NCBI RefSeq assembly: GCF_038637725.1
Contig: NZ_CP152052.1
Coordinates: forward strand, 479,501-543,500
From: Psychrobacillus sp. FSL H8-0483
GTDB taxonomy: Bacteria; Bacillota; Bacilli; Bacillales_A; Planococcaceae
Reading direction: 5' to 3'
DNA length: 64,000 nucleotides
In this document: positions 1-64,000 of the stretch, one piece after another
Numbering within the stretch: the stretch's first letter is position 1
Layout of the letters: each line of letters opens with the position of its first letter
Translations under genes and position numbers: made by a program
The notes under the pieces: model-generated
Database searches by the model: none
Seen by the model: only the letters and a program-made list of their open reading frames with translations
What the model was told of the DNA's origin: nothing

Positions 1-182
1 ACATCAGTAAATTTTTGGAGAGTTTAAAAGAACTAAAGGTTGATCCAATAGGTTTAACCGAAAAATTTCGCATGCACTACCATGGAGATTGGGATAAAAC
101 TATGACGAGAGAAACAATAAGTAAATTACAATGGGACATTCACGTTGAAACGTCAATTGTTAGTACAGGTACGTTAAGGTGA
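1..182 (+). CDS. C-terminal end of a Ger(x)C-family spore germination protein (partial)
   Basis: This is the 3' end of a gene that enters from the left edge; the readable frame begins at base 3 and stops with TGA at 180-182. The last 59 residues contain KVDPIGL followed by a Trp-Asp and a closing strand-rich stretch. Ger(x)C lipoproteins (the GerAC/GerBC type C subunit of nutrient germinant receptors) end with a vDplGlg motif, a conserved W and a final amphipathic segment, which is the match I see. The receptor A and B subunits would be expected just outside the window. The call rests on a short tail only. Confidence 0.6.
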   Translation, partial: ISKFLESLKELKVDPIGLTEKFRMHYHGDWDKTMTRETISKLQWDIHVETSIVSTGTLR

Positions 183-253
183 GTTTAGAAAACACAAGGT
201 AGCTGGAGCCTTTACAGCTACTTTATTAAAAGGTTCTGCTTACTTACCTTTTT

Positions 254-395
254 GGCTCTGTTAAACGATGGTGTTGTTATCGGCTAAAATCCGCTCGCTT
301 TTCTCGCAAGCTCGCTCTGGTGTCTTGGCAGCCTGTTTTTCCGCAGGAGTCTCGCGAATTTTCAACACAAAATATATGCTTCTAAAAAACAACAG
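254..395. repeat. Dispersed repeat family A, copy A1
   Basis: The segment runs from GGCTCTGTTAAACGAT to TTCTAAAAAACAACAG. Its reverse complement matches 55,007-55,236 almost end to end, including both boundaries, so A1 and that copy are inverted relative to each other. The interior is GC-richer than the surroundings (TCCGCTCGCTTT, TTTTTCCGCAGGAGTC). Degenerate or partial relatives lie at about 4,302-4,425, 22,925-23,028 and 27,521-27,597. No open frame spans it. Confidence 0.75.
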
Positions 396-407
396 CTTAA
401 TTTAACG

Positions 408-582
408 AGGGCACTGAAAAACTAGAAAATAGTATTTTTGTTGGAACTATTTGCTGTATTTAATTTAAGAGAATTTAGCGGGACGCATGAGACTCCTGCG
501 GGAAAGCGAATGCCAAAGCGCTAAATTCTCTTAGGGGCTATTTGATAGATAATTTATTAGAATGACACTTTTTCAGTGCCTC
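408..582. repeat. Nested inverted-repeat element (MITE-like)
   Basis: Outer arms GAGGGCACTGAAAAA (408-422) and TTTTTCAGTGCCTC (569-582) are inverted. Inside them a perfect 15-bp inverted repeat, TAAGAGAATTTAGCG (466-480) and CGCTAAATTCTCTTA (519-533), encloses a GC-rich core with CTCCTGCGGGAAAGCGAA. There is no coding frame. The nested arms suggest a small non-autonomous element or repeat relic; no target duplication was identified. Confidence 0.5.
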
Positions 583-643
583 AATTTAACAGAGGCATCT
601 ATTTAAAATACTTCAGTGTAGACTGCAAAATAACCTGAAAATT

Positions 644-676
644 AAAACCCCACTAGAAATAATCAAAGTGGGGGAG
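644..676 (-). terminator. Rho-independent terminator of the YfhD-like gene
   Basis: On the minus strand the stem CCCCACT...AGTGGGG is followed by a TTTT run, about 30 bases after the stop of the small gene at 705-872. Confidence 0.7.
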
Positions 677-704
677 GATTTGTATAATTATTGTTCCGTT
701 AAAT

Positions 705-872
705 TTATTTCTTTTTATTATTTCGTTTTTTAAACGATTCGTTATGTTCCAGTTCACCAAATTCTCGAGCAAATTCTTCTTGAATTTCATTTGGTTTAAT
801 TTTTTGATTTTTAGGCGTTTGAGGGAGCGTATCTTTGTTCTGACTTTTCCCTTGTTTATTATCTCTACCCAT
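705..872 (-). CDS. Small hydrophilic YfhD-like protein, 55 aa
   Basis: A short gene: ATG at 872 preceded by the strong site AAAGGAGG, stop at 705-707. The product begins MGRDNKQGKS, contains TLPQTP and ends in a Lys/Asn-rich tail (FKKRNNKKK). The MGR start, the LPQ.P motif and an acidic middle (EEFAREFGELE) resemble the YfhD family of small Bacillus proteins, which look like small acid-soluble spore proteins. Function in the family is not established. Good ribosome-binding site and own terminator support it as a real gene; the family assignment is moderate. Confidence 0.6.
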   Translation of the reverse strand: MGRDNKQGKSQNKDTLPQTPKNQKIKPNEIQEEFAREFGELEHNESFKKRNNKKK

Positions 873-944
873 GCAAATCCTCCTTTCGTATATTACGTAC
901 CTAACTAATATGGCATGGAAGGTTTGTTTCTACTCATAAAATAA

Positions 945-978
945 AAAAAAACACTGAGGGTTTTTTTCCCAGTGCTTT
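945..978 (-). terminator. Terminator of the tandem kinase operon
   Basis: Minus-strand hairpin AAAGCACTGGG / CCCTCAGTG followed by a run of eight or more T, directly after the stop of the kinase at 994. Confidence 0.75.
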
Positions 979-993
979 AGGTAGTATGGAATT

Positions 994-2286
994 TTATCTC
1001 AAAACCAATTCCCTTGTTGTATTCTTCGTTTCTGTTTGTGCAACGGAAATAGAAGGTGAACTAAACATAATTTCAAATGTCGTACCTACACCTAGTTCAC
1101 TTTCTACATGTATAGTTCCATTCATTGCACGGATAAAGCTGAAAACAACAATCATACCAAGGCCTGTTCCTTTATCGCCTTTTGTTGAATAATAAGGTTC
1201 TCCTAACCGAACCACTTGTTCAGATGTCATACCAGACCCTGTATCCCCAATTGTTATACTCACATTTGTTTGTGTGGAGTGTGTCTCAACCTTTAATATT
1301 CCACCATTCGGCATTGCTTCAATGGCATTTTTCATTATATTCACTAAGCATTGATGGAATTTCTGCCGGTCACCCTCAATAGTTGCCTCATGTGAAAAGT
1401 TAGTTATTACTTGAACGGAATTCCGATTTGCAGAAGGTTGCAGTAATTGGATAACTTGTTGTATTTCCTCTTGGACGATAAGGGATTCGACTAACTTTAT
1501 TTCAGGTTTAGATAAATTCAAATAATCTTGAATGACTCTTTCCGCTGATTTAAGCTCTCTTCTTAAAATGGAAAGGTATTGCAATCGATTTTCATCAGAA
1601 ATATTCTCACTTTGCAAAAGCTGGACAAAGCCGATTGCTGCTGTCAGTGGATTCCTTATTTCATGAGAAATAGCAGCACCCATTTTCTCGATTACTTCCT
1701 GCCTGTTTACTTTTAAGAGTTTTTCGCTCAAAATGGTGGATTTTCTTGTTTCCTCGATATAGTATGCAATCATTCCAACTCCTAATGGTTGGATGAATAA
1801 AAAAGCAAAATATACATCGTACAAAGGGTAAGGCAGATGTACAAATTCCAAAACTGTTTGTATTAAACTAAGCAAAAATGTAAATCCAACTGAAAATAGG
1901 ATTCGTTGATTAGATGATTGTTTTAAAAAAAATGGAGAAAGCCTCCATAACGAGAAAGAAATAGCACTATAGAATATTGCGGTAAGCCAAAATTCGAAGT
2001 CAACACCATTCATTCCACTAATCCCAATGGTAACTAACCCCAATAAAGGGCCTAGTCCCATATAGAGACCGCCAATAATAATAGGAATATTTCTTAAATC
2101 AAAATAGAAGCCTTCGTGTATAGGATAGCTAAATGCGAGACAGATGAAGAAACTAATAACAAGATAAAAGAAGGCTACTCTTTTAATAGACCTTGTAATA
2201 TTCAGCCTTTCAACCCATAACAAACCTAAAAAAAGTAATACTATTAACAAAGATAGGTTAAAAAAAAAGTGTTTAGTCAATTCCAA
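994..2286 (-). CDS. Sporulation-type membrane histidine kinase with 5TM sensor (KinB-like)
   Basis: Membrane histidine kinase that probably feeds phosphate to a response regulator such as Spo0F; no regulator gene is adjacent, as is usual for orphan sporulation kinases. The first about 180 residues form five to six membrane segments of the LYT-type 5TM sensor. The phosphoacceptor is His about 208 in AAISHEIRNPLTAAIGF, followed by an N box (NIMKNAIEAMPNGG), a G1 box (IGDTGSGM) and a G2 box (GDKGTGLGM), so the ATPase domain is complete. I start it at the TTG at 2286 (about 430 aa) because AGAGGT lies six bases upstream; a longer TTG start at 2307 would overlap that site. It follows the paralogous kinase at 2347-3570 by 60 bases. 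Confidence 0.85.
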   Translation of the reverse strand: MELTKHFFFNLSLLIVLLFLGLLWVERLNITRSIKRVAFFYLVISFFICLAFSYPIHEGFYFDLRNIPIIIGGLYMGLGPLLGLVTIGISGMNGVDFEFWLTAIFYSAISFSLWRLSPFFLKQSSNQRILFSVGFTFLLSLIQTVLEFVHLPYPLYDVYFAFLFIQPLGVGMIAYYIEETRKSTILSEKLLKVNRQEVIEKMGAAISHEIRNPLTAAIGFVQLLQSENISDENRLQYLSILRRELKSAERVIQDYLNLSKPEIKLVESLIVQEEIQQVIQLLQPSANRNSVQVITNFSHEATIEGDRQKFHQCLVNIMKNAIEAMPNGGILKVETHSTQTNVSITIGDTGSGMTSEQVVRLGEPYYSTKGDKGTGLGMIVVFSFIRAMNGTIHVESELGVGTTFEIMFSSPSISVAQTETKNTTRELVLR

Positions 2287-2346
2287 CGTATTACCTCTCT
2301 TCAACAACAGAATGGGCAGATACTGTCTAAAAATGTGTTAGTTTAC

Positions 2347-3570
2347 TCAACGCTTCAAATGAGGTTTTATCGGTTTAAAAGAAAATTTCAAAAATTCCCC
2401 TTTTCCGTTCTCCCTTTTTACTTCATCAATCGTCCCTTTCATCGCACGCACGATACTGAAAGAAAGTGTCATAGAGAAGTCTTTTTGTTTTAATTCTTCG
2501 CTACAAATGCTTGTTTCATTATCTTGTATAGTAATGACTATATGAGTTGTCGTTTCTACTGCTTCTATTAGTAATGTACCACCGTTTGGTCTAGATTCAA
2601 TAGAATTTTTAATAATATTTATAAAGCATTGTTGAAACTTAGAACGGTCTCCTTCCATTAATCTAGTCGAAGAGAAGTTAGTGGATAATTTAACAGAATG
2701 ATAGTTAGCTAACGGCTGTAATAACTTAATAACGTGCATTAGTTCTTCCTGTACATTTAATGGTTCTACTGATTCAAGTATTGGTTTGGAATAGGATAGA
2801 TAATCTTGGATAATTCTTTCGGCTGAATCCAATTCATCTTTTAGGATAGCAAGGTATTGTGTTCTTTTTTCCATGTCATGATTGTCTTTATGTAGCAGTT
2901 CGACAAAACCAAGTGCTGTTGTTAATGGATTGCGAATTTCATGTGAGATAGCAGCACCCATTTGTTCAATTGCTTCTAATTTTTCAGCAATAATTAACTG
3001 ATGACGTAAAAGATTGTTTTTTTCAATCATTTCTATAATATATGCAATTATCACTACCCCAAGAGGAGGAACAACTAAATAAGCAAAAAACAAATCAGGT
3101 ATATCATTAGATGGTGCAATTTTTAACACAAGGATTAGGATACCAACACTCAGAAAAAAAGCATGTCCCATAGAAAAAAGAATTCGATGGTTTGAAGTGA
3201 GCCTCATAAACCACGGGGAAATAACCCATAAGTAAATGCTGAAAGTCGTGTAAATGACGCATCCTACCATAAAACCAAAATCAATTCCGTGAAATCCACG
3301 CATGAAAATGACCAATAAACCCAAAGCAGGACTTTGCCTTAGATAAAGTCCCCCAATTAAAAATGGTATTATTCTTAAATCTAATACAAATTCATCACCG
3401 AATGGATAGGTAAATATGTTGCAAAGAACCAATGACACAGTAAAATATAATAGCGCAGTTCGTTTGTGTATAAGAATACTACCGGATCTCCTGAATACAG
3501 AAAAACAAAGGAAAAACAAGATTATTAATAAGGAAAGATTGAATAGAAAGTTCATCGTTATAGTTCCCAC
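2347..3570 (-). CDS. Paralogous 5TM histidine kinase with degenerate ATP-binding domain (probable pseudokinase)
   Basis: Tandem paralogue of the kinase at 994-2286, same 5TM sensor layout and an intact H box (His about 210 in AAISHEIRNPLTTALGF). The N box is kept (NIIKNSIESRPNGG), but the G1 box reads QDNETS instead of GDTGSG and the F/G2 region (GEPYYSTKG..GTGLGM in the neighbour) is shortened to a stretch ending SMTLSFSIV, so nucleotide binding is probably lost. It could act as a phosphoacceptor or dimer partner for the intact kinase. The start is set at GTG 3570 with AAGAGGT upstream, about 407 aa; the frame is open to 3588. It is uninterrupted, which argues against simple decay. Confidence 0.8.
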   Translation of the reverse strand: MGTITMNFLFNLSLLIILFFLCFSVFRRSGSILIHKRTALLYFTVSLVLCNIFTYPFGDEFVLDLRIIPFLIGGLYLRQSPALGLLVIFMRGFHGIDFGFMVGCVIYTTFSIYLWVISPWFMRLTSNHRILFSMGHAFFLSVGILILVLKIAPSNDIPDLFFAYLVVPPLGVVIIAYIIEMIEKNNLLRHQLIIAEKLEAIEQMGAAISHEIRNPLTTALGFVELLHKDNHDMEKRTQYLAILKDELDSAERIIQDYLSYSKPILESVEPLNVQEELMHVIKLLQPLANYHSVKLSTNFSSTRLMEGDRSKFQQCFINIIKNSIESRPNGGTLLIEAVETTTHIVITIQDNETSICSEELKQKDFSMTLSFSIVRAMKGTIDEVKRENGKGEFLKFSFKPIKPHLKR

Positions 3571-3673
3571 GGGTATACCTCTTCCCAATTGTTTATAGGT
3601 TAATAGTAACTAGAGGAAAAGTAATATTCAATAGTTTATATTAATTATTTTGAAAATTTATTTAAATTGAACA

Positions 3674-3715
3674 AAAAAACCAGGTATATACATGATCGGT
3701 ATATGCCTGGGTGCA
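3674..3715 (-). terminator. Terminator of the 144-aa gene
   Basis: Stem CCAGGCATATACC / GTATATACCTGG on the minus strand followed by TTTTTTT. Confidence 0.75.
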
Positions 3716-3727
3716 TTTGCATTTTAT

Positions 3728-4162
3728 TTACTTTTCTTTGTTAAAAAAAGAAACTAACTGCTTTTGAGTTGGGGCTTGAATTTTATACGTTAACTCTCTA
3801 TCTCCACTATTTTCTATACGTGGAATAATGGATTCAATAACGTTGAATTTCCAAAATGAGGGCTTGCTTTTTGTGCTTTTTTCCGTTTCTGGGGTCATCA
3901 TTTTTCTTTGGAAAGAATGAAGTTTTGCCATTAGGAACTTTTCTTTTATTCGAATAAGTAAATAACCTTCATCGGTCTCAGGATTAAATTTCTTCATCAG
4001 TGATTCACCTAATTCAAACGTGTTGGATTTATTTTGAACAGATGGTGAAATAACAAAGATATTTCCCTTACGAAATAGGGCAGTGTTAGATACTTGACTA
4101 AGACCTAAATCATTTATTAGAAAATCCAGGTTTACTTGGGATGCTTCACTAGCGACAGACAT
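3728..4162 (-). CDS. Protein of unknown function, 144 aa
   Basis: I do not recognise a family. The product has no signal peptide or membrane segment. It starts MSVASEASQVNLDFLINDLG and contains a mixed alpha/beta pattern with FRKGNIFVISPSVQNK, a Lys/Thr-rich linker (MTPETEKSTKSKPS) around residues 90-103 and a C-terminal KIQAPTQKQLVSFFNKEK. The gene has an AGGAGGTA site just upstream of its ATG and its own terminator, so it is likely real and monocistronic. It lies upstream of the kinase pair on the same strand, separated by that terminator. Confidence 0.6.
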   Translation of the reverse strand: MSVASEASQVNLDFLINDLGLSQVSNTALFRKGNIFVISPSVQNKSNTFELGESLMKKFNPETDEGYLLIRIKEKFLMAKLHSFQRKMMTPETEKSTKSKPSFWKFNVIESIIPRIENSGDRELTYKIQAPTQKQLVSFFNKEK

Positions 4163-4301
4163 ATAGTACCTCCTCTACTTGTACACGGACTAATACTATA
4201 AGTATACCCCATTTTGCAAGTAATATCTTTAATTTTGGGAATACTTTCTTAATAAAGGAGAAAATTATTGCTTTTTACGTAATAAAGAAGTTTAATACAA
4301 G

Positions 4302-4425
4302 GCTTTGTTAAAACAATCATGTTGTTATCTGCCGAAAATCCGCTCGCTTTCCGGGGTATTGGTAGCCCGTTTTTCGTATAGTAATAAATTTTGTATGTGT
4401 GTCTATAGAAAGATTAATTAATTTT
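4302..4425. repeat. Dispersed repeat family A, degenerate copy A2
   Basis: Begins GGCTTTGTTAAAACAATC and continues with TGTTGTTATCTGCCGAAAATCCGCTCGCTTTC, in pieces closely matching copy A1 in the same orientation, then loses similarity. The full stretch 4,163-4,634 holds this copy, the palindrome at 4,446-4,488 and no gene. Confidence 0.6.
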
Positions 4426-4445
4426 AACTACCTATATTATAAAAA

Positions 4446-4488
4446 GACGAGGATCGTGAACAATTTAAAATTGTTCACGATCCTCGTC
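4446..4488. terminator. Orphan perfect hairpin, similar to the terminator at 6,597
   Basis: Long near-perfect palindrome GACGAGGATCGTGAACAA ... TTGTTCACGATCCTCGTC with A/T tracts on both sides. No gene ends here on either strand. Its outer arm (GACGAGG) and loop-proximal arm (AACAA/TTGTT) match the terminator after the anti-sigma gene, so the sigma locus is bracketed by two related hairpins. Confidence 0.55.
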
Positions 4489-4634
4489 ATTTATTTAACG
4501 ATAACTTATTAGATTTGCTGAAGTTTTTTATACTTCCTACTGTAGACTCAGATATAGTTGGAGATAGGTAAAATTAACAATTGTATGTGATCGAATACTC
4601 ATACACCTAGAAAAAATAGGTGCATTTAATTTCT

Positions 4635-4659
4635 AAAACTTTTTTCGTAATTGCGTGTC
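4635..4659 (+). promoter_or_regulatory. Candidate ECF-type autoregulatory promoter
   Basis: AAAAC at 4635-4639, 14 bases, then CGTGTC at 4654-4659 and TAATAG, 34 bases upstream of the sigma gene. Bacillus ECF promoters typically have an AAC-containing -35 and a CGTC/CGTGTC -10; the spacing here is slightly short, so this is tentative. Confidence 0.45.
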
Positions 4660-4692
4660 TAATAGATAAGGGTAAATAAATGAGGTGAAATC

Positions 4693-5214
4693 TTGAGCGA
4701 AAAGAAATTGGTGGAGAAAGCGATTAAAGGTAATGAAGATGCGTTTTTAGAACTAATCCATTCCTATCAAGAAGCATTGTATCGAACAGCAATATCTTAT
4801 TTAAAAAACGAAGGAGATGCATTAGAAGCAGTCCAGGAAGTAACGTATAGGGCTTATCGCAGTTTGAAAACAGTGAAGGAGCCTGCTTACTTTAAGACAT
4901 GGCTCATCCGAATAATGATGAACTATTGTCAGGATGTCATAAAGAAAAGTAAGAGGGAAGTGCTGGAGGAAAGGATACTTGGAATGCAGGGAGTAAGTGA
5001 AGATTTCACTTTTTTGGAAGTGGAAGAAGCTCTATTAAATTTATCTGATTACAATAGAGAGTTATTGCACTTGAAATACTTTGAAGATGTCAAAATAAAG
5101 GACATCGCCGTTATGTGGAATACTCCAGAAGGAACGATTAAAACACGACTACATAAGGCGTTGCGAGCATTTAGGCACAATTTTGAAGAGAAAGGGGAGA
5201 TGAAACGTGTTTGA
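4693..5214 (+). CDS. ECF-subfamily RNA polymerase sigma factor
   Basis: 173-aa sigma-70 family protein of extracytoplasmic-function size. Region 2 covers about residues 12-85 (DAFLELIHSYQEALYRTA, later FKTWLIRIMMNYC), region 4 about 110-165 with the helix-turn-helix KIKDIAVMWNTPEGTIKTRL. It should direct core polymerase to a small regulon, probably including its own operon. The start is TTG at 4693 with AGGTGA upstream. The stop overlaps the anti-sigma start by 8 bases, so translation is coupled, the usual arrangement of a sigma with its membrane inhibitor. Confidence 0.9.
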   Translation: MSEKKLVEKAIKGNEDAFLELIHSYQEALYRTAISYLKNEGDALEAVQEVTYRAYRSLKTVKEPAYFKTWLIRIMMNYCQDVIKKSKREVLEERILGMQGVSEDFTFLEVEEALLNLSDYNRELLHLKYFEDVKIKDIAVMWNTPEGTIKTRLHKALRAFRHNFEEKGEMKRV

Positions 5215-6589
5215 GGAGGAAAAAAAGAAATTGGAGCAGAGGAAAAGTTTAATTGATAAAGTTGATGTACCAAAGGACAAACTGTATGTTGCCGTACAAA
5301 GTGGGTTCGAGAAAGCGAAAAATGAACGAGCGTTAAAAAGAAGTATGATTAGAAAACGAAGTACATGGTCGATAGCGATAGCTGCCATCCTTCTCATCTC
5401 ATTTGTTACATCTATCTCTGTATCTCCTGTATTCGCAAGTAAAGTTGCTTCGATTCCTGGTCTGGATAAGATTGTTTCTCTTATACAGCAAGATAGAGGT
5501 TTAACCGCAGCGGTAGAAAATGACTTCTATCAACCTATAAATCTGTCTCAAGAAAAGAACGGTATTACAGTAACTCTTGATGGAGTAATTGCAGATAATA
5601 AAGGAATGGTTGTATTCTATTCTGTCCAGTCAAAAGAAATAGATTTAAGCTCCCTTGAACTAAAATATATTCAATTATGGTCGGGATTACACACCAAATA
5701 TTTTAGTTTTGACTTAGGTAATAATTCTCTTCCTTTGACTACTAAGGAAAATTCCGATGTTTTTAGTACATCAGAACATATTTGGAACGTAAAACAAGGG
5801 AAAGATCTCTCGTGGGTAGTAGGTTTGAAAAATGGTAATAAAATAGAACACTTTAGAATTCCATTTTCTTATAAAAAAATGACTGTGAAAAGTAAAGAAA
5901 TTGAAGTCAACAAAGAAGTAACCATTGAAGGTCAAAAATTCATAGTAAAGAATCTCATCGTTGATCCAATACAAACTACAGTTAGAATAAAGGAAAATCC
6001 TAATAACTCTAAGAAACTTCTTTCTAGAGCATTTGATGAATTAAAGCTAGTGGACGAGACGGGCAGGACTTGGTCTGCTATGTCTGGAAATTCATTTAAG
6101 GTACTTTCGAAAGGGGACTTGTGGGAGGTTCCACTTAAGGAGAGCTTTTATTTCCATGATCCGAAAGAATTGACATTAACCTTTGGGAAAATTGCAGCGA
6201 TGGATAAAGATGAAGCGCATATTTTAATCGATACCGAATCTAAGGAGTTTTTGGAAGAGCCTTCAAAATCGATATTCTCTAACCTGCAAGTGAAGGATAA
6301 TAAAGTCAGTTTTATAGTGCAAGTCGATAAGGATTACGATAAGAATATGGTTAACTTTCATAAATTTATAGATGCTAAAGGAAATGAATTTTCTATAATT
6401 ACTGGAGGGCGTACACCAAGTGTTTCTAATTATGTGAAAGGTTCAATGATAAACGTTCCTGGAGTGGGAAAGAAAATAGAATTTGAACTACCAGATAAAT
6501 CTATTACAAATTTTACAAATCCAATTCGGTTGAATCTTAATTTTTACCCATCGTGGATAGAAGAGGATGTAGAAGTGGAAATAAAATAA
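5207..6589 (+). CDS. DUF4179-type membrane anti-sigma factor
   Basis: Starts with GTG at 5207 inside the end of the sigma gene. Residues 1-50 are charged and cytoplasmic, a single membrane helix (TWSIAIAAILLISFVTSIS) lies at about 53-72, and the remaining about 385 residues are extracytoplasmic and beta-rich. This order matches anti-sigma factors with the DUF4179 domain: the cytosolic tail holds the partner sigma factor and the outer part senses an envelope signal. The signal cannot be read from sequence. A strong terminator follows immediately. Confidence 0.85.
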   Translation: MFEEEKKKLEQRKSLIDKVDVPKDKLYVAVQSGFEKAKNERALKRSMIRKRSTWSIAIAAILLISFVTSISVSPVFASKVASIPGLDKIVSLIQQDRGLTAAVENDFYQPINLSQEKNGITVTLDGVIADNKGMVVFYSVQSKEIDLSSLELKYIQLWSGLHTKYFSFDLGNNSLPLTTKENSDVFSTSEHIWNVKQGKDLSWVVGLKNGNKIEHFRIPFSYKKMTVKSKEIEVNKEVTIEGQKFIVKNLIVDPIQTTVRIKENPNNSKKLLSRAFDELKLVDETGRTWSAMSGNSFKVLSKGDLWEVPLKESFYFHDPKELTLTFGKIAAMDKDEAHILIDTESKEFLEEPSKSIFSNLQVKDNKVSFIVQVDKDYDKNMVNFHKFIDAKGNEFSIITGGRTPSVSNYVKGSMINVPGVGKKIEFELPDKSITNFTNPIRLNLNFYPSWIEEDVEVEIK

Positions 6590-6596
6590 AAAAAAA

Positions 6597-6643
6597 GACG
6601 AGGTTCTTAAACAATATTTCATTGTTCAAGAACCTCGTTTTTA
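6597..6643. terminator. Bidirectional terminator between anti-sigma and IseA-like gene
   Basis: Stem GACGAGGTTCTT..AACAAT / ATTGTT.AAGAACCTCGT with a T run on the plus strand and an A run upstream, so it can serve both converging genes. Confidence 0.85.
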
Positions 6644-6668
6644 TTTATCGATATTTTGTTATGTTTAT

Positions 6669-8501
6669 TTAATACATATTAACAATGCCCACTCGGTCTA
6701 TTTTATATTCCATCGATCCAGTCGGTTGAACAGTGAAATACATTTTGTTTTCACCATTCTTTAGTAGACCTCTATAATTATTTTCTAGCTCGGCGTTAAA
6801 ATACGCAATAAATTCTACTTGTGAATTGCTTCTTCCGATTTCCTTTAATTTAGTCAATTCTACTTTTTTTATTCCTTTTTTAAATTCTGTCACTTGAAAA
6901 GAAGAGTAGGGAAGGAACTGATTTTGTGCTACTTTTGAGTCAACGAGTAAATAATTGAATAGCGTTGAAATTGGATTTATATTGCCAGGAATATCTAAAT
7001 TCCCATAAGGCTCTTTACTAACTCTCCAACCTGCTTTGTCAACATATTGATATTCCACAATGTACATTTGTTTTTCGTTCGTGTTTCCAATCGGAACAGT
7101 TACTCTATAGAATGTTGAATTATTATCTGTCTTCATAAATTCAGCGGTAGCTTTTGACCATTGCGCCATTGAACCACCGTCTGCTTCAATCTGTGCAAGT
7201 TTCCCATTGTATTCTATGATACCGCGGTCTTTAATAAACTGCTCGGCAGCAGCCTGTGTCATCGATTGTGTTAAATAGTTCAACAACTTAGTCTTTGTAT
7301 CGATTTTGCTTGCTAGATAGCGGTACGTGTATCCATTATAGAAAAATGTTTTGTATTCACCATATCCATATTCTCCGCCGGCTTCAACGTAGCTTGTGGC
7401 TGCTTTATACTTAGCTACAAGTTCTACTGCTATTTTGTCTGTGATTGCTGTACTTTGCTCTAGTTTAGGCTCTTTGCTAACTCTCCATCCAGCTCGATCA
7501 ATATATTGATATTCTACTATATATGTTTGAATTTCCTTTGTGTTTCCAATTGGAACAGTTACTCGATAAAACGTTGTATTCATATCCGTCTTCATAAATT
7601 CAGCGGTAGCTTTTGACCATTGTGCTAAAGATCCACCGTCTGCTTCAACTTGTGCGAGTTTTCCATTGTATTCGATAATTCCGCGGTCTTTGATAAACTG
7701 CTCGGCAGCAGCTTGTGTCATCGATTGTGTTAAATAGTTCAACAACTTAGTTTTTGTATCGATTTTGCTAGATAGGTAGCGATATGTGTATCCATTATAG
7801 AAAAATGTTTTGTATTCACCGCGTCCATACTCTCCACCAGCTTGAACATAGCGTGAAGCTTCTTCAAATTTTGCAGCCAGTTCGACAGCTAGTTTATTTG
7901 AAATAGCCGTGATTTTCTCTTGTTCAGGTTCTTTACTAATTTTCCATCCATCTTTTTTGAAATATTGATACTCGACTATGAAGTCTTGATTTTCACTTGT
8001 ACTCCAAACAGGAACAGTTAATTGATAGTAGAAAGTATTCTTTTCTGTTTTCACATACTGTGCAGAAGCTCTTTCCCATTGCAATAAAGAACCGCCATCC
8101 ACTTCTTCGACTTGTGCTAGTTTGCCCCTATACTCAATAATTCCTCGACTTTTCACAAATTGCTCTGCTTCTGAAGGAACTAAAACCTTTTCCAAGTATT
8201 TTTTTAACTCTTTTTTTGTATCTATAGAGCTAGATAAATAGCGATATGTTTTATTATTATGTGAAAATGTTTTATACTCATCTTTCTTATAGTCACCACC
8301 ACGCTGTACATAATTGGATATTTTATTCAATTCAATAGCCAGATTAATTGCTTGTTTTGTAGTTAATTCATTCTTATATTTTCCCTTATGTTCCCCTTTC
8401 GAGTGTTCTTTTGCTAACACATGAGCATTTTGTGAAAATGGAATGCATAATAAGATAACGGTTAATCCAGTAATCAAAACCTTCTTAAAAATTCCAATCA
8501 T
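6669..8501 (-). CDS. Secreted protein with three tandem IseA (DL-endopeptidase inhibitor) domains
   Basis: 610-aa exported protein. A signal peptide covers about residues 1-30 (hydrophobic core VLITGLTVILLCIPF, then AHVLA). Three repeats follow at about 45-205, 206-355 and 356-500, each with a YRYLSSxIDTKxxL, a RGIIEYxGKLAQ and a DGGSxxQW block. These blocks match IseA (YoeB), which in Bacillus binds and inhibits cell-wall DL-endopeptidases; family members normally have one such domain of about 150 residues. The last about 110 residues form a separate domain I do not recognise. Repeats 2 and 3 are nearly identical, indicating recent duplication. A near-match WalR box lies upstream. Confidence 0.8.
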   Translation of the reverse strand: MIGIFKKVLITGLTVILLCIPFSQNAHVLAKEHSKGEHKGKYKNELTTKQAINLAIELNKISNYVQRGGDYKKDEYKTFSHNNKTYRYLSSSIDTKKELKKYLEKVLVPSEAEQFVKSRGIIEYRGKLAQVEEVDGGSLLQWERASAQYVKTEKNTFYYQLTVPVWSTSENQDFIVEYQYFKKDGWKISKEPEQEKITAISNKLAVELAAKFEEASRYVQAGGEYGRGEYKTFFYNGYTYRYLSSKIDTKTKLLNYLTQSMTQAAAEQFIKDRGIIEYNGKLAQVEADGGSLAQWSKATAEFMKTDMNTTFYRVTVPIGNTKEIQTYIVEYQYIDRAGWRVSKEPKLEQSTAITDKIAVELVAKYKAATSYVEAGGEYGYGEYKTFFYNGYTYRYLASKIDTKTKLLNYLTQSMTQAAAEQFIKDRGIIEYNGKLAQIEADGGSMAQWSKATAEFMKTDNNSTFYRVTVPIGNTNEKQMYIVEYQYVDKAGWRVSKEPYGNLDIPGNINPISTLFNYLLVDSKVAQNQFLPYSSFQVTEFKKGIKKVELTKLKEIGRSNSQVEFIAYFNAELENNYRGLLKNGENKMYFTVQPTGSMEYKIDRVGIVNMY

Positions 8502-8555
8502 TAAATAAAACCTCCATAAATTGTTTTTATTGTTAACATTTAGTTAGACGTAAAG

Positions 8556-8572
8556 AATACAGTTCCGTTACA
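8556..8572 (-). promoter_or_regulatory. Near-match WalR box upstream of the IseA-like gene
   Basis: Minus strand TGTAAC-N5-TGTATT, one mismatch to the WalR consensus TGTWAH-N5-TGTWAH, about 55 bases before the start codon. B. subtilis iseA is a WalR-controlled gene, which makes the match plausible. Confidence 0.4.
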
Positions 8573-8616
8573 ACTAAAAAAAAATTTTCACCAGAGTCAA
8601 TTTCATATTTCTAAAT

Positions 8617-8760
8617 TACATGAAAAAGCATGAACAATAAATACTAAAGGAATATAACGGAATAAATATAGTTGATTTCCGCTATAGGCGGACGCTTCAA
8701 TCAACGAAGTGATAAATGTTCTTATTTAAATGACAAAGTACTATTGATGAAATTAACTCA
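8617..8760. repeat. Dispersed repeat family B, copy B1 (internally deleted)
   Basis: Matches B2 (25,383-25,662) and B3 (27,133-27,352) at both ends: ATTACATGAA near the left, GTTGATTTCCGCTATAGGCG in the middle and TTAACTCA on the right, but lacks the GC-rich interior of B2. Noncoding. Confidence 0.75.
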
Positions 8761-8804
8761 CCCTATTATTAATAGTATGTATTGATAGGAATTATTCGTA
8801 AAAA

Positions 8805-8846
8805 AAACTGCAGCTACTCGAATTACTCGAGTATTGCTGCAGTTTT
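8805..8846. terminator. Terminator downstream of the MazG-like gene
   Basis: Stem AAACTGCAGC..TACTCG / CTCGAGTA..GCTGCAGTTT with an A tract on the left that gives a T run on the minus strand. Confidence 0.8.
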
Positions 8847-8904
8847 CCTATTATTATATGTCCAAAATGGTTTCTTATTTCAGTTATTTGGATTAATCTA
8901 AATG

Positions 8905-9210
8905 TTATTCCACAGAAACAGGTACTGGATACTTCAGAGCATTTTTTAACATTTTTTGCTGTGCCGCTTCTTTTAAATCAATGTCTAACACATTTGCCAA
9001 TTGTAAAAGGTAAATGAAAACATCTGCTGCTTCATCTACGATTGCTTGCTTGTCTTTTTGAATGGCTTCCTCTGCAGAAACCCATTGAAAGTGTTCTAAA
9101 AGTTCACTTGCTTCTAAAGAAACGGAAATAGCGAGGCTTCGCGCGTCATGATTTCCACCCCAGCCTCGATCATCTCGAAACTTTAATATTTCTGCTGTCA
9201 ATTCTTTCAT
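8905..9210 (-). CDS. MazG-like nucleotide pyrophosphohydrolase
   Basis: 101-aa protein of the RS21-C6/dCTPase branch of the all-alpha NTP pyrophosphohydrolases, which hydrolyse noncanonical or excess dNTPs to the monophosphate and pyrophosphate. Visible metal-binding motifs are EASELLEHFQW (about residues 33-43) and DEAADVFIYLLQL (about 60-72), the ExxE...ExxD pattern of the fold. Length is normal for the single-domain branch. It starts 10 bases after the methyltransferase stop on the same strand, so the two are probably co-transcribed. Confidence 0.85.
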   Translation of the reverse strand: MKELTAEILKFRDDRGWGGNHDARSLAISVSLEASELLEHFQWVSAEEAIQKDKQAIVDEAADVFIYLLQLANVLDIDLKEAAQQKMLKNALKYPVPVSVE

Positions 9211-9220
9211 GCTGATTTCC

Positions 9221-10066
9221 TCACTTTGCTAAAAAAGTATAAGTAGACATCGATTTAACATTACCGTGATTCCTTGCAGATTCCAATAAAAATATCTCTG
9301 AATGGAGCAAAGTAGTAAATTTAGAGGGTAAATGATTAACTAAATTCAGCTCTTCTTTATATTCAGCTAGTGTATACTCTATTTCCCATTTTCCATCTTG
9401 AAGCTGAGAAGAGTCAAGGGTAGTTTCAGCAGTAATTTTCCATCCTGCTCTTTCTGCAATATTTTGCAGGTCTTTAGGTGTGAAGAGTGTTCGAACATTG
9501 GATAGGCTACTTTCTTTAAAACATTCATATTGTGCTTGGATTAGTACCGATAAGAAGTGGGGAAGTTGATCATTTGTCTGAATTCTCGTGTCCCATTCAG
9601 CAAAGCATAATATGTTCCCCCATTTTTTTATTTTCTTCAGTATGTCATGTAGTTCTTCGGGGGTTTTCAAGTACCAAGAACAATGAGATAAAACAATGTA
9701 GTCAAAGGACTTTTCTGGAAATTCTACTTCGTTTGAGAGTACATTTGTTTCAAAATCAACCCGTATTCGATTACCTACCTGTGAATTTTTCAAAAAGTTA
9801 ATAGAATCCCCTAAAGTAACAGGGCTTCCATAATCAGGTGAAGCTATATCAATTCCATGAATATAACCTTCATCTCCAACGATATATGCTAAAACAGCAG
9901 TAGTATCGCCCTGCCCACAGCCAATCTCTAATACTTTGCTGCCAGCTTTAATATTCCAAAAATCCACTAGTTTCATTCGATGTTCTGTTTGCACTTTTTG
10001 AATAGTTGGATCGAATTCGTTTGGTGGCATACACTTAACAATTTCTTCTATATTTCGATTATTCAT
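9221..10066 (-). CDS. Class I SAM-dependent methyltransferase
   Basis: 281-aa soluble protein. Motif I is VLEIGCGQGDTTAVL (about residues 44-58), preceded by a helix, and a motif-IV-like segment FDYIVLSHCSWYL lies around 120-132, both typical of the Rossmann-like methyltransferase fold. The substrate is not readable. The start ATG is backed by GGGGTGAAGGT. It precedes the MazG-like gene with a 10-base gap. Confidence 0.8.
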   Translation of the reverse strand: MNNRNIEEIVKCMPPNEFDPTIQKVQTEHRMKLVDFWNIKAGSKVLEIGCGQGDTTAVLAYIVGDEGYIHGIDIASPDYGSPVTLGDSINFLKNSQVGNRIRVDFETNVLSNEVEFPEKSFDYIVLSHCSWYLKTPEELHDILKKIKKWGNILCFAEWDTRIQTNDQLPHFLSVLIQAQYECFKESSLSNVRTLFTPKDLQNIAERAGWKITAETTLDSSQLQDGKWEIEYTLAEYKEELNLVNHLPSKFTTLLHSEIFLLESARNHGNVKSMSTYTFLAK

Positions 10067-10261
10067 ACCTTCACCCCTTATACATGTATTTTACACGGAG
10101 AAGAGGAACTAGTTATATGAATTATTAGAAAAAAATAATAATTCATTTTATTTTATAGGGTGCTGTAAATGAAAAAAGCTCCTACAATGTTTCTAAAAGT
10201 AGGGGCATTTTAAATGAGTTAGCAAATATGAAGGAGCACCTCTAATGTAAAAAGAGCTTGT

Positions 10262-11146
10262 TTAAGGTTTACTGTGTGATCTTGTTCGAAGTGATATGGT
10301 TACACCTATTACAATAACAAAAGCACCTAATAATTGAAGGAGGTCAATACCAATTCCTAATAGGAGTAGTCCAAATATCATTGCAACAAAAGGTTCCAGG
10401 TTTAATAAAAGTGCTGCTTTTGAAGCTCCAACTTTATAGATGGAATTATTCCACAAGTATGTACATAACCCATGCATAATAATTGCTGTAATGATAAGTA
10501 ACAACCAATAAGAAAATGGTACAGATAAAACAAGGTGGGTTTTATTCCAAGGGACGAAAGGAAGTAGCCCTAAAAGACCGAATATATTGCTGTACAAAGT
10601 AATGGTAGAAGGGTGTATAGATTTAGATAAATGTTGAACAAAAATCAAGAATATAGAAAAGGATATCATTGTTAAACTAATTAAGATTTCCCCTTTACCA
10701 AAGTTCGGTACAAGTAATGAACCCTTTGTTATTACTAGCCAAACACCAAGCAAAGCTAAAAAAGAACCAAGCCAAAACGGGAGAGTTTTTCTCTCTTTGA
10801 AATAATAGGAGGAGAGTAGTGCAGTAACTATCGGTGATAAAGCTAGAATTAATGCAGCAGTGACAGGCTCTGTATATTGAAGGCTAGCGTAAAAGCTCCA
10901 TTGGTTCAAAGAAACTCCTATAAATCCAGCTACCGCTAGCCATATGTAGTCTTGTACGGTTAGTTTCTGAGTTTTAACATCTTTGTATGTCATGAAGAAA
11001 AGGAAAATAAGTATAAATATGAGTCGGAAAAATGCGATAATGCTAGGATCAAATACAGCAACTAAAATAGATCCAAAAACAAAGTTACTTCCCCAAGCAA
11101 TGACGCATCCTAAAAGTATTAAGTAAGTAATCCATTGTTTATTCAT
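10262..11146 (-). CDS. EamA-family (DMT superfamily) transporter
   Basis: 294-aa integral membrane protein with about ten hydrophobic helices in two repeats, each ending with an EamA-like block: EPVTAALILALSPIVTALLS in the first half and ASKAALLLNLEPFVAMIFGL in the second. The family exports amino acids, nucleosides or drugs, but the substrate cannot be inferred. Start ATG with GAAAGGAAC upstream. Monocistronic by context. Confidence 0.85.
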   Translation of the reverse strand: MNKQWITYLILLGCVIAWGSNFVFGSILVAVFDPSIIAFFRLIFILIFLFFMTYKDVKTQKLTVQDYIWLAVAGFIGVSLNQWSFYASLQYTEPVTAALILALSPIVTALLSSYYFKERKTLPFWLGSFLALLGVWLVITKGSLLVPNFGKGEILISLTMISFSIFLIFVQHLSKSIHPSTITLYSNIFGLLGLLPFVPWNKTHLVLSVPFSYWLLLIITAIIMHGLCTYLWNNSIYKVGASKAALLLNLEPFVAMIFGLLLLGIGIDLLQLLGAFVIVIGVTISLRTRSHSKP

Positions 11147-11224
11147 GTTTAGTTTTGTTCCTTTCTTTCGCTCGGATGAAAGTTGAATAGAGAATGTGGG
11201 GGAGGCTCTTCCTCTATTTGTTAA

Positions 11225-11596
11225 GCACTGATAAACAGTTATTTAAAGTATTTCTCAAACGTGTAAAAGAGCAAATGACAGCAAAAATAGTAAGCATCCA
11301 TCATATCATATAAAGCGGTGCTCCCGAAATTGCATCTTCGGGAGCTAAATTTACGAATAGGAAAGTATTAATTTTCTCATTAACCAGAGTAACACTAACA
11401 TGTTGCCTAAAGTTGTAGAAGAGCGAAGGAAAGACGAACTTCACAAAATTACCGAAAAAAGATGGGAGGAAAATGACACCAGTCACTTTCCTCCCATCTA
11501 GCTACCCTACGGTAATGATGTAGTGAAAGTCAGTCCAAAGCACTTCTGAAACAAGTGCAACAGATTTGGCTTTTAAGTGCGCGATTTGCGCTTTTC
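11225..11596 (+). ncRNA. Structured noncoding element, family D copy D2 (diverged)
   Basis: Shares with 33,691-34,203 the order: hairpin with loop ATTGCATC, an A/T-rich arm (GGAAAGTATTAATTTTC here), a long hairpin, then CGGTAATGATGTAGT, GTCCAAAG and CAAGTGCAA. First hairpin at 11320-11345 (GCTCCCGAA / TTCGGGAGC) and long hairpin at 11461-11498. Stem bases differ from the other copy but pairing is kept, which points to selection on structure. It lies just past the 3' end of the amidohydrolase gene, on the opposite strand. The left boundary is uncertain. Confidence 0.55.
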
Positions 11597-12811
11597 TTAT
11601 ACTAATTCACCTTTGACCATTATTAGACGGTTTTTTGGTTTTCGAGCAACAACTTCTGCAGAAGAAGCAGCGTCAAAAAACACAAAGCTTGCATCATCTT
11701 GGATTTCTGGCCAAACTTTTTGACCCTCTTCGTTTAGGGCTAATACTCCACCAGTTACCCATTTAAGTGCGTTTCTTAGTGATTTTTCATCAATCTTACG
11801 AGTGAGTTCACTAAAACGAGTCGCTTTTTCTAATACATCACCAGTTCCATATGGACTCCATGAATCATAAAAACCATCGCAGCCGAAGTGTACTTTTACT
11901 CCGTGAGCATCTAACAGGTCGATCGGAGGGATTACTCGATTAATCGTAATCGGGACAGTAGACATAATGGCTACATCTGCTTCTGCAAGACGGTTGGCAA
12001 CAACTATTTGTTGTGGAACAGGGATATCCCCAAGACAGAAGGAGTGGCTCAAAGCTGTTCTACCTTGATAGTTTGCTTGTTCTACTATATCAATCCATTT
12101 GTCCGCTGTATAATAACCGACGAAGCCTCCATCGTGTAAGTGGATGTCCACATCCGCGTTAAATTCCGTTGCGATATCCATCACTTCATATAGTGATTTC
12201 TCGATGGCATTATCGATTCCTGCAGGATCTAACCCACCAACCATTGTTGCGCCACTTCTCATAGCTTCACGCATTAATTGGGGAACGGATTCACGTAACA
12301 GTCCGTGTTGTGGGAATGCAATGATATCAGCAGTTACTTTGCCTTTAAATGAATCTAGTGCAGCAATAACGCCTTCTAAATTTTTTAACCCAATATACGG
12401 ATCGATATTCACATGCGTGCGAATATGCGTAGATCCATATTGAAGAAGAGTCTCAATCATTTTCGTTGCTCGTTGCTCCGCACTATCCGCTAAAATAGAT
12501 AATTCTTTTGCTTCGAAATCTAAACGCTCTTTAAGGTTTGCAACTGGAGTACAAGCTTTCCAGTCTAACGTCATATACGTTTTATCTAAATGATTATGCA
12601 TTTCCTTAAAAGTAGGTAAGGCAAGCTTCCCGTGCATGTCCATCACTTCATGTCCAGCTGGGATTACTTCATTTGCTGTTAATTGATCTACAATTTTTCC
12701 ATCTTCTATTTTTAGATGAAATAAAGCAGTTTCTGTTTCAACTGTTCCATTAGCTAGTAATTTTTCTCCAGTTTCTAATTTCACATTAGAAAGCCATTTA
12801 ACTTTACTCAT
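11597..12811 (-). CDS. CodA-like amidohydrolase (cytosine-deaminase-type family), copy 1
   Basis: 404-aa metal-dependent hydrolase. Visible metal and active-site blocks are EMHNHLDKTY (about residue 69), THIRTHVNID, DVDIHLHDGG (about 210), TALSHSFCLG and FGCDGFYDSWSPYGTGD, the order seen in cytosine/isoguanine deaminases and related amidohydrolases. It hydrolyses or deaminates a ring or amide substrate, but the exact compound is unknown and plain CodA activity should not be assumed. Its ATG overlaps the stop of the paralogue at 12808 by four bases, so the two are translationally coupled downstream of the solute-binding protein gene. Confidence 0.8.
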   Translation of the reverse strand: MSKVKWLSNVKLETGEKLLANGTVETETALFHLKIEDGKIVDQLTANEVIPAGHEVMDMHGKLALPTFKEMHNHLDKTYMTLDWKACTPVANLKERLDFEAKELSILADSAEQRATKMIETLLQYGSTHIRTHVNIDPYIGLKNLEGVIAALDSFKGKVTADIIAFPQHGLLRESVPQLMREAMRSGATMVGGLDPAGIDNAIEKSLYEVMDIATEFNADVDIHLHDGGFVGYYTADKWIDIVEQANYQGRTALSHSFCLGDIPVPQQIVVANRLAEADVAIMSTVPITINRVIPPIDLLDAHGVKVHFGCDGFYDSWSPYGTGDVLEKATRFSELTRKIDEKSLRNALKWVTGGVLALNEEGQKVWPEIQDDASFVFFDAASSAEVVARKPKNRLIMVKGELV

Positions 12812-14049
12812 TTTGTAATCTCCTTCGCTAAAGCTCCCTCATTTGTATAAGCAATATTTCCTTTTGAAATAACATGTGTAATAGGACGTCTTCTAGCTAC
12901 TGCTTGTGCAGAACATACCGCATCGAGAAGAAGCACGTTTGCTGCATCTCCTTTTTGGGGCCATACTCGACTTCCAGCATCATTAAGAGGAGTAATTCCA
13001 CCTGATGCGTATTTCCAACAACGGTTTAAGGAGTATTCATCGATGAACTTGAATCTTTCTGCTAAAGTACTTAGTTTTGCAACCGTATCACCTGTTCCAA
13101 AAGGGGACCAATGATCTGTTAAACTATCATGACCAACGGAAACAGTTACACCATTTTCATATAAGTAAGGTATAGGAATAGTAGGGCGGTTAGTTGGGAC
13201 AGTTGACGTAACGTCAATTGTTGTTTCTGCTAAGACAGACACTAACTCTTCTAATTCTTTTCCATGGAGATCACCCAAGGCGATTGCATGGCTAATTGTC
13301 ACTTGACCTTGTTTTCTAGCTTGTTTTGTTAACTCGGCAAGCTTGTAAAATTGGAAAGCACCAAGGGAGTTTGGATCATGAATATGAATGTCTATTCCAT
13401 GACCAGATTCTACGGCAATATCCATTGTAAGGTTAAGGGAGCGGTCGATATCACGGTCAATAGTAGCTGGATCGACACCACCAACTAATGTTCCTCCCAT
13501 TTTCATCGCTTCGCGCATCAAAGGTTCTACCTTTGAACGTAATAGCCCGTGTTGCGGGAAAGCAACAATGTCATAAGTTACTTGGTCTTCAAACTTTTTG
13601 AAAGCTTCTTTTGTAATTTCAATATGCTTCGTTCCAATTTGAGGATCTACATTGCAATGAGAGCGGATATGTGTATGACCTTGAGAGATTAGCCACTCGA
13701 TCATGTTTTCCGCTCGGTTTAAAGCAGAAGAAAGTTGAGCTGGTAGCAATTCTTGCTCTTCTTCAATTCTCGTTAAAATACCGTTTGTAATTGGTTTACA
13801 AGCTTTCCATGGTCCGCTGAAATAGGTTTTATCTACATGAATATGCATTTCTCGGAAGGAAGGCATTAATAATTTTCCGTTAGCATCGATAGTTTCGTAA
13901 CCAGCGTATTGTATATTTTGTTCTATTTCTGCAATTTTTCCATCCTGAATTAGCACATCGAAAAGCTCTGTATTTGTTTGAACGATACGTCCATTTTCAT
14001 ATGCAAAGCCAGTTTCAAGGCGCGCATTTTTAATAAGTAGCGATTTCAT
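12808..14049 (-). CDS. CodA-like amidohydrolase, copy 2
   Basis: 413-aa paralogue of the preceding entry with the same motif order: EMHIHVDKTYF, THIRSHCNVDP, GIDIHIHDPN, VTISHAIALGD and VGHDSLTDHWSPFGTGD. The two proteins share the metal ligands but differ in the residues after the HxH-like site (Asn versus Ile), so they may act on two related substrates or consecutive intermediates. RBS GGGAGG precedes the ATG. A stem-loop separates it from the ABC binding-protein gene upstream, an arrangement that often gives more binding protein than enzyme. Confidence 0.8.
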   Translation of the reverse strand: MKSLLIKNARLETGFAYENGRIVQTNTELFDVLIQDGKIAEIEQNIQYAGYETIDANGKLLMPSFREMHIHVDKTYFSGPWKACKPITNGILTRIEEEQELLPAQLSSALNRAENMIEWLISQGHTHIRSHCNVDPQIGTKHIEITKEAFKKFEDQVTYDIVAFPQHGLLRSKVEPLMREAMKMGGTLVGGVDPATIDRDIDRSLNLTMDIAVESGHGIDIHIHDPNSLGAFQFYKLAELTKQARKQGQVTISHAIALGDLHGKELEELVSVLAETTIDVTSTVPTNRPTIPIPYLYENGVTVSVGHDSLTDHWSPFGTGDTVAKLSTLAERFKFIDEYSLNRCWKYASGGITPLNDAGSRVWPQKGDAANVLLLDAVCSAQAVARRRPITHVISKGNIAYTNEGALAKEITK

Positions 14050-14067
14050 TTGTTATCCTCCCAATAG

Positions 14068-14107
14068 TTCAAAGAGACTGGAATAGCTAACTACCAGTCT
14101 CTTTGAA
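14068..14107 (-). terminator. Intercistronic stem-loop after the binding-protein gene
   Basis: Stem TTCAAAGAGACTGG / CCAGTCTCTTTGAA with a 12-base loop and no T run, between the solute-binding protein stop and the ribosome-binding site of the amidohydrolase. More likely an mRNA-stabilising or attenuating hairpin than a full terminator. Confidence 0.6.
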
Positions 14108-14112
14108 GTGTT

Positions 14113-15687
14113 TTATTTTACAGTTACGTCTTTTAGCATTAGGTAATTCGAAGCGTCTAACCAAAAGTTATCTACATTATTACTATAAACAGCTAAAAGC
14201 TCATAGTTTCTAATTGGAACATACACAGCATCGTCCATTTCAATTTGCATTGCTTCTTTATAGATTTCTTCTCGTTTACTCGGTTCAGTTTCTACACGAG
14301 CTTGTTCGATAAGATTATCTACTACAGGGTTTTGGTAATAAAAATGATTTCCTGGTGCACCAACAGATGCTGAGTGGAACAGGTTGTATTGATTGTAGTC
14401 CCCGTCACCAGTAGCGTTACCCCATCCACCAATAAGCATTTGGTGTTCTGAATTTTCGATTTGTTGGATATATGAACCGTATTCCATTACTTGAATTTCT
14501 ACATCTACACCAATGCCTTTAAGTTGAGATTGAACAACTTCAGCCATATTAATTCGTTCTTTACGGTCACTTGTTAATAGCTTAACTTTAATACCTTTAT
14601 CGAAACCAGCTTCTTGTAATAATTCTTTTGCTTTGTTTACATCATATGGATAAGCTTTAACTTCTGCGCTATATCCAAATACTTGTGGACTCATCGCAAC
14701 ATTTGCAAGTGTTCCAACGTTATTGTAAACCCCTGAAATAATAGCTTCTCTTTCAATAGCATAACTAATTGCTTGACGGACTTTCACGTTGTCAAAAGGA
14801 GCTACTGTCGTGTTAAATCCTAAGTATTCAACAGCTAAACCATCTGTTCTGAAAAGGCTCATCTTATCAGAATTTTCAATTCGCTCAATTTCAGTAACAG
14901 GAACCTGATCAGAAATATGTGCTTCTCCACTTTCAATCATTGCAAGACGAGTAGCATCTTCCGGCACTACTTTAAATACTACACTATCAACTTTCGCTTT
15001 TTCTCCCCAATAATCCTTGTTTTTATTTAGGGTGATTGCTTGACCTGATTTCCATGAATCAAATACAAAAGGTCCAGTACCTACTGGATGTGTTGCTAAT
15101 TCGTCAGGTGTTTCTTGAATCATTTTAGGACTTAGTATGCTGCCTTCATTACTTGCTAAAATAGAAAGCAATGGAGCATATGGTGTAGATAATTTAATTG
15201 TTACATGAGTGTCATCAACTACTACTACTTCAGAAATCATTCCTAATTTATCTTTTTGAGGTGATCCTGTTGCAGGGTCTAGTAATCGGTCAAATGTAGC
15301 TTTTACCGCTTCACCATTAAAAGGAGTGCCATCATGGAATTTAACACCTTCTCTTAATGTGAAATCCCACGTTAAATCATCTACTTGCTTCCATTCAGTT
15401 GCAAGTAAAGGAACAAAATTTCTATCTTTATCGAATGCAAGTAACGTTTCATATACTTTTCCGTGAACCACATTTGCAGAAGGTATATCTGTAATAAAAT
15501 GTGGGTCAAGACCAGTAGCATCTGATAAGCGGACAACAACTAGTTCTCCACCTGTTTTATCGCCACTTGCTGTTTCTTTCCCGCTTTTATTTTCTTTTTC
15601 CGCTGAATTTCCTGTTGAGCACCCTTGTAAAAGAAGTACTAAAACAGAAACAAAAGCGATCATTTGAATCCATTTAAATTTCTTCAT
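14113..15687 (-). CDS. Solute-binding lipoprotein of an Opp/Dpp-type ABC importer (SBP family 5)
   Basis: 524-aa lipoprotein: a lipobox LLQGCS puts the lipidated Cys at about residue 23, followed by a Gly/Ser/Lys linker. Family-5 landmarks are the signature ATEWKQVDDLTWDFTLREGV.. region, FHDGTPFNGEAV and VGTGPFVFDSW. It captures a peptide-like ligand for the permease encoded divergently at 15888-19748. The linked amidohydrolases suggest a cyclic amide, pyrimidine-like or acylated ligand rather than ordinary peptides, which is inference. RBS AGAGGGGG precedes the ATG. Confidence 0.9.
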   Translation of the reverse strand: MKKFKWIQMIAFVSVLVLLLQGCSTGNSAEKENKSGKETASGDKTGGELVVVRLSDATGLDPHFITDIPSANVVHGKVYETLLAFDKDRNFVPLLATEWKQVDDLTWDFTLREGVKFHDGTPFNGEAVKATFDRLLDPATGSPQKDKLGMISEVVVVDDTHVTIKLSTPYAPLLSILASNEGSILSPKMIQETPDELATHPVGTGPFVFDSWKSGQAITLNKNKDYWGEKAKVDSVVFKVVPEDATRLAMIESGEAHISDQVPVTEIERIENSDKMSLFRTDGLAVEYLGFNTTVAPFDNVKVRQAISYAIEREAIISGVYNNVGTLANVAMSPQVFGYSAEVKAYPYDVNKAKELLQEAGFDKGIKVKLLTSDRKERINMAEVVQSQLKGIGVDVEIQVMEYGSYIQQIENSEHQMLIGGWGNATGDGDYNQYNLFHSASVGAPGNHFYYQNPVVDNLIEQARVETEPSKREEIYKEAMQIEMDDAVYVPIRNYELLAVYSNNVDNFWLDASNYLMLKDVTVK

Positions 15688-15887
15688 TCTGTTCCCCCTC
15701 TAACTGTTTCTTATTTTTGTTGCTAGTTCCCAATTATAAATAAAAGAATTAATAATATTTTTAAAATATTTACTATTTTTTAAAGAATTTCGACTATTCT
15801 TTTTATGTCTATTTACAATATCTCTTTTCTTATATATCGTGATGTTACCTTATTACGAAAAGGAAGAAGAACGAGGGGGTTTGTAAA

Positions 15888-16790
15888 ATGACGATTAATA
15901 GTGCGGAAGTAGAGTCAGTAAATTTGATTTTAGCGAGAAAGAAACTTCGAAGAGAAAAATGGAAAACGTTTTTTTCATCAATAGGAAAGAATAAAGCAGC
16001 GGTGGTTGGTGGGGTGATAATTCTCCTATATATATCACTTACATTTTTAGCACCTATATTAGCTCCGTATGATCCATATGAGATTAATCTACAAGATAAG
16101 TTACAATCTCCATCTTTGGCGCATTGGATGGGGACTGATGATAAAGGGCGAGATATATTAAGTAGAATTTTATACGGCTCTAGATTATCTCTGGGGGTAG
16201 GTTTTTCTTCAGTGACTTTCGGAGCATTCTTTGGAATAGTATTAGGATTGATTGCTGGTTATTACGGAAAATGGGTGGATACAATCATTAGCCGTTGCTT
16301 AGACGTAATGCTTGCTTTCCCAGGAATTCTATTAGCACTAGCAATCATTAGTGCACTGGGACCAAGTCTTATAAATGTAACAATCGCTGTAGGAGTTTTC
16401 TCCATACCGCTATTTGCTAGAATCGTTCGAGGTTCAACGATGGAAGTGAAAAAACTAGAATATATAGATGCTATTAGAACGTTAGGAGCAAATGATTTTA
16501 TCATTATTTTCCGACATATTTTACCTAATATATTGTCACCAATCATTGTACAAGGTTCGTTGCGACTTGCGACAGCTATCTTGTCAGCAGCAGGATTATC
16601 TTTCTTAGGATTAGGTGCACAACCACCATCTCCGGAATGGGGAGCAATGTTGTCTAGTGGAAGAGATTTCATTTTCAGTGCACCTTATATGGCCATTTTT
16701 CCAGGTCTTATGATAGCAATTTTAGTACTAGGGTTTAATTTATTTGGCGACGGTTTACGTGATGCTTTAGATCCTAGATCGAAAAAATAA
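15888..16790 (+). CDS. Opp/Dpp-type ABC permease, DppC-like subunit
   Basis: 300-aa membrane subunit. The N-terminal cytosolic helix and first membrane helix (AAVVGGVIILLYISLTFLAPILAPYDP split here only by length) are typical of DppC/OppC, as are HWMGTDDKGRDILSRILYG and the EAA loop (about residues 200-220: IDAIRTLGANDFIIIFRHIL). RBS GAGGGGG. Unusually the C-type subunit gene precedes the B-type one. The gene is divergent from the binding-protein gene, and the 200-base A/T-rich space between them must hold both promoters. Confidence 0.9.
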   Translation: MTINSAEVESVNLILARKKLRREKWKTFFSSIGKNKAAVVGGVIILLYISLTFLAPILAPYDPYEINLQDKLQSPSLAHWMGTDDKGRDILSRILYGSRLSLGVGFSSVTFGAFFGIVLGLIAGYYGKWVDTIISRCLDVMLAFPGILLALAIISALGPSLINVTIAVGVFSIPLFARIVRGSTMEVKKLEYIDAIRTLGANDFIIIFRHILPNILSPIIVQGSLRLATAILSAAGLSFLGLGAQPPSPEWGAMLSSGRDFIFSAPYMAIFPGLMIAILVLGFNLFGDGLRDALDPRSKK

Positions 16791-16803
16791 AGGGGGGGTT
16801 CTT

Positions 16804-17724
16804 ATGTTTTTATTTATTTTAAAACGTTTAGCGCAAATAGTACCTGTTATTTTAGGTGTCACATTAGTTGTATTTTTAATTATGCAAATGGTACCAGGTG
16901 ATCCTGCGGTTATTATGGCCGGTGAAGGAGCATCAAAGGAAACAATTAATGAACTAAGAGAAGATTTAGGTTTGAACAGACCACTTCATGAACAGTATCT
17001 TTCATATATCGGCAATGTTTTTCAAGGAGATTTAGGAAACTCATTGAAAAATAACCAACCTGTAATGGATGAAATCATGGTTCGTTTACCTATTACTATG
17101 GAGCTAGCTTTCTTTAGTATTATGATCACCATTGTCCTTGGGTTAATAGCGGGAATCATATCAGCTGTACGACCATATTCCTTCTCAGACATTAGTGTAA
17201 TGGTAGTAGCGTTAATCGGTATATCATTACCAAGCTTTTGGTTAGGTCTTCTTTTAATGTATGTCTTCTCTGTAAAATTACAATGGTTACCTGTAGCTGG
17301 TTGGGACAGTACGGCACATATTATTTTGCCAGCTATTACTCTAGGGGCGGGGGGAGCAGCAATTGTTGCTCGTATGACTCGTTCAAGCATGCTTGAAGTT
17401 GTGGGACAAGATTATATCCGTACGGCAAAAGCCAAAGGACTAAAAGGGCATGTCATTATTTATAAACATGCTTTAAGAAATGCGTTAATTCCTGTTATTA
17501 CAGTTGTAGGATTACAATTTGGTAGCTTACTAGGCGGAACTGTTCTAGTAGAATCTGTATTTGCCATAAATGGTATAGGTAGAATGATAGTAGATTCCAT
17601 ACGCACACGAGATATTCCAATGGTTCAAGGTGGCGTATTAGTAGCTTCTTTAGTTTTCGTATTCGTGAATTTACTAGTAGACGTTATGTATAGAGTTTTC
17701 AATAAACGAATTGATTTGAACTAA
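16804..17724 (+). CDS. Opp/Dpp-type ABC permease, DppB-like subunit
   Basis: 306-aa membrane subunit beginning FILKRLAQIVPVILGVTLVV, the conserved start of DppB/OppB proteins, with DPAVIMAGEGASKE and GLNRPLHEQYLSYI in the first external loop. The EAA loop reads DYIRTAKAKGLKGHVIIYKH (about residues 205-224). Pairs with the DppC-like subunit to form the channel. It follows with 13 bases of spacing and an AAAGGGGGGG site. Confidence 0.9.
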   Translation: MFLFILKRLAQIVPVILGVTLVVFLIMQMVPGDPAVIMAGEGASKETINELREDLGLNRPLHEQYLSYIGNVFQGDLGNSLKNNQPVMDEIMVRLPITMELAFFSIMITIVLGLIAGIISAVRPYSFSDISVMVVALIGISLPSFWLGLLLMYVFSVKLQWLPVAGWDSTAHIILPAITLGAGGAAIVARMTRSSMLEVVGQDYIRTAKAKGLKGHVIIYKHALRNALIPVITVVGLQFGSLLGGTVLVESVFAINGIGRMIVDSIRTRDIPMVQGGVLVASLVFVFVNLLVDVMYRVFNKRIDLN

Positions 17725-17736
17725 GGGGGATAAAAA

Positions 17737-18750
17737 ATGGAAAAGGAAGTTGTTTTAGAAGTAAAAAACTTAAAGACACATTTTATTTCCAACAAAGGTA
17801 CAGCAAAAGCTGTCGATGGCATAGATTTTGTTTTAAGAAAAGGAGAAACGCTAGGGATCGTTGGAGAATCCGGATGTGGTAAATCAATGACTTCGTTATC
17901 CATTCTTCGATTAATACCTTCTCCACCTGGGAAAATCGTAGACGGGCAAGTTCTATTGAAAGGTCAGGATTTAGTAAAAATGACTGACGAGGAGTTAAGA
18001 AAAATTAGAGGAAATCGAATTTCGATGATTTTCCAAGAACCCATGACTAGTTTAAACCCAGTTATTCCTGTAGGGGAGCAAATTGCGGAGGCATTACGAT
18101 TACACCAAGGCCTGTCTAAAAAACAAGCATGGGATCGATCTGTTGAAATGATTGGTTTGGTTGGTATTCCATCCCCTGAAAAGAGAGCAAAGCAGGAACC
18201 ATTTCAGCTTAGTGGCGGTATGAGACAACGAATCATGATTGCCATGGCGTTAGCTTGTACTCCAGAGGTTCTAATTGCGGATGAACCAACTACAGCGTTA
18301 GATGTTACCATTCAAGCACAAATTTTAGAAATCATGAAAGATTTACAGAAGAAAATTGGCATGGGGATTATTTTTATTACGCATGATTTAGGTGTTGTTG
18401 CCGAGATGTGTGATCAAGTTGGTGTCATGTATGCAGGACAAATTGTAGAGCACCAAGAAGCAAAAAATCTATTTAAAAATCCTTTGCATCCATACACACA
18501 AGGGCTAATCGGATCCTTGCCGAAGCTATATGAAGATCAAGAAGAACTCCAAATCATTGAAGGAACTGTGCCGAGTCCATATGACTATCCAGAGGGTTGT
18601 CGATTTGCGGAAAGATGTCCATTTGCACAAGATATTTGTATTCAAAAGCAGCCAAATTTAATCCAATTTGATGAGAATAGCAAAGTAAGATGTTGGAAGT
18701 ATTCAGATGAATGGCAAGATAGTTTAGCAAAAGAGGTGGTAGCACCATGA
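17737..18750 (+). CDS. Opp/Dpp-type ABC ATPase, DppD-like subunit
   Basis: 337-aa ATPase. Walker A GESGCGKS at about residue 46, signature LSGGMRQR at about 162, Walker B VLIADEPTTALD at about 183 and the oligopeptide-transporter C-terminal domain with FAERCPFAQDIC (iron-sulphur-like Cys cluster found in DppD/OppD). It energises import together with the DppF-like subunit, whose ATG overlaps its stop by four bases. Confidence 0.92.
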   Translation: MEKEVVLEVKNLKTHFISNKGTAKAVDGIDFVLRKGETLGIVGESGCGKSMTSLSILRLIPSPPGKIVDGQVLLKGQDLVKMTDEELRKIRGNRISMIFQEPMTSLNPVIPVGEQIAEALRLHQGLSKKQAWDRSVEMIGLVGIPSPEKRAKQEPFQLSGGMRQRIMIAMALACTPEVLIADEPTTALDVTIQAQILEIMKDLQKKIGMGIIFITHDLGVVAEMCDQVGVMYAGQIVEHQEAKNLFKNPLHPYTQGLIGSLPKLYEDQEELQIIEGTVPSPYDYPEGCRFAERCPFAQDICIQKQPNLIQFDENSKVRCWKYSDEWQDSLAKEVVAP

Positions 18751-19748
18751 GTAATGTCCTCCAAGAGAAAAGTCCATTATTACAAGTCTCAGAACTAAAG
18801 CAGCACTTTGAATTGAAAAAAGAAGTGATGTTCCAACCGAAACAGGTTGTAAAAGCGGTCGATGGAATTGATTTTGACCTGTATCCTGGGGAAACATTAA
18901 GTATCGTAGGCGAATCAGGCTGTGGTAAATCGACAACAGGAAGATCTATCTTACGATTAGATGAACCAACCAGTGGGGACGTATTATTTAAAGGTCAATC
19001 TCTCCTGCAAATGAACAAAAAAGAGCTACGGAGCATAAGAGGAAATATTCAAGTGATTTTCCAAGATCCATATGCTTCTTTAAATCCAAGACGAACGATA
19101 CGCCAAATGTTAGAAGAAGCAATGGCCATTCAAAAAGTTCTCCCTCCAAATAAGCGAGAGGCTCGAATGTTAGAGCTTATGAACCATGTTGGTTTGCGAC
19201 CAGAATACTTAGAAAGATATCCACATGAGTTTTCAGGTGGGCAAAGACAACGAATTGGGATAGCACGAGCGCTAGCGGTAAATCCAGAAATCATTATTTG
19301 TGATGAAGCAGTTTCTGCACTTGATGTATCGATTCAAGCTCAAATATTAAACTTACTAAAGAAGCTTCAAAAGGAATTCGATCTAACGTTTTTATTTATT
19401 TCGCATGATTTAGGTGTAGTTCGACATATTTCGGATCGTGTGATGGTCATGTATTTAGGGAAAGTGGTAGAAATAGCTGATAAATCTTCCTTATTTAATA
19501 AGCCAATGCATCCATACACGAAAGCTCTTCTTTCCGCTATTCCTGTAATAGATGAAACGAAGAGGGGCGAAAGAATTATTTTGAAGGGCGATGTTCCATC
19601 TCCTTTGAACCCACCTACAGGATGTAGATTTCATACCCGTTGTCCTTTTGCAACAGAACGTTGCTCACAAGAGGAGCCTTTGCTAAGAGAATTAAGTGCA
19701 ACTCATTCAGTCGCTTGTCATTTTGCGGAGGAATTATTTACATCATAA
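18747..19748 (+). CDS. Opp/Dpp-type ABC ATPase, DppF-like subunit
   Basis: 333-aa ATPase with Walker A GESGCGKSTTGR, signature SGGQRQRIGIARAL, Walker B IIICDEAVSALD and the C-terminal HTRCPFATERC motif. Length is normal. Translational coupling to the DppD-like gene (ATGA overlap) places it last in the importer operon. The two-component genes start about 80 bases downstream without an obvious terminator, so read-through is possible. Confidence 0.92.
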   Translation: MSNVLQEKSPLLQVSELKQHFELKKEVMFQPKQVVKAVDGIDFDLYPGETLSIVGESGCGKSTTGRSILRLDEPTSGDVLFKGQSLLQMNKKELRSIRGNIQVIFQDPYASLNPRRTIRQMLEEAMAIQKVLPPNKREARMLELMNHVGLRPEYLERYPHEFSGGQRQRIGIARALAVNPEIIICDEAVSALDVSIQAQILNLLKKLQKEFDLTFLFISHDLGVVRHISDRVMVMYLGKVVEIADKSSLFNKPMHPYTKALLSAIPVIDETKRGERIILKGDVPSPLNPPTGCRFHTRCPFATERCSQEEPLLRELSATHSVACHFAEELFTS

Positions 19749-19829
19749 ATCGCCCTATAAATGATTTACTATTCATTATTATCAAGATACTATAAAGAAC
19801 AAGGATATTTGAGAAAGGACGTATGCATC

Positions 19830-20582
19830 ATGATGCCCTTGGAATCTTTTTCATTATACGTCTTGATCTGTGTATTAGCTCCTCTTGTAGGAGCTTTTAC
19901 ACTTTCATTTGTAATGGTTTTTGAGCGACATATAGATAATCTTCAAAAAGAAGCGTCAAAACTCACATTAGAAAAAGAGTTGCAACATGCAAATTACGAT
20001 CAGTTAAATCAGCAAATACAACCACATTTTTTCTTCAATACGCTTAATACGATGTTAAGTTTAGCACGTCTTGACCGAAAAGAAGAATTGATAAAAGGGT
20101 TGGAAGTAATGGCCAAGTTTTTTAAGTTTAAATATATTACGCATTCTTCCCTTATAAAAGTGAAAGATGAAATCGCCTATGTGAATAATTATTTAGAAAT
20201 TCAAAGATTGCGTTTTGGAGAAAGGCTGGAAGTAATTCAAAAAATAGAAGCCTTATGTGAAGATGCACTATTGCCTCCGTTTATGATACAAACTATTGTT
20301 GAAAACGCTTTTAAACATGGCTTTGAGAAAAACGTGGGTCCTGCAAGATTGAAAATAAACGTCTATCACTCAAATGATTTTATGTACATAGAAGTATGGA
20401 ATACATATCATATTGAACAGCTTATTGAAAAGAAAGATTATAGCCCGGAAGAAGAAGGTTACGGAATTCGAAATATCCAAAAGAGATTAGATTTGTTATT
20501 TCCAGAGCAAGTTCACTATCTCCATATGACATACATTGAAAACGAAACGCTAGTTAAAGTAAAATTTCCATTAACTAAATAA
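19830..20582 (+). CDS. LytS/YesM-type membrane sensor histidine kinase
   Basis: About 250 aa. One hydrophobic helix at the N terminus (SLYVLICVLAPLVGAFTLSF), a short coiled region, then the His_kinase domain with the phosphoacceptor in LNQQIQPHFFFNTLNTM and an HATPase domain with IVENAFKHGF and EEGYGIRNIQKRL. There is no large external sensor, so it may sense through the membrane or a partner such as the loaded importer. I start it at ATG 19830 (RBS AAAGGA); the frame extends upstream to 19761 without a good site. Partner regulator follows. Confidence 0.85.
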   Translation: MMPLESFSLYVLICVLAPLVGAFTLSFVMVFERHIDNLQKEASKLTLEKELQHANYDQLNQQIQPHFFFNTLNTMLSLARLDRKEELIKGLEVMAKFFKFKYITHSSLIKVKDEIAYVNNYLEIQRLRFGERLEVIQKIEALCEDALLPPFMIQTIVENAFKHGFEKNVGPARLKINVYHSNDFMYIEVWNTYHIEQLIEKKDYSPEEEGYGIRNIQKRLDLLFPEQVHYLHMTYIENETLVKVKFPLTK

Positions 20583-20625
20583 AAATGTTCCCGTCTCTTA
20601 ATAGAAGCGGTAGAAAGGAGAAAAC

Positions 20626-21333
20626 ATGAATATCTTACTTGTGGACGATGAAGCTCTGGAATTAGAACAACTGGAGTATATTATGAAACCCCAGTTTCCT
20701 AATTGGACGTTCTACAAAGCCCAAGATGCATCTATTGCTCTTCAAATAGCTGGAAAGGTTAATATATCTTTAGCATTTTTAGATATTCAAATGCCTGGAA
20801 AGAGCGGCTTGGAGCTAGCTAAAGAATTAAAGAAGAACTATGAAATGGATATTATTATGGTTACAGCCTATCAATCATTTGAGTATGCACAATCTTCCTT
20901 ACGAATAGGAGTAAACGATTATTTAACTAAACCCATAGTAGAAGAAGAACTGTTAGGTTTGCTTGAAAAGTATCGAAAATGGAGCTCTCAGAATGATTCC
21001 ATTCAAGAAGTAATACGAATAATTCGAGAAGAATTTAATGAAAAGTTAAGCTTAAGCATTGTAGCCAATCGCATACATATGAATTCTACTTATTTAAGTC
21101 GTAAATTTTATGAAGAAGTGGGAATTGGTTTTGCTGATTATTTAAATGCCTATCGATTGGAAATGGCTAAAAAGCTATTATTAGATCGTAAGGATATGAG
21201 TATGGCTGTTGTTTCAGAAAAAGCAGGCTTTAATAGCCAACACTATTTTAGTGCTATGTTTAAAAAACAATTTGGGATAACTCCATCCGAGTATCGAGCA
21301 AATCCTAAAAAAGCTAAAGGATTAGGGATATGA
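20626..21333 (+). CDS. Response regulator with receiver and AraC-type DNA-binding domains
   Basis: 235 aa. Receiver domain about residues 1-120 with acidic pocket VDDEALE, phosphoacceptor Asp in AFLDIQMPGKSG and conserved Lys in DYLTKPI. The AraC helix-turn-helix pair covers about 130-230 (IHMNSTYLSRKFYEEVG and AVVSEKAGFNSQHYFSAMFKK). Such YesN-type regulators usually activate a nearby uptake operon, here the ABC importer or the symporter. RBS AAAGGAG. Its stop overlaps the symporter start by four bases. Confidence 0.9.
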   Translation: MNILLVDDEALELEQLEYIMKPQFPNWTFYKAQDASIALQIAGKVNISLAFLDIQMPGKSGLELAKELKKNYEMDIIMVTAYQSFEYAQSSLRIGVNDYLTKPIVEEELLGLLEKYRKWSSQNDSIQEVIRIIREEFNEKLSLSIVANRIHMNSTYLSRKFYEEVGIGFADYLNAYRLEMAKKLLLDRKDMSMAVVSEKAGFNSQHYFSAMFKKQFGITPSEYRANPKKAKGLGI

Positions 21334-22646
21334 AAACGTATCGTCACTATATTACGGGTTCTATAATTTTTGGTGTTTCAACAGGAATGATTAGTCTATT
21401 AGCACGATGGATTACAGGAAACACAATTCTATCTTCTCCGGAATCATTAGTGAAATACGGATTGCTAGGAGGAATTGGTTACTCTTTAGTTGGAGCATTT
21501 TCTATATTTATGTTCGGTGTATTTGCAAATAAAATTAGAAAAAGATTTCCTGAAATTGAAACAATCGGAGATGTGTTGCAGAAGCGGCTACGAAAAGATG
21601 GCTATTTGTTCATGACCATTGTCATTCTTTTTTTAGGGTTAGATTCATTGTTCATGCAAGCAATTGGGGCAGCCGTTTTATTTGATTTAATATTTAATAT
21701 TCCATATACAATCTCTCTATTGATCTTCTTCCTCTATTGTTTTGCTATTGCGGGGCTTGGAGGGATGAAGTGGATACATAGGATTGAAGGCATCTGTATA
21801 TTTTTTATTTTTTCTGCCATTATTTTTATCCCACTGTATTTTTTCATACAAGAGGGGTCTTTTAAAGTTTATGATGGTATTCGCTTATATCATCCTTATT
21901 TATTGTTTGCAAAAAACCAAGAAGCTTTTGCCTTTATTGCAACGTTTATGCTAGTAGGTTTTGGACAAGTATTTACGGATCGATCGACTTGGCAAAGGCT
22001 TTACATGATTGAACCCAAAAAAGTTCGACTTACTTTTTGGTCAACAGCTTTTGTATGGAGCACTGTACCGATAGCACTGTCTGCAATGCTTATGATCGTA
22101 ATATTTGAAGGGCCCTTTGGAGAAACTTATACGCTTTTATTTCAACTTATTACAAAAATAAACCCTATATTTTTATCTGTTTTATTCTTTTTATTCTGTT
22201 TTGGTGCTTTATCTACAACAATTAATGGAGAGGTTCATGCTACGACGATTCACTTTATTAAGCATATACGTCTTCCGTTTAAGAAGACTATGTCAGATAA
22301 GCAGATGAGAAAAGAATCGTATATTTTTTCTGGAATATTATTATTTTCCATATTAGTTATTACTCATTTTGTAAAATTTAGTTTATTAGATTTCCTATTT
22401 TTCTATGGCCATCTCTATGCAGCTTCTATCCCAGTAATGTTATTTATCGTTTTATCCAAACGTAAGATATCAAGATTAATGCCCTATTCGATTGTTGTTG
22501 GATGGTTGTTAAGTGCAACACTATTTGGAGGTTTAACATCATTGCAAACAATTTGGTTAAGTTTTCTTATATCCGGGGCTTTTTCCGTTTTTAGCATGCT
22601 CTTTGCAGAAGTCGAGTTAATTTCAGAATCTTCCACTTGGAAATAG
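21330..22646 (+). CDS. Sodium:solute symporter (SSF family)-like transporter
   Basis: 438-aa integral membrane protein with about twelve to thirteen hydrophobic helices. The segment FGQVFTDRSTWQRLYM matches the conserved SSF signature region, and GVFANKIRKRFPEIETIGDVLQ resembles the cytosolic loop after helix two in SSF members. The substrate is unknown. Coupled start inside the response regulator's stop suggests that kinase, regulator and symporter are one transcription unit, giving a second uptake route beside the ABC importer. Confidence 0.75.
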   Translation: MKTYRHYITGSIIFGVSTGMISLLARWITGNTILSSPESLVKYGLLGGIGYSLVGAFSIFMFGVFANKIRKRFPEIETIGDVLQKRLRKDGYLFMTIVILFLGLDSLFMQAIGAAVLFDLIFNIPYTISLLIFFLYCFAIAGLGGMKWIHRIEGICIFFIFSAIIFIPLYFFIQEGSFKVYDGIRLYHPYLLFAKNQEAFAFIATFMLVGFGQVFTDRSTWQRLYMIEPKKVRLTFWSTAFVWSTVPIALSAMLMIVIFEGPFGETYTLLFQLITKINPIFLSVLFFLFCFGALSTTINGEVHATTIHFIKHIRLPFKKTMSDKQMRKESYIFSGILLFSILVITHFVKFSLLDFLFFYGHLYAASIPVMLFIVLSKRKISRLMPYSIVVGWLLSATLFGGLTSLQTIWLSFLISGAFSVFSMLFAEVELISESSTWK

Positions 22647-22785
22647 CACTTTTAGTAAATGTATAACTTTACAAATCATTTAGCGGGATTTGGAATTACT
22701 GATGTAAATGGAAAATGTTTGAAACGAATGTTGCATTAACGTCGATTAATAGCGGACCGTAAAAATAATTAATAGCCACATGATG

Positions 22786-22820
22786 AAAAGCCAGCCTTTC
22801 TAACCGATAGGTTGGCTTTT
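22786..22820 (+). terminator. Terminator after the symporter gene
   Basis: Stem AAAAGCCAGCC / GGTTGGCTTTT followed by a T-rich tract. Confidence 0.8.
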
Positions 22821-22924
22821 GTCTTTTATACTCACGGAAATATACAGAATATTTTTAAAAATAATAACTACAACTTTTTATATTGGTATAATATGATTAG
22901 TTATAGGTATTTCATTTGATAAAA

Positions 22925-23028
22925 AGGTGTGTTTTGTTAGCATATAATTTACGGTAGAATCCGCGCAGATTCCTGCGGGAAAGCGAGCGGATTCTACTAA
23001 ATAACAATGTAGCTTGGCGCCATTAAAA
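22925..23028. repeat. Dispersed repeat family A-like, degenerate copy A3
   Basis: Contains TGTTTTGTTAGCATATAATTT then AATCCGCGCAGATTCCTGCGGGAAAGCGAGCGGATT in pieces related to the interior of copies A1 and A5. The two GGATT-type arms make an inverted repeat. The gap 22,647-23,050 holds the terminator, this repeat and the promoter region of the next gene. Confidence 0.5.
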
Positions 23029-23050
23029 AAGAGTGTGGGTAGGGAGACAT

Positions 23051-24187
23051 ATGAATTTACGGGGTATTTTATTGCTTATCTTTTTGTTTCAAACTGTCGT
23101 TAATGCGACGAGGCCAGTCATCACACTATCGGCTGATGACTATGGGGCATCCATAGTTATTATAGGTATCTTAACATCATCGTTTGCTTTATTACCATTG
23201 ATCTTTTCTATTCATGCAGGAAAAATTATGGATAAGTTTGGAGATCGAATACCAATAATAGTTGGTTTTATAGCTTTGATTGCAGGAATGATTGTTCCAG
23301 CACTCTTTCCAACAATATGGGCGCTATTTACAAGCCAGTTATTATTAGGAGTTGCAAATATATGTATTCCAATTGGATTACAAAATCAGTTAGGTCATCA
23401 ATCTAATCCACGAAATAGAGATTATTATTTTAGTATGTTTAGTCTATGTGTCGCTTTAGGCGCCGTTATTGGTCCTTTGGTTGGTGGCTATTTATCCGAA
23501 CATGTTTCGTTTCAAATGGTTTATATTTTTTGTATAGTAATAGGGTTTATTTCCATTGCTTTTTCATTACGAATTCCAAAGGTACAGCAACAGGTTTTAG
23601 GTTCTCCTTCCAAACTAATAGATTCATTTAAGTTATTTGAAAATCCTTTAATAAGGAGAGCATTATTTTCAAGTGCACTTGTTTTATATTCTAAGGATAT
23701 TTTTGTGGCCTATTTTCCTTTGTTAGGTAAACAATTGAACTTGTCTACTTCAACAATTGGTTGGATTATTGCTTTACAGGGACTTGCCACAATGTTTGTG
23801 AGGTTTTTATTGCCGAAGCTATTGGAAATGTATAAGAGAGATTATATCTTATATATGTCCATCCTGGTGGCAGGTATCGCCTTTTTAATATTACCACTAA
23901 GTCAATCGACTTATTTGATTGCTTTAATGTCCATTATCATCGGACTTGGCTTAGGTTGTGGTCAACCTATTTCCATGACGACTACATATAATGCTTCTCC
24001 TCCTTCGAGGACCGGAGAAGTATTAGGGCTCCGTATAGCTACGAATCGTTTTTTTCAGTTAGTAGCACCATCTATTTTTGGACTTATTGGAGGTTCTGTG
24101 GGGATGGTTGGTGTGTTTCTATTTAGTGGCGTCTTTTTAGTAGGAGGATCCTTGTTTTTTAGAAAACCTATAGAACATCAAGAATAG
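23051..24187 (+). CDS. MFS transporter
   Basis: 378-aa protein with twelve predicted helices. The loop 2-3 motif reads GKIMDKFGDRIPII, a variant of the MFS G-x-x-x-D-R-x-G-R signature, and the second half repeats the fold. Drug or metabolite efflux is typical for this size, but nothing shows the substrate. Start ATG 23051 chosen with AGGGAG just upstream; a GTG at 23033 is open but lies before that site. Confidence 0.85.
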   Translation: MNLRGILLLIFLFQTVVNATRPVITLSADDYGASIVIIGILTSSFALLPLIFSIHAGKIMDKFGDRIPIIVGFIALIAGMIVPALFPTIWALFTSQLLLGVANICIPIGLQNQLGHQSNPRNRDYYFSMFSLCVALGAVIGPLVGGYLSEHVSFQMVYIFCIVIGFISIAFSLRIPKVQQQVLGSPSKLIDSFKLFENPLIRRALFSSALVLYSKDIFVAYFPLLGKQLNLSTSTIGWIIALQGLATMFVRFLLPKLLEMYKRDYILYMSILVAGIAFLILPLSQSTYLIALMSIIIGLGLGCGQPISMTTTYNASPPSRTGEVLGLRIATNRFFQLVAPSIFGLIGGSVGMVGVFLFSGVFLVGGSLFFRKPIEHQE

Positions 24188-24294
24188 ATGTATCTAAAGA
24201 AAATTATTATTCATGAATCTGTTGTAAATTACTTATAGTATTTTAATAGAATAATTCTATGAAAATAACGTCATTTATGAAGGGGAATAGGATA

Positions 24295-25308
24295 ATGAGA
24301 GACACTAAAACGAAAAAGCAAAAAGCCATGCGTATTATTAAAAACATTACGATTAGTCTTATAAGTATTATTTTACTGTTAGCAATTATTGGTTTGATTT
24401 ATGAAAGAAGTGCCCAAAAACAAGCACTTAATGAATATCCTGCTCCAGGTAAACTTGTTCAAGTAGATGAGAACACTTTGCACATCCATTCTAAGGGAAA
24501 CAAAAAGCCGACAGTTGTTATAGAATCAGGACTTGGTAGCTGGTCATTGTCCTGGGATGAAGTACAAAAAGAAGTTTCTAAATATGCAACGGTCGTAACC
24601 TATGATCGTGCTGGTCTAGGATGGAGTACAGAAGGCCATACTTCTCGAACTGGAGACCAAGTGATAACTGAGCTGAATGCTCTCTTAAAAAAGACAGGGT
24701 ATGAGGGACCGTACATATTCATTGGTCATTCAATGGGTGGTTTGTATACCCAACTTTATGCAAGTAAGTATCCAGATGAAGTAGCTGGAATGATTCTAGT
24801 TGATACAAGACCTCCAAACTTTGAAAATGAGTTCCCAGAAATGAAGGAAAATTACGCGAACCAAGCTGAACAAATGAAACTCTATAAGTTTCTTTCCAAT
24901 TTCGGCATAGTTCGACTTCTTTCTGGGGGTGCTATTCACCCTGGGTATTCGGAAGAGAGTAAACTTATCAATCAGGCTATTGGTTTCCAAGGTGCTTCTT
25001 TTGATGCAATTCGTAATGAAATGCTCGCGATGGATGAGGTTGATCAAGAAGTCTTAGCAATTGAAAGCCTGCCTGATGTACCTGTTATAGTTATTAGCCA
25101 TGGTATTCCCGAGGATATGAGCGAAATGGGATTATCAAATGATCAAGTGGAGCAATCATGGCAAATGTACCAGCAAAAATTGGCGGATTCTTTTAAGGTC
25201 AGTCAACTACTGATTGCAGAAGATAGCAGACATAATATTATGTTGGAACAACCAGAAATAATTATCGAGTCCACCAAAGAAATGATGGAACAATTGAATT
25301 TACAATAA
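24295..25308 (+). CDS. Membrane-anchored alpha/beta hydrolase
   Basis: About 337 aa. A basic N terminus and one membrane helix (ITISLISIILLLAIIGLIY) anchor a canonical alpha/beta hydrolase. The nucleophile elbow is GHSMGGLY, the oxyanion region follows VVIESGLGSWSLSW, and the final His is in AEDSRHNIMLEQP. The substrate is unknown; relatives are annotated as esterases or haloperoxidase-like hydrolases. Start at ATG 24295 is preferred because AAGGGGAATAGG lies immediately upstream of it; the frame opens at 24259. Confidence 0.8.
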   Translation: MRDTKTKKQKAMRIIKNITISLISIILLLAIIGLIYERSAQKQALNEYPAPGKLVQVDENTLHIHSKGNKKPTVVIESGLGSWSLSWDEVQKEVSKYATVVTYDRAGLGWSTEGHTSRTGDQVITELNALLKKTGYEGPYIFIGHSMGGLYTQLYASKYPDEVAGMILVDTRPPNFENEFPEMKENYANQAEQMKLYKFLSNFGIVRLLSGGAIHPGYSEESKLINQAIGFQGASFDAIRNEMLAMDEVDQEVLAIESLPDVPVIVISHGIPEDMSEMGLSNDQVEQSWQMYQQKLADSFKVSQLLIAEDSRHNIMLEQPEIIIESTKEMMEQLNLQ

Positions 25309-25311
25309 TAG

Positions 25312-25358
25312 AAAAGCATGCAAGATTACTTATTTACTAAAGTAATTTGCATGCTTTT
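25312..25358 (+). terminator. Terminator of the hydrolase gene
   Basis: Stem AAAAGCATGCAA..ATTACTT / AAGTAAT.TTGCATGCTTTT. Confidence 0.85.
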
Positions 25359-25382
25359 ATATGTCTGTAATTCCTCAGTAAA

Positions 25383-25662
25383 TGAATCGATTTCACAATT
25401 CCAAATTACATAATAAAATACGAACAATACTAAAGGAAACTAAAGAAATATATATTTTACACGGAATAAAGTATAGTTGATTTCCGCTATAGGCGGGCGC
25501 TTTCCGCGGGGTGAGCGATAAGCCATCACCGCCGCTCACGCGTCGTTTGTGATGTCTTATCTGTCTCACTCATCCCGCTGGAGTCGCCGCCTACCGCTTC
25601 AATCAACGAAGTGGTAAATGTTCGTATTTTAATGACATAGTACTATTTATGAAATTAACTCA
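25383..25662. repeat. Dispersed repeat family B, longest copy B2
   Basis: About 280 bases from TGAATCGATTTCAC to TTAACTCA. Its middle is much richer in GC (TTTCCGCGGGGTGAGCGATA, GTCTCACTCATCCCGCTGG) and contains self-complementary arms (GGCGGGCGC / GCCGCC). B3 keeps part and B1 none of this interior, so the copies form a deletion series. The remaining gap 25,663-26,061 shows a weak hairpin at 25,663-25,693 and an ATG-less open stretch at 25,767-25,931 (54 codons, RLHHLFGIKEF) that may be a gene relic. Confidence 0.75.
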
Positions 25663-26061
25663 AATGTAGAAAAATAAAAATCTACAATTTTTTTTAATAA
25701 AAGTATTGTATTATCAGAAAATTAGACATTTAGATTACCCTATATCAGTTTTAATGAGAGGATTGAAACAAGAAGAGACTGCACCACTTATTTGGAATTA
25801 AAGAATTTAGGGGGGAAGAATATATAATAGAAGGCGGTTATATTGCAGGTAGAGAGAGAATTCTTGGAGTAGTGATATTTTACTTCAAGAGTTCTTTTTA
25901 CCCGAAAATGGAGTGTAATCTTCTTTTTTGAAAACCGGGATTATTTACTACCACATTGGTCTTATTTAGTAATTTTATTCCAATAACTTATCCGGTCCTT
26001 AATTTTCCTTGTGATTCGTGCTAAAATAAGCTTTCAGCATAAAAAAGAAGGACGTGTTTGT

Positions 26062-27060
26062 ATGGTAGGGCGAAATGATCCGTGTCCATGTGGTAGTGGA
26101 AAAAAATATAAAAAATGTTGTGAGTCTAAAGAGGCTATTTCAATAAAAGATGTGCAATCAGAAGAATTAGAGCGTATTTTGCAAACGTTTTATGATGAAT
26201 ATCCAGAAAGAAAAGATATGCAAGAGTTTGCAGAACTTGTGAAACACTGGAGCGATAATTTAAAAGAATACTTGGAACATGAAATGATTGAAGCAATTGC
26301 TCTAGATGAATTCTTTTTCCATTATAAACCTGAAATTTGGGCAAGCTATCTAGAAAAACAGCAAAAGAAAGTATTGCGTCCTTCCACATTAAAAGCATTA
26401 GAACAGTGGAATAGTCCACGAGTATTTGTTGGTGAAGTAGTGGAAGTGGAAGAGCAATATTTAACTGCTAAAAACATTTTGACGAATGAAATCATCCAAC
26501 TAAGACGCGAAAGTGAAAAGCCAGTACCAGTGGGTATGCATTTGTTTTGCTTCATATTGGAAGATGGAACTTTCAAAGAAAATCATTATTTGGCAGTTTC
26601 CAGCCTAATCTTCTTCCCAACAGATCATAAAAATGTATTCGACAATTTTGTGAAGCAATTTGAGACTCAAAATGAACTGGCAGCACAAGAATTTCTAAAA
26701 GAGAATGGGACAACATTTTGGAGCTTACTTGGAGAAAATGGCTATGAGGGCGGAGAATACACGCACTTTGAAGCAGGTGTTTTACAAGTAGCTATGGAGT
26801 TCCTAGAAAAGAATAATCGTGCCTATAAAGAACTAATAGAAATAGTGGAAGATTATTTATTTGAGCAACAGCCAAAGGCACGTAAAGAAGTAGCAATTGC
26901 TGCTGGAGCTATTCGATTTGGTCAGGAAAACGGTCTATTTGAACCGTTAGAAATAACAGTAAAAGAAATTGCAGAGTCGTTTAGTGTATCCACTTCATCA
27001 TTAAATAAATACTACAATGATTTAAATGTTTACTATGAAGGTACAAAGTCTTCTAAGTAG
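26062..27060 (+). CDS. SEC-C motif protein of unknown function
   Basis: About 332 aa. The N terminus carries a SEC-C zinc motif, NDPCPCGSGKKYKKCC (about residues 5-20), which is common at protein-protein or nucleic-acid interaction sites. The rest is acidic and helical without a domain I recognise; residues about 285-325 (ITVKEIAESFSVSTSSLNKY) look like a helix-turn-helix. Start at ATG 26062 follows the RBS AAGAAGGA; the frame opens earlier at 26011 without a site. It is monocistronic with its own terminator. Confidence 0.75.
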   Translation: MVGRNDPCPCGSGKKYKKCCESKEAISIKDVQSEELERILQTFYDEYPERKDMQEFAELVKHWSDNLKEYLEHEMIEAIALDEFFFHYKPEIWASYLEKQQKKVLRPSTLKALEQWNSPRVFVGEVVEVEEQYLTAKNILTNEIIQLRRESEKPVPVGMHLFCFILEDGTFKENHYLAVSSLIFFPTDHKNVFDNFVKQFETQNELAAQEFLKENGTTFWSLLGENGYEGGEYTHFEAGVLQVAMEFLEKNNRAYKELIEIVEDYLFEQQPKARKEVAIAAGAIRFGQENGLFEPLEITVKEIAESFSVSTSSLNKYYNDLNVYYEGTKSSK

Positions 27061-27066
27061 AATAGA

Positions 27067-27105
27067 AAACGCCAAGTAGAAGTAAGTATTCTACTTGGCG
27101 TTTTT
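27067..27105 (+). terminator. Terminator of the SEC-C gene
   Basis: Stem AAAACGCCAAGTAG / CTACTTGGCGTTTTT. Confidence 0.88.
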
Positions 27106-27132
27106 CATATGAGATAAGGTATTTTTTGCATA

Positions 27133-27352
27133 AGTGAATCAATTTCATCATTCTAAATTACATGAAAAAACACGAACAATACTAACGAAATATATATTTT
27201 ACACGGAATAAAGTATAGTTGATTTCCGCTATAGGCTGACGTTTTCCGCATGGGTGAGCGATAAGCCATCACCGCCTACCGCTTTCATCAACGAAGTGAT
27301 AAAAGTTAGTATTTTAATGACAAAGTACTATTTAAGAAATTAACTCAAGTAA
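27133..27352. repeat. Dispersed repeat family B, copy B3
   Basis: Same ends and order as B2 (ATTACATGAAAAA..., GTTGATTTCCGCTATAGGC, ...TTAACTCA), with about 60 bases of the GC-rich core missing. Only about 1.5 kb from B2. Confidence 0.75.
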
Positions 27353-27509
27353 TATTACTTTATCATTATTTGTGACCTTGAAGGTTTGTATCTCTTCATT
27401 GTTTTATTAGGCTAAGACTTGTTCCTCCTATTAGGAGAAGCTTAACAATAATGTTTAGTAAACACGAAATAGGATAAACAAATAAAAACAACGAAAGGAG
27501 CGATTAAGA

Positions 27510-27532
27510 TGGCAAAGAAACCTTTGGCTTAG
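27510..27532 (+). pseudogene. Start of a gene cut off by repeat A4 (MAKKPLA)
   Basis: GAAAGGAGC is followed 8 bases later by ATG and seven codons (MAKKPLA) before TAG. The stop coincides with the beginning of the A4 repeat (GCAGTTCGTCC), suggesting that a gene with a good ribosome-binding site, perhaps a small spore protein, lost its body when the repeat arrived. Alternatively this is chance. Confidence 0.35.
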
Positions 27533-27597
27533 CAGTTCGTCCGTGGAAAGCGAGCGAATTTTCGGCAAGTAACAATATGATCATCTAACAAAGCCAA
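27521..27597. repeat. Dispersed repeat family A, partial copy A4
   Basis: Reads GCAGTTCGTCCGTGGAAAGCGAGCGAATTTTCGGCAAGTAACAA in pieces and ends AACAAAGCC; matches the right end of copy A5 (55,170-55,236) in the same orientation. Confidence 0.65.
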
Positions 27598-27659
27598 ATG
27601 TTTAGTAAATTATTTCTTGGTTATAACTAGGCATAGTTAATCAAGAGAGGAGATATTAT

Positions 27660-28097
27660 ATGAGAATTAAAAAATATTCAATAATCGGAAGTGTGTTATT
27701 GTCAACTGCTTTACTTTTAGGAGCCTGTGCAGATAAAGACGAGGTGAAAGATCCCCCAACTGCAGATGCAGCAAAAAAAGAATTTGGATTTCATTCTTTT
27801 GATCTAGACATAGATACACCTGATCACAAAGATGCAATTGAAGCTTCGTTTGATGTAGATATATCGGAAACAGAAGCGGAATATGTGAACCGAATAGAAC
27901 CTGTTAAGTTATCAGGTGACAAGGCGTATGCTGAATTGGAGCCGATCTTTAAAGATTTAGCTCTAACAAAGGATATGAGTAAGGATGAAGTAATTGAAAA
28001 AGTTACCAAGGCTTTCGGTGTAGAAGACTATACAGAATTTGAATTAGAAGTTGAATACTCGGATGGAGAATATAAAGATTACAATGATAAAAAATAA
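27660..28097 (+). CDS. YusW-like lipoprotein
   Basis: 145-aa lipoprotein: signal peptide with lipobox LLGAC, lipidated Cys at about residue 23. The mature part contains FGFHSFDLDIDTPDHKDAIE and VEYSDGEYKDYNDK, the pattern of the YusW family, whose members carry one or two such domains of unknown function. It is very acidic. RBS GAGAGGAG lies upstream and a terminator follows, so it is a single gene. Confidence 0.7.
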   Translation: MRIKKYSIIGSVLLSTALLLGACADKDEVKDPPTADAAKKEFGFHSFDLDIDTPDHKDAIEASFDVDISETEAEYVNRIEPVKLSGDKAYAELEPIFKDLALTKDMSKDEVIEKVTKAFGVEDYTEFELEVEYSDGEYKDYNDKK

Positions 28098-28107
28098 TAA
28101 AACTAGT

Positions 28108-28145
28108 AGCCAAATCATGGATAAATACATGGCTTGGCTTTTTTT
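28108..28145 (+). terminator. Terminator of the YusW-like gene
   Basis: Stem AGCCAA..CATG / CATG..TTGGCT followed by TTTTTT. Confidence 0.75.
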
Positions 28146-28239
28146 GTTATAAAAATATTAATGTGTGAACCAAAATAGTGTATGATGCATAGCATAATAT
28201 ATAGTGTACGTTATACAGTAAAAGGAGCTGAGATGAAGT

Positions 28240-28587
28240 GTGAACAAATTATTAAATTCCCTCATTACAGAATTAAGAAGAGGAACTTTGACATTAGCTG
28301 TATTGAGTCAGCTGCGAACTCCCCAATATGGCTACTCACTTGTTCAATCATTAGAGAAATCAAACGTTTTAATAGATCAAAGTACTCTGTATCCATTACT
28401 TCGTCGTTTAGAAAAACAAGAGTTAGTTGTAAGTAGCTGGGACACTTCTGAAAGTAGACCACGCAAGTATTATGTGTTAAGTGAGTATGGGATAGAAATT
28501 TTTGAGCAGCTAAAAGAAGAATGGGAGCAATCGTCAAGAGAGCTTTACACTTTATTGAAAGGAGAAGAAGGGAATGCGCCTAATTGA
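28240..28587 (+). CDS. PadR-family transcriptional regulator
   Basis: 115-aa winged-helix repressor. The PadR core reads RRGTLTLAVLSQL, QYGYSLVQSLE, STLYPLLRRLEKQELVVSSW and ESRPRKYYVLSEYG, the order and spacing of PadR N-terminal domains; the C-terminal dimerisation helix is short (PadR-s2 type). Start GTG at 28240 with AAAGGAG upstream. Its end overlaps the next gene by 14 bases, a common PadR plus HAAS-domain membrane protein pair, so the regulator probably controls its own operon. Confidence 0.88.
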   Translation: MNKLLNSLITELRRGTLTLAVLSQLRTPQYGYSLVQSLEKSNVLIDQSTLYPLLRRLEKQELVVSSWDTSESRPRKYYVLSEYGIEIFEQLKEEWEQSSRELYTLLKGEEGNAPN

Positions 28588-29572
28588 TATTTATATCCAG
28601 GAAGTTACTAGCAGACTTCCCGAAAAGAATCGGGAAGATATTGCACTCGAGCTTCGATCAACAATTGAGGATATGTTACCTGAAAAATATACTGAGGAAG
28701 AAATAAAGGAAATCTTAGCTAAGCTTGGTAGTCCAGTAACACTTGCAAGTGGTTATTCAAATCGACCTATGTATTTGATAGGACCGAGATACTTCGATAT
28801 GTATGTAACTTTATTGAAAATGATTATACCGATTGCTGCTTCTATCTCGCTTATTATATTAATTGCTGAACTTATTTTCTCTCATAGCGGAGAACAAGAC
28901 GTGATAAATACAATTCTCGCGATTATTGGGAAGGGTATTTGGGAAATATTAAGTACTTCCACCCAAACGTTCTTTTGGATCACTTTAACCTTTGCAATTT
29001 TAGAACGAACGGATAATTCGAAGGATAAATCGCCACTCACAACCAGTTTGAAAGAATGGACACCAGATGACTTAAACCATATTCCGTTTATATTAACTGA
29101 AAAGAAAATTTCGAAAGGGGCTATTTTTGGTAGTTCGTTAGGAATTGCAATTTTTGCAGCTGTATATTTTAATGCAGTTCATCTAATTGGTGTGTATGAA
29201 AAGATCCAAGGTAAACTAGTAATAGTAATGCCAACCTTTAACCAAGTAGTATTACATTCCTATTGGATAATAGTTTTAGTTGCTATCTCTGTTGAAGTTG
29301 CATTAGTATTCTATAAGCTTATTGTTGGACAGTGGACTAAAAATGTAGCCATATTTAACTTCGTTCGTAATGTTGTATCTTCCATTGTGTTTATTATTAT
29401 ATTTAGTAATACTAGTTTGTTTAATCCAAACTTCATTGCGTATTTGGAAGATATATTTAATATTTCCCTTGAACTAAAGGTACCTATCATGCTAGGAATT
29501 ATACTTTATATTATTTTTGCAGTGATCGATATAATTCATGGATTTCGAAAAGCGAATATACGTAAAAAATAA
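28574..29572 (+). CDS. HAAS-domain membrane protein, partner of PadR
   Basis: 332 aa. Residues about 1-65 form the HAAS helical domain (RLPEKNREDIALELRSTIEDM and EILAKLGSPVTLASGY), which occurs in proteins encoded beside PadR repressors and is thought to relay signals. Six to seven hydrophobic helices follow. Its role is unknown; a membrane-stress or signalling function is inferred from the pairing. ATG 28574 lies inside the end of padR with GGAGAAG upstream. Confidence 0.8.
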   Translation: MRLIDIYIQEVTSRLPEKNREDIALELRSTIEDMLPEKYTEEEIKEILAKLGSPVTLASGYSNRPMYLIGPRYFDMYVTLLKMIIPIAASISLIILIAELIFSHSGEQDVINTILAIIGKGIWEILSTSTQTFFWITLTFAILERTDNSKDKSPLTTSLKEWTPDDLNHIPFILTEKKISKGAIFGSSLGIAIFAAVYFNAVHLIGVYEKIQGKLVIVMPTFNQVVLHSYWIIVLVAISVEVALVFYKLIVGQWTKNVAIFNFVRNVVSSIVFIIIFSNTSLFNPNFIAYLEDIFNISLELKVPIMLGIILYIIFAVIDIIHGFRKANIRKK

Positions 29573-29617
29573 GGTTATATGTCTTTTATCACAAATAGAT
29601 TAAATATGAATAAAGGA

Positions 29618-29644
29618 GTTTAGAGGGATAGGGAATCCGGGTAT
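29618..29644 (+). promoter_or_regulatory. Sigma-B-type promoter of the general stress gene
   Basis: GTTTAG (29618-29623), 15 bases, GGGTAT (29639-29644). This matches the sigma-B consensus GTTTaa-N12-15-GGGWAW with one mismatch, 49 bases before the start codon. Confidence 0.7.
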
Positions 29645-29692
29645 TTCATTAGTAAGCAAGTTAAAAATAATGAAATATTAGGAGGATGAACA

Positions 29693-30118
29693 ATGAACAT
29701 AAAATCGAATCGACGAATTGAAGTAGCTCGTACCGAGGAAGAGATGTATGAAAAATTGGAACTCCTGCAAACACAAGGATACGCGGAAAGTGATGTCCAT
29801 GTGATATCGAAAGAAAATGCTCACTTAAATAAATTAAATCGTCATTCTGAAGTATCCACACACGAGGCGGGATCGTTTATGGATACGTTTAAGTCATGGT
29901 TTACTGGTGAAAGTGCAGTAACAGAAGGATTACGAAAATTAGATTTAAATGAAGTGGAAAGAGAACGTTATGCACGGGAAGTAGCAGGAGGCAGTATTGT
30001 TCTGTATACAGATTTATTAACAAATGCCGATGATCCTATCCATGACTTTAATGAAAGCGAATTGGAGAAGGAATATACAGATACAGTTGGAACAGATGTC
30101 GTAAAAAATCGTTTATAG
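29693..30118 (+). CDS. General stress protein, YflT/GSP17M family, upstream frame
   Basis: 141-aa soluble protein. Residues about 8-110 match the YflT domain (EEEMYEKLELLQTQGYAESD, then FMDTFKSWFTGE, later GGSIVLYTD). Family members are sigma-B general stress proteins of unknown biochemical role. RBS AGGAGG. The frame ends at TAG 30116, but the -1 frame downstream (30,133-30,264) continues with a coherent peptide. The site GTA AAA AAT just before the stop is an A AAA AAT slippery heptamer, so a longer 190-residue product may be made, or a base was lost from the A run. Confidence 0.85.
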   Translation: MNIKSNRRIEVARTEEEMYEKLELLQTQGYAESDVHVISKENAHLNKLNRHSEVSTHEAGSFMDTFKSWFTGESAVTEGLRKLDLNEVERERYAREVAGGSIVLYTDLLTNADDPIHDFNESELEKEYTDTVGTDVVKNRL

Positions 30119-30132
30119 AGAAAGAAGAACCA

Positions 30133-30264
30133 ATGAGTGATTATGCCAAAAAGAATGGTTTCACTCCTTCTACAAATGAATTAGTTAATGAAACAGATGG
30201 CCGCTTTGATGAGCCACAAGATCGTTTTGCACGAGGAGAAACCTTTGCTACAGATGCTTATTAA
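30133..30264 (+). CDS. Downstream -1-frame extension of the stress protein (or separate 43-aa ORF)
   Basis: The frame reads in from before the upstream stop (SFIEKEEP) and continues MSDYAKKNGF, later GRFDEPQDRFARGETFAT, to TAA at 30,262-30,264. The peptide is hydrophilic and composition-wise like the C-terminal tail of a stress protein. A weak purine-rich stretch precedes the internal ATG at 30133, so independent translation is possible. I think it is the original C terminus of the gene at 29693, joined by one added base or -1 frameshifting at about 30,102-30,109. Confidence 0.5.
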   Translation: MSDYAKKNGFTPSTNELVNETDGRFDEPQDRFARGETFATDAY

Positions 30265-30305
30265 GGTACCCACGCAACGACTTTATTAAATGAATAGTAG
30301 TGTTT

Positions 30306-30344
30306 CCCCTCGCAATGTAATCCCCATGATGCGAGGGGTTTTGT
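30306..30344 (+). terminator. Terminator of the stress-protein gene
   Basis: Stem CCCCTCGCA / TGCGAGGGG followed by TTTTGT. Confidence 0.85.
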
Positions 30345-30401
30345 CTGTGTATCCATCTATGAGATAATGAGAGTGTTCAAGATTAGCGAGGTGGAATTAA
30401 T

Positions 30402-31316
30402 ATGGATTTTGTTGCAATTGATTTCGAAACAGCAAATAGCTTACGATCAAGCGTATGCTCTATTGGAATTGTAAAAGTAAAAAATGGGAAAATTCAAGAA
30501 GAAACACATACATTGATTAATCCATTAAGTGAATTTAATTTCTACAATACGAAAATACATGGCATAACAGATTATATGGTCCAAGATGCTCCAACATTTG
30601 AAGAATTTTGGCCAAACTTGAAAGGGTATATCGAAAATCAAACTTTGATTGCCCATAATGCAAGCTTTGATATCGGAGTTCTTCGAGAATCGTTAGGACG
30701 ATTTCATGAAAAACAACCAGAATATGATTATTCTTGCTCCTATAGAATTGCAAAAAAAGTTTGGCCGAATTTATTTAATCATAAGCTTTCTACAATTGCA
30801 AAATACTTAAATATTGATTTACGGCACCATGATGCGCTAGAAGATGCGCGTGCTTCTGCATTAATTACACTAGAAGCGATGAAAACAACACAAATGAGGT
30901 CCATTCAAGAACTAACTAGTCTACATAAGATAAAGCTAGGTAGTTCTTCTACTTTTAGTAAACCAACTACTCGTTCAAGAAAAAGTCCGGAAGATGCGTC
31001 TCTCCAATCAGTTGTGACGCAAAATACTACACCGAATCCGAAGCATCCGTTTTGTGGGGCGAATATTGTGTTTACAGGCAGAATGATTTCGATGACGAGA
31101 ATGTTAGCTGCTCAATATGCAGCCAATTGTGGTGCAAAATGTATAGGCCAAGTAGATTTAGATACAAACTTCTTAGTAGTAGGAGATCAGGCTTTGCAGA
31201 AATATGTGCAAGGGATTAAAAGTTCGAAAATGCAAAAAGTCGAAAATCTAATTGGACAAGGATACCCAATTGAAATTGTAGGGGAACAAGATTTTTTAAG
31301 ATTAGTAAAGTTTTAA
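30402..31316 (+). CDS. DEDDh 3'-5' exonuclease fused to a BRCT domain
   Basis: 304 aa. The DnaQ-like exonuclease domain (about 1-165) has motif I DFVAIDFETA, motif II AHNASFDIGVL and motif III HDALEDARASA, giving all DEDDh residues. A Ser/Thr-rich linker (about 180-210) leads to a C-terminal BRCT domain (about 215-300: CGANIVFTGRMISM ... NFLVVGDQ). The BRCT domain resembles that of NAD-dependent ligase and may direct the nuclease to nicks or single-strand ends. A role in repair or replication editing is inferred. Monocistronic. Confidence 0.88.
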   Translation: MDFVAIDFETANSLRSSVCSIGIVKVKNGKIQEETHTLINPLSEFNFYNTKIHGITDYMVQDAPTFEEFWPNLKGYIENQTLIAHNASFDIGVLRESLGRFHEKQPEYDYSCSYRIAKKVWPNLFNHKLSTIAKYLNIDLRHHDALEDARASALITLEAMKTTQMRSIQELTSLHKIKLGSSSTFSKPTTRSRKSPEDASLQSVVTQNTTPNPKHPFCGANIVFTGRMISMTRMLAAQYAANCGAKCIGQVDLDTNFLVVGDQALQKYVQGIKSSKMQKVENLIGQGYPIEIVGEQDFLRLVKF

Positions 31317-31321
31317 ATGAA

Positions 31322-31355
31322 AACAGTCAAGTCGGGTAATTTTGAATTGACTGTT
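31322..31355 (+). terminator. Terminator of the exonuclease gene
   Basis: Stem AACAGTCAA / TTGACTGTT followed by a T-rich tract (ATTTTATTT). Confidence 0.7.
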
Positions 31356-31464
31356 ATTTTATTTAAATTACACTTTCTCACTTTCTACAATACGTTTCTT
31401 TTTTTAGAAAAAGAAATACTTGCGATATTGTGATGATATAAAGAAATATGACACTTTTATCACA

Positions 31465-31570
31465 TCTAGAAATTTAGGTAATGGTGTAGAATTCGTTCAG
31501 TCCAAAGCAATCCAAAAGCACCTATACAGAAAGTACCTAGTGTTTTATCACAAAATTAACAAGTAATTTA
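31465..31570 (-). repeat. Truncated inverted copy D3 of structured element D
   Basis: The reverse complement contains GGTGCTTTTGGATTGCTT, GGACTGAACGAATTCTA and CACCATTACCTA in the same order and spacing as 33,763-33,809, plus weaker similarity before that (TTACTTGTTAA, GTGATAA, ACACTAGG). Only the first about 110 bases of the element are present. Together with D1 it forms an inverted pair around the chemoreceptor gene. Confidence 0.7.
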
Positions 31571-31671
31571 ATCGTTAATTTTAGGAAAACGACCCGTGTG
31601 GTGGAACTATTTACTGTTTTTCTCTGTTATACTTTAGAATGAAAAAATTTCTAATGTTAAAGGAGAAAATT

Positions 31672-33357
31672 ATGCGCATTAAAACAAGGCTTATTCTTGT
31701 TACTTCCATTTTAGTTTTATCAATTATTGCGGTTGGTGGATTTGCTATATGGAGTTTATCTCATACTGTTACGAAAAATAACGAGTTGAATAAGCTGATG
31801 GAAATGCAAACGGTAGCTAAACAAATTCAATATCGTCTTGCCGGTCTTTCTAATGACGAGAGAGCATTACTTCTTACAGGCGATAACACTTATGCCAAGC
31901 AAATGGAAGAAAAGTCAGCAGATATTAAAGAACAATTCGATAAATTAGGGGAGTTATCTAGCACATCTTCGGATCAACAAATGATTAATGATATCAAGAT
32001 AGACTACGAGCAATTTTGGAGCCAAAGTCAGCTAGTTATTCAAAATAGTACAATTAATCGAGCGAAGTCGGAAGAAATTCATTTTGGAGAAGAACGAAGA
32101 ATTCGTAAAGAAGTATTAGATCCAGCTTTTGAGGGATTTATTGACCAATTAGATAAAAATACTGCAGAGACAAATGAAAGTTTAGAGTCTCAATCAAAAT
32201 TAAGTCAAGGGATTCTAATAGGAATTTCTATTGTAGCGGTAGTGTTTGGTCTAATATTAAGTTCTATCCTTCTGAAAGCCATATTAGTTCCTTTACGCCA
32301 ATTAAAAGAGCAAATGAATGATATAGCTAATGGCGACGGCGATTTGACTAAAATCATTCATGTGAAAAACAAAGATGAGTTGGGGGAAGTAGCCACTTCG
32401 TTTAACCAGTTCCTAACTTCTTTAAGAGAAATGATTAAGCAAATTAGTTTTTCATCAGGACAAACGGCAGCATCTTCGGAAGAATTTTCAGCTAGTGCAG
32501 AGCAATCAAAACTAACATCCAATCAAATTGCAGAGAATGTCTACAATGTCTCAGTAAGTATGAATGATCAACTGCAAATTTTGAGTGAAAGTACTACTGC
32601 CGTCGAGCAATCTCTGCGCAGATTACAAAGCATGACACTTCATACAGCAGAGGTATCTGAAGAGACGAGTGAAGTTAGTATAAAAGCAGATAACGGGGAA
32701 AAATCCGTTCAGGAAATTGTTTCTTCCATGGAAGTGATTCATCAATCCGTAGGTGAAACTGACAAAAATATTAATTCATTGGCTGCTGATGCAGTTAAAA
32801 TTGGTGAGATTACAGCGATTATTAATGAGATTTCAGATCAGACCAATCTGCTAGCTTTAAATGCTGCAATTGAAGCTGCAAGAGCTGGAGAACATGGAAA
32901 AGGATTTGCTATTGTAGCCGAAGAAGTACGTAAATTAGCGGAACAATCAAGCCAATCAGCCAATCAAATTCGAACATTAATCACTCGTATTCAAGGGACG
33001 ACAACTGAAACCGTCAATACCATTGAAGTGGTGAAAGCGAATGTGGATAGTGGAATTCATTTAACATCTGTTACTTCTGTCCAATTCAAGGAAATCATCC
33101 AATCTATCTCACAAGTATCTGGAAAAACACAAGAAATAGCTGCGTCAACAGAACAACTAACAACGGATTTCACGATGGTTGCACAAAAATATGAAGAAGT
33201 TTCTGGGTTATTCAAGGAGAACTCTGAAAGTACCCATGAAATTGCAGCAGCTACAGAGGAGCAATTAGCGTCCATGGAAGAAATTCAAACAGCTGCTCAA
33301 TCGTTAACAACTATTTCTGATGCATTGAACGATATGGTGCATCGATTTAAAATTTAG
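31672..33357 (+). CDS. Methyl-accepting chemotaxis protein
   Basis: About 561 aa. Membrane helix 1 at the N terminus ([20 protein letters not shown]), a helical ligand-binding region of about 150 residues of the four-helix-bundle type, helix 2 ([20 protein letters not shown]), a HAMP domain, and the cytoplasmic signalling coiled coil with the hairpin-tip sequence [20 protein letters not shown] and [17 protein letters not shown]. It reports a small-molecule signal to CheA/CheW. Start at ATG 31672 has AAAGGAG upstream; the frame extends to 31639 without a site. D-type repeats lie on both sides in opposite orientation. Confidence 0.92.
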
Positions 33358-33625
33358 CTTTATCCAGCAGGGGTCCACAAACCCCAGCTGAATATCGAGG
33401 AACTTTGGCTAAGGTTGCCGCGTCTTGCTTGCGGCAACGCCTGAGTGACCAACATCCTGTCGGCCCAAAGCCTCCGGCGGATGTCACAGATTTTTTATCG
33501 ATCAAGCTCGATAAAAATCTGGGCGCACTGTTTTCTGCAACGAGCTTCTTGCGCAGGATCAATAACTTCTGCGGAGATGAACGAAGAGAAGCGGAAGCAA
33601 ATTCGCCGAGGCGTATTTGATCTAC
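33358..33625. repeat. GC-rich dispersed repeat family C
   Basis: A 270-base GC-rich block starts right after the chemoreceptor stop. It holds self-complementary pieces (GGGGT..ACAAACCCC, GTTGCCGCG..TTGCGGCAAC, TTTTTATCGATCAAGCTCGATAAAAA) and GTGACCAACATCCTGT, which is shared with copy A5 at about 55,140. Open frames in it on both strands are short and overlap each other, so I treat them as accidental. Confidence 0.65.
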
Positions 33626-33626
33626 A

Positions 33627-33668
33627 AAACTTCCTACTAGTCATTTAAACTAGTAGGAAGTTTTTTTT
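33627..33668 (+). terminator. Terminator downstream of repeat C
   Basis: Stem AAACTTCCTACTAGT / ACTAGTAGGAAGTTT followed by TTTTT; probably the original terminator of the chemoreceptor gene, now 270 bases away. Confidence 0.85.
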
Positions 33669-33690
33669 GAAGTATATACATTTACACAAG

Positions 33691-34203
33691 TGTTGATTAA
33701 CCAAAAAGTACCCAGTGAATTGCTTATTAAAATGGTGATAACACAATAGGCATACTATGTAAAGGTGCTTTTGGATTGCTTGGAACTGAACGAGTTCTAG
33801 ACCATTACCTAGAAAATAAGCAAGGAACGCATGATAGAAAGTGATAGAGTGCCTGAAATTGCATCTTCGGGCACTTCCACTATGAGTAGAAAGGTTGCTA
33901 TTCTTTCCTTTTCCAAATCCATTCTTTTGAGCATTGTAGGTACATAACGGAGACCTGCACGAGGCAGGTCACACAGTCGTCGCGACACGATGTCGCGTAC
34001 TTAGACTGTGCTCCTTTAAATATCCACAACAGGATTATCGAAAATAGTGTAGCAGGAAGTGACGCGGTCACTTCCTGCTACACTTAGCCCTCGGTAATGA
34101 TGTAGTAATCATTTCGTCCAAAGTGAACCAAGAACGTACAAGTGCAAAATGGGATTCTTGCGCATTTCGTGAAATTTTAATGGTGAAAATTGGTTAATCA
34201 ACA
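33691..34203 (+). ncRNA. Structured noncoding element D1 with 14-bp terminal inverted repeats
   Basis: Ends are perfect inverted repeats, TGTTGATTAACCAA (33691-33704) and TTGGTTAATCAACA (34190-34203). Inside are at least five stems: TTGCTT/AAGCAA (33776, 33818) enclosing GAACT/AGTTC; AGTGCCTGAA/TTCGGGCACT at 33848-33875; GGAG/CTCC (33949, 34011) closing a junction of two hairpins (ACCTGC/GCAGGT and CACAGTC/GACTGTG with CGCGACA/TGTCGCG); an 18-bp stem at 34046-34084; and AATGAT/ATCATT near 34097. G-U pairing favours a plus-strand RNA. No open frame. Direct repeats TATACATTTA flank it at 33675 and 34209. Class unknown. Confidence 0.6.
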
Positions 34204-34325
34204 GACGTTATACATTTAGCAAGTAATTTGAGTTTCCTGATAATAACTAGTAACGTTTTTCCCCCGTGTAATCAGGTATTACATCGATAAGAACCTAATA
34301 GTAAAAGTGCTTCTCTATAATGTAA

Positions 34326-35990
34326 TTACATTTCACTTGGTGCTTTAATTCCAAGCAAACGTAATGCTTCTTCTAATACAATAACGACAGACTGGACAAG
34401 TGTAATGCGATAAGATAACTGGCTTGAATCACTCACTACTTGGACATTTCCGTAAAAAGAGTTGAATGATTGTGCTAAATCAATCGCATATTTTGCTACT
34501 AAAGATGGATCAAACTCATCAGTCGCACGTTTAATAATGTTTGGAAATTGTTGTAGTGATTTAATGACTTCCCACTCATAATTATTCACGTCTGTAACTT
34601 CAAACATGTCAACTTTATGCACTTTTCTTAAAATAGAACATGCTCTTGCGTAAGTATATTGGATATAAGGTCCTGTTTCTCCCTCAGTTTGGAGCATTTT
34701 TTTCAAGTCAAATTCGATGTCATGCTTCCGGTGTTGTTTTAAATCACTAAAGATGATTGCTCCTACACCTACTTCTTTAGCCACTTCTTTTTTATTAACT
34801 AATAAAGGATTTTTTTCTTCTATCGTTGTTTCTGCTAGTCGAATTGCCTCGTTTAACACTTCTTCTAATAAAATAATTTTTCCTTTCCGAGTGGATAATT
34901 TTTTACCATCTTTCAATATCAATCCAAAGGGAATATGATGCATTGTCTTCGACCAGTCATAGCCCATTTTATTTAATACAATTTTTAACTGTGCAAAGTG
35001 TAAACTTTGTTCATTTCCGACAATATACAAAGACTTTACGAAATGATAATTCTTTTTGCGATGAATAGCAGCTGTGATATCTCTAGTTGCATATAAGGTC
35101 GCGCCATCTGATTTTTTAATTAGACAAGGTGGCATATTTTCACCAACGTCTACGACAAGTGCACCATCCGAATCAATTAGGAGATTTTTTTGTTGTAACT
35201 TTTCTACAATTGGATCCATTTTGTCATTATAATAAGCCTCGCCTTGAAAAGAATCAAAAGCTACGCCAAGTAGGTTATATATTTTTTGAAATTCTTTTAA
35301 CGATTCTGTTCGAAAGCCTTCCCATATCTTCAAAGCTTCGGAATCACCGTCTTCCAACGACTTAAATGCTGCTCTTCCTTTGTCATTTAGCGTGTCATCA
35401 ATTTCAGCTTCCTCATGAAAACGAATGTAAAGAGATAGTAATGATTGAATAGGAGCTGCTTGGACTTTCTTTTCATCCCCCCATAATCGATAAGCTACTA
35501 GCAATTTCCCAAATTGTGTACCCCAGTCACCTAGATGATTAATTTTAATCGGTTGATATCCATTTTTTTCGTGTAATAAAGCAATGGAATTTCCAATAAC
35601 AGTAGATCTTAAATGCCCCATAGAAAAGGGCTTGGCAATGTTTGGTGAGGACATATCAATTGTAACAACACCACCGCCCCCTATATTCGAAGAACCATAT
35701 TGATTTCCTTCCTTATGAATGGTAGTCAATACAGATGTTGTAAATTTTGTTCGTTTCATAAAAATATTCACATAACCTCCAACTGCTTCTACTTTTTCAA
35801 TGTTTTCGTCCTGGATACTAGTAGCGAGTTCTTGCGCTATTAAATTAGGTGATTTTCTTTGCTTTTTTGCAAATGAAAAGCAGGGGAGTGCATAGTCTCC
35901 TAAATGTGCATATGCAGGCGCCTCAATCATTTGCTCCTCGATTAATTCCGTAGTGAAATTTTGAAGAATTTCTACAACTGTCTGCTTCAT
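34326..35990 (-). CDS. argS: Arginine--tRNA ligase
   Basis: 554-aa class I aminoacyl-tRNA synthetase that charges tRNA-Arg. The ArgS N-terminal Add1 domain is followed by the HIGH-type motif in SSPNIAKPFSMGHLRST (about residue 115), the KMSKS-like loop region LKDGKKLSTRKGK and a C-terminal DALR anticodon-binding domain (about 435-554). Length matches the family. An arginine-type T-box leader precedes it, so expression rises when tRNA-Arg is uncharged. Many Bacillales carry two argS genes; whether this is the sole one cannot be seen here. Confidence 0.93.
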   Translation of the reverse strand: MKQTVVEILQNFTTELIEEQMIEAPAYAHLGDYALPCFSFAKKQRKSPNLIAQELATSIQDENIEKVEAVGGYVNIFMKRTKFTTSVLTTIHKEGNQYGSSNIGGGGVVTIDMSSPNIAKPFSMGHLRSTVIGNSIALLHEKNGYQPIKINHLGDWGTQFGKLLVAYRLWGDEKKVQAAPIQSLLSLYIRFHEEAEIDDTLNDKGRAAFKSLEDGDSEALKIWEGFRTESLKEFQKIYNLLGVAFDSFQGEAYYNDKMDPIVEKLQQKNLLIDSDGALVVDVGENMPPCLIKKSDGATLYATRDITAAIHRKKNYHFVKSLYIVGNEQSLHFAQLKIVLNKMGYDWSKTMHHIPFGLILKDGKKLSTRKGKIILLEEVLNEAIRLAETTIEEKNPLLVNKKEVAKEVGVGAIIFSDLKQHRKHDIEFDLKKMLQTEGETGPYIQYTYARACSILRKVHKVDMFEVTDVNNYEWEVIKSLQQFPNIIKRATDEFDPSLVAKYAIDLAQSFNSFYGNVQVVSDSSQLSYRITLVQSVVIVLEEALRLLGIKAPSEM

Positions 35991-36011
35991 TTATATTCCT
36001 CCCTAAAAATA

Positions 36012-36232
36012 AAAAAGCCCTCGTCTCATTATAAAAATGAGACGAAAGCTTGAACTTCCGCGGTACCACTCAATTTGCCTATTTTAGGCCACTTTCTCCA
36101 TAACGGTGAGTCTCCGGCTTTATTATAAAAAGCATCTCTAAAGTGCGGTTCACAACTCTTCTTAACTAGGCTTACACCATCCCTAGCTCGCTTGATGATC
36201 CGATGTTGTTACTCTCTTTATCTTAGATATTG
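36012..36232 (-). promoter_or_regulatory. T-box leader of argS, specifier CGC (Arg)
   Basis: On the minus strand AGAGTAACAAC and GTTGTGAAC frame the specifier loop, with GAAC-CGC-A giving the arginine codon CGC at 36145-36147. The T-box sequence AGTGGTACCGCGGAAG lies at 36055-36070 and is followed by the terminator stem CGTCTCAT / ATGAGACG and TTTTTT (36012-36050). Uncharged tRNA-Arg should favour the antiterminator. Confidence 0.9.
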
Positions 36233-36318
36233 TATTTGAATTTACCAAATAGAAAAGTTAATGTCAATTTCTTTAATAAAAAATAAATGAAAATGTTTTG
36301 AACATTTTCAGGTAGTGC

Positions 36319-36774
36319 TTAAATTGTAACCGCAGCTACAATATTAACTAATTTTGAAGTAGGCTTGTTGTTTTCTAGTGGCTGTCCTTGAATAACCCAA
36401 TTCATTGAAAGTAGTTGATTTAGTGATAAAAGCTGCTGCTCATCGATATCTAAACAATCTATCCCGTTTTCGTGAAGCTGATAATCGCGGTCAGCAATTT
36501 TATCGTACTTCAATTTCAATAAGTTTTTAAGCCCGTTCATCGTAATGAACTTCACTGAGTAACCGTCCAATAAAATGGACTTAAATTTAGTTTGGTCTTC
36601 TTCAAACAATGTGATAAGTGCACTGAATCTATTATTAGGATATTCATTTTCCCACGTTCGAAGATCATTTTGTTCTAGTTTTGTAAGAATTTCATCATTT
36701 GAAACGCCATTGCTTCGTAGGGTTTCTATCAAAAAAGCATCCATCATTGAAATTTTGTTGTTCTCCATTCTCAT
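36319..36774 (-). CDS. Protein of unknown function, 151 aa
   Basis: No family recognised. The product is soluble, acidic and mostly helical: a helix-rich N terminus (MMDAFLIETLRSNGVSNDEI), a central FSALITLFEEDQTKFKSILL and a C terminus ending VNIVAAVTI. It has no Cys pair or signal peptide. A GGGGGGA tract precedes the ATG. It sits between the argS T-box and the bidirectional terminator at 36,859 and looks monocistronic. Confidence 0.6.
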   Translation of the reverse strand: MRMENNKISMMDAFLIETLRSNGVSNDEILTKLEQNDLRTWENEYPNNRFSALITLFEEDQTKFKSILLDGYSVKFITMNGLKNLLKLKYDKIADRDYQLHENGIDCLDIDEQQLLSLNQLLSMNWVIQGQPLENNKPTSKLVNIVAAVTI

Positions 36775-36858
36775 AATCCCCCCAAAAAAATTAAATACAC
36801 GCTAAGTAATTATAACAAAAATTCTCAATTGTTCATTTCTTTTTACGAGAATAATTAA

Positions 36859-36896
36859 AATACTTCGACTAAGCATTTGCTTAATCGAAGTATTTT
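36859..36896. terminator. Bidirectional hairpin terminator
   Basis: Stem AATACTTCGA..AAGC / GCTT..TCGAAGTATT followed by TTTT on the plus strand; lies between two minus-strand genes, upstream of the 151-aa gene and downstream side of the fragment at 36,904. Confidence 0.7.
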
Positions 36897-36903
36897 TGGT
36901 TAC

Positions 36904-37086
36904 TTATTTAATATTCTTGAATTTCCACTTCTTTGATTTAGCGTCGTAGTAAGCACCTTCAAGGGTAGGTTTCTTACCTTCTGTAACGATAATGAAGTGC
37001 TCTTCGAATCCTGTTGTTATTTGCTTCTGTTTACTATCAAAGAAAGCAATATTTTTCAATTTAAGATTGTTGAAGTAATGTTTCTC
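36904..37086 (-). pseudogene. C-terminal remnant of an unknown gene
   Basis: Sixty sense codons in one frame end at TAA 36,904-36,906, directly followed by the terminator. The peptide is coherent (NLKLKNIAFFDSKQKQITTG, HFIIVTEGKKPTLEGAYYD, KKWKFKNIK) but there is a stop just upstream and no start codon. Base composition is also less A/T-rich than the surrounding spacer. I read it as the 3' end of a gene whose 5' part is gone; family unknown. Confidence 0.55.
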
Positions 37087-37153
37087 TATTTAATAGAATT
37101 ATCAGAACATGATATAATGAGAGCGGTAAATAGAAGAATTTTCGGAGGTAATG

Positions 37154-38548
37154 ATGAGATTAAAGATTCTACATACAAATGACGTACATAGTAATTTTGA
37201 AAACTTCGCAAAAGTTGCCACGCTGATCAAGGAACATAAAGATGAGGATACAATTATTCTAGACGGTGGAGATTTTGCCGATTTCAAAAGCATCGAGCTA
37301 CAAGGTACTAGAGGATTAGCTGCGATTGAATTATTAGCAGCTATTAGTTACGATGCGCTTACTATAGGAAACAATGAAATGTTTAATGGTATTGAAACAC
37401 TTGAGCATATGGCGAGTAATAGTCCTTTTCCTTTCATTAGCAATAACTTATATAAAAAAAATAAAACAGAGATTAATGGTGTTTTCAAAAGCGCTATTCT
37501 AAATAAAAATGGGCTCCGAATCCTAATTACTGGATCCTCTCCTCATATGGGAGAATTTAATGATGGACTTGGAATTTATATGACTGATTATAAAGAAGCC
37601 ATTATAGAAGAAATTAAACGAAATGAAGGGAAATACGATATTTGTCTCCTTTTGAGTCATGTTGGAACATTTGCGGATGAACCTCTTGCTATAGATATCC
37701 CAGAAATTGATATCATTATTTCTGCACATGACCATAAACTATTTAACGAAGCAAAAGTGATAAATAATACGATTATGAATAGTGCAGGAAATTACGGAGA
37801 GCATTTAGGAATACTCGAACTTGAAATCAATGAGGGAGAAGTGAAGCTGCTCCATTCTACAACAATTTCCTCCATAGATGTGGAAAAAGATGAACAAATT
37901 CTATCTTTATTAAAAATGAATAAAGAAAAAGCAATTGAAGTATTGGGTCAGCCGCTTTATCCACTTGCGCAATCGTTATGGCATGACGTGATAGAAGAAA
38001 ATCCATTAACCAATTTAATCGCAGATGGATTGAAAGATATGCTCAACTGCGACATTGGTCTAATTAATAGCGGTATTTGCAATTTGGGTATTTTTAATGA
38101 ACTATCGAATAAAAAACTAATCGAAGTCTGTCCTTCTCCTTTAAATCCAACTTCTTTTGAAATCCAAGGGAAATATATTAAACAAGCTTTGGAACAATCA
38201 CTTGATGCACAAATTTGCTTAGCGGATGGACGTGGACCAGGGTTTAGAGGGAGGTTTGTAGGTCGATTACATGTTTCTGGAGCAAAAATCGAGCACGATG
38301 GGAAAAAAGTACATGCTGTTTATGTGAATAAAAGATTACTAGAAGATGATATATGGTATACAGTGGCTAGCTCCGATTATTTACAACGAGGCTCAGGATA
38401 TGAAAGCCTTGCAAACAATCGAAATGAAATGTATTTAGCAGAAGAAATCAAAGATGTTATTCGTTTATATGCAAATGAACCGGAATTTAACGAGCAAGCG
38501 TATATTAATAGATGGAAAGAAGTTTCTAAAGTGGGGGTAGTATATTGA
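37154..38548 (+). CDS. YunD-like 5'-nucleotidase/2',3'-cyclic phosphodiesterase
   Basis: About 464 aa. The N-terminal calcineurin-type metallophosphoesterase domain shows HTNDVHSNF, LDGGDFAD, TIGNNEMF, LLSHVG and ISAHDHKLF, which supply the two-metal site. The C-terminal 5'-nucleotidase domain (about 275-460) binds substrate (NSGICNLG, GRGPGFRGRF, VASSDYLQRGSGYE). There is no signal peptide, as in B. subtilis YunD, so it is intracellular. The second ATG of an ATGATG pair fits the GGAGG spacing best. Its stop overlaps the TTG start of the aminopeptidase gene. Confidence 0.85.
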   Translation: MRLKILHTNDVHSNFENFAKVATLIKEHKDEDTIILDGGDFADFKSIELQGTRGLAAIELLAAISYDALTIGNNEMFNGIETLEHMASNSPFPFISNNLYKKNKTEINGVFKSAILNKNGLRILITGSSPHMGEFNDGLGIYMTDYKEAIIEEIKRNEGKYDICLLLSHVGTFADEPLAIDIPEIDIIISAHDHKLFNEAKVINNTIMNSAGNYGEHLGILELEINEGEVKLLHSTTISSIDVEKDEQILSLLKMNKEKAIEVLGQPLYPLAQSLWHDVIEENPLTNLIADGLKDMLNCDIGLINSGICNLGIFNELSNKKLIEVCPSPLNPTSFEIQGKYIKQALEQSLDAQICLADGRGPGFRGRFVGRLHVSGAKIEHDGKKVHAVYVNKRLLEDDIWYTVASSDYLQRGSGYESLANNRNEMYLAEEIKDVIRLYANEPEFNEQAYINRWKEVSKVGVVY

Positions 38549-39609
38549 AGCAATCTGATCCCAAAAAAATTAGACAAAGAGGAATCATAATCGGTCGTCT
38601 TCCTGTCGGAAAAAAGAATTGTATAACAGATGTTGAAGGTGTAAAAGTAGGTCATGTTACGCTCGATCATCCTCTAGGTGAAGGGGAGTATGCTTGCACC
38701 GGGGTTACTTCTATATTGCCACATGGGGATAATCTATTTCAGCAAAAAGTAGTAGGGGCAAGTTATGTATTAAATGGATTTGGTAAAACTACTGGACTTG
38801 TTCAAGTGGATGAACTAGGTTTGATTGAATCACCAATTATGCTGACAAATACATTTGCAATTCCAGCAGTTACCCAGGGCACATTAGAATATATGCTTGA
38901 GGGCAATCCTGAGATAGGAGATACTACAGGAACGATTAATTTAGTATTAGGAGAATGCAATGATAGTAGATTAAACTCGATTCGCAAACTTCCAGTTCAG
39001 CCAAATGATGCAATAAAGTGCATTGAAAAAGCTTCATCAGACATATCTCCGGAAGGTGCAATAGGAGCAGGCAAAGGGATGATTTGTTTTGGATACAAGG
39101 GTGGTATAGGATCTTCTTCACGCATTGTCCAAGAGGAAGAGAGTGGTGCTACCTATACAATAGGTTGTTTAGTTCTTAGTAATTTTGGGAGAAAAGAAGA
39201 TTTTCAAAGTATTCTCTATAAAGTTGTGAAACAGAGAGAGGTTCCTACTTTTCCAAAGCCAGCAGACGGTTCCATTATCATTGTGTTGGCAACGGACGCT
39301 CCACTTAGTAGTAGACAGTTAAAGAGGTTGGCTAAAAGATGTGGTATAGGGCTTGGAAGAACGGGGAGTCATTTCAGCAATGGTAGTGGGGATATTGTGA
39401 TTGCTTTTTCTACAGCTCAGAGGATTGCCCATTTTTCAGAGGAAAGTATGGAGACTAGAAAGCAACTGAGGGATGATCATGTAATTATGAATGATCTTTT
39501 CCTTGGAGCGGTGGAAGTGACAGAAGAAGCCATATTAAATTCATTGTCCCAAGCAGAAACTACAGTAGGTCGCATGGGAGAAGTAGCATATGCATATCCA
39601 TTTGAATGA
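38545..39609 (+). CDS. P1 (S58, DmpA-like) family aminopeptidase
   Basis: 354-aa N-terminal-nucleophile hydrolase. The self-cleavage site and nucleophile are in ADGSIIIVLATDAPL (Gly242-Ser243), with family blocks VEGVKVGHVTLDHPLGEGEYACTG in pieces, SNFGRKEDF and GLGRTGSHFSNGSGD. DmpA/BapA enzymes release D- or L-amino acids or beta-amino acids from short peptide amides. It starts with TTG overlapping the stop of the YunD-like gene and so is co-transcribed with it; the functional link between the two is not obvious. Confidence 0.88.
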   Translation: MKQSDPKKIRQRGIIIGRLPVGKKNCITDVEGVKVGHVTLDHPLGEGEYACTGVTSILPHGDNLFQQKVVGASYVLNGFGKTTGLVQVDELGLIESPIMLTNTFAIPAVTQGTLEYMLEGNPEIGDTTGTINLVLGECNDSRLNSIRKLPVQPNDAIKCIEKASSDISPEGAIGAGKGMICFGYKGGIGSSSRIVQEEESGATYTIGCLVLSNFGRKEDFQSILYKVVKQREVPTFPKPADGSIIIVLATDAPLSSRQLKRLAKRCGIGLGRTGSHFSNGSGDIVIAFSTAQRIAHFSEESMETRKQLRDDHVIMNDLFLGAVEVTEEAILNSLSQAETTVGRMGEVAYAYPFE

Positions 39610-39811
39610 AGTTCCAAAAAGGATTCTATAAGGGAAATAGATCGCCTTTTTGCATTTGGTCTTTGTAGAGTGAGATTCTGTCTCGGTTCTATAGCAAATG
39701 GTTGCAGTTTCGAATGAAATGGTCTTGGTCACAACCAAATTGGTCTCGTTTAGCCATTTTCTAACTTTTAATGGATAATAATCCCACGTTAAGTGGAGTT
39801 ATTTTGCATCT

Positions 39812-39868
39812 AAAAGAGGTTGACCCACAAAGTTTTTTTAACAACCTTTGGGTCAACCTCTTTTCAAA
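39812..39868. terminator. Bidirectional terminator between DmpA-like gene and topB
   Basis: Stem AAAAGAGGTTGACCCA / TGGGTCAACCTCTTTT, shared by the converging genes. The preceding 200 bases (39,610-39,811) show nothing else that I can identify. Confidence 0.88.
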
Positions 39869-39878
39869 AATGGTTACT

Positions 39879-42026
39879 TCATTTAAATTCTAACTTCAAT
39901 TTTCCTTCTTCTAGTGCTAGACTAGCATCAAATTTCTGACCATTTTCTGCCTCAAAGCCTTTAATAGTATTCGTTTTACCCTTTGTACAGAGAAGTTTAA
40001 TCTGACTCGGGGTAATTTTTTTCTTTAAAAAGAAGCCATTAAACGTTTGAGTGCAGCCATTTTTATAATTCGAGCACCCATAGAAATTTTTTCTTGCAAC
40101 TATAGAGCCTTGTCCACATTTTGGACAAGGTGCAATTGGCTCTTGTTTGTATTTCGCATACTTTGAACTAGCTGCTTTTGGAGGTAGCTGTATATTAATG
40201 TTTTTAGTTTTTAATTGATTGGGAACCTCTTCTATTAAGCTATGAATGAACTTTGCAATGCTTCCGAGAAAACGCTCTTGGGATCCTTCGCCATTGCCAA
40301 TTTTTCGCAAATAAGTTTCCCATTTTGCAGTCATAGATGGGCTAGCTAGAAGATTTCCTTCAATTGCTTGGCAAAGAACACGACCTTTATCGGTAATAGA
40401 CACAATATTTTTGTTCACTTGAATATACTCATGACGTTTTATTGTTTCAATAATTCCGCTTCGGGTTGCTTCTGTTCCAAGACCCTCTACTTCTTTTAAA
40501 ATTTCTGTTTCATTTTTGTCCTCCACAAGCTTTCCGCAAGTCTTCATCATGGCGATGAGTTGACCTTCTGTATAAGGTTTAGGAGGAACTGTTTTTCCTT
40601 CCTTAATCCTAATATCACTCTCGACTTTTTCCTGTTCCATTAAAGATGGAAGAGAAGGTTCATCTTTTTCCTTTTCTATAGAAGAGCGAATAAATAAAGC
40701 TTTCCAACCCTTATCGCTTTCAGTCTTGCCAGTTGTGAAGAAAGATAGTCCATTAACGTCGGTCGTTACTTTCGTTTCAGTATATAAATAATCGGAATGA
40801 AACATAGCAAGTGTCGTTCGGACAACTTCTTCATAGAGATTTCTTTCGATACTCGACAGCTTAGTGAGTACGGCTTGTGATGGAATTTTTTTCGTCGGTA
40901 TAATTGCGTAATGCTCTTGAACCTTTGAACTGTCAACGTATCGCTTTTTGGGAGCAAGTGAAGCCACAGGGAAAGGGTGATTAACAAGCTGCTGATAATC
41001 TCCTACTTGTCCAGCGATATAAGAAAACTCACTTGGTGTTATGTATCGAGAATCGGTACGTGGGTAAGAAACTAGCTTCTTTTCATAAAGACCTTGCATC
41101 GTCTTCAATACATCCGCCGGACTCGTTTTCCATAGTCTATTTGCAGTTGCCTGCAAAGTCGATAAAGAGTGAAGTTGTGGAGGAGGAATCCGTTTATCCA
41201 ACTTCTCTAGAGAAGTAATCACCCCAGGTGAATTTGGTTGAATCACATGTTTAGCGAGAAGCGCTTGAATGATTTCTCTTTTTGACTCCTTCGCTTTCGC
41301 TTTTCCATTATAAGTCCCTTTTTCTGCACTAAATGTACCTTCGACTTCAAAAAATGGCTCAGAAACAAAGTTCTCAATCTCTAGTTGTCTTTGGTAAATG
41401 AGATAAATAGTTGGCGATTGTACTCGACCAATCGGAAATACTTCCTGAATACCTTGCTCTTTTAACAGAAGGGTATAAAGACGCGAACCATTCATTCCAA
41501 CTAACCAATCACTAATTTGTCGGGCCTTAGCTTCCTCATATAAAAGGAGGTCCTTACGATTGTCTTGTAAATTAGCAAATCCTTTTCGTACTTCATCTAT
41601 TTCAAGTGAATTAATCCATAACCGTTTAATCGTTTTTCCTCTTGCTCCTGTTTGATTGTAAATACTATAGAAGATATTCGATCCTTCGCGGTCCACGTCA
41701 CATGCATTGACGACCACATTTGCCGAAAGAATTAACTTTTTAACCGCTTGAAATTGCTCATATTTTCCTTTGGCGATTTGAAATTCATACCGCTCTGGCA
41801 AAATTGGTAAGCTGCCAAGCGTCCAGCGATTCCAACGGGGATCATAGGCTTTTGGTTCTTTTAATTCAACCAGATGACCGATTCCCCATGTAATAATTGC
41901 ACCTGAGGGAAATGTGTTGCATGGATTTAGTTCTATGTGAGTTTTGGTGCGATTTTTTATTGAGAATGCCTCACTATATGCCTTTGCTTGTGATGGCTTT
42001 TCTGCAAGGATTGCTATTTTGCTCAT
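39879..42026 (-). CDS. topB: DNA topoisomerase III
   Basis: 715-aa type IA topoisomerase that relaxes negative supercoils and decatenates through single-strand passage. The N-terminal Toprim domain has LAEKPSQAKAYSEAF and the acidic motif DVDREG; the catalytic Tyr lies in KLVSYPRTDSRYI. The C terminus carries a zinc-ribbon (CPKCGQGSIVARKNFYGCSN) and a second TopB C-terminal domain. Length is typical of Bacillus TopB. The ribosome-binding site is weak (GAAGAAGTGA). Confidence 0.92.
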   Translation of the reverse strand: MSKIAILAEKPSQAKAYSEAFSIKNRTKTHIELNPCNTFPSGAIITWGIGHLVELKEPKAYDPRWNRWTLGSLPILPERYEFQIAKGKYEQFQAVKKLILSANVVVNACDVDREGSNIFYSIYNQTGARGKTIKRLWINSLEIDEVRKGFANLQDNRKDLLLYEEAKARQISDWLVGMNGSRLYTLLLKEQGIQEVFPIGRVQSPTIYLIYQRQLEIENFVSEPFFEVEGTFSAEKGTYNGKAKAKESKREIIQALLAKHVIQPNSPGVITSLEKLDKRIPPPQLHSLSTLQATANRLWKTSPADVLKTMQGLYEKKLVSYPRTDSRYITPSEFSYIAGQVGDYQQLVNHPFPVASLAPKKRYVDSSKVQEHYAIIPTKKIPSQAVLTKLSSIERNLYEEVVRTTLAMFHSDYLYTETKVTTDVNGLSFFTTGKTESDKGWKALFIRSSIEKEKDEPSLPSLMEQEKVESDIRIKEGKTVPPKPYTEGQLIAMMKTCGKLVEDKNETEILKEVEGLGTEATRSGIIETIKRHEYIQVNKNIVSITDKGRVLCQAIEGNLLASPSMTAKWETYLRKIGNGEGSQERFLGSIAKFIHSLIEEVPNQLKTKNINIQLPPKAASSKYAKYKQEPIAPCPKCGQGSIVARKNFYGCSNYKNGCTQTFNGFFLKKKITPSQIKLLCTKGKTNTIKGFEAENGQKFDASLALEEGKLKLEFK

Positions 42027-42499
42027 ATATTATCACTTCTTCATCGTTAATATTTTGTACATTGAAATAAATGTTTTAAGTGAATAACTAACTTAGAATT
42101 TTTGTTGAAGAAATATCTTATTATAGTTTATCAAAACTTCTATAAATACAACTAATTATATATAAGGATTTTTCTCTATGATTGTTGTTTCTATAGCCAA
42201 CGATACTTTGAATCGGAAAAAAAGTAATTAAATAGATGAGTACGATAAAAAAGGGAACCGAAGCCTTTTAGGTATGGATAAACTACCAATAATTGAAAAA
42301 TGGATATATGAATAAGATGCGAACATCCGACTAACCTTACGAAAGTTGCAGTTCGCGCATAATTTAATCTAGAAGAAATCTCACTACTATCCAATCAAGC
42401 GGGATTGGTGCCAGGTGCACAAACATTCACGTTTATTATGAATTTCATGACTGTTTTTGAATTGTGTGCTTACCTGTGCAGGAACCTCACTGAAAAGAA
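42027..42499. other. Gene-free spacer upstream of the NlpC/P60 promoter region
   Basis: A/T-rich, with only short frames on both strands that lack ribosome-binding sites. I see no repeat family here apart from GGTGCCAGGTGCAC near 42,406, which resembles the loop of the terminator at 62,341. Confidence 0.5.
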
Positions 42500-42535
42500 T
42501 GTTACGTAAATGTAACGTTGTAATGAAACTGTAAA
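42500..42535 (+). promoter_or_regulatory. Two tandem perfect WalR boxes
   Basis: TGTTAC-N5-TGTAAC at 42500-42516 and TGTAAT-N5-TGTAAA at 42519-42535 both match the WalR consensus TGTWAH-N5-TGTWAH exactly, 19 bases apart, about 140 bases before the start of a cell-wall hydrolase gene. WalR (YycF) typically activates such genes in Firmicutes. Confidence 0.75.
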
Positions 42536-42673
42536 TTATTCCGTTGATCCCTTTGAGAGCAAGACTTGGGGGCATACAGTGAAGTGGGTTGGAGGGATTT
42601 CCCATAAGGGACATGCAATTTTGTATGTTAAGCTCGGTGAGAGAAAAATAAAAATTTCACCAGGAGGTAACAT

Positions 42674-43639
42674 ATGAAAAAACGTATGGTTACAACAACA
42701 CTTGCAGTAACAATAGGTCTTAGTTCTCTAGGAATAGTTCCTTCAACAATTCAGCCAATAAAGGCTTCAGCTGCTACAGTTAATGTTCAAAATAATCAAC
42801 AGGCGGTTGAGGCAAAGGCTGATGAAATTACTAAATTTGCTAAGAGTATAATAGGTAAGGCAACATATGGCTCCAATTATAGTTTTACTTATCCATATCA
42901 ATTTAAATGTGCATCGTTTATGTGGTTTATTTTCGATAAAAACGGAATAGATCTTGGTAGTAAAACGGAAGATAAAATGGTGAAGTTAGGGACATATGTT
43001 CCCAAAAGTCAATTGCAAAAAGGGGACTTAGTCTTCTTTAAAAGAAAAGCAACAGGAACAGATCCAGACCATGTAGGAATGTATATAGGTGATAATAAAA
43101 TTATTCATATGGCGGACTCAAAACAAAATATTATCATTTCTGATTTAGTAGATGGAAAGGCGTATTATAAAGATTATTACTTTACTGCTCGCAGAGTTTT
43201 GCCAACTTTACTCCCATCAAACACGACTCCAGAGGTAGAAGCGCCTCCAGCGAGTGCCACATCAGCTGATAAAGTTGTAAATCTGGCTTCAAGTCTCATT
43301 GGAAAAGCGAAATTTGGTTATGTTTATAATGAAAACACTTTATCATTTACGGGTGCTGGATTTACGTACTATGTCTATAAAAAACAAGGCATTGATTTAG
43401 AATCTAAACTATCAAACCGTCAGGCACTAATGGGTAAAGCAGTCTCAAAAGCTAACCTGCAAAAGGGTGATCTTCTTTTCTTCTCTACAAATAATAGTGG
43501 TTCTAAAATTACACAAACAGGAATTTATATTGGCGGAAATCAATATATTTCGCTCCCTACTAATGGCAGTGTAGTGAAAGCAAGCCTTGACTCAGATTGG
43601 TCAAAGAAAAACTATGTTACAGCCAGACGTGTTCTATAA
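42674..43639 (+). CDS. Secreted NlpC/P60 cell-wall endopeptidase with a second, inactive P60 domain
   Basis: 321 aa with a signal peptide (about 1-33, ending KASAA). Domain 1 (about 50-195) has the catalytic triad: Cys79 in QFKCASFMWF, His133 in PDHVGMYIGD and His145. Such enzymes cut gamma-D-Glu-diaminopimelate or related bonds in peptidoglycan. Domain 2 (about 210-321) keeps the fold landmarks (GIDLESKL, LQKGDLLFFS, GIYIGG) but has Gly, Gln and Ser at the three catalytic positions, so it is probably a binding module. RBS CAGGAGG. Two WalR boxes lie upstream, and a terminator follows. Confidence 0.88.
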   Translation: MKKRMVTTTLAVTIGLSSLGIVPSTIQPIKASAATVNVQNNQQAVEAKADEITKFAKSIIGKATYGSNYSFTYPYQFKCASFMWFIFDKNGIDLGSKTEDKMVKLGTYVPKSQLQKGDLVFFKRKATGTDPDHVGMYIGDNKIIHMADSKQNIIISDLVDGKAYYKDYYFTARRVLPTLLPSNTTPEVEAPPASATSADKVVNLASSLIGKAKFGYVYNENTLSFTGAGFTYYVYKKQGIDLESKLSNRQALMGKAVSKANLQKGDLLFFSTNNSGSKITQTGIYIGGNQYISLPTNGSVVKASLDSDWSKKNYVTARRVL

Positions 43640-43674
43640 ATTCCTATTAGGAGAACTAATAATGATACACATTA

Positions 43675-43711
43675 GAAGCATTCGTTGCGATACGCAACGA
43701 GTGCTTCTTTA
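43675..43711 (+). terminator. Terminator of the NlpC/P60 gene
   Basis: Stem AGAAGC..CGTTGCG / CGCAACG..GCTTCT followed by TTATT. Confidence 0.82.
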
Positions 43712-43892
43712 TTCTTACAAGCAAATTTCAAGTTGTTTAGCAGCGGAGATGCAAAACAATTTCTATTTCTGATTTCTGAGAGTTCTTATCAACTATAGTA
43801 TGTTTGAGTCCTGTAGTGAAGGCTTATACACAAGCAAAAAGCTCATATTCGACATAGTATAAAGTTATTAAAAGAATTGGAGGAATCAAAGA

Positions 43893-45278
43893 ATGAAGCC
43901 AATGTCAGTGAAAAATATACGACAATGCGTGAAAGGACAATTAATTCAAGGATCTGATGACTTCATGGTTAACGATATTATTCATCTTTATCAAAAGATG
44001 GGGCCTAACAAACTACTTTTCTTAAAACAGAGATGGCAAATTGATTGGGAGAAAATCGCCAATTCAGTTCCTTGCGTAGTCGTAACAGATGAAGCTTATG
44101 ATAGATTAAAGTATATTGAAAAGTGTACTGTTATCAAGGTTCAAGACATCGAGAAGGCATTTTGGATGTTCGTTATGTATTATAGAAACCAATTTTCTAT
44201 TCCCGTTGTTTCTGTAACAGGGACAAGTGGAAAAACGACAACGAAGGATATGATTAAACATATCCTTGCTTTTGACCGTAATGTCACTGGTACCAAAACA
44301 TCAGCAAACTCAAGGACCCAGCATCTAACCTATTTGCTTTCTATTGAAAAAAACACAGATGCTGCTGTGTTTGAATCGGCAGTAGGAAGCCCAGGAGATG
44401 TGCTGCTCGCTTCACGGTACTTTAAGCCAACGATTGGTATTATCACAAATATAGGCGTTACTCATCTTGATGGATGCAAAACACCGGAAGCTTATCTTCG
44501 AGCAAAAGCGGAAATGGTTCAAGCAGTAGGGCAAAAAGGCACTCTTATTATTAACGCTGATGATGAGAATACACAAAAAATTGGATTAGAGAATTTACAA
44601 GGAAAGGTGCTGACTTTTGGTATAACTCATCGTGCAAATTTTAGAGCAACTAATGTTCAATACGGCAATAACGGAATGGAGTTTGTACTTACATTTAGAG
44701 AAAAAACTTATCCCGCTTTTGTGCCCGGTTATGGGCAGCATCAAGTTCTAAACGCACTGGCTGCCTTTGCAGCGGTATATGAAATGGGAATTAGTATAGA
44801 AGAAGCAGTAAAACGGATAGAGTCTTTTCGCAACTTACCTGCTCATCTTGAATGTAGCATAGGAATGGGAAAGTGTATCATTGTGGATGATACTTGGAAT
44901 TCAAATCCTATTTCTCTAAAGGCTGCATTTCAGGTATTGAATGGGATATCACGGGGGAGAAAAAGGATTGCGCTTATTGGCGATATTAATGCTTTAGGTG
45001 AACTAAGCCTTGATCTTCATCGTAAAGTAGGTGAGATGATTGCGGAAAATGGAGTAGACGTATTGATTACAGTTGGTTCTTTGGCTGCCGAGATTGGAAA
45101 ACAGGCCCAAAAGGAAGGACTATCTGGTGAAGTCTATTCTTTTCCTGACATCCATGGCGTTTATTTATTCTTAGAGAAGATATTGGATGAGAATAGTATA
45201 TTACTTATCAAATGTTCTGCAACGAATCATTCTATTATTAATTTGAAAAGCAGGTTAAAGCGTCGCAGGTTTATCTAA
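43893..45278 (+). CDS. MurF-like Mur ligase (amide-bond ligase)
   Basis: 461 aa with the three Mur ligase domains: an N-terminal MurF-type domain (about 1-100, SVKNIRQCVKGQLIQGSDD), the ATPase domain with P-loop VTGTSGKTTTKDM (about 109-121), IGIITNIGVTHLD and a MurF-type VDDTWNSNPISLKAAF (about 325-340), and a C-terminal domain. It should join an amino acid or dipeptide to a carboxylate through an acyl phosphate. Because it stands outside the dcw cluster beside other peptide-bond and peptidase genes, I think it is a paralogue with its own substrate rather than the housekeeping MurF. RBS GGAGGA. Confidence 0.8.
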   Translation: MKPMSVKNIRQCVKGQLIQGSDDFMVNDIIHLYQKMGPNKLLFLKQRWQIDWEKIANSVPCVVVTDEAYDRLKYIEKCTVIKVQDIEKAFWMFVMYYRNQFSIPVVSVTGTSGKTTTKDMIKHILAFDRNVTGTKTSANSRTQHLTYLLSIEKNTDAAVFESAVGSPGDVLLASRYFKPTIGIITNIGVTHLDGCKTPEAYLRAKAEMVQAVGQKGTLIINADDENTQKIGLENLQGKVLTFGITHRANFRATNVQYGNNGMEFVLTFREKTYPAFVPGYGQHQVLNALAAFAAVYEMGISIEEAVKRIESFRNLPAHLECSIGMGKCIIVDDTWNSNPISLKAAFQVLNGISRGRKRIALIGDINALGELSLDLHRKVGEMIAENGVDVLITVGSLAAEIGKQAQKEGLSGEVYSFPDIHGVYLFLEKILDENSILLIKCSATNHSIINLKSRLKRRRFI

Positions 45279-45402
45279 GTTACTTTCTTGGTCCATATAA
45301 GATCAGTCCTCCAAGGTTATAATACAATGGGGGACTGACTTACTTGGCTGTTACATATAACGGTCTTTCTCGGCCACAATTCTTGAACATTGCTAGACAT
45401 AA

Positions 45403-47634
45403 TCATGCATGAATTGCGTTCACTAATAGGCGGAATAAATATTCGGGCTGAGCCCGATGACAAATTTCTAGGCCAATTAAAATCACATCCAGATTTTTAT
45501 CTTTAATGATTACGGGTAGTCCTTTAGCTTTATTGAAATCCGGCCAATATCCAGCTATAAATGATTGGGGGGATGATGAAAAGCTTGCTAACACCTCCAT
45601 GTTATCTGTGTTTGTATACCATACAGGACGATAAACAAAACCAATATTCTTTGGTGAATAGCCATTTGTTATCGGATTTTGATGATAATCAACTTGGACA
45701 ATTGCATTATCATTCCAACCGCTAATATTAACATTTAAATTTGTTAACTTAAGCATTTTTTTGGTTACTTTTGATGGACCAGCGCCTATTGCAATCAACT
45801 TTCCTCCATTATTAAGGAAATGGTTTATTGTGTCCTGACACGCTTTATATTGGTCTTTTGAGGCAAGTACATATTTTTTATAGGGATCTTTCAATTCGTT
45901 TTTTGTAAGGAATAAATGCTCAAAACCACTATATATTAGAACATCTATCATCATTAATGAATTCTTGTTTGTTAATTCCTGCGGATGAATTTCCTTTATT
46001 TGATATCCAAGTTTTAATAAACTCATTTTTAGCCCTGCATGGGATTGTCTATAATATAGCCCACCATCGTAAATAATCCCAATTTTTTTCGTTCTCCATA
46101 TTTTTGAACTTTGTATCGTTTGTTCATCAACAGAGTTAGCAGAAATCCCAGCAGCTTCAATCATACTTCTAATCCGATTGTTACCTTCATCGTCAATAAT
46201 GATGTTTCCAGAAATAGATTGGTATATCTTCACGTCCTTTAAAAGTAGTTTTTGAATAAGACGAAGGCTCTCGGTAGAAAAAGGGTTTATTTCGTATGGA
46301 CCTGTTTTAGAAATCTGTGGTTTATTACTAGCATTAAATGCTTTTTTTGTTGGAACGGCTATTTGTGATGAAATAGCAATACTTTCTACTCCCCACAAAA
46401 GCGGTAAACACCATACACATAAATCTGTCATCTTTACAGTAAAGTCCTTATCACCTTTGCTAAGAAATGTATTGGCAAGATTCGCTTTCGCTTGATTCAT
46501 CTGTATGATAAATGACCCTTTAGGTACAAGTTGATCATCTACTATTATCTCCTCTAAGGTGATGTCTACATCTATCCCATTATCGAGTAAATGTTCAACA
46601 AGCTTATTCATCGCGTTACAGTCATGCTCAGGTTTAGGGAAAACATAGGCATAGGGGAAAAATTTTTTTGAGTGGTTTGGATGTGTTTGATTAATCCCAC
46701 GCTGAAGGAAAGTATGATAGTCAAATAGGATTTCTTTTCTTTTATTCTTAAGAAAATGACAAGCACCTAATATTGCATTTACCATCCATCGGATTCCATC
46801 ATTTCCTACTGAAGGTGCCTCTATTGTAATCCCAATTGTACCATGCAACATGGAGTACATCGCTGTGCTAAAGGGAGAATAATCATCCCAACCATTAGAT
46901 AAATCTCTATAAGGGATACAGATACCTTTTATATTTTTATAATGTTTTGATGAAAAATGGTCTTTCTTATTTAGTATAAAGTTTTCTATTCCTTTTGCCA
47001 TCGGAAGGGCCCATTTAATATATAAATCATACTCATAATTGGAGTTATGTGGGATGGTGCATGGTTCAATTAATCCAATTTTTTCCTTATCTTTACTGAC
47101 GTAACCATGAAGATCAAAAAGTACGATAGGGTTACATGTTTTTATTAGTTTAACAATTGCTTGTGTTTCTGGTTGTGTTTGAAAAATAAAGTCCCTGTTT
47201 AAGTCAAATCCATTTTCGTTCCATCTTGTAACATCATCAAGTCCATCAGGATTAGCACAAACAACACAAAGGAAAATAAAGCGTTCAAGTAATTCTTGTA
47301 CCTCTGCTTTTTCGGTCGAAATAAGATATTTAACGAGATCTAAAACTGCCTGTGTTCCAACTGGTTCATGACCATGAATGGATGCGTTTATGACAATAGG
47401 GATTTTTCTTTCGCTCATAGAACCAGTACTTAATGGTTCTTTGTTGTTCTTCAGCTCCTCATACAGACTTTTGCAATAGGCGATTCCGTATTTCCTTGGA
47501 TCCTTACTGATAACAGCACATAAAATATCTTTGCCCTGTACAGACTTTCCGATGGTTTCAACTGAAACATTTGGGTTATTCAAATTGTTTAACAAATTGT
47601 TAATTTGATCATACGAGAGAGATTGTTGATTCAT
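45403..47634 (-). CDS. M14-family zinc carboxypeptidase with C-terminal amidotransferase-like domain
   Basis: 743 aa. The M14 catalytic domain (about 1-330) shows the zinc motif HGHEPVG (HxxE), the third ligand in VLFDLHGY and the general base Glu in GITIEAPSVG; substrate-binding Arg lies in FDLNRDF. Residues about 520-743 look like a flavodoxin/class-I-amidotransferase-type fold (KIGIIYDGG, GGKLIAIGAG) as in ThuA-like domains, without a clear catalytic Cys. No signal peptide, so it is intracellular. RBS GAGGAGG. A M14 enzyme beside ligases could trim or recycle their peptide product. Confidence 0.8.
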   Translation of the reverse strand: MNQQSLSYDQINNLLNNLNNPNVSVETIGKSVQGKDILCAVISKDPRKYGIAYCKSLYEELKNNKEPLSTGSMSERKIPIVINASIHGHEPVGTQAVLDLVKYLISTEKAEVQELLERFIFLCVVCANPDGLDDVTRWNENGFDLNRDFIFQTQPETQAIVKLIKTCNPIVLFDLHGYVSKDKEKIGLIEPCTIPHNSNYEYDLYIKWALPMAKGIENFILNKKDHFSSKHYKNIKGICIPYRDLSNGWDDYSPFSTAMYSMLHGTIGITIEAPSVGNDGIRWMVNAILGACHFLKNKRKEILFDYHTFLQRGINQTHPNHSKKFFPYAYVFPKPEHDCNAMNKLVEHLLDNGIDVDITLEEIIVDDQLVPKGSFIIQMNQAKANLANTFLSKGDKDFTVKMTDLCVWCLPLLWGVESIAISSQIAVPTKKAFNASNKPQISKTGPYEINPFSTESLRLIQKLLLKDVKIYQSISGNIIIDDEGNNRIRSMIEAAGISANSVDEQTIQSSKIWRTKKIGIIYDGGLYYRQSHAGLKMSLLKLGYQIKEIHPQELTNKNSLMMIDVLIYSGFEHLFLTKNELKDPYKKYVLASKDQYKACQDTINHFLNNGGKLIAIGAGPSKVTKKMLKLTNLNVNISGWNDNAIVQVDYHQNPITNGYSPKNIGFVYRPVWYTNTDNMEVLASFSSSPQSFIAGYWPDFNKAKGLPVIIKDKNLDVILIGLEICHRAQPEYLFRLLVNAIHA

Positions 47635-47647
47635 TTTTCATTCCTCC

Positions 47648-47951
47648 TCAAAGATTAAGCGCAAATGACAGACGGGGATAGCGTGGGGGGAACGTAGGGT
47701 GAGTATTCACGTAAGTCCTTTTAGCCTTCAATATATTCAGATCCATGTTATGATCTTTCAATCTATAAAACATGGAGAGTTCTGGGACATAATTTCCTTC
47801 AATCGCATATGTCCTTTTGAAGGGTAATTCCGGAATCAAAGCTGATTATCTTTATTACTGGTTTATTTTCTTCAAGCTGAAAGGAAGTAGAAATACAAAT
47901 TTCTTCTATTTTGGATCCATGAGTATCAATATATAAATGAGTTAACCCCAT
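47648..47951 (-). pseudogene. Frameshifted small gene upstream of the M14 gene
   Basis: A good start (AAAGGGGG, then ATG at 47951) opens a 50-codon frame to TGA 47,799 (MGLTHLYIDTHGSKIEEICI). A second frame, 47,839-47,648, overlaps it and carries a coherent ending (NYVPELSMFYRLKDHN, RYPRLSFALNL) but no proper start. Joining them needs a +1 shift near 47,800-47,840 and gives about 103 residues. It ends just before the M14 ribosome-binding site, so it was probably the preceding gene of that operon. No family recognised. Confidence 0.5.
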
Positions 47952-47984
47952 TGATTATTCCCCCTTTCAATTTCAATTTGAATA

Positions 47985-48245
47985 ATTAAATATATTATTG
48001 GTTTTAGAAATGTGGCAATGTACTTCTCCTACCCATGAGTACCTCGTCAAAATTTGTTTAACAGCTCCATGAGAACAAAACTTGTACAAAAAAGGCTCCC
48101 TTTTGATAAGCGGTCATTTCCCCTACTTGTTTATGAATAATGTCACCCCAAGGCCCTAACCACTTTATGTTGCCTAATCATCAGACCCTTGGACCAATTC
48201 GCCATCAAAAGTGGTTCTTATTTGCTTAACCGAGAGGGGGTTCAT
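47985..48245 (-). pseudogene. Decayed second MurF-like gene (N-terminal part)
   Basis: ATG at 48245, with AAAGGAG upstream, opens MNPLSVKQIRTTFDGELVQG.SDD, which aligns with the first 23 residues of the intact MurF-like protein at 43893 (14 identical). In-frame stops follow, and in another frame GDIIHKQVGEMTAYQKGAFF matches the continuing NDIIHLYQKMGPNKLLFLK region of that protein. The rest is lost. It lies between the ATP-grasp gene and the M14 gene on their strand. Confidence 0.7.
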
Positions 48246-48513
48246 AATAATGTTTTCACTCCTTTCACTTAAGACATATTATGTTTGTGTGCACAATTTG
48301 CTTGTACGATTAACCAGGGTATGGTCACAGTTTTTAAAAATATTTATTTGCTGAGGAAGGGATTTTGATCCCGAGAGAATAGAAAAAATGATTAACTATA
48401 CTTCTTTTTTTATTCCTATATTCGGGATACATAACCATACAAAAAACGATTATTTCATAAATTATAAAGAGTTGGATTAATTGAAGTTTACGTGAAACCT
48501 AGAAAAGGAACTA

Positions 48514-48606
48514 AATTAATCCCTGGGTCATCGATCTGCATATGTCATTGTAGCAGGAGAGAGTATGGAGGAAGCTAAAATACTTGCAAAAGGACACCTA
48601 TTATGA
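48514..48606 (+). pseudogene. C-terminal scrap of a YCII-like gene
   Basis: The frame SAYVIVAGESMEEAKILAKG with two more codons and TGA at 48,604 matches the conserved end of YCII/YciI-domain proteins (xYxIVxAxSxEEAxxLAxGxP). Nothing upstream continues it. The terminator overlaps its end. The span 47,640-48,640 thus contains three broken genes and no intact one. Confidence 0.4.
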
Positions 48607-48617
48607 AGGTGTCCTTT
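48588..48617. terminator. Bidirectional terminator after the YheC/YheD gene
   Basis: Stem AAAGGACACCT / AGGTGTCCTTT flanked by A and T tracts. Confidence 0.8.
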
Positions 48618-48639
48618 GTTTAATGGTAAGAAATTGTGC

Positions 48640-49995
48640 TTATTGTTCGAATCCTGCAAGATATTTGGCATATCGAAATGGTGAAGTAACCACTTTCTCA
48701 TATAGTGCCCGATCGTCTATAAGGAGGGGAAAGCGATGGTACGTATCTAGTGTATTCGCTTCTAGAATCCATACCTTCCCTTTGTGATCCACCATGAGGT
48801 CAATTCCAAGGTCCCCATAATTGCCATATTGGTCAAATGCACGACAAATTTTAAAGGATATCTTTTTTAACTCCTTTATTTTCTTTTGAGCTTTTTTATC
48901 ATTCATGCGGAATGCGCTCCGAAAAGTGTCCATTCCGGAGCGAATAAAGCCATTCTGTGTAAAGTTTGTAATGATATTTCCATTTCGACCGAACTTCCCG
49001 AATATGCCTGTGCAATCCCATTGGTTTTTTCCATCTTTTTGCATGATGACTCGGAAATCTATAGGTCTGTTTTCATGCCGTTTCATCGTGATGGCCTGCT
49101 GAACAAGGTATTCTTTATTTTTAAGCTTAAATAACCATTGCTCAATAGATTTGCTATTTTCTATAAACCTTTGAAAGTTTTCCTCTCCGATTCTTTGCTG
49201 GGGATACGTAACAAGGTATCCGTTTTTCCTTTTCTCCACTTTCGTGATTCCTTTTGAAAGGGTTCCTCCTGCCGGCTTTAGATAGATTGAGCCAAATCTG
49301 CCTAACATGTTATTTAACACAGTTACATCTGTTAGGGGTTCTGTAGCTGGGAGGTGAGATCGAAGTTTGAAGTCTGGGGACAAACGTTTCCATAGCTCCC
49401 ATTTATTGAAAGAGCCATTGGAAAAGCTGTTGAAAACACGATCCCCCATCACAGTTAACAAAGAGTTGAATACAGTTTCTGGCATAGCTGTGCGATTATA
49501 AGCTGAGCCTGGAAAGGGAAACGTGCCAAGCTTCCAGCGATTTGAGGTGTTGCTGGCATTTGGGTCAAAATAATATCCTTGAATTTGTTTCTTTTCAATA
49601 TCAATTGTGCTCCATGCGCATATATAGATAAGTCCCTGAATATTCTCGAAATCAGAAAAATAATCGCGGTAATGATCCAACTTTGATAATGTCATATCAT
49701 TTAAATGAGAAAATACAATCAAGGCAATAACTGGTCCAAGTCTAAGGGTGGTGTCAGTTCTGTTCAACTCGTAGGGAAGCGTTTCAGGAATGGTGAATAT
49801 GTTCTTCCATTGTTCAGGTAAACCGATCATATCTTCTGGGATATCAGTACTTATGTGAACTTGTACTAGTTGTTCCCAAGAACCGAATTGAAACGTCATA
49901 AGGTCCGGGGTTATTCCATACTCATCTGCTGATTTTATTGACAGATGAACCTGATTGGTCGATCCAGTTATCCATTTTATTTGCATTTCAATCAA
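48640..49995 (-). CDS. YheC/YheD-family ATP-grasp protein
   Basis: 451 aa. The C-terminal two-thirds form an ATP-grasp fold: GSIYLKPAGGTLSKGITKV (about 228-246, ATP-binding Lys and Gly-rich loop), YLVQQAI, RPIDFRVIMQKDGKNQW and the metal-binding end DLGIDLMVDHKGKVWILEAN. YheC/YheD are found on Bacillus spore coats, and ATP-grasp proteins of this type are predicted to make amide bonds between amino acids or to a protein. Divergent from the acyltransferase gene at 50165 across about 170 bases. The chemistry and substrate are not known. Confidence 0.85.
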   Translation of the reverse strand: MIEMQIKWITGSTNQVHLSIKSADEYGITPDLMTFQFGSWEQLVQVHISTDIPEDMIGLPEQWKNIFTIPETLPYELNRTDTTLRLGPVIALIVFSHLNDMTLSKLDHYRDYFSDFENIQGLIYICAWSTIDIEKKQIQGYYFDPNASNTSNRWKLGTFPFPGSAYNRTAMPETVFNSLLTVMGDRVFNSFSNGSFNKWELWKRLSPDFKLRSHLPATEPLTDVTVLNNMLGRFGSIYLKPAGGTLSKGITKVEKRKNGYLVTYPQQRIGEENFQRFIENSKSIEQWLFKLKNKEYLVQQAITMKRHENRPIDFRVIMQKDGKNQWDCTGIFGKFGRNGNIITNFTQNGFIRSGMDTFRSAFRMNDKKAQKKIKELKKISFKICRAFDQYGNYGDLGIDLMVDHKGKVWILEANTLDTYHRFPLLIDDRALYEKVVTSPFRYAKYLAGFEQ

Positions 49996-50164
49996 CCCTT
50001 TTACATAGATTTTATTTACAGAATATGCTGTTTTGAACTAAAAGCTTAGGTGGTTGATTGAGAAAGATAAATATAAATATACACAAATGAACAAACGAAA
50101 TGAAGGACTCCAACATAGCATAGATAGATACTAAAAATGCTGTAGGTAAGAGGTGACAAATGAG

Positions 50165-51142
50165 ATGAACAATCACTCACGAGAGATTATTCTGGGAGAT
50201 TGGAAGTTTAATCAGATAGATATTAGAGACAAAGAGACTTATACGAAATTTATAAAAGACACGCAATATCCAACCGACTTATGGTCATCTAACTTTGATT
50301 ACCTTTGGGGTGTCTCCAATCCTAAATCAGTACTTGTTTTATGGAAAGTCATCAATGAAATGCTAGTCACATTTAAGCTTTCAAAAAATCAAACACTTCA
50401 GCTTGCCTTTCCTCCATTTGGACGAGGAAGCTCTGATAAAATTGCAGAAGGTTTATTACAGTGCATGCATTATTGCCAACAATGGAACGAAAGAAACGGC
50501 GGAAAAACCCGGGTGAGGGCTGCTACTAAGCAGCAGCTTGATTTTTTAAAGACTTCCCATCTTTTTGATCAGAACTTTCGTTATATGAAATTAAGGGGTG
50601 TTGATAAGCACATTGGCATTAACAAGGTGCTAGATTTAAGCGGTAGAGAATTCAAAGAGGTAAGAGAAAATAGAAATCGCTTTCTAAGGGACTACCCAGA
50701 TGTTGTGATTAGAAGAGCTAAAACAGAAGATTATGAGGCCTTGTTAAACTTGAAACAGGCTTGGAATCAGACTTTAGGTAATAAATATTCAAGGATTTGG
50801 GATGATCGATTTTTCCAGCAAATCATCAAGAATCATCAGAAATTGGAGCATATTATACTTGTTGTAGAAACAGGGAAGCAAATAATTGGCATGGTAACAG
50901 GGGGAGTCCTCCCGCATGGGCAGGCATGGAGTGCCTTTTTAAAACGGCGAGAGGGATATAATGGGTTATCTGAACTTCTAAATGTAGAATTTGCCCGTGA
51001 AATTCATAAAGTGAATCCTAATGTGGAGTTGATCAACTTAGGAATTGAAAGCGGTGTGAAAGTGGGCAGTCGGGGGTTTAAGGATAAATTTAGACCCGTT
51101 TTAAACTCCGAAAGGTACCAGCTTTATCTGAAACACCAATAG
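50165..51142 (+). CDS. DUF2156/GNAT-type acyl- or aminoacyltransferase
   Basis: About 325 aa, soluble. The two-halves organisation, with LVLWKVINEMLVTFKL and FPPFGRGSSDKI in the first and RRAKTEDYEALLNLKQAWN, ILVVETGKQIIGMVTGG and AREIHKVNPNVELINLGIES in the second, resembles the C-terminal domain of phosphatidylglycerol lysyltransferases (DUF2156), a GNAT-like fold that can use aminoacyl-tRNA. The ATG at 50165 fits the AGAGGTGA site; a GTG at 50153 lies inside it. Divergent partner of the YheC/YheD gene. Substrate unknown. Confidence 0.65.
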   Translation: MNNHSREIILGDWKFNQIDIRDKETYTKFIKDTQYPTDLWSSNFDYLWGVSNPKSVLVLWKVINEMLVTFKLSKNQTLQLAFPPFGRGSSDKIAEGLLQCMHYCQQWNERNGGKTRVRAATKQQLDFLKTSHLFDQNFRYMKLRGVDKHIGINKVLDLSGREFKEVRENRNRFLRDYPDVVIRRAKTEDYEALLNLKQAWNQTLGNKYSRIWDDRFFQQIIKNHQKLEHIILVVETGKQIIGMVTGGVLPHGQAWSAFLKRREGYNGLSELLNVEFAREIHKVNPNVELINLGIESGVKVGSRGFKDKFRPVLNSERYQLYLKHQ

Positions 51143-51163
51143 AGAATCTATTAAGATTAATGA

Positions 51164-51241
51164 TACAAAAAAATCTTCTTATTCATGCATTGGCCGGTTC
51201 CCCCGGATGAATTAAAGGGTCATCTTCCTTCTTCACTAATT
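51164..51241 (+). pseudogene. N-terminal scrap of a YqjF-like (DUF2071) gene
   Basis: In one frame KIFLFMHWPVPPDELKGHLP followed by SSL matches the invariant beginning of YqjF/DUF2071 proteins (HWPVPPexLrxxLPxgL). There is no start codon with a ribosome-binding site, and the frame runs straight into the terminator at 51,247. Confidence 0.5.
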
Positions 51242-51246
51242 AAAAA

Positions 51247-51275
51247 TCCCATTCCTTCGAGAAAGAGGAATGGGA
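51247..51275 (-). terminator. Terminator of the stress-protein gene at 51,296
   Basis: Stem TCCCATTCCT / AGGAATGGGA, followed by TTTTT on the minus strand. Confidence 0.82.
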
Positions 51276-51295
51276 AAAGGTCCAAGTTACATTTT

Positions 51296-51616
51296 TTAGT
51301 TATGGGCAATAATAATTAACTTGCCTTTATCAAGTTCTTGTTCTGCCGCTGCCGCTTCTTGTTTGGTAAGTCCAGCCGCTTCCATTTTGCTGCGAAGTTC
51401 ATCTCCACGAGAAGTGAACATATTTTTCATAGATTGAAGAAAGCCTTGCTCCTTCATTCCTACGTCTGAAGTATCCAGAGCGTCGTTAATATCGTCGGCT
51501 CTTTCTTTAAAATGGGCGAAGATATGGATGTGATCTTTTGAATATCCTTGCGTCTCTAGTTTCTCGATTTCTTGTTTCGCCTGTACGGCATTTTCTACAG
51601 TTAATTTGACTGTCAT
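51296..51616 (-). CDS. General stress protein, YflT/GSP17M family
   Basis: About 106 aa from ATG 51616, with GGAGGG upstream; the frame is open to 51643. The YflT domain covers most of it (NAVQAKQEIEKLETQGYSKD, FLQSMKNMFTSRGDE, ELDKGKLIIIAHN). It is shorter than the relative at 29693 and has no frameshifted tail. A sigma-B-type promoter lies upstream on the same strand, in agreement with the family's stress regulation. Confidence 0.85.
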   Translation of the reverse strand: MTVKLTVENAVQAKQEIEKLETQGYSKDHIHIFAHFKERADDINDALDTSDVGMKEQGFLQSMKNMFTSRGDELRSKMEAAGLTKQEAAAAEQELDKGKLIIIAHN

Positions 51617-51649
51617 TAAAATCCCTCCAGTTTTGTGATACATTTATTT

Positions 51650-51675
51650 TTTCCCCAAACCGAGATGTTTTAAAC
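51650..51675 (-). promoter_or_regulatory. Sigma-B-type promoter of the stress gene
   Basis: Minus strand GTTTAA (51675-51670), 14 bases, GGGAAA (51655-51650): a full match to GTTTAA-N12-15-GGGWAW, 34 bases upstream of the start. Confidence 0.7.
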
Positions 51676-51737
51676 ATAATGAAAATCCTAAAGTGTGAAA
51701 GAATGAGATGCGTTTGTTATGATGTAAGAAAAAGAGA

Positions 51738-52250
51738 ATGGATGTTGCACAAATGGAAAATAAACTGGAGCAAATAGCGAGTTTTAAAGAAGCAATGGGA
51801 AATTATCCTACAGGAGTCACTGTCGTAACAGCATTTAATCAAGAAGGTAAGCCGATGGGAATGACAGTTAATTCTTTCGCATCGGTTTCTCTAGAACCAC
51901 TACTTATCCTATGGTCTATTGATAAAAGAGTGTATTCTTATGAAAACTTTTTAAAAGTAGACAAATTTACAGTGAACATTTTAGCAGCCGATCAAGGGGA
52001 TTTATGTACGTTATTTTCAAGTAAAGTAGAAGACCGGTTCAGCCAATGTGACTGGAAGGAATCAGAATTGAACTTACCTGTACTATCTAATTCTCTAGCT
52101 ATTTTACAATGTAAAGTGTTTAAACAAGTTGAAGCGGGAGATCATACAATTATGATTGGTGAGGTTCTAGATATTCAAAATGACAGTAAAGAACCGCTTC
52201 TATACCATAGAAGAACTATTGGAGCTATTCCAGAAGAGTTTTATCATTAA
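51738..52250 (+). CDS. Flavin reductase-like FMN-binding protein
   Basis: 170 aa. The flavin reductase domain is visible in AMGNYPTGVTVVTA, GMTVNSFASVSLEPLLILWS (FMN-phosphate and isoalloxazine contacts) and DHTIMIGEVLDI near the C terminus. Such proteins either supply FMNH2 to a monooxygenase or act as short-chain reductases; no monooxygenase gene is adjacent. Length is normal. The ribosome-binding site is poor (AAAAAGAGA). A perfect-palindrome terminator follows. Confidence 0.85.
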   Translation: MDVAQMENKLEQIASFKEAMGNYPTGVTVVTAFNQEGKPMGMTVNSFASVSLEPLLILWSIDKRVYSYENFLKVDKFTVNILAADQGDLCTLFSSKVEDRFSQCDWKESELNLPVLSNSLAILQCKVFKQVEAGDHTIMIGEVLDIQNDSKEPLLYHRRTIGAIPEEFYH

Positions 52251-52257
52251 TTGTAAT

Positions 52258-52291
52258 AAAGAAGGATATCCACATGTGGATATCCTTCTTT
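52258..52291 (+). terminator. Terminator of the flavin reductase gene
   Basis: Perfect palindrome AAAGAAGGATATCCACAT..GTGGATATCCTTCTTT with T-rich tail. Confidence 0.85.
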
Positions 52292-52298
52292 ATTTAAG

Positions 52299-52397
52299 TT
52301 ACTCAAAATCTAATTTATAGTCTTCTGCTTTAATCAGTTTTAATTTTCGGGAGAATATTAAAATAAGACCAAGGTTCAAAGCGATAGGAAGAATATT
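52299..52397 (-). pseudogene. C-terminal scrap of a membrane protein gene
   Basis: Thirty-two codons ending at TAA 52,299 (NILPIALNLGLILIFSRKLK, then LIKAEDYKLDFE) read like the last membrane helix and tail of a small membrane protein. A stop directly upstream and no start show that it is a remnant. Otherwise the span 52,292-52,491 is empty. Confidence 0.35.
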
Positions 52398-52491
52398 TTA
52401 GTGGAGCAATGATGTGGAAAATTTAAACAATAAAAGAGTTATCTCCTAGAGTAGAAAGTCACCTGAGAAATACCTTTATTTTTGAGACATA

Positions 52492-53229
52492 TCATTCTCC
52501 TACAAAGAAAAGCTTAAACAGGATATCTCTTTGTGGAACTTGTAGTATTTCAAACTTTTGTAAAAAAGCTTCTTTATCATATGTGGCATGGTGAATGCGA
52601 ATGTCCGGCTTTGTTTGAGAAAAATTAATAATAGCATATGGAGCAGTATTTCCTGTAGAGACACCAAGAGCACCTGGATTTAAATAGACTTGATGCTCAT
52701 TGTGAAAAAAATGCTCTGGATGATGGTGACCAAAGCATATAATCTCTACAGGATAGTCGGCATACATTTTTTCCATATTTTCTAAAGTTGGTTCAAGAAT
52801 GCTATAAAAGGGCTCATCTTTAATATGGGCATTTCGTTTATCTGATTTAATATGATAATGAATGCCAATCACACGAGTTCCGTTTATTTCTTTTTCAATC
52901 CATCGTGGAAGTTTTTTAAGCTTGTGAATATTGTCCGTAGATAATTGCGCTGCAATCCATTCATGATGTTCACGCGTATGTTTATAGCTTTCGGGATGTC
53001 CTTCTCCAGTTAAGAGAGACAAGATTGCCTCATCGTGATTCCCAGTAATCATATGAATATCAGATCGGGCAAAGAGTAAGTCAAGTACTTCGTTAGTATC
53101 TGGCCCCATCGCGATCATATCCCCAAGACACCAAATTTCTTCTATGTCACCAAGTGCATCAATTTCTTGAAGGACGGCTTTTAGTGCTAGTCCGTTTCCA
53201 TGAATATCTGTAAGAATGGCAAGTTTCAT
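52492..53229 (-). CDS. Metallophosphoesterase family protein
   Basis: 245 aa with the calcineurin-type motifs LAILTDIHGNGLAL, IEEIWCLGDMIAMGPD, HMITGNHDE and ICFGHHHPEHFF, giving the dinuclear metal site. The shape is that of the YfcE/PrpE-like cytosolic phosphodiesterases that act on small phosphate esters or proteins; the substrate is not readable. It starts MKLAILTD without a signal peptide and is not obviously linked to its neighbours. Confidence 0.87.
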   Translation of the reverse strand: MKLAILTDIHGNGLALKAVLQEIDALGDIEEIWCLGDMIAMGPDTNEVLDLLFARSDIHMITGNHDEAILSLLTGEGHPESYKHTREHHEWIAAQLSTDNIHKLKKLPRWIEKEINGTRVIGIHYHIKSDKRNAHIKDEPFYSILEPTLENMEKMYADYPVEIICFGHHHPEHFFHNEHQVYLNPGALGVSTGNTAPYAIINFSQTKPDIRIHHATYDKEAFLQKFEILQVPQRDILFKLFFVGE

Positions 53230-53300
53230 AGTATTTGCTCCTATTTATTATTTTTTATAATGTACCATTGAAATACTTTTGTTCCTATTTCTATATGTAA

Positions 53301-53335
53301 AAAAAGTTGTCCTTGTATTGCAGGACAACCTTTTT
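53301..53335 (-). terminator. Terminator on the side of the TVP38 gene's start of spacer
   Basis: Stem AAAAAGTTGTCCT / AGGACAACCTTTTT. On the minus strand it lies after the stop of the 53,388-54,083 gene, so it ends that transcript. Confidence 0.8.
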
Positions 53336-53387
53336 GCATGTAAATTGTATTGATATTTAATTATTACTTATAAGGAATACATATTAA

Positions 53388-54083
53388 TTAGTTAGGAAAA
53401 TCATTATGATCCGTTTCGACTACAGATTTTCTTTTATGCCGTAATAGCTTAATAAAATAATAAAGGAGGACTGTAGCTAAGATGATAAACATAATAACAT
53501 ACTCGTCTAATTCTGTGGATAATATTCCTGCTGGTATAAGAGCAAGCACAAAGAAATATAGAAAATTTCCTATGGTCGTTGCAACAGTAAAAGGTATAAT
53601 ACGAATCGTACTTAGTCCAGCTAAAATGTTAATTAAACTTGTAGGTACAAGAGGGAAGAGCCGTGCTTGAAATACGTAAGTAAATCCATTTGCGTCCATT
53701 TTTTCAATTAATTTTGAGTTAAATTTTTTAATAATCATTCCTTGAAAAACATAGCGAACTCCATAAAAAACGATAATAGAAGCAATAATACTTGTGAACC
53801 AGCTCCACAAAAATCCACTTATAAAACCAAATAACGTAATGTTAATTGTAATAACTAAGATTAGCGGAAATACTGTAAACGAATGTTGAATAAGCATAAC
53901 TAAAGACATAAAGAATAATGCATAGCCCATATTTCTGTCTAAAAAAGCACGAATTGCTTCTACATCTCCATCAAGGAGCAGTTTTATTAAGTCTAGATTT
54001 AAAATAAAAAATAATAAAAGGAAAAGTACACTACTTAATATCACCCAATGTTTATTTGATAACTTATTTTGTATCTTTTTCAT
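53388..54083 (-). CDS. TVP38/TMEM64-family (VTT domain) membrane protein
   Basis: 231-aa integral membrane protein with about five to six helices. The VTT/SNARE-associated domain is seen in FTVFPLILVITINITLFGFI, RYVFQGMIIKKFNSKLIEKM and the conserved FVFQARLFPLVPTSLIN-like stretch (TYVFQARLFPLVPTSLINIL), which forms the re-entrant loop of DedA/VTT proteins. Bacterial relatives act as lipid-related scramblases or transporters. The function here is unspecified. Confidence 0.85.
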   Translation of the reverse strand: MKKIQNKLSNKHWVILSSVLFLLLFFILNLDLIKLLLDGDVEAIRAFLDRNMGYALFFMSLVMLIQHSFTVFPLILVITINITLFGFISGFLWSWFTSIIASIIVFYGVRYVFQGMIIKKFNSKLIEKMDANGFTYVFQARLFPLVPTSLINILAGLSTIRIIPFTVATTIGNFLYFFVLALIPAGILSTELDEYVIMFIILATVLLYYFIKLLRHKRKSVVETDHNDFPN

Positions 54084-54225
54084 TAGTCACCTGTTCTTTC
54101 TTACTATTTTACAGCTGAAAGTGATTTATTATTCAATCGTACCATTGTTTAAACTTTGTAAAAACTTTTGAGCGTTGCTATCTTAAATTGATAAGAATAG
54201 AATGGGTAATAGTGGGGTGAGTTAA

Positions 54226-54966
54226 TTGGAATTTAAAGGTGCAAGTGCTTATGATCAATCTGACTTTTTTTCTAATTATATGATAAGAAGAGGCAGGCAG
54301 GATAGTCCAAACAATGCAATAGAAGGACCAATTATGTACGAACTAATTGGTGATTACAAGAATAAGCACATATTAGATTTAGGTTGTGGGGATGCTGCTT
54401 TTGGAAAACAATTACTTGAAACCGGAGCAGATTACTACGTGGGTGTAGAGGGTTCAGAACAAATGGCCGCTGCTGCAAATATGAATTTATCTAATTTAAA
54501 TGGGCATGTCTATTTGAACACGATGGAGTCTTTTCATTTTCCGTTAAACGAATTTGATATCATAACATCTCGATTCGCCATTCACTATGTAGAAGATATC
54601 TGTAAGCTGTTCAACAACGTACATCATGCATTAAAGTATGGTGGCAATTTTGTGTTTAGTGTCCAACATCCACTAACGACTTCTTCTTTTGCAAGTAAGC
54701 AATCAGGAGATAGACGTGAGAATTGGATTGTGGACGATTATTTTTTGGACGGTGAAAGAAAAGAACCATGGATTGACCAAGTAGTAGTTAAGTATCATCG
54801 GACAATCGAGCAGTATTTCACCGCACTAAGAAAAGAAGGCTTCTCTATATTAGATTTGCGGGAAGGTACACCAAAACGTGAACACTTTAGTAGTGAAGAA
54901 GAATTTAAAAGAAGACAAAGAATTCCCGTTGTATTAGCTTTTGCTTGTGTGAAAGAGACAAAGTGA
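54226..54966 (+). CDS. Class I SAM-dependent methyltransferase
   Basis: 246-aa soluble protein. Motif I is HILDLGCGDAAFGKQLL (about residues 44-60), post-I acidic VGVEGSEQMA, motif IV FDIITSRFAIHYVEDI. A BioC/UbiG-like methyltransferase fold with unknown acceptor. TTG start at 54226 with GGGGTGA at good spacing. A repeat-rich spacer follows it. Confidence 0.82.
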   Translation: MEFKGASAYDQSDFFSNYMIRRGRQDSPNNAIEGPIMYELIGDYKNKHILDLGCGDAAFGKQLLETGADYYVGVEGSEQMAAAANMNLSNLNGHVYLNTMESFHFPLNEFDIITSRFAIHYVEDICKLFNNVHHALKYGGNFVFSVQHPLTTSSFASKQSGDRRENWIVDDYFLDGERKEPWIDQVVVKYHRTIEQYFTALRKEGFSILDLREGTPKREHFSSEEEFKRRQRIPVVLAFACVKETK

Positions 54967-55006
54967 CAAGTTCTTCTATTTTATTATTTGTATCTGTTTA
55001 ATTAGG

Positions 55007-55236
55007 CTGTTGTTTTTTTAGAAGCATATTTTGTGACGTAAATCCGCGAGAGTCCTGTAGAAAAACGGGCTACCAAGAAACCGCAGCGAGCTTATCGGAA
55101 CAAATCCTAAATTCGCCACGTCCATGTGGCAACAGATTCGTGACCAACATCCTGTTGCCCTGAGGAGGCTTGGCAGTTCGTCCACGGAAAACGAACGGAT
55201 TTTCGGCAGGTAATAACATTATCGTTTAACAGAGCC
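55007..55236. repeat. Dispersed repeat family A, longest copy A5
   Basis: From CTGTTGTTTTTTTAGAAGC to GTTTAACAGAGCC, reverse-complementing copy A1 over both ends. It is longer because of an internal block (GTGACCAACATCCTGTTGCCC) shared with family C. Its right end overlaps the 3' end of the MFS gene: the last codons and stop of that gene are repeat sequence. Confidence 0.75.
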
Positions 55237-56442
55237 TATTATTTTAGTAGATAAGTTAGAATATCTTCCTATAAGTAATGCTAAGTAGCAAGCAACTGCA
55301 AACATTAATAAAGATCCACCAATTACGACTTCTTTTACGGAAAGCATTTGCGCGGCAAATCCTAAAAACAAAACAGTAAGTATTTGAATAAAGCTAGATG
55401 CCATTTCATACAAGCTTGAAATTCGTCCCATCATATCAATCGGGACTTTCTTTTGTATAAATGTCATGAATCCTGTATTTGCAAGGGAAAGGAAAAATGA
55501 AAGTACGAAAAACCCGGTACTGGCCATTAAGTATGTGGTTGAAAAACTGTAAATAACATAGCCGATTGAAACTAGGAGTGTTCCCATACTCATTAAAAGG
55601 TTAGCAGAAGCAAATTTAACAAGGGCATTTGTACATACAGCACCCATTAAGAACCCAATACCGGCCATACTTACAAGTGACCCATAAGTTGCGTCAGATA
55701 AGTGTAGGACCTCCTTTGCAAATGCGACTTCCATTGAATCTAGAGCAGCTGTCAGTAACATAACCCCTTGAAATCCCATATACATCACCACAAAAGGCAT
55801 TGCCTTTTTACTGAAATCCCATACCAATTTCCAATCTGTTCGAACATCTCGCCAGGTTATGCTAGTACTTTCAGTAGTATCTCTATTACTCAGTTTAGGG
55901 AGCAGAAGTGTCAATGTAGCAGATATCATAAAAATCCCCACGTTCACAAATAAAGCATTTTCAAGACTACCTATCATAAATAAAATCCCAGCAACGAGTG
56001 GACCAGTCACAAAAGCCCCGGAGTGCACAAAACTAAGCAAAGCGTTAAACCGATTACGGTCTTGTTCGGGTAACAATAATGTCATATACGTAAAAGATGC
56101 TGGTTCAAACATCGCGCCTGCCATTTGTATAAGTAATACAAGTGTATAGATGAACCAGATGGAATCAAGAAAAGGAATTAGCACGACTAATACCGCTCTT
56201 AGCCCATCTAAAGTAATCATTAAATGTTTAGTTGAAACACGGTCAATAACACTACCCGCCCAAAATCCAACTAACATATTGGCAAAAGGTTTAATCATAT
56301 ACAGACCTGCAACTGCAAGAGCAGATCCAGTCCTGTCAAAAATGATTAAGTTAAGAGCTAATAAATAGATCCATCCACCAATATTAGCAATCCCAACTGC
56401 ACTTAAATATAAAGCAGGAAACTTCCATTTTAGTAAATTCAT
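55219..56442 (-). CDS. MFS transporter under T-box control
   Basis: 407 aa with twelve predicted helices. The A-loop motif is GFWAGSVIDRVSTKHLM, and the fold and length match the MFS branch of macrolide/multidrug efflux or amino-acid-type permeases. A T-box leader lies directly upstream, so its expression should respond to one uncharged tRNA, which would make an amino acid or peptide a likely cargo (inference). The last five residues (GSVKR) and the stop are encoded by repeat A5, so the original C terminus was probably replaced. RBS GGAGGTAG. Confidence 0.85.
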   Translation of the reverse strand: MNLLKWKFPALYLSAVGIANIGGWIYLLALNLIIFDRTGSALAVAGLYMIKPFANMLVGFWAGSVIDRVSTKHLMITLDGLRAVLVVLIPFLDSIWFIYTLVLLIQMAGAMFEPASFTYMTLLLPEQDRNRFNALLSFVHSGAFVTGPLVAGILFMIGSLENALFVNVGIFMISATLTLLLPKLSNRDTTESTSITWRDVRTDWKLVWDFSKKAMPFVVMYMGFQGVMLLTAALDSMEVAFAKEVLHLSDATYGSLVSMAGIGFLMGAVCTNALVKFASANLLMSMGTLLVSIGYVIYSFSTTYLMASTGFFVLSFFLSLANTGFMTFIQKKVPIDMMGRISSLYEMASSFIQILTVLFLGFAAQMLSVKEVVIGGSLLMFAVACYLALLIGRYSNLSTKIIGSVKR

Positions 56443-56472
56443 TTAATCTACCTCCGACATGTTTAGTTGAAC

Positions 56473-56765
56473 AAAAAAAATCCCACCCCCAAGACAATTG
56501 TCTTGGGGACGAGATTAACATGTCGTGGTGCCACCCCAGTTTGCTCTAATGTCACCATTAGTGCCTTTTCAAGTACGGCATGAATGAATACATGCTTATA
56601 CTTTAGCTCGATAACAGGAGCACCTGTCACACAATCTCTTGCAAATTTGCAAGTCCCATGTGAAGCTCAGAGGCTTGTTTCAGTAACCGTATTCTTACCC
56701 CTTTGCAGCTACCAGGGCTCTCTATAAAAAAATTGGATTACTTACTCTTCTCTTCATAGCTTTTT
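56473..56765 (-). promoter_or_regulatory. T-box leader upstream of the MFS transporter
   Basis: Minus strand: AGAGTAAGTAA and TTACTGAAA frame the specifier loop, the T-box sequence CTGGGGTGGCACCACGACA is at 56521-56539, and the terminator stem CCCCAAGACAA / TTGTCTTGGGG plus TTTTTTTT is at 56473-56508. By spacing from GAA as in the argS leader, the specifier is CAA (Gln) at 56675-56677, though shifted readings such as AAC (Asn) are possible. TGGC in the bulge predicts a tRNA with G73. Confidence 0.85.
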
Positions 56766-56851
56766 ATTTTGAACATCATATCATACATTTTGTTAATATG
56801 CATAAAAGAAATTCATATATCTCAAACTATAAGGGAAAAGGAGTGATTTCC

Positions 56852-58105
56852 ATGAAGCCTCTGGAAGAAGCTATTAAGAAATGTGCTTTATCATACGAAT
56901 CCACGGATGATCTAACACCTCTTCTACAAGCAATTGGTGATGCAAAGATTGTTCTATTGGGAGAAGCGAGTCACGGCACTTCTGAGTTTTACACAGTTCG
57001 GGCAGAATTGTCTAAACGATTGATTGAAGAGAAAGGGTTCAATTTAATTGCTGTGGAGGGAGATTGGCCATCGACTCAACATGTAAATAGGTTTATTAAA
57101 GCTTACGACAATGAGCAAATGGACGTCCGCGATGTATTGAAGGCATTTGAACGATGGCCGACTTGGATGTGGGCAAACGAAGAGATTGCTAAATTTGTCA
57201 CGTGGTTAAAGTTGCACAACAGCCAAATAGAGGTGAACAAGAAAGTAGGTTTTTACGGAATAGATGTATATAGTTTGTGGGAATCTTTAGATGAAGTGAT
57301 TACATATTTAAGTAAAACAAATCCAAATGGCACAGATTTGGCGTTCGCGAAAAAAGCTTTCTCTTGTTTTGAACCATTTAACAGACACCCTGAAACCTAT
57401 GCAATTTCTTCTACTAACATCTCGGAAGCTTGTGTGGATGAAGTTTCAAAGTTATTGGCTTCTATTCGTACCCATGAAGATAACTATCAAGATGAAAAAG
57501 AAGCCGACTTAAACTTAAAAATAAATGCAATAGTTGCGAGGAATGCGGAAGAATACTATCGTGCAATGGTTCGTAGTGATGAGTTGTCATGGAACGTTCG
57601 TGATGAGCATATGGTTGAGGCAATCAATGAAATAATGGACTACCATGGAAAAGAATCGAAAATGATTATCTGGGAACATAACACACATATTGGTGATGCC
57701 TCGGCTACGGATATGGAAGCATCGGGAATGGTGAATGTCGGGCAGATTATTCGATTGCAAAATAGAAAGGAAAATGTTTATACTGTTGGATTTGGTACAC
57801 ATAGGGGAACGGTAATTGCAGCGAATGAATGGGGAGTTCCATATAAAAAGATAGACGTACCACCCGCGAGAAAAGACTCCTGGGAAGATGCACTACATAA
57901 CGCTGGTGCATTTGATAAACTGATTATTTTTAATGAAGAAAACCGTCCCTTATTTAGCAATTGGATTGGTCATCGAGCAATAGGCGTAGTGTATCATCCT
58001 AATTTTGAAGCATATGGAAATTATATCCCTTCCAAAATTGGAAGCCGTTATGATGCATTTATTTATCTGGACCAAACCAAAGCCCTTTCACCTCTATACA
58101 TATAA
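56852..58105 (+). CDS. Erythromycin esterase family protein
   Basis: About 417 aa from ATG 56852, which has AAAAGGAG upstream; an upstream ATG at 56798 lacks a site. Family motifs are LLGEASHGTSEFYTVRAEL (catalytic His and acidic cluster), VEGDWPSTQHVN, YGIDVYSLW and IWEHNTHIGDA. Ere enzymes hydrolyse the lactone ring of macrolides, but most chromosomal homologues in Bacillus (succinoglycan-biosynthesis-like family) have no proven resistance role. The sequence alone cannot show macrolide activity. Confidence 0.85.
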   Translation: MKPLEEAIKKCALSYESTDDLTPLLQAIGDAKIVLLGEASHGTSEFYTVRAELSKRLIEEKGFNLIAVEGDWPSTQHVNRFIKAYDNEQMDVRDVLKAFERWPTWMWANEEIAKFVTWLKLHNSQIEVNKKVGFYGIDVYSLWESLDEVITYLSKTNPNGTDLAFAKKAFSCFEPFNRHPETYAISSTNISEACVDEVSKLLASIRTHEDNYQDEKEADLNLKINAIVARNAEEYYRAMVRSDELSWNVRDEHMVEAINEIMDYHGKESKMIIWEHNTHIGDASATDMEASGMVNVGQIIRLQNRKENVYTVGFGTHRGTVIAANEWGVPYKKIDVPPARKDSWEDALHNAGAFDKLIIFNEENRPLFSNWIGHRAIGVVYHPNFEAYGNYIPSKIGSRYDAFIYLDQTKALSPLYI

Positions 58106-58124
58106 GAATAGAGAAACAAAGGCA

Positions 58125-58161
58125 CAAAAAAAGAGCTACTGCCGCAGCAACAACTCTTTTT
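58125..58161 (+). terminator. Probable terminator between esterase and SLH protease genes
   Basis: Weak stem AAAAAGAG..TGC / GCA..CTCTTTTT with A and T tracts on both sides, between converging genes. Confidence 0.5.
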
Positions 58162-58201
58162 CTCTAGTCTATTTACTTCAATAAATGACTGAAATCATTT
58201 C

Positions 58202-60466
58202 TTATTGCATAGCTGTTTTGAGAATAAAAGTCTTAACAATTCCTGTTTTTTGTGAGAATTCTTCTCCTAAAACCACTAGACTGCCTTTATAGTTAAAAAG
58301 GAAATACCCTTCTCCGTCCAAGCTGTATGTTTTTACAGGTGTAAAGTTTTCATAATCATAAACATAAATTCTGTCAGCAATCGCTAGATAAAATTTCGTT
58401 AATTGTTTATTAAAGGCTACATCATAGAATTCAGTTTTAAGATCGGTAACAAATTGCATGTTAGTTTCCTTTAAAGGGCTCGCTCTGAAAATCGAGCCAG
58501 CAGGATTAAAGATATATCTGCCATCTGGAGAGATCATCATGTATGGTACTAGATCGTAATCTCCATCGTAAGGTGAATCGTAGCCTTGTGAAATAGCGCC
58601 ATTATTAATTGGGAATACTTCCATGTCCCTTGGGCTTCTATCAGAGTCTACGGCGTAAATTCGATCCTTGTTAGGATGGAGGAAGATGTTACTTTGCTGT
58701 CTGATCGATTGTGTTGACACTTCAGCGCCTGTTTCTTTATCAAAGCTTTTTAAGTCCGTCCGTTGTCCCGATCCTGATGAAACGTAGAAATAATTTTTAT
58801 CCGCTACAATATCGTAAGGGTCTATTTTTATATCGAAAAGCTTCTTTATTTTAAATGTAGAAGGATCCACAATTGCAACGGCACCTTTTTGTGTTTCTTC
58901 CGACCAATAAGAACTATGTTCTCCTTTTAACAGGGTGACATAAAGCTCACCATTATTATAGAAGATTGTTTCCGCTGGGTTGCTGAATGGGAGTCTGTTA
59001 ATGCTTTTTGTCTCATAGTTAAATGAAATCAGTTCTCCATTTTCATTAATACCATATACAATCGGGAGTTCAGGGTCATGAACTGCATCCAGGAAGATAT
59101 CGGAAAGAGTTTGTTTCGTACCTTGAAGAGGCTCTAAATCAATCGTCTCCAGGAGATCTTCACTATCCTCACCCCATATATCTTCCTCATAATCAATAAT
59201 TGGCATGTCGATAAAGCTTTCTGTTTGAATCTTTTTAAAGTCTACTTTTTTGTAATCTGCCAAAAATTGATCTAGATAATCGGATGATATAGCGAAATTA
59301 ATATCCTCAAAAATGAAAGAATTAATCCCAACAACAAAACCTTTCTTATTTAGAAGCGGACCGCCCGAGCTTCCAAAATTAATTTCCGCTGTCGTTTGAA
59401 TTGCCTTTAGAGTGCCCATTTCATCCTCGAAGGTATGCGTTCCTGATACAATACCTTCTGTAATGGTATTTATCAATCCGAACGGATTACCTATTGCAAC
59501 TACTTTTTCACCCTTTTTCACCGAGCTGAAGCTAGTCAGCGGCAAAGAAGGAAAACCAATTCTATTTTCAGGCTTCAAGATAGCTACATCTAGGTAGTCG
59601 TCATAAGCAACTACTCCTTCAAGTTCTATCTCCTCACCGCTTTTTGTAATGGCCACTGCTCTAGTACCCCCGCTGATCACATGGAAGTTTGTGGCTACAA
59701 GCTGATTCGCAACGATAAAACCGCTCCCTTGTGATACCAGTTCATCGTCTTCATCGTACAGCTCAATGACTACAACACTTTGTTCATTATTTACAATCTG
59801 TTCTGTGCTACGGGCAGGAGCTTTCGCCATATCATTCGGTTTAAAATCTTCATTTAAAAAGCGTGCCATGAAAGCAGCAAAATGTGCTCTTTTTAAGGTT
59901 TCATTCGGACGGAAGGTTCCGTCAGGATAACCTGTTGTGATATTGTGAGCTGCTAAAGCCTGGATAAATGGATAGACCTTTCCTTTATCGCTGATATCCT
60001 TAAAGTCAGAATAATATGTACCTTTTAGTTTGTAGGCATTTACAAGGATGGTCGCCATCTGACCTCTTGTTAACTTTCCATTTGGGTCAAATGTACCGTC
60101 ATCTTTACCTGAGATAATCCCAAGTTGAGCAGCTTTTGCAATCTCATTATATCCTGAGCTGCCAGGCGGAACATCTTTAAATTGAGGATTAGGTGCATCA
60201 CCTGTTTTAACACCCAATTCTCTCAAGATCATTTGAACGGCTTGAATTCGTTTGATCGGATCCTCTGGTCCAAAATTCCCGTTTTGATACCCGTTAATAA
60301 TTTTGCGATCCGTCAGAAAAATAATCTCTTTACGATAACTCTTTACATCTGGAAACAGTGTACTTCCTTCTGCTTTGTTACTGACAGAAAGTAAATCAAT
60401 AGAAAGTAAGAGAGATAAAATAATAAATACCTTAAATACCTTAAATACCTTAAATGTCTTAAACAA
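58202..60466 (-). CDS. SLH-anchored trypsin-like serine protease with C-terminal propeller-like domain
   Basis: 754 aa, exported. The N terminus has a basic FKTFKVFKVFKVF run leading into a signal peptide core (IILSLLLSIDLLSV). Three SLH domains follow at about 36-90, 94-150 and 155-212 (GYQNGNFGPEDPIKR, GKDDGTFDPNGKLTRGQMA, GYPDGTFRPNETLKRAHFA), which bind the cell-wall polymer. A trypsin-like S1C domain (about 228-410) has His in TNFHVISGG, Asp in YLDVAILK and Ser in NFGSSGGPLL; there is no PDZ domain. Residues about 460-754 form beta-rich repeats, probably a propeller. TTG start, AAGGAGG. Confidence 0.85.
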   Translation of the reverse strand: MFKTFKVFKVFKVFIILSLLLSIDLLSVSNKAEGSTLFPDVKSYRKEIIFLTDRKIINGYQNGNFGPEDPIKRIQAVQMILRELGVKTGDAPNPQFKDVPPGSSGYNEIAKAAQLGIISGKDDGTFDPNGKLTRGQMATILVNAYKLKGTYYSDFKDISDKGKVYPFIQALAAHNITTGYPDGTFRPNETLKRAHFAAFMARFLNEDFKPNDMAKAPARSTEQIVNNEQSVVVIELYDEDDELVSQGSGFIVANQLVATNFHVISGGTRAVAITKSGEEIELEGVVAYDDYLDVAILKPENRIGFPSLPLTSFSSVKKGEKVVAIGNPFGLINTITEGIVSGTHTFEDEMGTLKAIQTTAEINFGSSGGPLLNKKGFVVGINSFIFEDINFAISSDYLDQFLADYKKVDFKKIQTESFIDMPIIDYEEDIWGEDSEDLLETIDLEPLQGTKQTLSDIFLDAVHDPELPIVYGINENGELISFNYETKSINRLPFSNPAETIFYNNGELYVTLLKGEHSSYWSEETQKGAVAIVDPSTFKIKKLFDIKIDPYDIVADKNYFYVSSGSGQRTDLKSFDKETGAEVSTQSIRQQSNIFLHPNKDRIYAVDSDRSPRDMEVFPINNGAISQGYDSPYDGDYDLVPYMMISPDGRYIFNPAGSIFRASPLKETNMQFVTDLKTEFYDVAFNKQLTKFYLAIADRIYVYDYENFTPVKTYSLDGEGYFLFNYKGSLVVLGEEFSQKTGIVKTFILKTAMQ

Positions 60467-60836
60467 ACCAATTTCCTCCTTATTATTGCTCAGATAAAAA
60501 TTAATAGACTTTGAAGAAATTAGGTTGTGGAAAAATATAGTGAAAAAGTGAGGTGAGCGTGGCTGAATTAATACAGATCAAAAACTGAGCAGCATTTAGC
60601 AAGTTAATTTAACTTCTTAATAGATTCACACAGAATCAATTGATTTCTTCCTTCTTCCATATGGAACAAATTAGGATAATTTTATCTCGCTGGTATGGAT
60701 CTATATTTGGGGAATATTCCTAAAATCCCCTAGGAAAATGAGCAGTTTTTTTTATAAAACCTTAAAAAAATCCTTATTATCTGATAATTTAGTGGTACAC
60801 TACCAATATTAACATGAAATAATTGGGAGGTAAATA
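60467..60836. other. Divergent promoter spacer
   Basis: About 370 A/T-rich bases between the divergent SLH protease and carboxypeptidase genes. I find no repeat copy, no gene and no convincing structured leader in it. Confidence 0.5.
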
Positions 60837-62321
60837 GTGGAAATTCGGAAGAAATTATTTATAAGTATTCTTGCTGTTATTATGATAAGTGGTTCAGTGT
60901 TTATTCCAATTACAGACGATTCTAGCGTGGAAGCTGCTACTTCTTATGTAAGTTTAAAAAATAAAATAGATAGTATTATGTTGGATAGTAGAATGAAGAA
61001 CGCCTCCTCCAGTGTGACAATAAGAAAGGCATCTACAGGAGAGGTAGTATATGAATACTACGGAGACAGAAGTATAACACCTGCATCTTCACTAAAATTA
61101 TTAACTGGTGCAGCTGCTCTGGAGACACTTGGGGAGAATTATCGTTTCTCTACTGCTGTGTTAACAGATGGAAAGGTGCAAAAAGGAACATTGAAAGGAA
61201 ATTTGTATTTAAGAGGTCAAGGGGATCCTACTTTATTAAAAATACACTTCGATAATTTTGCAGATGGATTAGTGAAGCAAGGTATAAAAAAAATATCGGG
61301 AAATTTAGTTGGAGATGATACGTGGTTTGACTCTGTTCGATTGTCTGCGGGAATCTTAGCAGAGGATGAGCCTTACTATTATGCAGCGGCAATTTCTGCA
61401 TTGACTCTTTCGCCAAATGAAGATTTTGATGCAGGATCTGTTATTGTGGAAGCGAAACCTACTAGTAATGGAAATTCTACTAAAGTGACGTTAACTCCTG
61501 AGACGAACGTATTGCAAGTGGTCAATAAATCGAAAACTGTTCCTAAAGGATATAAAAATACGTTGAAAATAACCCGTCAAGTTGGTTCGAATAAAGTAGT
61601 AATTACAGGAAACTCACCAATTGGGACCTTCGGGAAAAAAGAGTGGATCTCTGTGACAAACCCAACCCTTTATGCGCTGGATGTTTTTAAAAAATCATTG
61701 TCAGAAAAGGGTGTTACATTCGAATCTTCCTCAAAAGTTGTTCAGGGGAAGACACCAAAAACTGCAAAATCTCTAGTATCAAGAAAATCCATGCCATTGA
61801 AAGATTTAATCATTCCATTTATGAAGTTGAGTAATAATACACATGCAGAAATGTTAGCTAAAGAGATGGGGAAAGTTGTATACGGAGAAGGTAGTTGGGA
61901 TGCTGGTCTAAAAGTGATGCGCGAATATGCGGATTCCATTGGACTGGATAGTAGAAAGTGGAATTTCGAAGATGCATCGGGAATGTCTTATTCCAATAAA
62001 ATCACTTCAAAACAAATGTCCCAATTACTATATGTTGTCCGCTCTGAACCTTGGTTTAGCACATATAGTAAAAGCCTTCCGATCGCTGGATTATCCGATC
62101 GATTCATTGGGGGAACACTTCGAAATCGATTAAAAATAGCTCCAGCAAAGGGTAATGTGATGGCGAAAACAGGTAGCTTAGAAAATATAAAATCGCTTGC
62201 CGGCTATGCATATACGAAAAATGGAGAAACTTTAATTTTTACAGTCCTAACGGAAAAGAACAAAACAAGTACCATTCCAGTCATCGATCAAATTGCTATA
62301 ACCATCACCAACCACAAGTAA
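60837..62321 (+). CDS. D-alanyl-D-alanine carboxypeptidase/endopeptidase (S13, PBP4/DacC-like)
   Basis: 494 aa, exported (signal peptide about 1-34, ending EAATSY). Penicillin-binding motifs: SxxK in PASSLKLLTG (about residue 83), SxN in LSNNTHAEML (about 332) and KTG in VMAKTGSLENIK (about 440), with the long insert between the first two that marks class C PBP4-type enzymes. It removes the terminal D-Ala or cuts cross-links in peptidoglycan. GTG start with GGGAGGT upstream. It is monocistronic with a terminator. Confidence 0.92.
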   Translation: MEIRKKLFISILAVIMISGSVFIPITDDSSVEAATSYVSLKNKIDSIMLDSRMKNASSSVTIRKASTGEVVYEYYGDRSITPASSLKLLTGAAALETLGENYRFSTAVLTDGKVQKGTLKGNLYLRGQGDPTLLKIHFDNFADGLVKQGIKKISGNLVGDDTWFDSVRLSAGILAEDEPYYYAAAISALTLSPNEDFDAGSVIVEAKPTSNGNSTKVTLTPETNVLQVVNKSKTVPKGYKNTLKITRQVGSNKVVITGNSPIGTFGKKEWISVTNPTLYALDVFKKSLSEKGVTFESSSKVVQGKTPKTAKSLVSRKSMPLKDLIIPFMKLSNNTHAEMLAKEMGKVVYGEGSWDAGLKVMREYADSIGLDSRKWNFEDASGMSYSNKITSKQMSQLLYVVRSEPWFSTYSKSLPIAGLSDRFIGGTLRNRLKIAPAKGNVMAKTGSLENIKSLAGYAYTKNGETLIFTVLTEKNKTSTIPVIDQIAITITNHK

Positions 62322-62340
62322 TGATAGAAGTGATATTACA

Positions 62341-62376
62341 AAAGTGTTACAGGTGCCTGGCACCAGTAACACCTTT
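62341..62376 (+). terminator. Terminator of the carboxypeptidase gene
   Basis: Stem AAAGTGTTAC.GGTGCC / GGCACC.GTAACAC..TTT, very strong; T tail short. Confidence 0.75.
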
Positions 62377-62455
62377 GTGATTTATAATATTTGTAGGAAT
62401 TGTTTAAGTATGAGTTGTCATGTACTATACTTAATGATGTAGTGAGGTGATGAAG

Positions 62456-63031
62456 ATGGCGCGCGAACGAAAATTTACAGATGAGCGTCTATTTCAAGTG
62501 ACGAAACAACTGATTATTAGTGAGGGGTATGAAGCATTCACTTTTAGTAAATTAGCAGCTATCTTACAAGTATCCAGAGGCAGTATATATAAGTATTATG
62601 AAAATAGAGATGAACTAATATCTGAGTTTCTTATGTTTGAGATGAATCGTTTTCTAACTGATTTTAATAGTCTTGAGAAAATAGGCGATTTCCAAACGCA
62701 ATTTAATGTTTTAATAGATTTTATTTTTGAGCATAGTAACATATACGAAGTAGTAGAAATCATCAATCAAATTCCAGGGAATTCAACCAAAAGAGTAGAA
62801 AATAACAAATCAAAGCTAAGTGAATATCATGTTGAAATGTATGAGCAGTTCCAAGGATTTATCGAGTTAGGTAGAAAAGAAAAAGTGATAAAAAGTTATT
62901 TACCGACTAGTGTAATATTAGGAATGATTTTTCAAATAATTGCAATTCCCAATCATTACGGTATTCCTCAAACGGAATGGGTTACTTCAATAAAAGAAAT
63001 ATTAAGTCATGGAATGTTCGATAAAGAGTAA
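62456..63031 (+). CDS. TetR/AcrR-family transcriptional repressor
   Basis: 191 aa from ATG 62456, which fits the GAGGTGA site; GTG and ATG codons at 62447-62450 lie within it. The helix-turn-helix is TFSKLAAILQVSRGSIYKYYENRDEL (about residues 26-51, shown in full family register), and the ligand-binding C-terminal part is helical and divergent. It is followed by a MMPL transporter gene, the usual pairing of TetR regulators with efflux or lipid exporters, and a candidate operator lies between them. Confidence 0.88.
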   Translation: MARERKFTDERLFQVTKQLIISEGYEAFTFSKLAAILQVSRGSIYKYYENRDELISEFLMFEMNRFLTDFNSLEKIGDFQTQFNVLIDFIFEHSNIYEVVEIINQIPGNSTKRVENNKSKLSEYHVEMYEQFQGFIELGRKEKVIKSYLPTSVILGMIFQIIAIPNHYGIPQTEWVTSIKEILSHGMFDKE

Positions 63032-63036
63032 ATGAC

Positions 63037-63083
63037 ATAACTGTCACGATTAAACATAATATGAATGACAGTTATCTTTTTTT
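63037..63083 (+). terminator. Hairpin between TetR and MMPL genes
   Basis: Stem ATAACTGTCA / TGACAGTTAT, followed by TTTTTTT. Terminates the regulator transcript; its arms resemble the operator half-sites. Confidence 0.75.
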
Positions 63084-63089
63084 AATCAA

Positions 63090-63107
63090 AGTGACAGTTG
63101 TGTCACT
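63090..63107. promoter_or_regulatory. Candidate TetR-type operator
   Basis: Perfect palindrome AGTGACAgttgTGTCACT, 29 bases upstream of the MMPL start. Its GTGACA half-site also recurs in the preceding hairpin (TGACAGTT). Confidence 0.55.
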
Positions 63108-63135
63108 ATATATTTTTAAATGGGGAGTGGAATTT

Positions 63136-64000
63136 TTGAAGAAAATATTAGGTCGTGTAACAGATGTTGTTACAACTAGAAAAGGCATGTGGCTGACTGT
63201 AGGGTTTTGGGTAGTCCTAACAGTATTGCTAACTGTTTTTGCACCAGCGGCAAGTGAACATAAGGTATCGAGTGTTGCTTCTTTACCAGAGGATGCAAAA
63301 TCCGTTATAGCTCAAAAGAAAACGGATGAGAATTTTAAAGACGCAGAAAGCCTTCCAGGAATTCTCGTTTTGCAATCGAAAGAAGGAGAAATAGATATAG
63401 AAGCACTTGGAGTTGCTTTAAATAAAGTAAGTGCTGCAAATATTCAAGGGGTGAAAGAAGTAATCCCATTTAGCAGTATGCCTCCTCAAGCACTAGTTGG
63501 ATTTTTCTCGGAGGACAAAGAAACGGCAGTTATTCCATTAAGTTTTGTCACATCATTAGAAACGGCAGATTTAGAAATAGCTTTAGATGAAATAAAGAAA
63601 ATTATGTTAGATGAGACAGGTTCAACCGTTTATATGACTGGACCTGCCGGAATTGCAGTAGATACTACAAACTTATTTGAACGTGCGGACATTGTTTTAT
63701 TATTATCTACAGTCGGTATTATTTTAATTTTATTAATCCTAATCTATCGTTCTCCATTATTAGCACTAATTCCACTATTAGCAGCTGGGATTGTATATCA
63801 AGTTGTGAACCAGTTACTAGGGATTATGGGTGCTAATGGATTAGATTTAGCAAGTCAATCATTATCTATTATGTCCATTTTGTTATTTGCTGCGACGATT
63901 GATTACTCTCTTTTTGTATTCTCTCGCTATCGGGAGGAATTAAAGCATTATGAAAGTAAATTTGATGCCATGAAATGGGCAATGCGTGAAACAGGGATTC
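63136..64000 (+). CDS. MMPL-family (RND-like) transporter, N-terminal part
   Basis: The gene runs off the right edge; 288 codons are visible. TTG start at 63136 with GGGGAG upstream. A first membrane helix (WLTVGFWVVLTVLLTVFAPA) is followed by an external domain of about 150 residues with DETGSTVYMTGPAGIAVDT, then clustered helices (IVLLLSTVGIILILLILIY, LLALIPLLAAGI) and FAATIDYSLFVFSRYREEL, which carries the conserved Asp-Tyr of proton-driven MMPL/MmpL3-like proteins. Typical exporters of lipids or drugs; probably repressed by the TetR protein upstream. Confidence 0.9.
   Translation, partial: MKKILGRVTDVVTTRKGMWLTVGFWVVLTVLLTVFAPAASEHKVSSVASLPEDAKSVIAQKKTDENFKDAESLPGILVLQSKEGEIDIEALGVALNKVSAANIQGVKEVIPFSSMPPQALVGFFSEDKETAVIPLSFVTSLETADLEIALDEIKKIMLDETGSTVYMTGPAGIAVDTTNLFERADIVLLLSTVGIILILLILIYRSPLLALIPLLAAGIVYQVVNQLLGIMGANGLDLASQSLSIMSILLFAATIDYSLFVFSRYREELKHYESKFDAMKWAMRETGI

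What the first reader, a model, noticed from the sequence alone, without database searches (positions are those of the whole stretch)
33691..34203. A 513-bp, heavily structured noncoding element with perfect 14-bp terminal inverted repeats
Seen directly: perfect TIRs (TGTTGATTAACCAA), no coding frame, and an ordered series of strong stems including a GGAG/CTCC-closed three-way junction and an 18-bp hairpin. TATACATTTA direct repeats sit 6 and 5 bp outside the TIRs. Large structured RNAs (OLE, ROOL, GOLLD, group I/II introns, IS605-linked omega RNAs) are known, but I see none of the sequence hallmarks I know for introns, and no protein gene is attached. The combination of TIRs and RNA-like structure suggests a non-autonomous mobile element that carries an RNA, possibly undescribed.
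Basis: partly seen in the sequence, partly recalled or inferred. Interest (0 to 1): 0.8.

Follow-up and report, generated by a model that had tools for sequence, protein, structure and literature searches.

The report
IS4-type miniature transposon carrying terminator-like repeats
This 525-bp stretch is a small, gene-less jumping-DNA element with the ends of a known insertion-sequence family, and its hairpin-rich filling is made of two other repeat families rather than one new RNA gene.

Summary
The perfect 14-bp inverted repeats are the inner part of 20-bp ends, so the element is 33685-34209 (525 bp), flanked by a 9-bp target duplication, ATACATTTA. It is a non-autonomous member of the IS4 family (IS4Sa-like). 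Intact 1255-1264-bp ISs on four Bacillales plasmids carry matching ends and 9-bp duplications; in this genome only a transposase remnant was found, beside one such end. Of 26 candidate copies compared in the genome, 24 have a recognisable end and 11 have both. Relatives show uninterrupted sites for several other copies.

The filling is a mosaic. (1) Pieces of a ~390-nt palindromic repeat ("core") that also stands alone in dozens of copies and was found in 19 of 19 genus genomes searched. Several copies of the element hold it as an inverted pair; this one has lost most of the left half.

The stems covary. But the 18-bp hairpin has a T-tail only on the minus strand (17 of 17 aligned cores), like an intrinsic terminator facing argS. 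I read the core as terminator DNA inserted at gene ends. A functional RNA remains possible but unproven.

The parts
33685..34209 (.). whole element, 525 bp
   Evidence: ends set by comparison with 25 other candidate copies and with plasmid IS4-family ISs
33676..33684 (.). left 9-bp target site duplication ATACATTTA
   Evidence: 9 of 9 identical to the right copy
34210..34218 (.). right 9-bp target site duplication ATACATTTA
33685..33704 (+). left terminal inverted repeat CACAAGTGTTGATTAACCAA, corresponding to the 3' end of the parent-type IS
   Evidence: 19 of 20 to the family left end, which is identical to the IS 3' end in 3 of the 6 plasmid ISs examined; alignment
34190..34209 (-). right terminal inverted repeat (reads AACGTCTGTTGATTAACCAA inward), corresponding to the 5' end of the parent-type IS
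   Evidence: 17 of 20 to the family right end; IS 5' end similarity extends past the repeat
33765..33815 (-). remnant of the left, reverse-oriented core repeat (model positions 270-320); the rest is deleted in this copy
   Evidence: nhmmer core model; other copies keep more of it
33808..33951 (+). right core repeat, first piece (model 46-197)
33954..34020 (-). nested Bacillaceae-1 element (RF01690), the GGAG/CTCC three-way junction
   Evidence: 67.9 bits, gathering 35; absent from copies L003, L005 and L021
34021..34196 (+). right core repeat, second piece (model 202-389)
34046..34084 (-). 18-bp hairpin with tail ATTTTCGATA on the minus strand: terminator-like, facing argS (34326-35990, minus; TIGR00456)
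   Evidence: the same kind of T-tail in 17 of 17 aligned cores, 0 of 17 on the other side

Best explanation
The element is a miniature, non-autonomous transposon of the IS4 family (IS4Sa-like). An IS4-type DDE transposase acting in trans would bind the 20-bp ends and insert the element, duplicating 9 bp of target (inferred from ends, duplications and uninterrupted sites; not shown biochemically). Between the ends the family carries an inverted pair of a genus-wide palindromic 'core' repeat. In this copy the left core is mostly deleted, and a Bacillaceae-1 element sits inside the right core. The core most likely works as terminator DNA: its main hairpin plus T-tail would stop transcription arriving from the core's 3' side, here from argS. 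That would make insertion next to gene ends tolerable and would keep the stems under selection without any separate RNA function (inference). With only a transposase remnant found in this genome, the family is probably not moving here now (inference).
For: Copies: 68 matching pieces in the genome (several pieces can belong to one copy, and some are other repeats sharing its modules). Of 26 candidate copies that I picked from these, 24 have at least one end (14 or more of 20 positions) and 11 have both. Duplications: in those 11 copies the 9-bp flanks agree at 9, 8, 8, 7, 7, 6, 6, 6, 6, 4 and 3 positions; 110 mismatched pairings average 3.6 and reach 7 or more in 3. Parent: of 278 plasmid records with a similar transposase I fetched 6. 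Four hold ISs of 1255-1264 bp, with the 3' end identical to CACACGTGTTGATTAACCAA in 3 of the 4 and exact 9-bp duplications in 4 of 4. The 2 transposases scanned score as IS4 family over the cut-off; the YREK signature is in 5 of 6 aligned. The only PF01609 match in the genome is a C-terminal remnant, 118 aa as a frame (129, although one search prints 617), beside the end TGTTGATTAACCAA. Uninterrupted sites: of 6 complete flank joins searched in 19 genus genomes, 4 are matched end to end or nearly so (1160630 copy in 9 relatives, up to 83%; 166900 in 6, 67-71%; 442420 in 3; 3695300 in 2) and a fifth (1666020) is crossed at 71% in 2 (listed matches; sequences of 5 of these loci seen). Nested insert: copies L003, L005 and L021 lack Bacillaceae-1 at the site where this copy, L002, L004 and L024 have it. 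Terminator reading: 17 of 17 aligned cores have 5 or more T in the 8 bases after the hairpin on the reverse strand, 0 of 17 on the forward strand. Of 40 standalone cores with a 3' end, 17 have it within -45 to +10 bases of a convergent frame's stop, against 75 of 4000 random noncoding points of the window. Of 42 standalone clusters, 22 lie between convergent frames, against 8 of 48 neighbour pairs in the window.
Against: No clean uninterrupted site for the window copy itself: in the seven relatives inspected the DNA next to argS lacks the element but differs in content. One of 6 complete joins (2969530) was not crossed in the listed matches, and two of the 11 duplications are poor (4 and 3 of 9). 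IS4-ended clusters are less often between convergent frames (9 of 26), and some standalone clusters counted there are neighbours at one locus. The terminator scan finds one site in 1.1 kb against 0.9 expected in shuffles, although with a long stem. No transcript data were available. G-U pairs outnumber A-C pairs 41 to 22 in the model-fitted alignment, which leans towards an RNA on the plus strand. An open 406-aa frame with 41% identity to the remnant exists in one genus member (G014), so related transposases are not gone from the genus.
Confidence: 0.85

Rival explanations
1. The element carries a functional structured RNA (the core) and moves it: an undescribed RNA family spread by transposition, acting in trans or on the neighbouring transcript.
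For: Strong covariation over 42 pairs: 24 pairs with a change on both sides, covariation score 0.352 against 0.167 in shuffles; 0.348 against 0.121 on 69 model-aligned rows from the genus, in which both strands of most sites are counted. Present in 19 of 19 genus genomes. No Rfam match for the core at gathering threshold in the window; on 11 related loci at E up to 1 only sub-threshold matches fall on cores. G-U over A-C 41 to 22 (33 of 69 rows).
Against: G-U and A-C are equal, 33 to 34, in the alignment that was not fitted to a model; both strands fold; RNAalifold on its own recovers only the T-tailed hairpin, for which a terminator suffices; the element family holds the core in both orientations; promoter-like sites in the region are at chance level (3 found, 2.3 expected).
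Confidence: 0.15
2. The palindromes are REP/BIME-like DNA moved by a tyrosine (Y1) transposase of the RAYT kind, and the IS4 ends are incidental.
For: The genome has two Y1 transposase matches; Bacillaceae-1 is bounded by GGAG/CTCC here and gives 78 matches, 77 over the Rfam cut-off.
Against: Neither Y1 locus (about 1.5 kb on each side) has a Bacillaceae-1 match at E up to 0.1. The whole element has DDE-type inverted ends and 9-bp duplications, which single-strand Y1 transposition does not make (established knowledge, recalled).
Confidence: 0.05
3. A plain internal-deletion derivative of the parent IS.
For: About 25-30 bp at each end align with the corresponding IS ends, in matching orientation.
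Against: Little similarity beyond that in the ~130-160 bp aligned at each end; the interior matches the core repeat and Bacillaceae-1.
Confidence: 0.03

Closest known systems
IS4 family, subgroup IS4Sa (PMC2266710, 'IS4 family goes genomic'; passages with Table 1 seen)
   Same: ends with CA and T at position 9, 9-bp duplication within 8-10, parent size 1255-1264 within 1150-1750, transposase with the YREK signature
   Different: the window element has no transposase; its interior is unrelated repeat DNA. No sequence comparison with ISfinder entries was possible
MITEs and mobile insertion cassettes (MIC231; named in passages of PMC6542083; its content is recalled)
   Same: non-autonomous DNA between ends of a DDE IS, mobilised in trans
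   Different: MIC231 carries a passenger gene (recalled); this element has no ORF of 60 aa and holds pieces of an inverted pair of another repeat family plus a second nested repeat
Bacillaceae-1 RNA, RF01690 (PMC2864571, passages with its table row seen)
   Same: the 33954-34020 part is a full-length match
   Different: here it is one of 78 matches in a genome and behaves as an insert with unoccupied sibling sites; the papers seen list it as an RNA, with the strand uncertain (PMC4333381, passages)
bcr1-bcr18 repeats of the Bacillus cereus group (passages of PMC6542083)
   Same: high-copy repeats of 100-400 bp restricted to one group of bacteria, with mobile-element features
   Different: bcr mobility is linked there to TTTAT motifs, not IS4 ends; no sequence comparison was made here
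BOX elements of streptococci (recalled)
   Same: modular repeats with conserved outer parts and variable inner modules
   Different: not compared by sequence; no claim of kinship

Membership tests
IS4 family (IS4Sa-like), non-autonomous member | 20-bp ends beginning CA with T at position 9 | tested here: met
   left end CACAAGTGT; right end AACGTCTGT has the A and the T but its first base differs; family right end CACGGCTGT; reference feature from Table 1 of PMC2266710
IS4 family (IS4Sa-like), non-autonomous member | target duplication of 8-10 bp | tested here: met
   9 of 9 identical in the window copy; 4 of 4 plasmid ISs with matching ends have exact 9-bp repeats
IS4 family (IS4Sa-like), non-autonomous member | parent transposase with DDE domain and Y(2)R(3)E(6)K | tested here: met
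   IS4 equivalog NF033592 above cut-off for the 2 intact transposases scanned, remnant below it at 65 of 115 bits; YREK in 5 of 6 aligned sequences, L101 has H for R
IS4 family (IS4Sa-like), non-autonomous member | transposition by that transposase | not testable with these tools
   no experiment; only a remnant gene was found in this genome
MITE | short, no coding frame, inverted ends, target duplication, many copies | tested here: met
Bacillaceae-1 (RF01690), nested part only | covariance-model score at or above gathering | tested here: met
   67.9 against 35, model 1-67 of 67
Known large structured RNAs or introns in Rfam (OLE, ROOL, GOLLD, HEARO, group I/II) | Rfam model match to the element | tested here: not met
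   only RF01690 within the element at gathering threshold; no such family listed for 11 related loci at E up to 1
Mobile insertion cassette | passenger protein gene between IS ends | tested here: not met
   no ORF of 60 aa or more inside
Intrinsic terminator (core hairpin) | GC-containing stem followed by a T tract | tested here: met
   17 of 17 aligned cores on the reverse strand; window site
Intrinsic terminator (core hairpin) | stops transcription | not testable with these tools
   no transcript data

The most novel reading that the evidence does not exclude
The core is an undescribed family of mobile transcription-terminator cassettes (perhaps also an RNA): a structured repeat that spreads to the 3' ends of genes throughout one genus and at least one other genus of the family, often abutting the stop codon of the gene it would terminate, and that an IS4-type transposon has captured as an inverted, two-way pair.
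Probability: 0.3. Interest if true: 0.7.

Novelty: new variant of a known kind. Interest (0 to 1): 0.42.

Why it matters
It shows that a structure that looks like one large new RNA can be three layers of mobile or repeated DNA, and that an Rfam family (Bacillaceae-1) behaves like an inserting repeat in this genome. If the core is a mobile terminator, it offers a testable route by which repeats rewrite gene 3' ends across a genus.

Tried and rejected
Rejected: large known RNA families and introns; internal-deletion derivative of the IS; RAYT-type mobility of the whole element. At first I took query position 139 of the element for an insertion hotspot; the core model showed it is the deletion junction of the left core. 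CsrA binding by Bacillaceae-1 (passages of PMC4333381): not pursued; by eye both loops of the window copy read TCGTG, not the TCCTG that gives GGA on the other strand.

Led nowhere: a scan of genome contigs with an exact 21-base end gave 2 hits, in a Dyadobacter and an archaeal MAG, which I take for chance. The B form of the core against plasmids gave nothing; the L003 element against phages gave nothing and against plasmids gave 5 records, in the stretch of its separate GGGGCTGTCC insert and not in the core. A tRNA control for the G-U count was dropped because few tRNAs were held, so that count has no positive control. The organism's name was not established. Paper searches. "IS5377 + MITE" and "miniature inverted-repeat + Planococcaceae" found no paper in the held library; that is all I can say about print.

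Limits of counts: core-model counts per genus genome (4 to 148) come from at most 150 scored candidates and can count both strands of one palindrome. The family search scored 40 candidates per genome with stricter filters. In one search, 19 of 61 genomes match the element (16 of 19 of the genus), many of the listed matches covering only the Bacillaceae-1 part. A3 used 17 of 18 clustered sequences (L129, with an extra 8 nt in the hairpin, left out), after 3 gappy rows of 36 were dropped and the rest thinned at 90% identity. One search used 33 of 69 rows, leaving out the reverse-strand and weaker matches. The assignment of core fragments to IS4-ended elements used a hand-made list of intervals. 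One search left out 5 of 73 clusters below 50 bits.

Full report
Observation. The 14-bp arms, the flanking TATACATTTA repeats, the lack of a frame and the strong folding are all there. The minus strand folds nearly as well as the plus strand (z -7.3 and -8.7), as expected of palindromic DNA. The neighbours are a methyl-accepting chemotaxis receptor gene on the left, plus strand (31639-33357, PF00015), and argS on the right, minus strand (34326-35990, TIGR00456); both run towards the element.

The ends. A search of the window's own 4.14-Mb genome gave 68 matching pieces. I fetched loci and compared 26 candidate copies, the window's included. Of these, 24 carry at least one recognisable end and 11 carry both. 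The family ends are CACACGTGTTGATTAACCAA and, at the other side, TTGGATAATCAACAGCCGTG. The window element therefore runs from 33685 to 34209 and its flanks give an exact 9-bp duplication, ATACATTTA. Over the 11 two-ended copies the 9-bp flanks agree at 9, 8, 8, 7, 7, 6, 6, 6, 6, 4 and 3 positions; 110 mismatched pairings average 3.6 and reach 7 in 3.

The parent. The only DDE_Tnp_1 (PF01609) match in the genome is a C-terminal remnant in a 118-aa frame lying beside the end TGTTGATTAACCAA. A search with it in 19 genus genomes gave 8 with a match: the genome's own, 4 that match only the unrelated first 38 residues, a broken one in G016 and a broken one in G010 (45%), and an open 406-aa frame in G014 (41%). 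Among plasmids, 278 records match and I fetched 6. On plasmids of Priestia filamentosa, P. megaterium, Planococcus lenghuensis and Lysinibacillus capsici the gene lies in an IS of 1255-1264 bp whose ends match the element's, with an exact 9-bp duplication in 4 of 4. The Geobacillus IS5377-like copy matched at one end only, and the Priestia flexa copy did not match. The 2 intact transposases scanned are IS4 family, and the YREK signature is in 5 of 6 aligned rows. Size, ends and duplication length fit subgroup IS4Sa in Table 1 of PMC2266710 (passages read). Similarity of the element to the IS covers about 25-30 bp at each end, in matching orientation.

Uninterrupted sites. Flanks of eight other copies were joined in a script and 1617 of the 1920 letters were searched in 19 genus genomes (its list is cut). 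Of 6 complete joins, four are matched end to end or nearly so in relatives: the 1160630 copy in 9 (up to 83% identity), 166900 in 6 (67-71%), 442420 in 3 and 3695300 in 2. A fifth, 1666020, is crossed at 71% in 2, and 2969530 was not crossed in the listed matches. Relatives' sequences were inspected for two of these sites, five loci (the program's alignment across the insert was poor, but the relatives' sequence runs from one flank into the other without the element). For the window copy itself, seven relatives lack the element next to argS, but their content there differs, so this is not a clean test.

The filling. An nhmmer model built from several repeats in the genome (389 positions) finds 102 non-overlapping fragments in the fetched DNA, 46 in the IS4-ended elements and 56 standalone. 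Of 26 IS4-ended clusters, 12 contain core pieces in opposite orientations, the window's among them; the longer ones are an inverted pair. In the window copy, 33765-33815 is what is left of the reverse core, and 33808-33951 plus 34021-34196 are the forward core. Between these two pieces sits Bacillaceae-1 (RF01690, minus strand). Copies L003, L005 and L021 continue across that point without it, while L002, L004 and L024 have it. The genome holds 78 RF01690 matches, 77 over the cut-off. Many of the 44 whose flanks were printed lie inside larger shared repeats.

Is the core an RNA? In 17 diverged copies a four-helix structure is paired in 84% of cells, with 24 of 42 pairs changed on both sides and a covariation score of 0.352 against 0.167 in shuffles; no slid version exceeds 0.125. 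RNAalifold on its own recovers only the long hairpin. A covariance model finds the core in 19 of 19 genus genomes. In the wider family it is in 12 of 81 genomes: the 7 of this genus examined and the 5 of one other genus, none of the other 69 at E up to 0.001. G-U and A-C cells are 33 and 34 in the free alignment and 41 and 22 in 33 rows of the model-fitted one, so the strand evidence is weak. What is clear is the T-tail: 17 of 17 cores have it after the hairpin on the reverse strand and 0 of 17 on the forward strand. Standalone cores sit often between convergent frames (22 of 42 clusters, not all independent, against 8 of 48 neighbour pairs in the window; IS4-ended clusters 9 of 26). In 17 of 40 copies with a 3' end, that end lies within -45 to +10 bases of a convergent frame's stop, against 75 of 4000 random noncoding points. 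The gene calls are simple ORF calls of 90 aa or more. I therefore read the core as a terminator cassette. Covariation is what a terminator stem would show, so it does not require a separate RNA function.

Mechanism. Shown by sequence: ends, duplications, copies, uninterrupted sites of other copies, a parent-type IS, the mosaic interior and the nested insert. Inferred: mobilisation in trans by an IS4Sa-type transposase, present immobility in this genome, and termination of argS transcripts at 34084-34046. How the core and Bacillaceae-1 themselves spread is not known.

Verdict. A new, mosaic variant of a known kind of element. The undescribed-RNA half is reduced to a repeat family whose likeliest role is termination.

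Noticed in passing
window 11246-11608, plus strand: A standalone core copy (209 bits) whose CTTTTCTTA ends in the reverse complement of the stop codon of a convergent 405-aa frame.
   Followed up: partly
window 31462-31585: A fragment related to the element's left arm and the core, just upstream of the chemotaxis receptor gene.
   Followed up: no
window 33393-33463 and 55091-55158: Two further Bacillaceae-1 matches, 56.8 and 53.5 bits.
   Followed up: no
L107, L110, L112, L116, L119: In these 5 of 10 printed starts, the standalone 'B' form of the core begins right after the T-run of an upstream terminator or core, as if inserting after terminators; tandem copies occur.
   Followed up: partly
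L003:1850-2320, L017: Another repeat (GGGGCTGTCC...) is inserted in these copies, and in L017 itself contains a Bacillaceae-1 match; part of it matches 5 plasmids of Priestia, Planococcus and Radiobacillus, and L003:2024-2272 gives a sub-threshold match to S. aureus tsr24 (34.6 of 50 bits).
   Followed up: partly
L002, L004, L024, L032: Some Bacillaceae-1 copies carry an extra ~40-nt stretch in the inner hairpin, a further nested repeat.
   Followed up: no
L150, L151: Two Y1 transposase genes (191 and 219 aa, RAYT-like by eye); the second has a GTGCCTGGCACC palindrome nearby.
   Followed up: no
window 36035-36233 and 56502-56766, minus strand: Two T-box leaders, 107.2 and 103.2 bits; the first lies just upstream of argS.
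   Followed up: no
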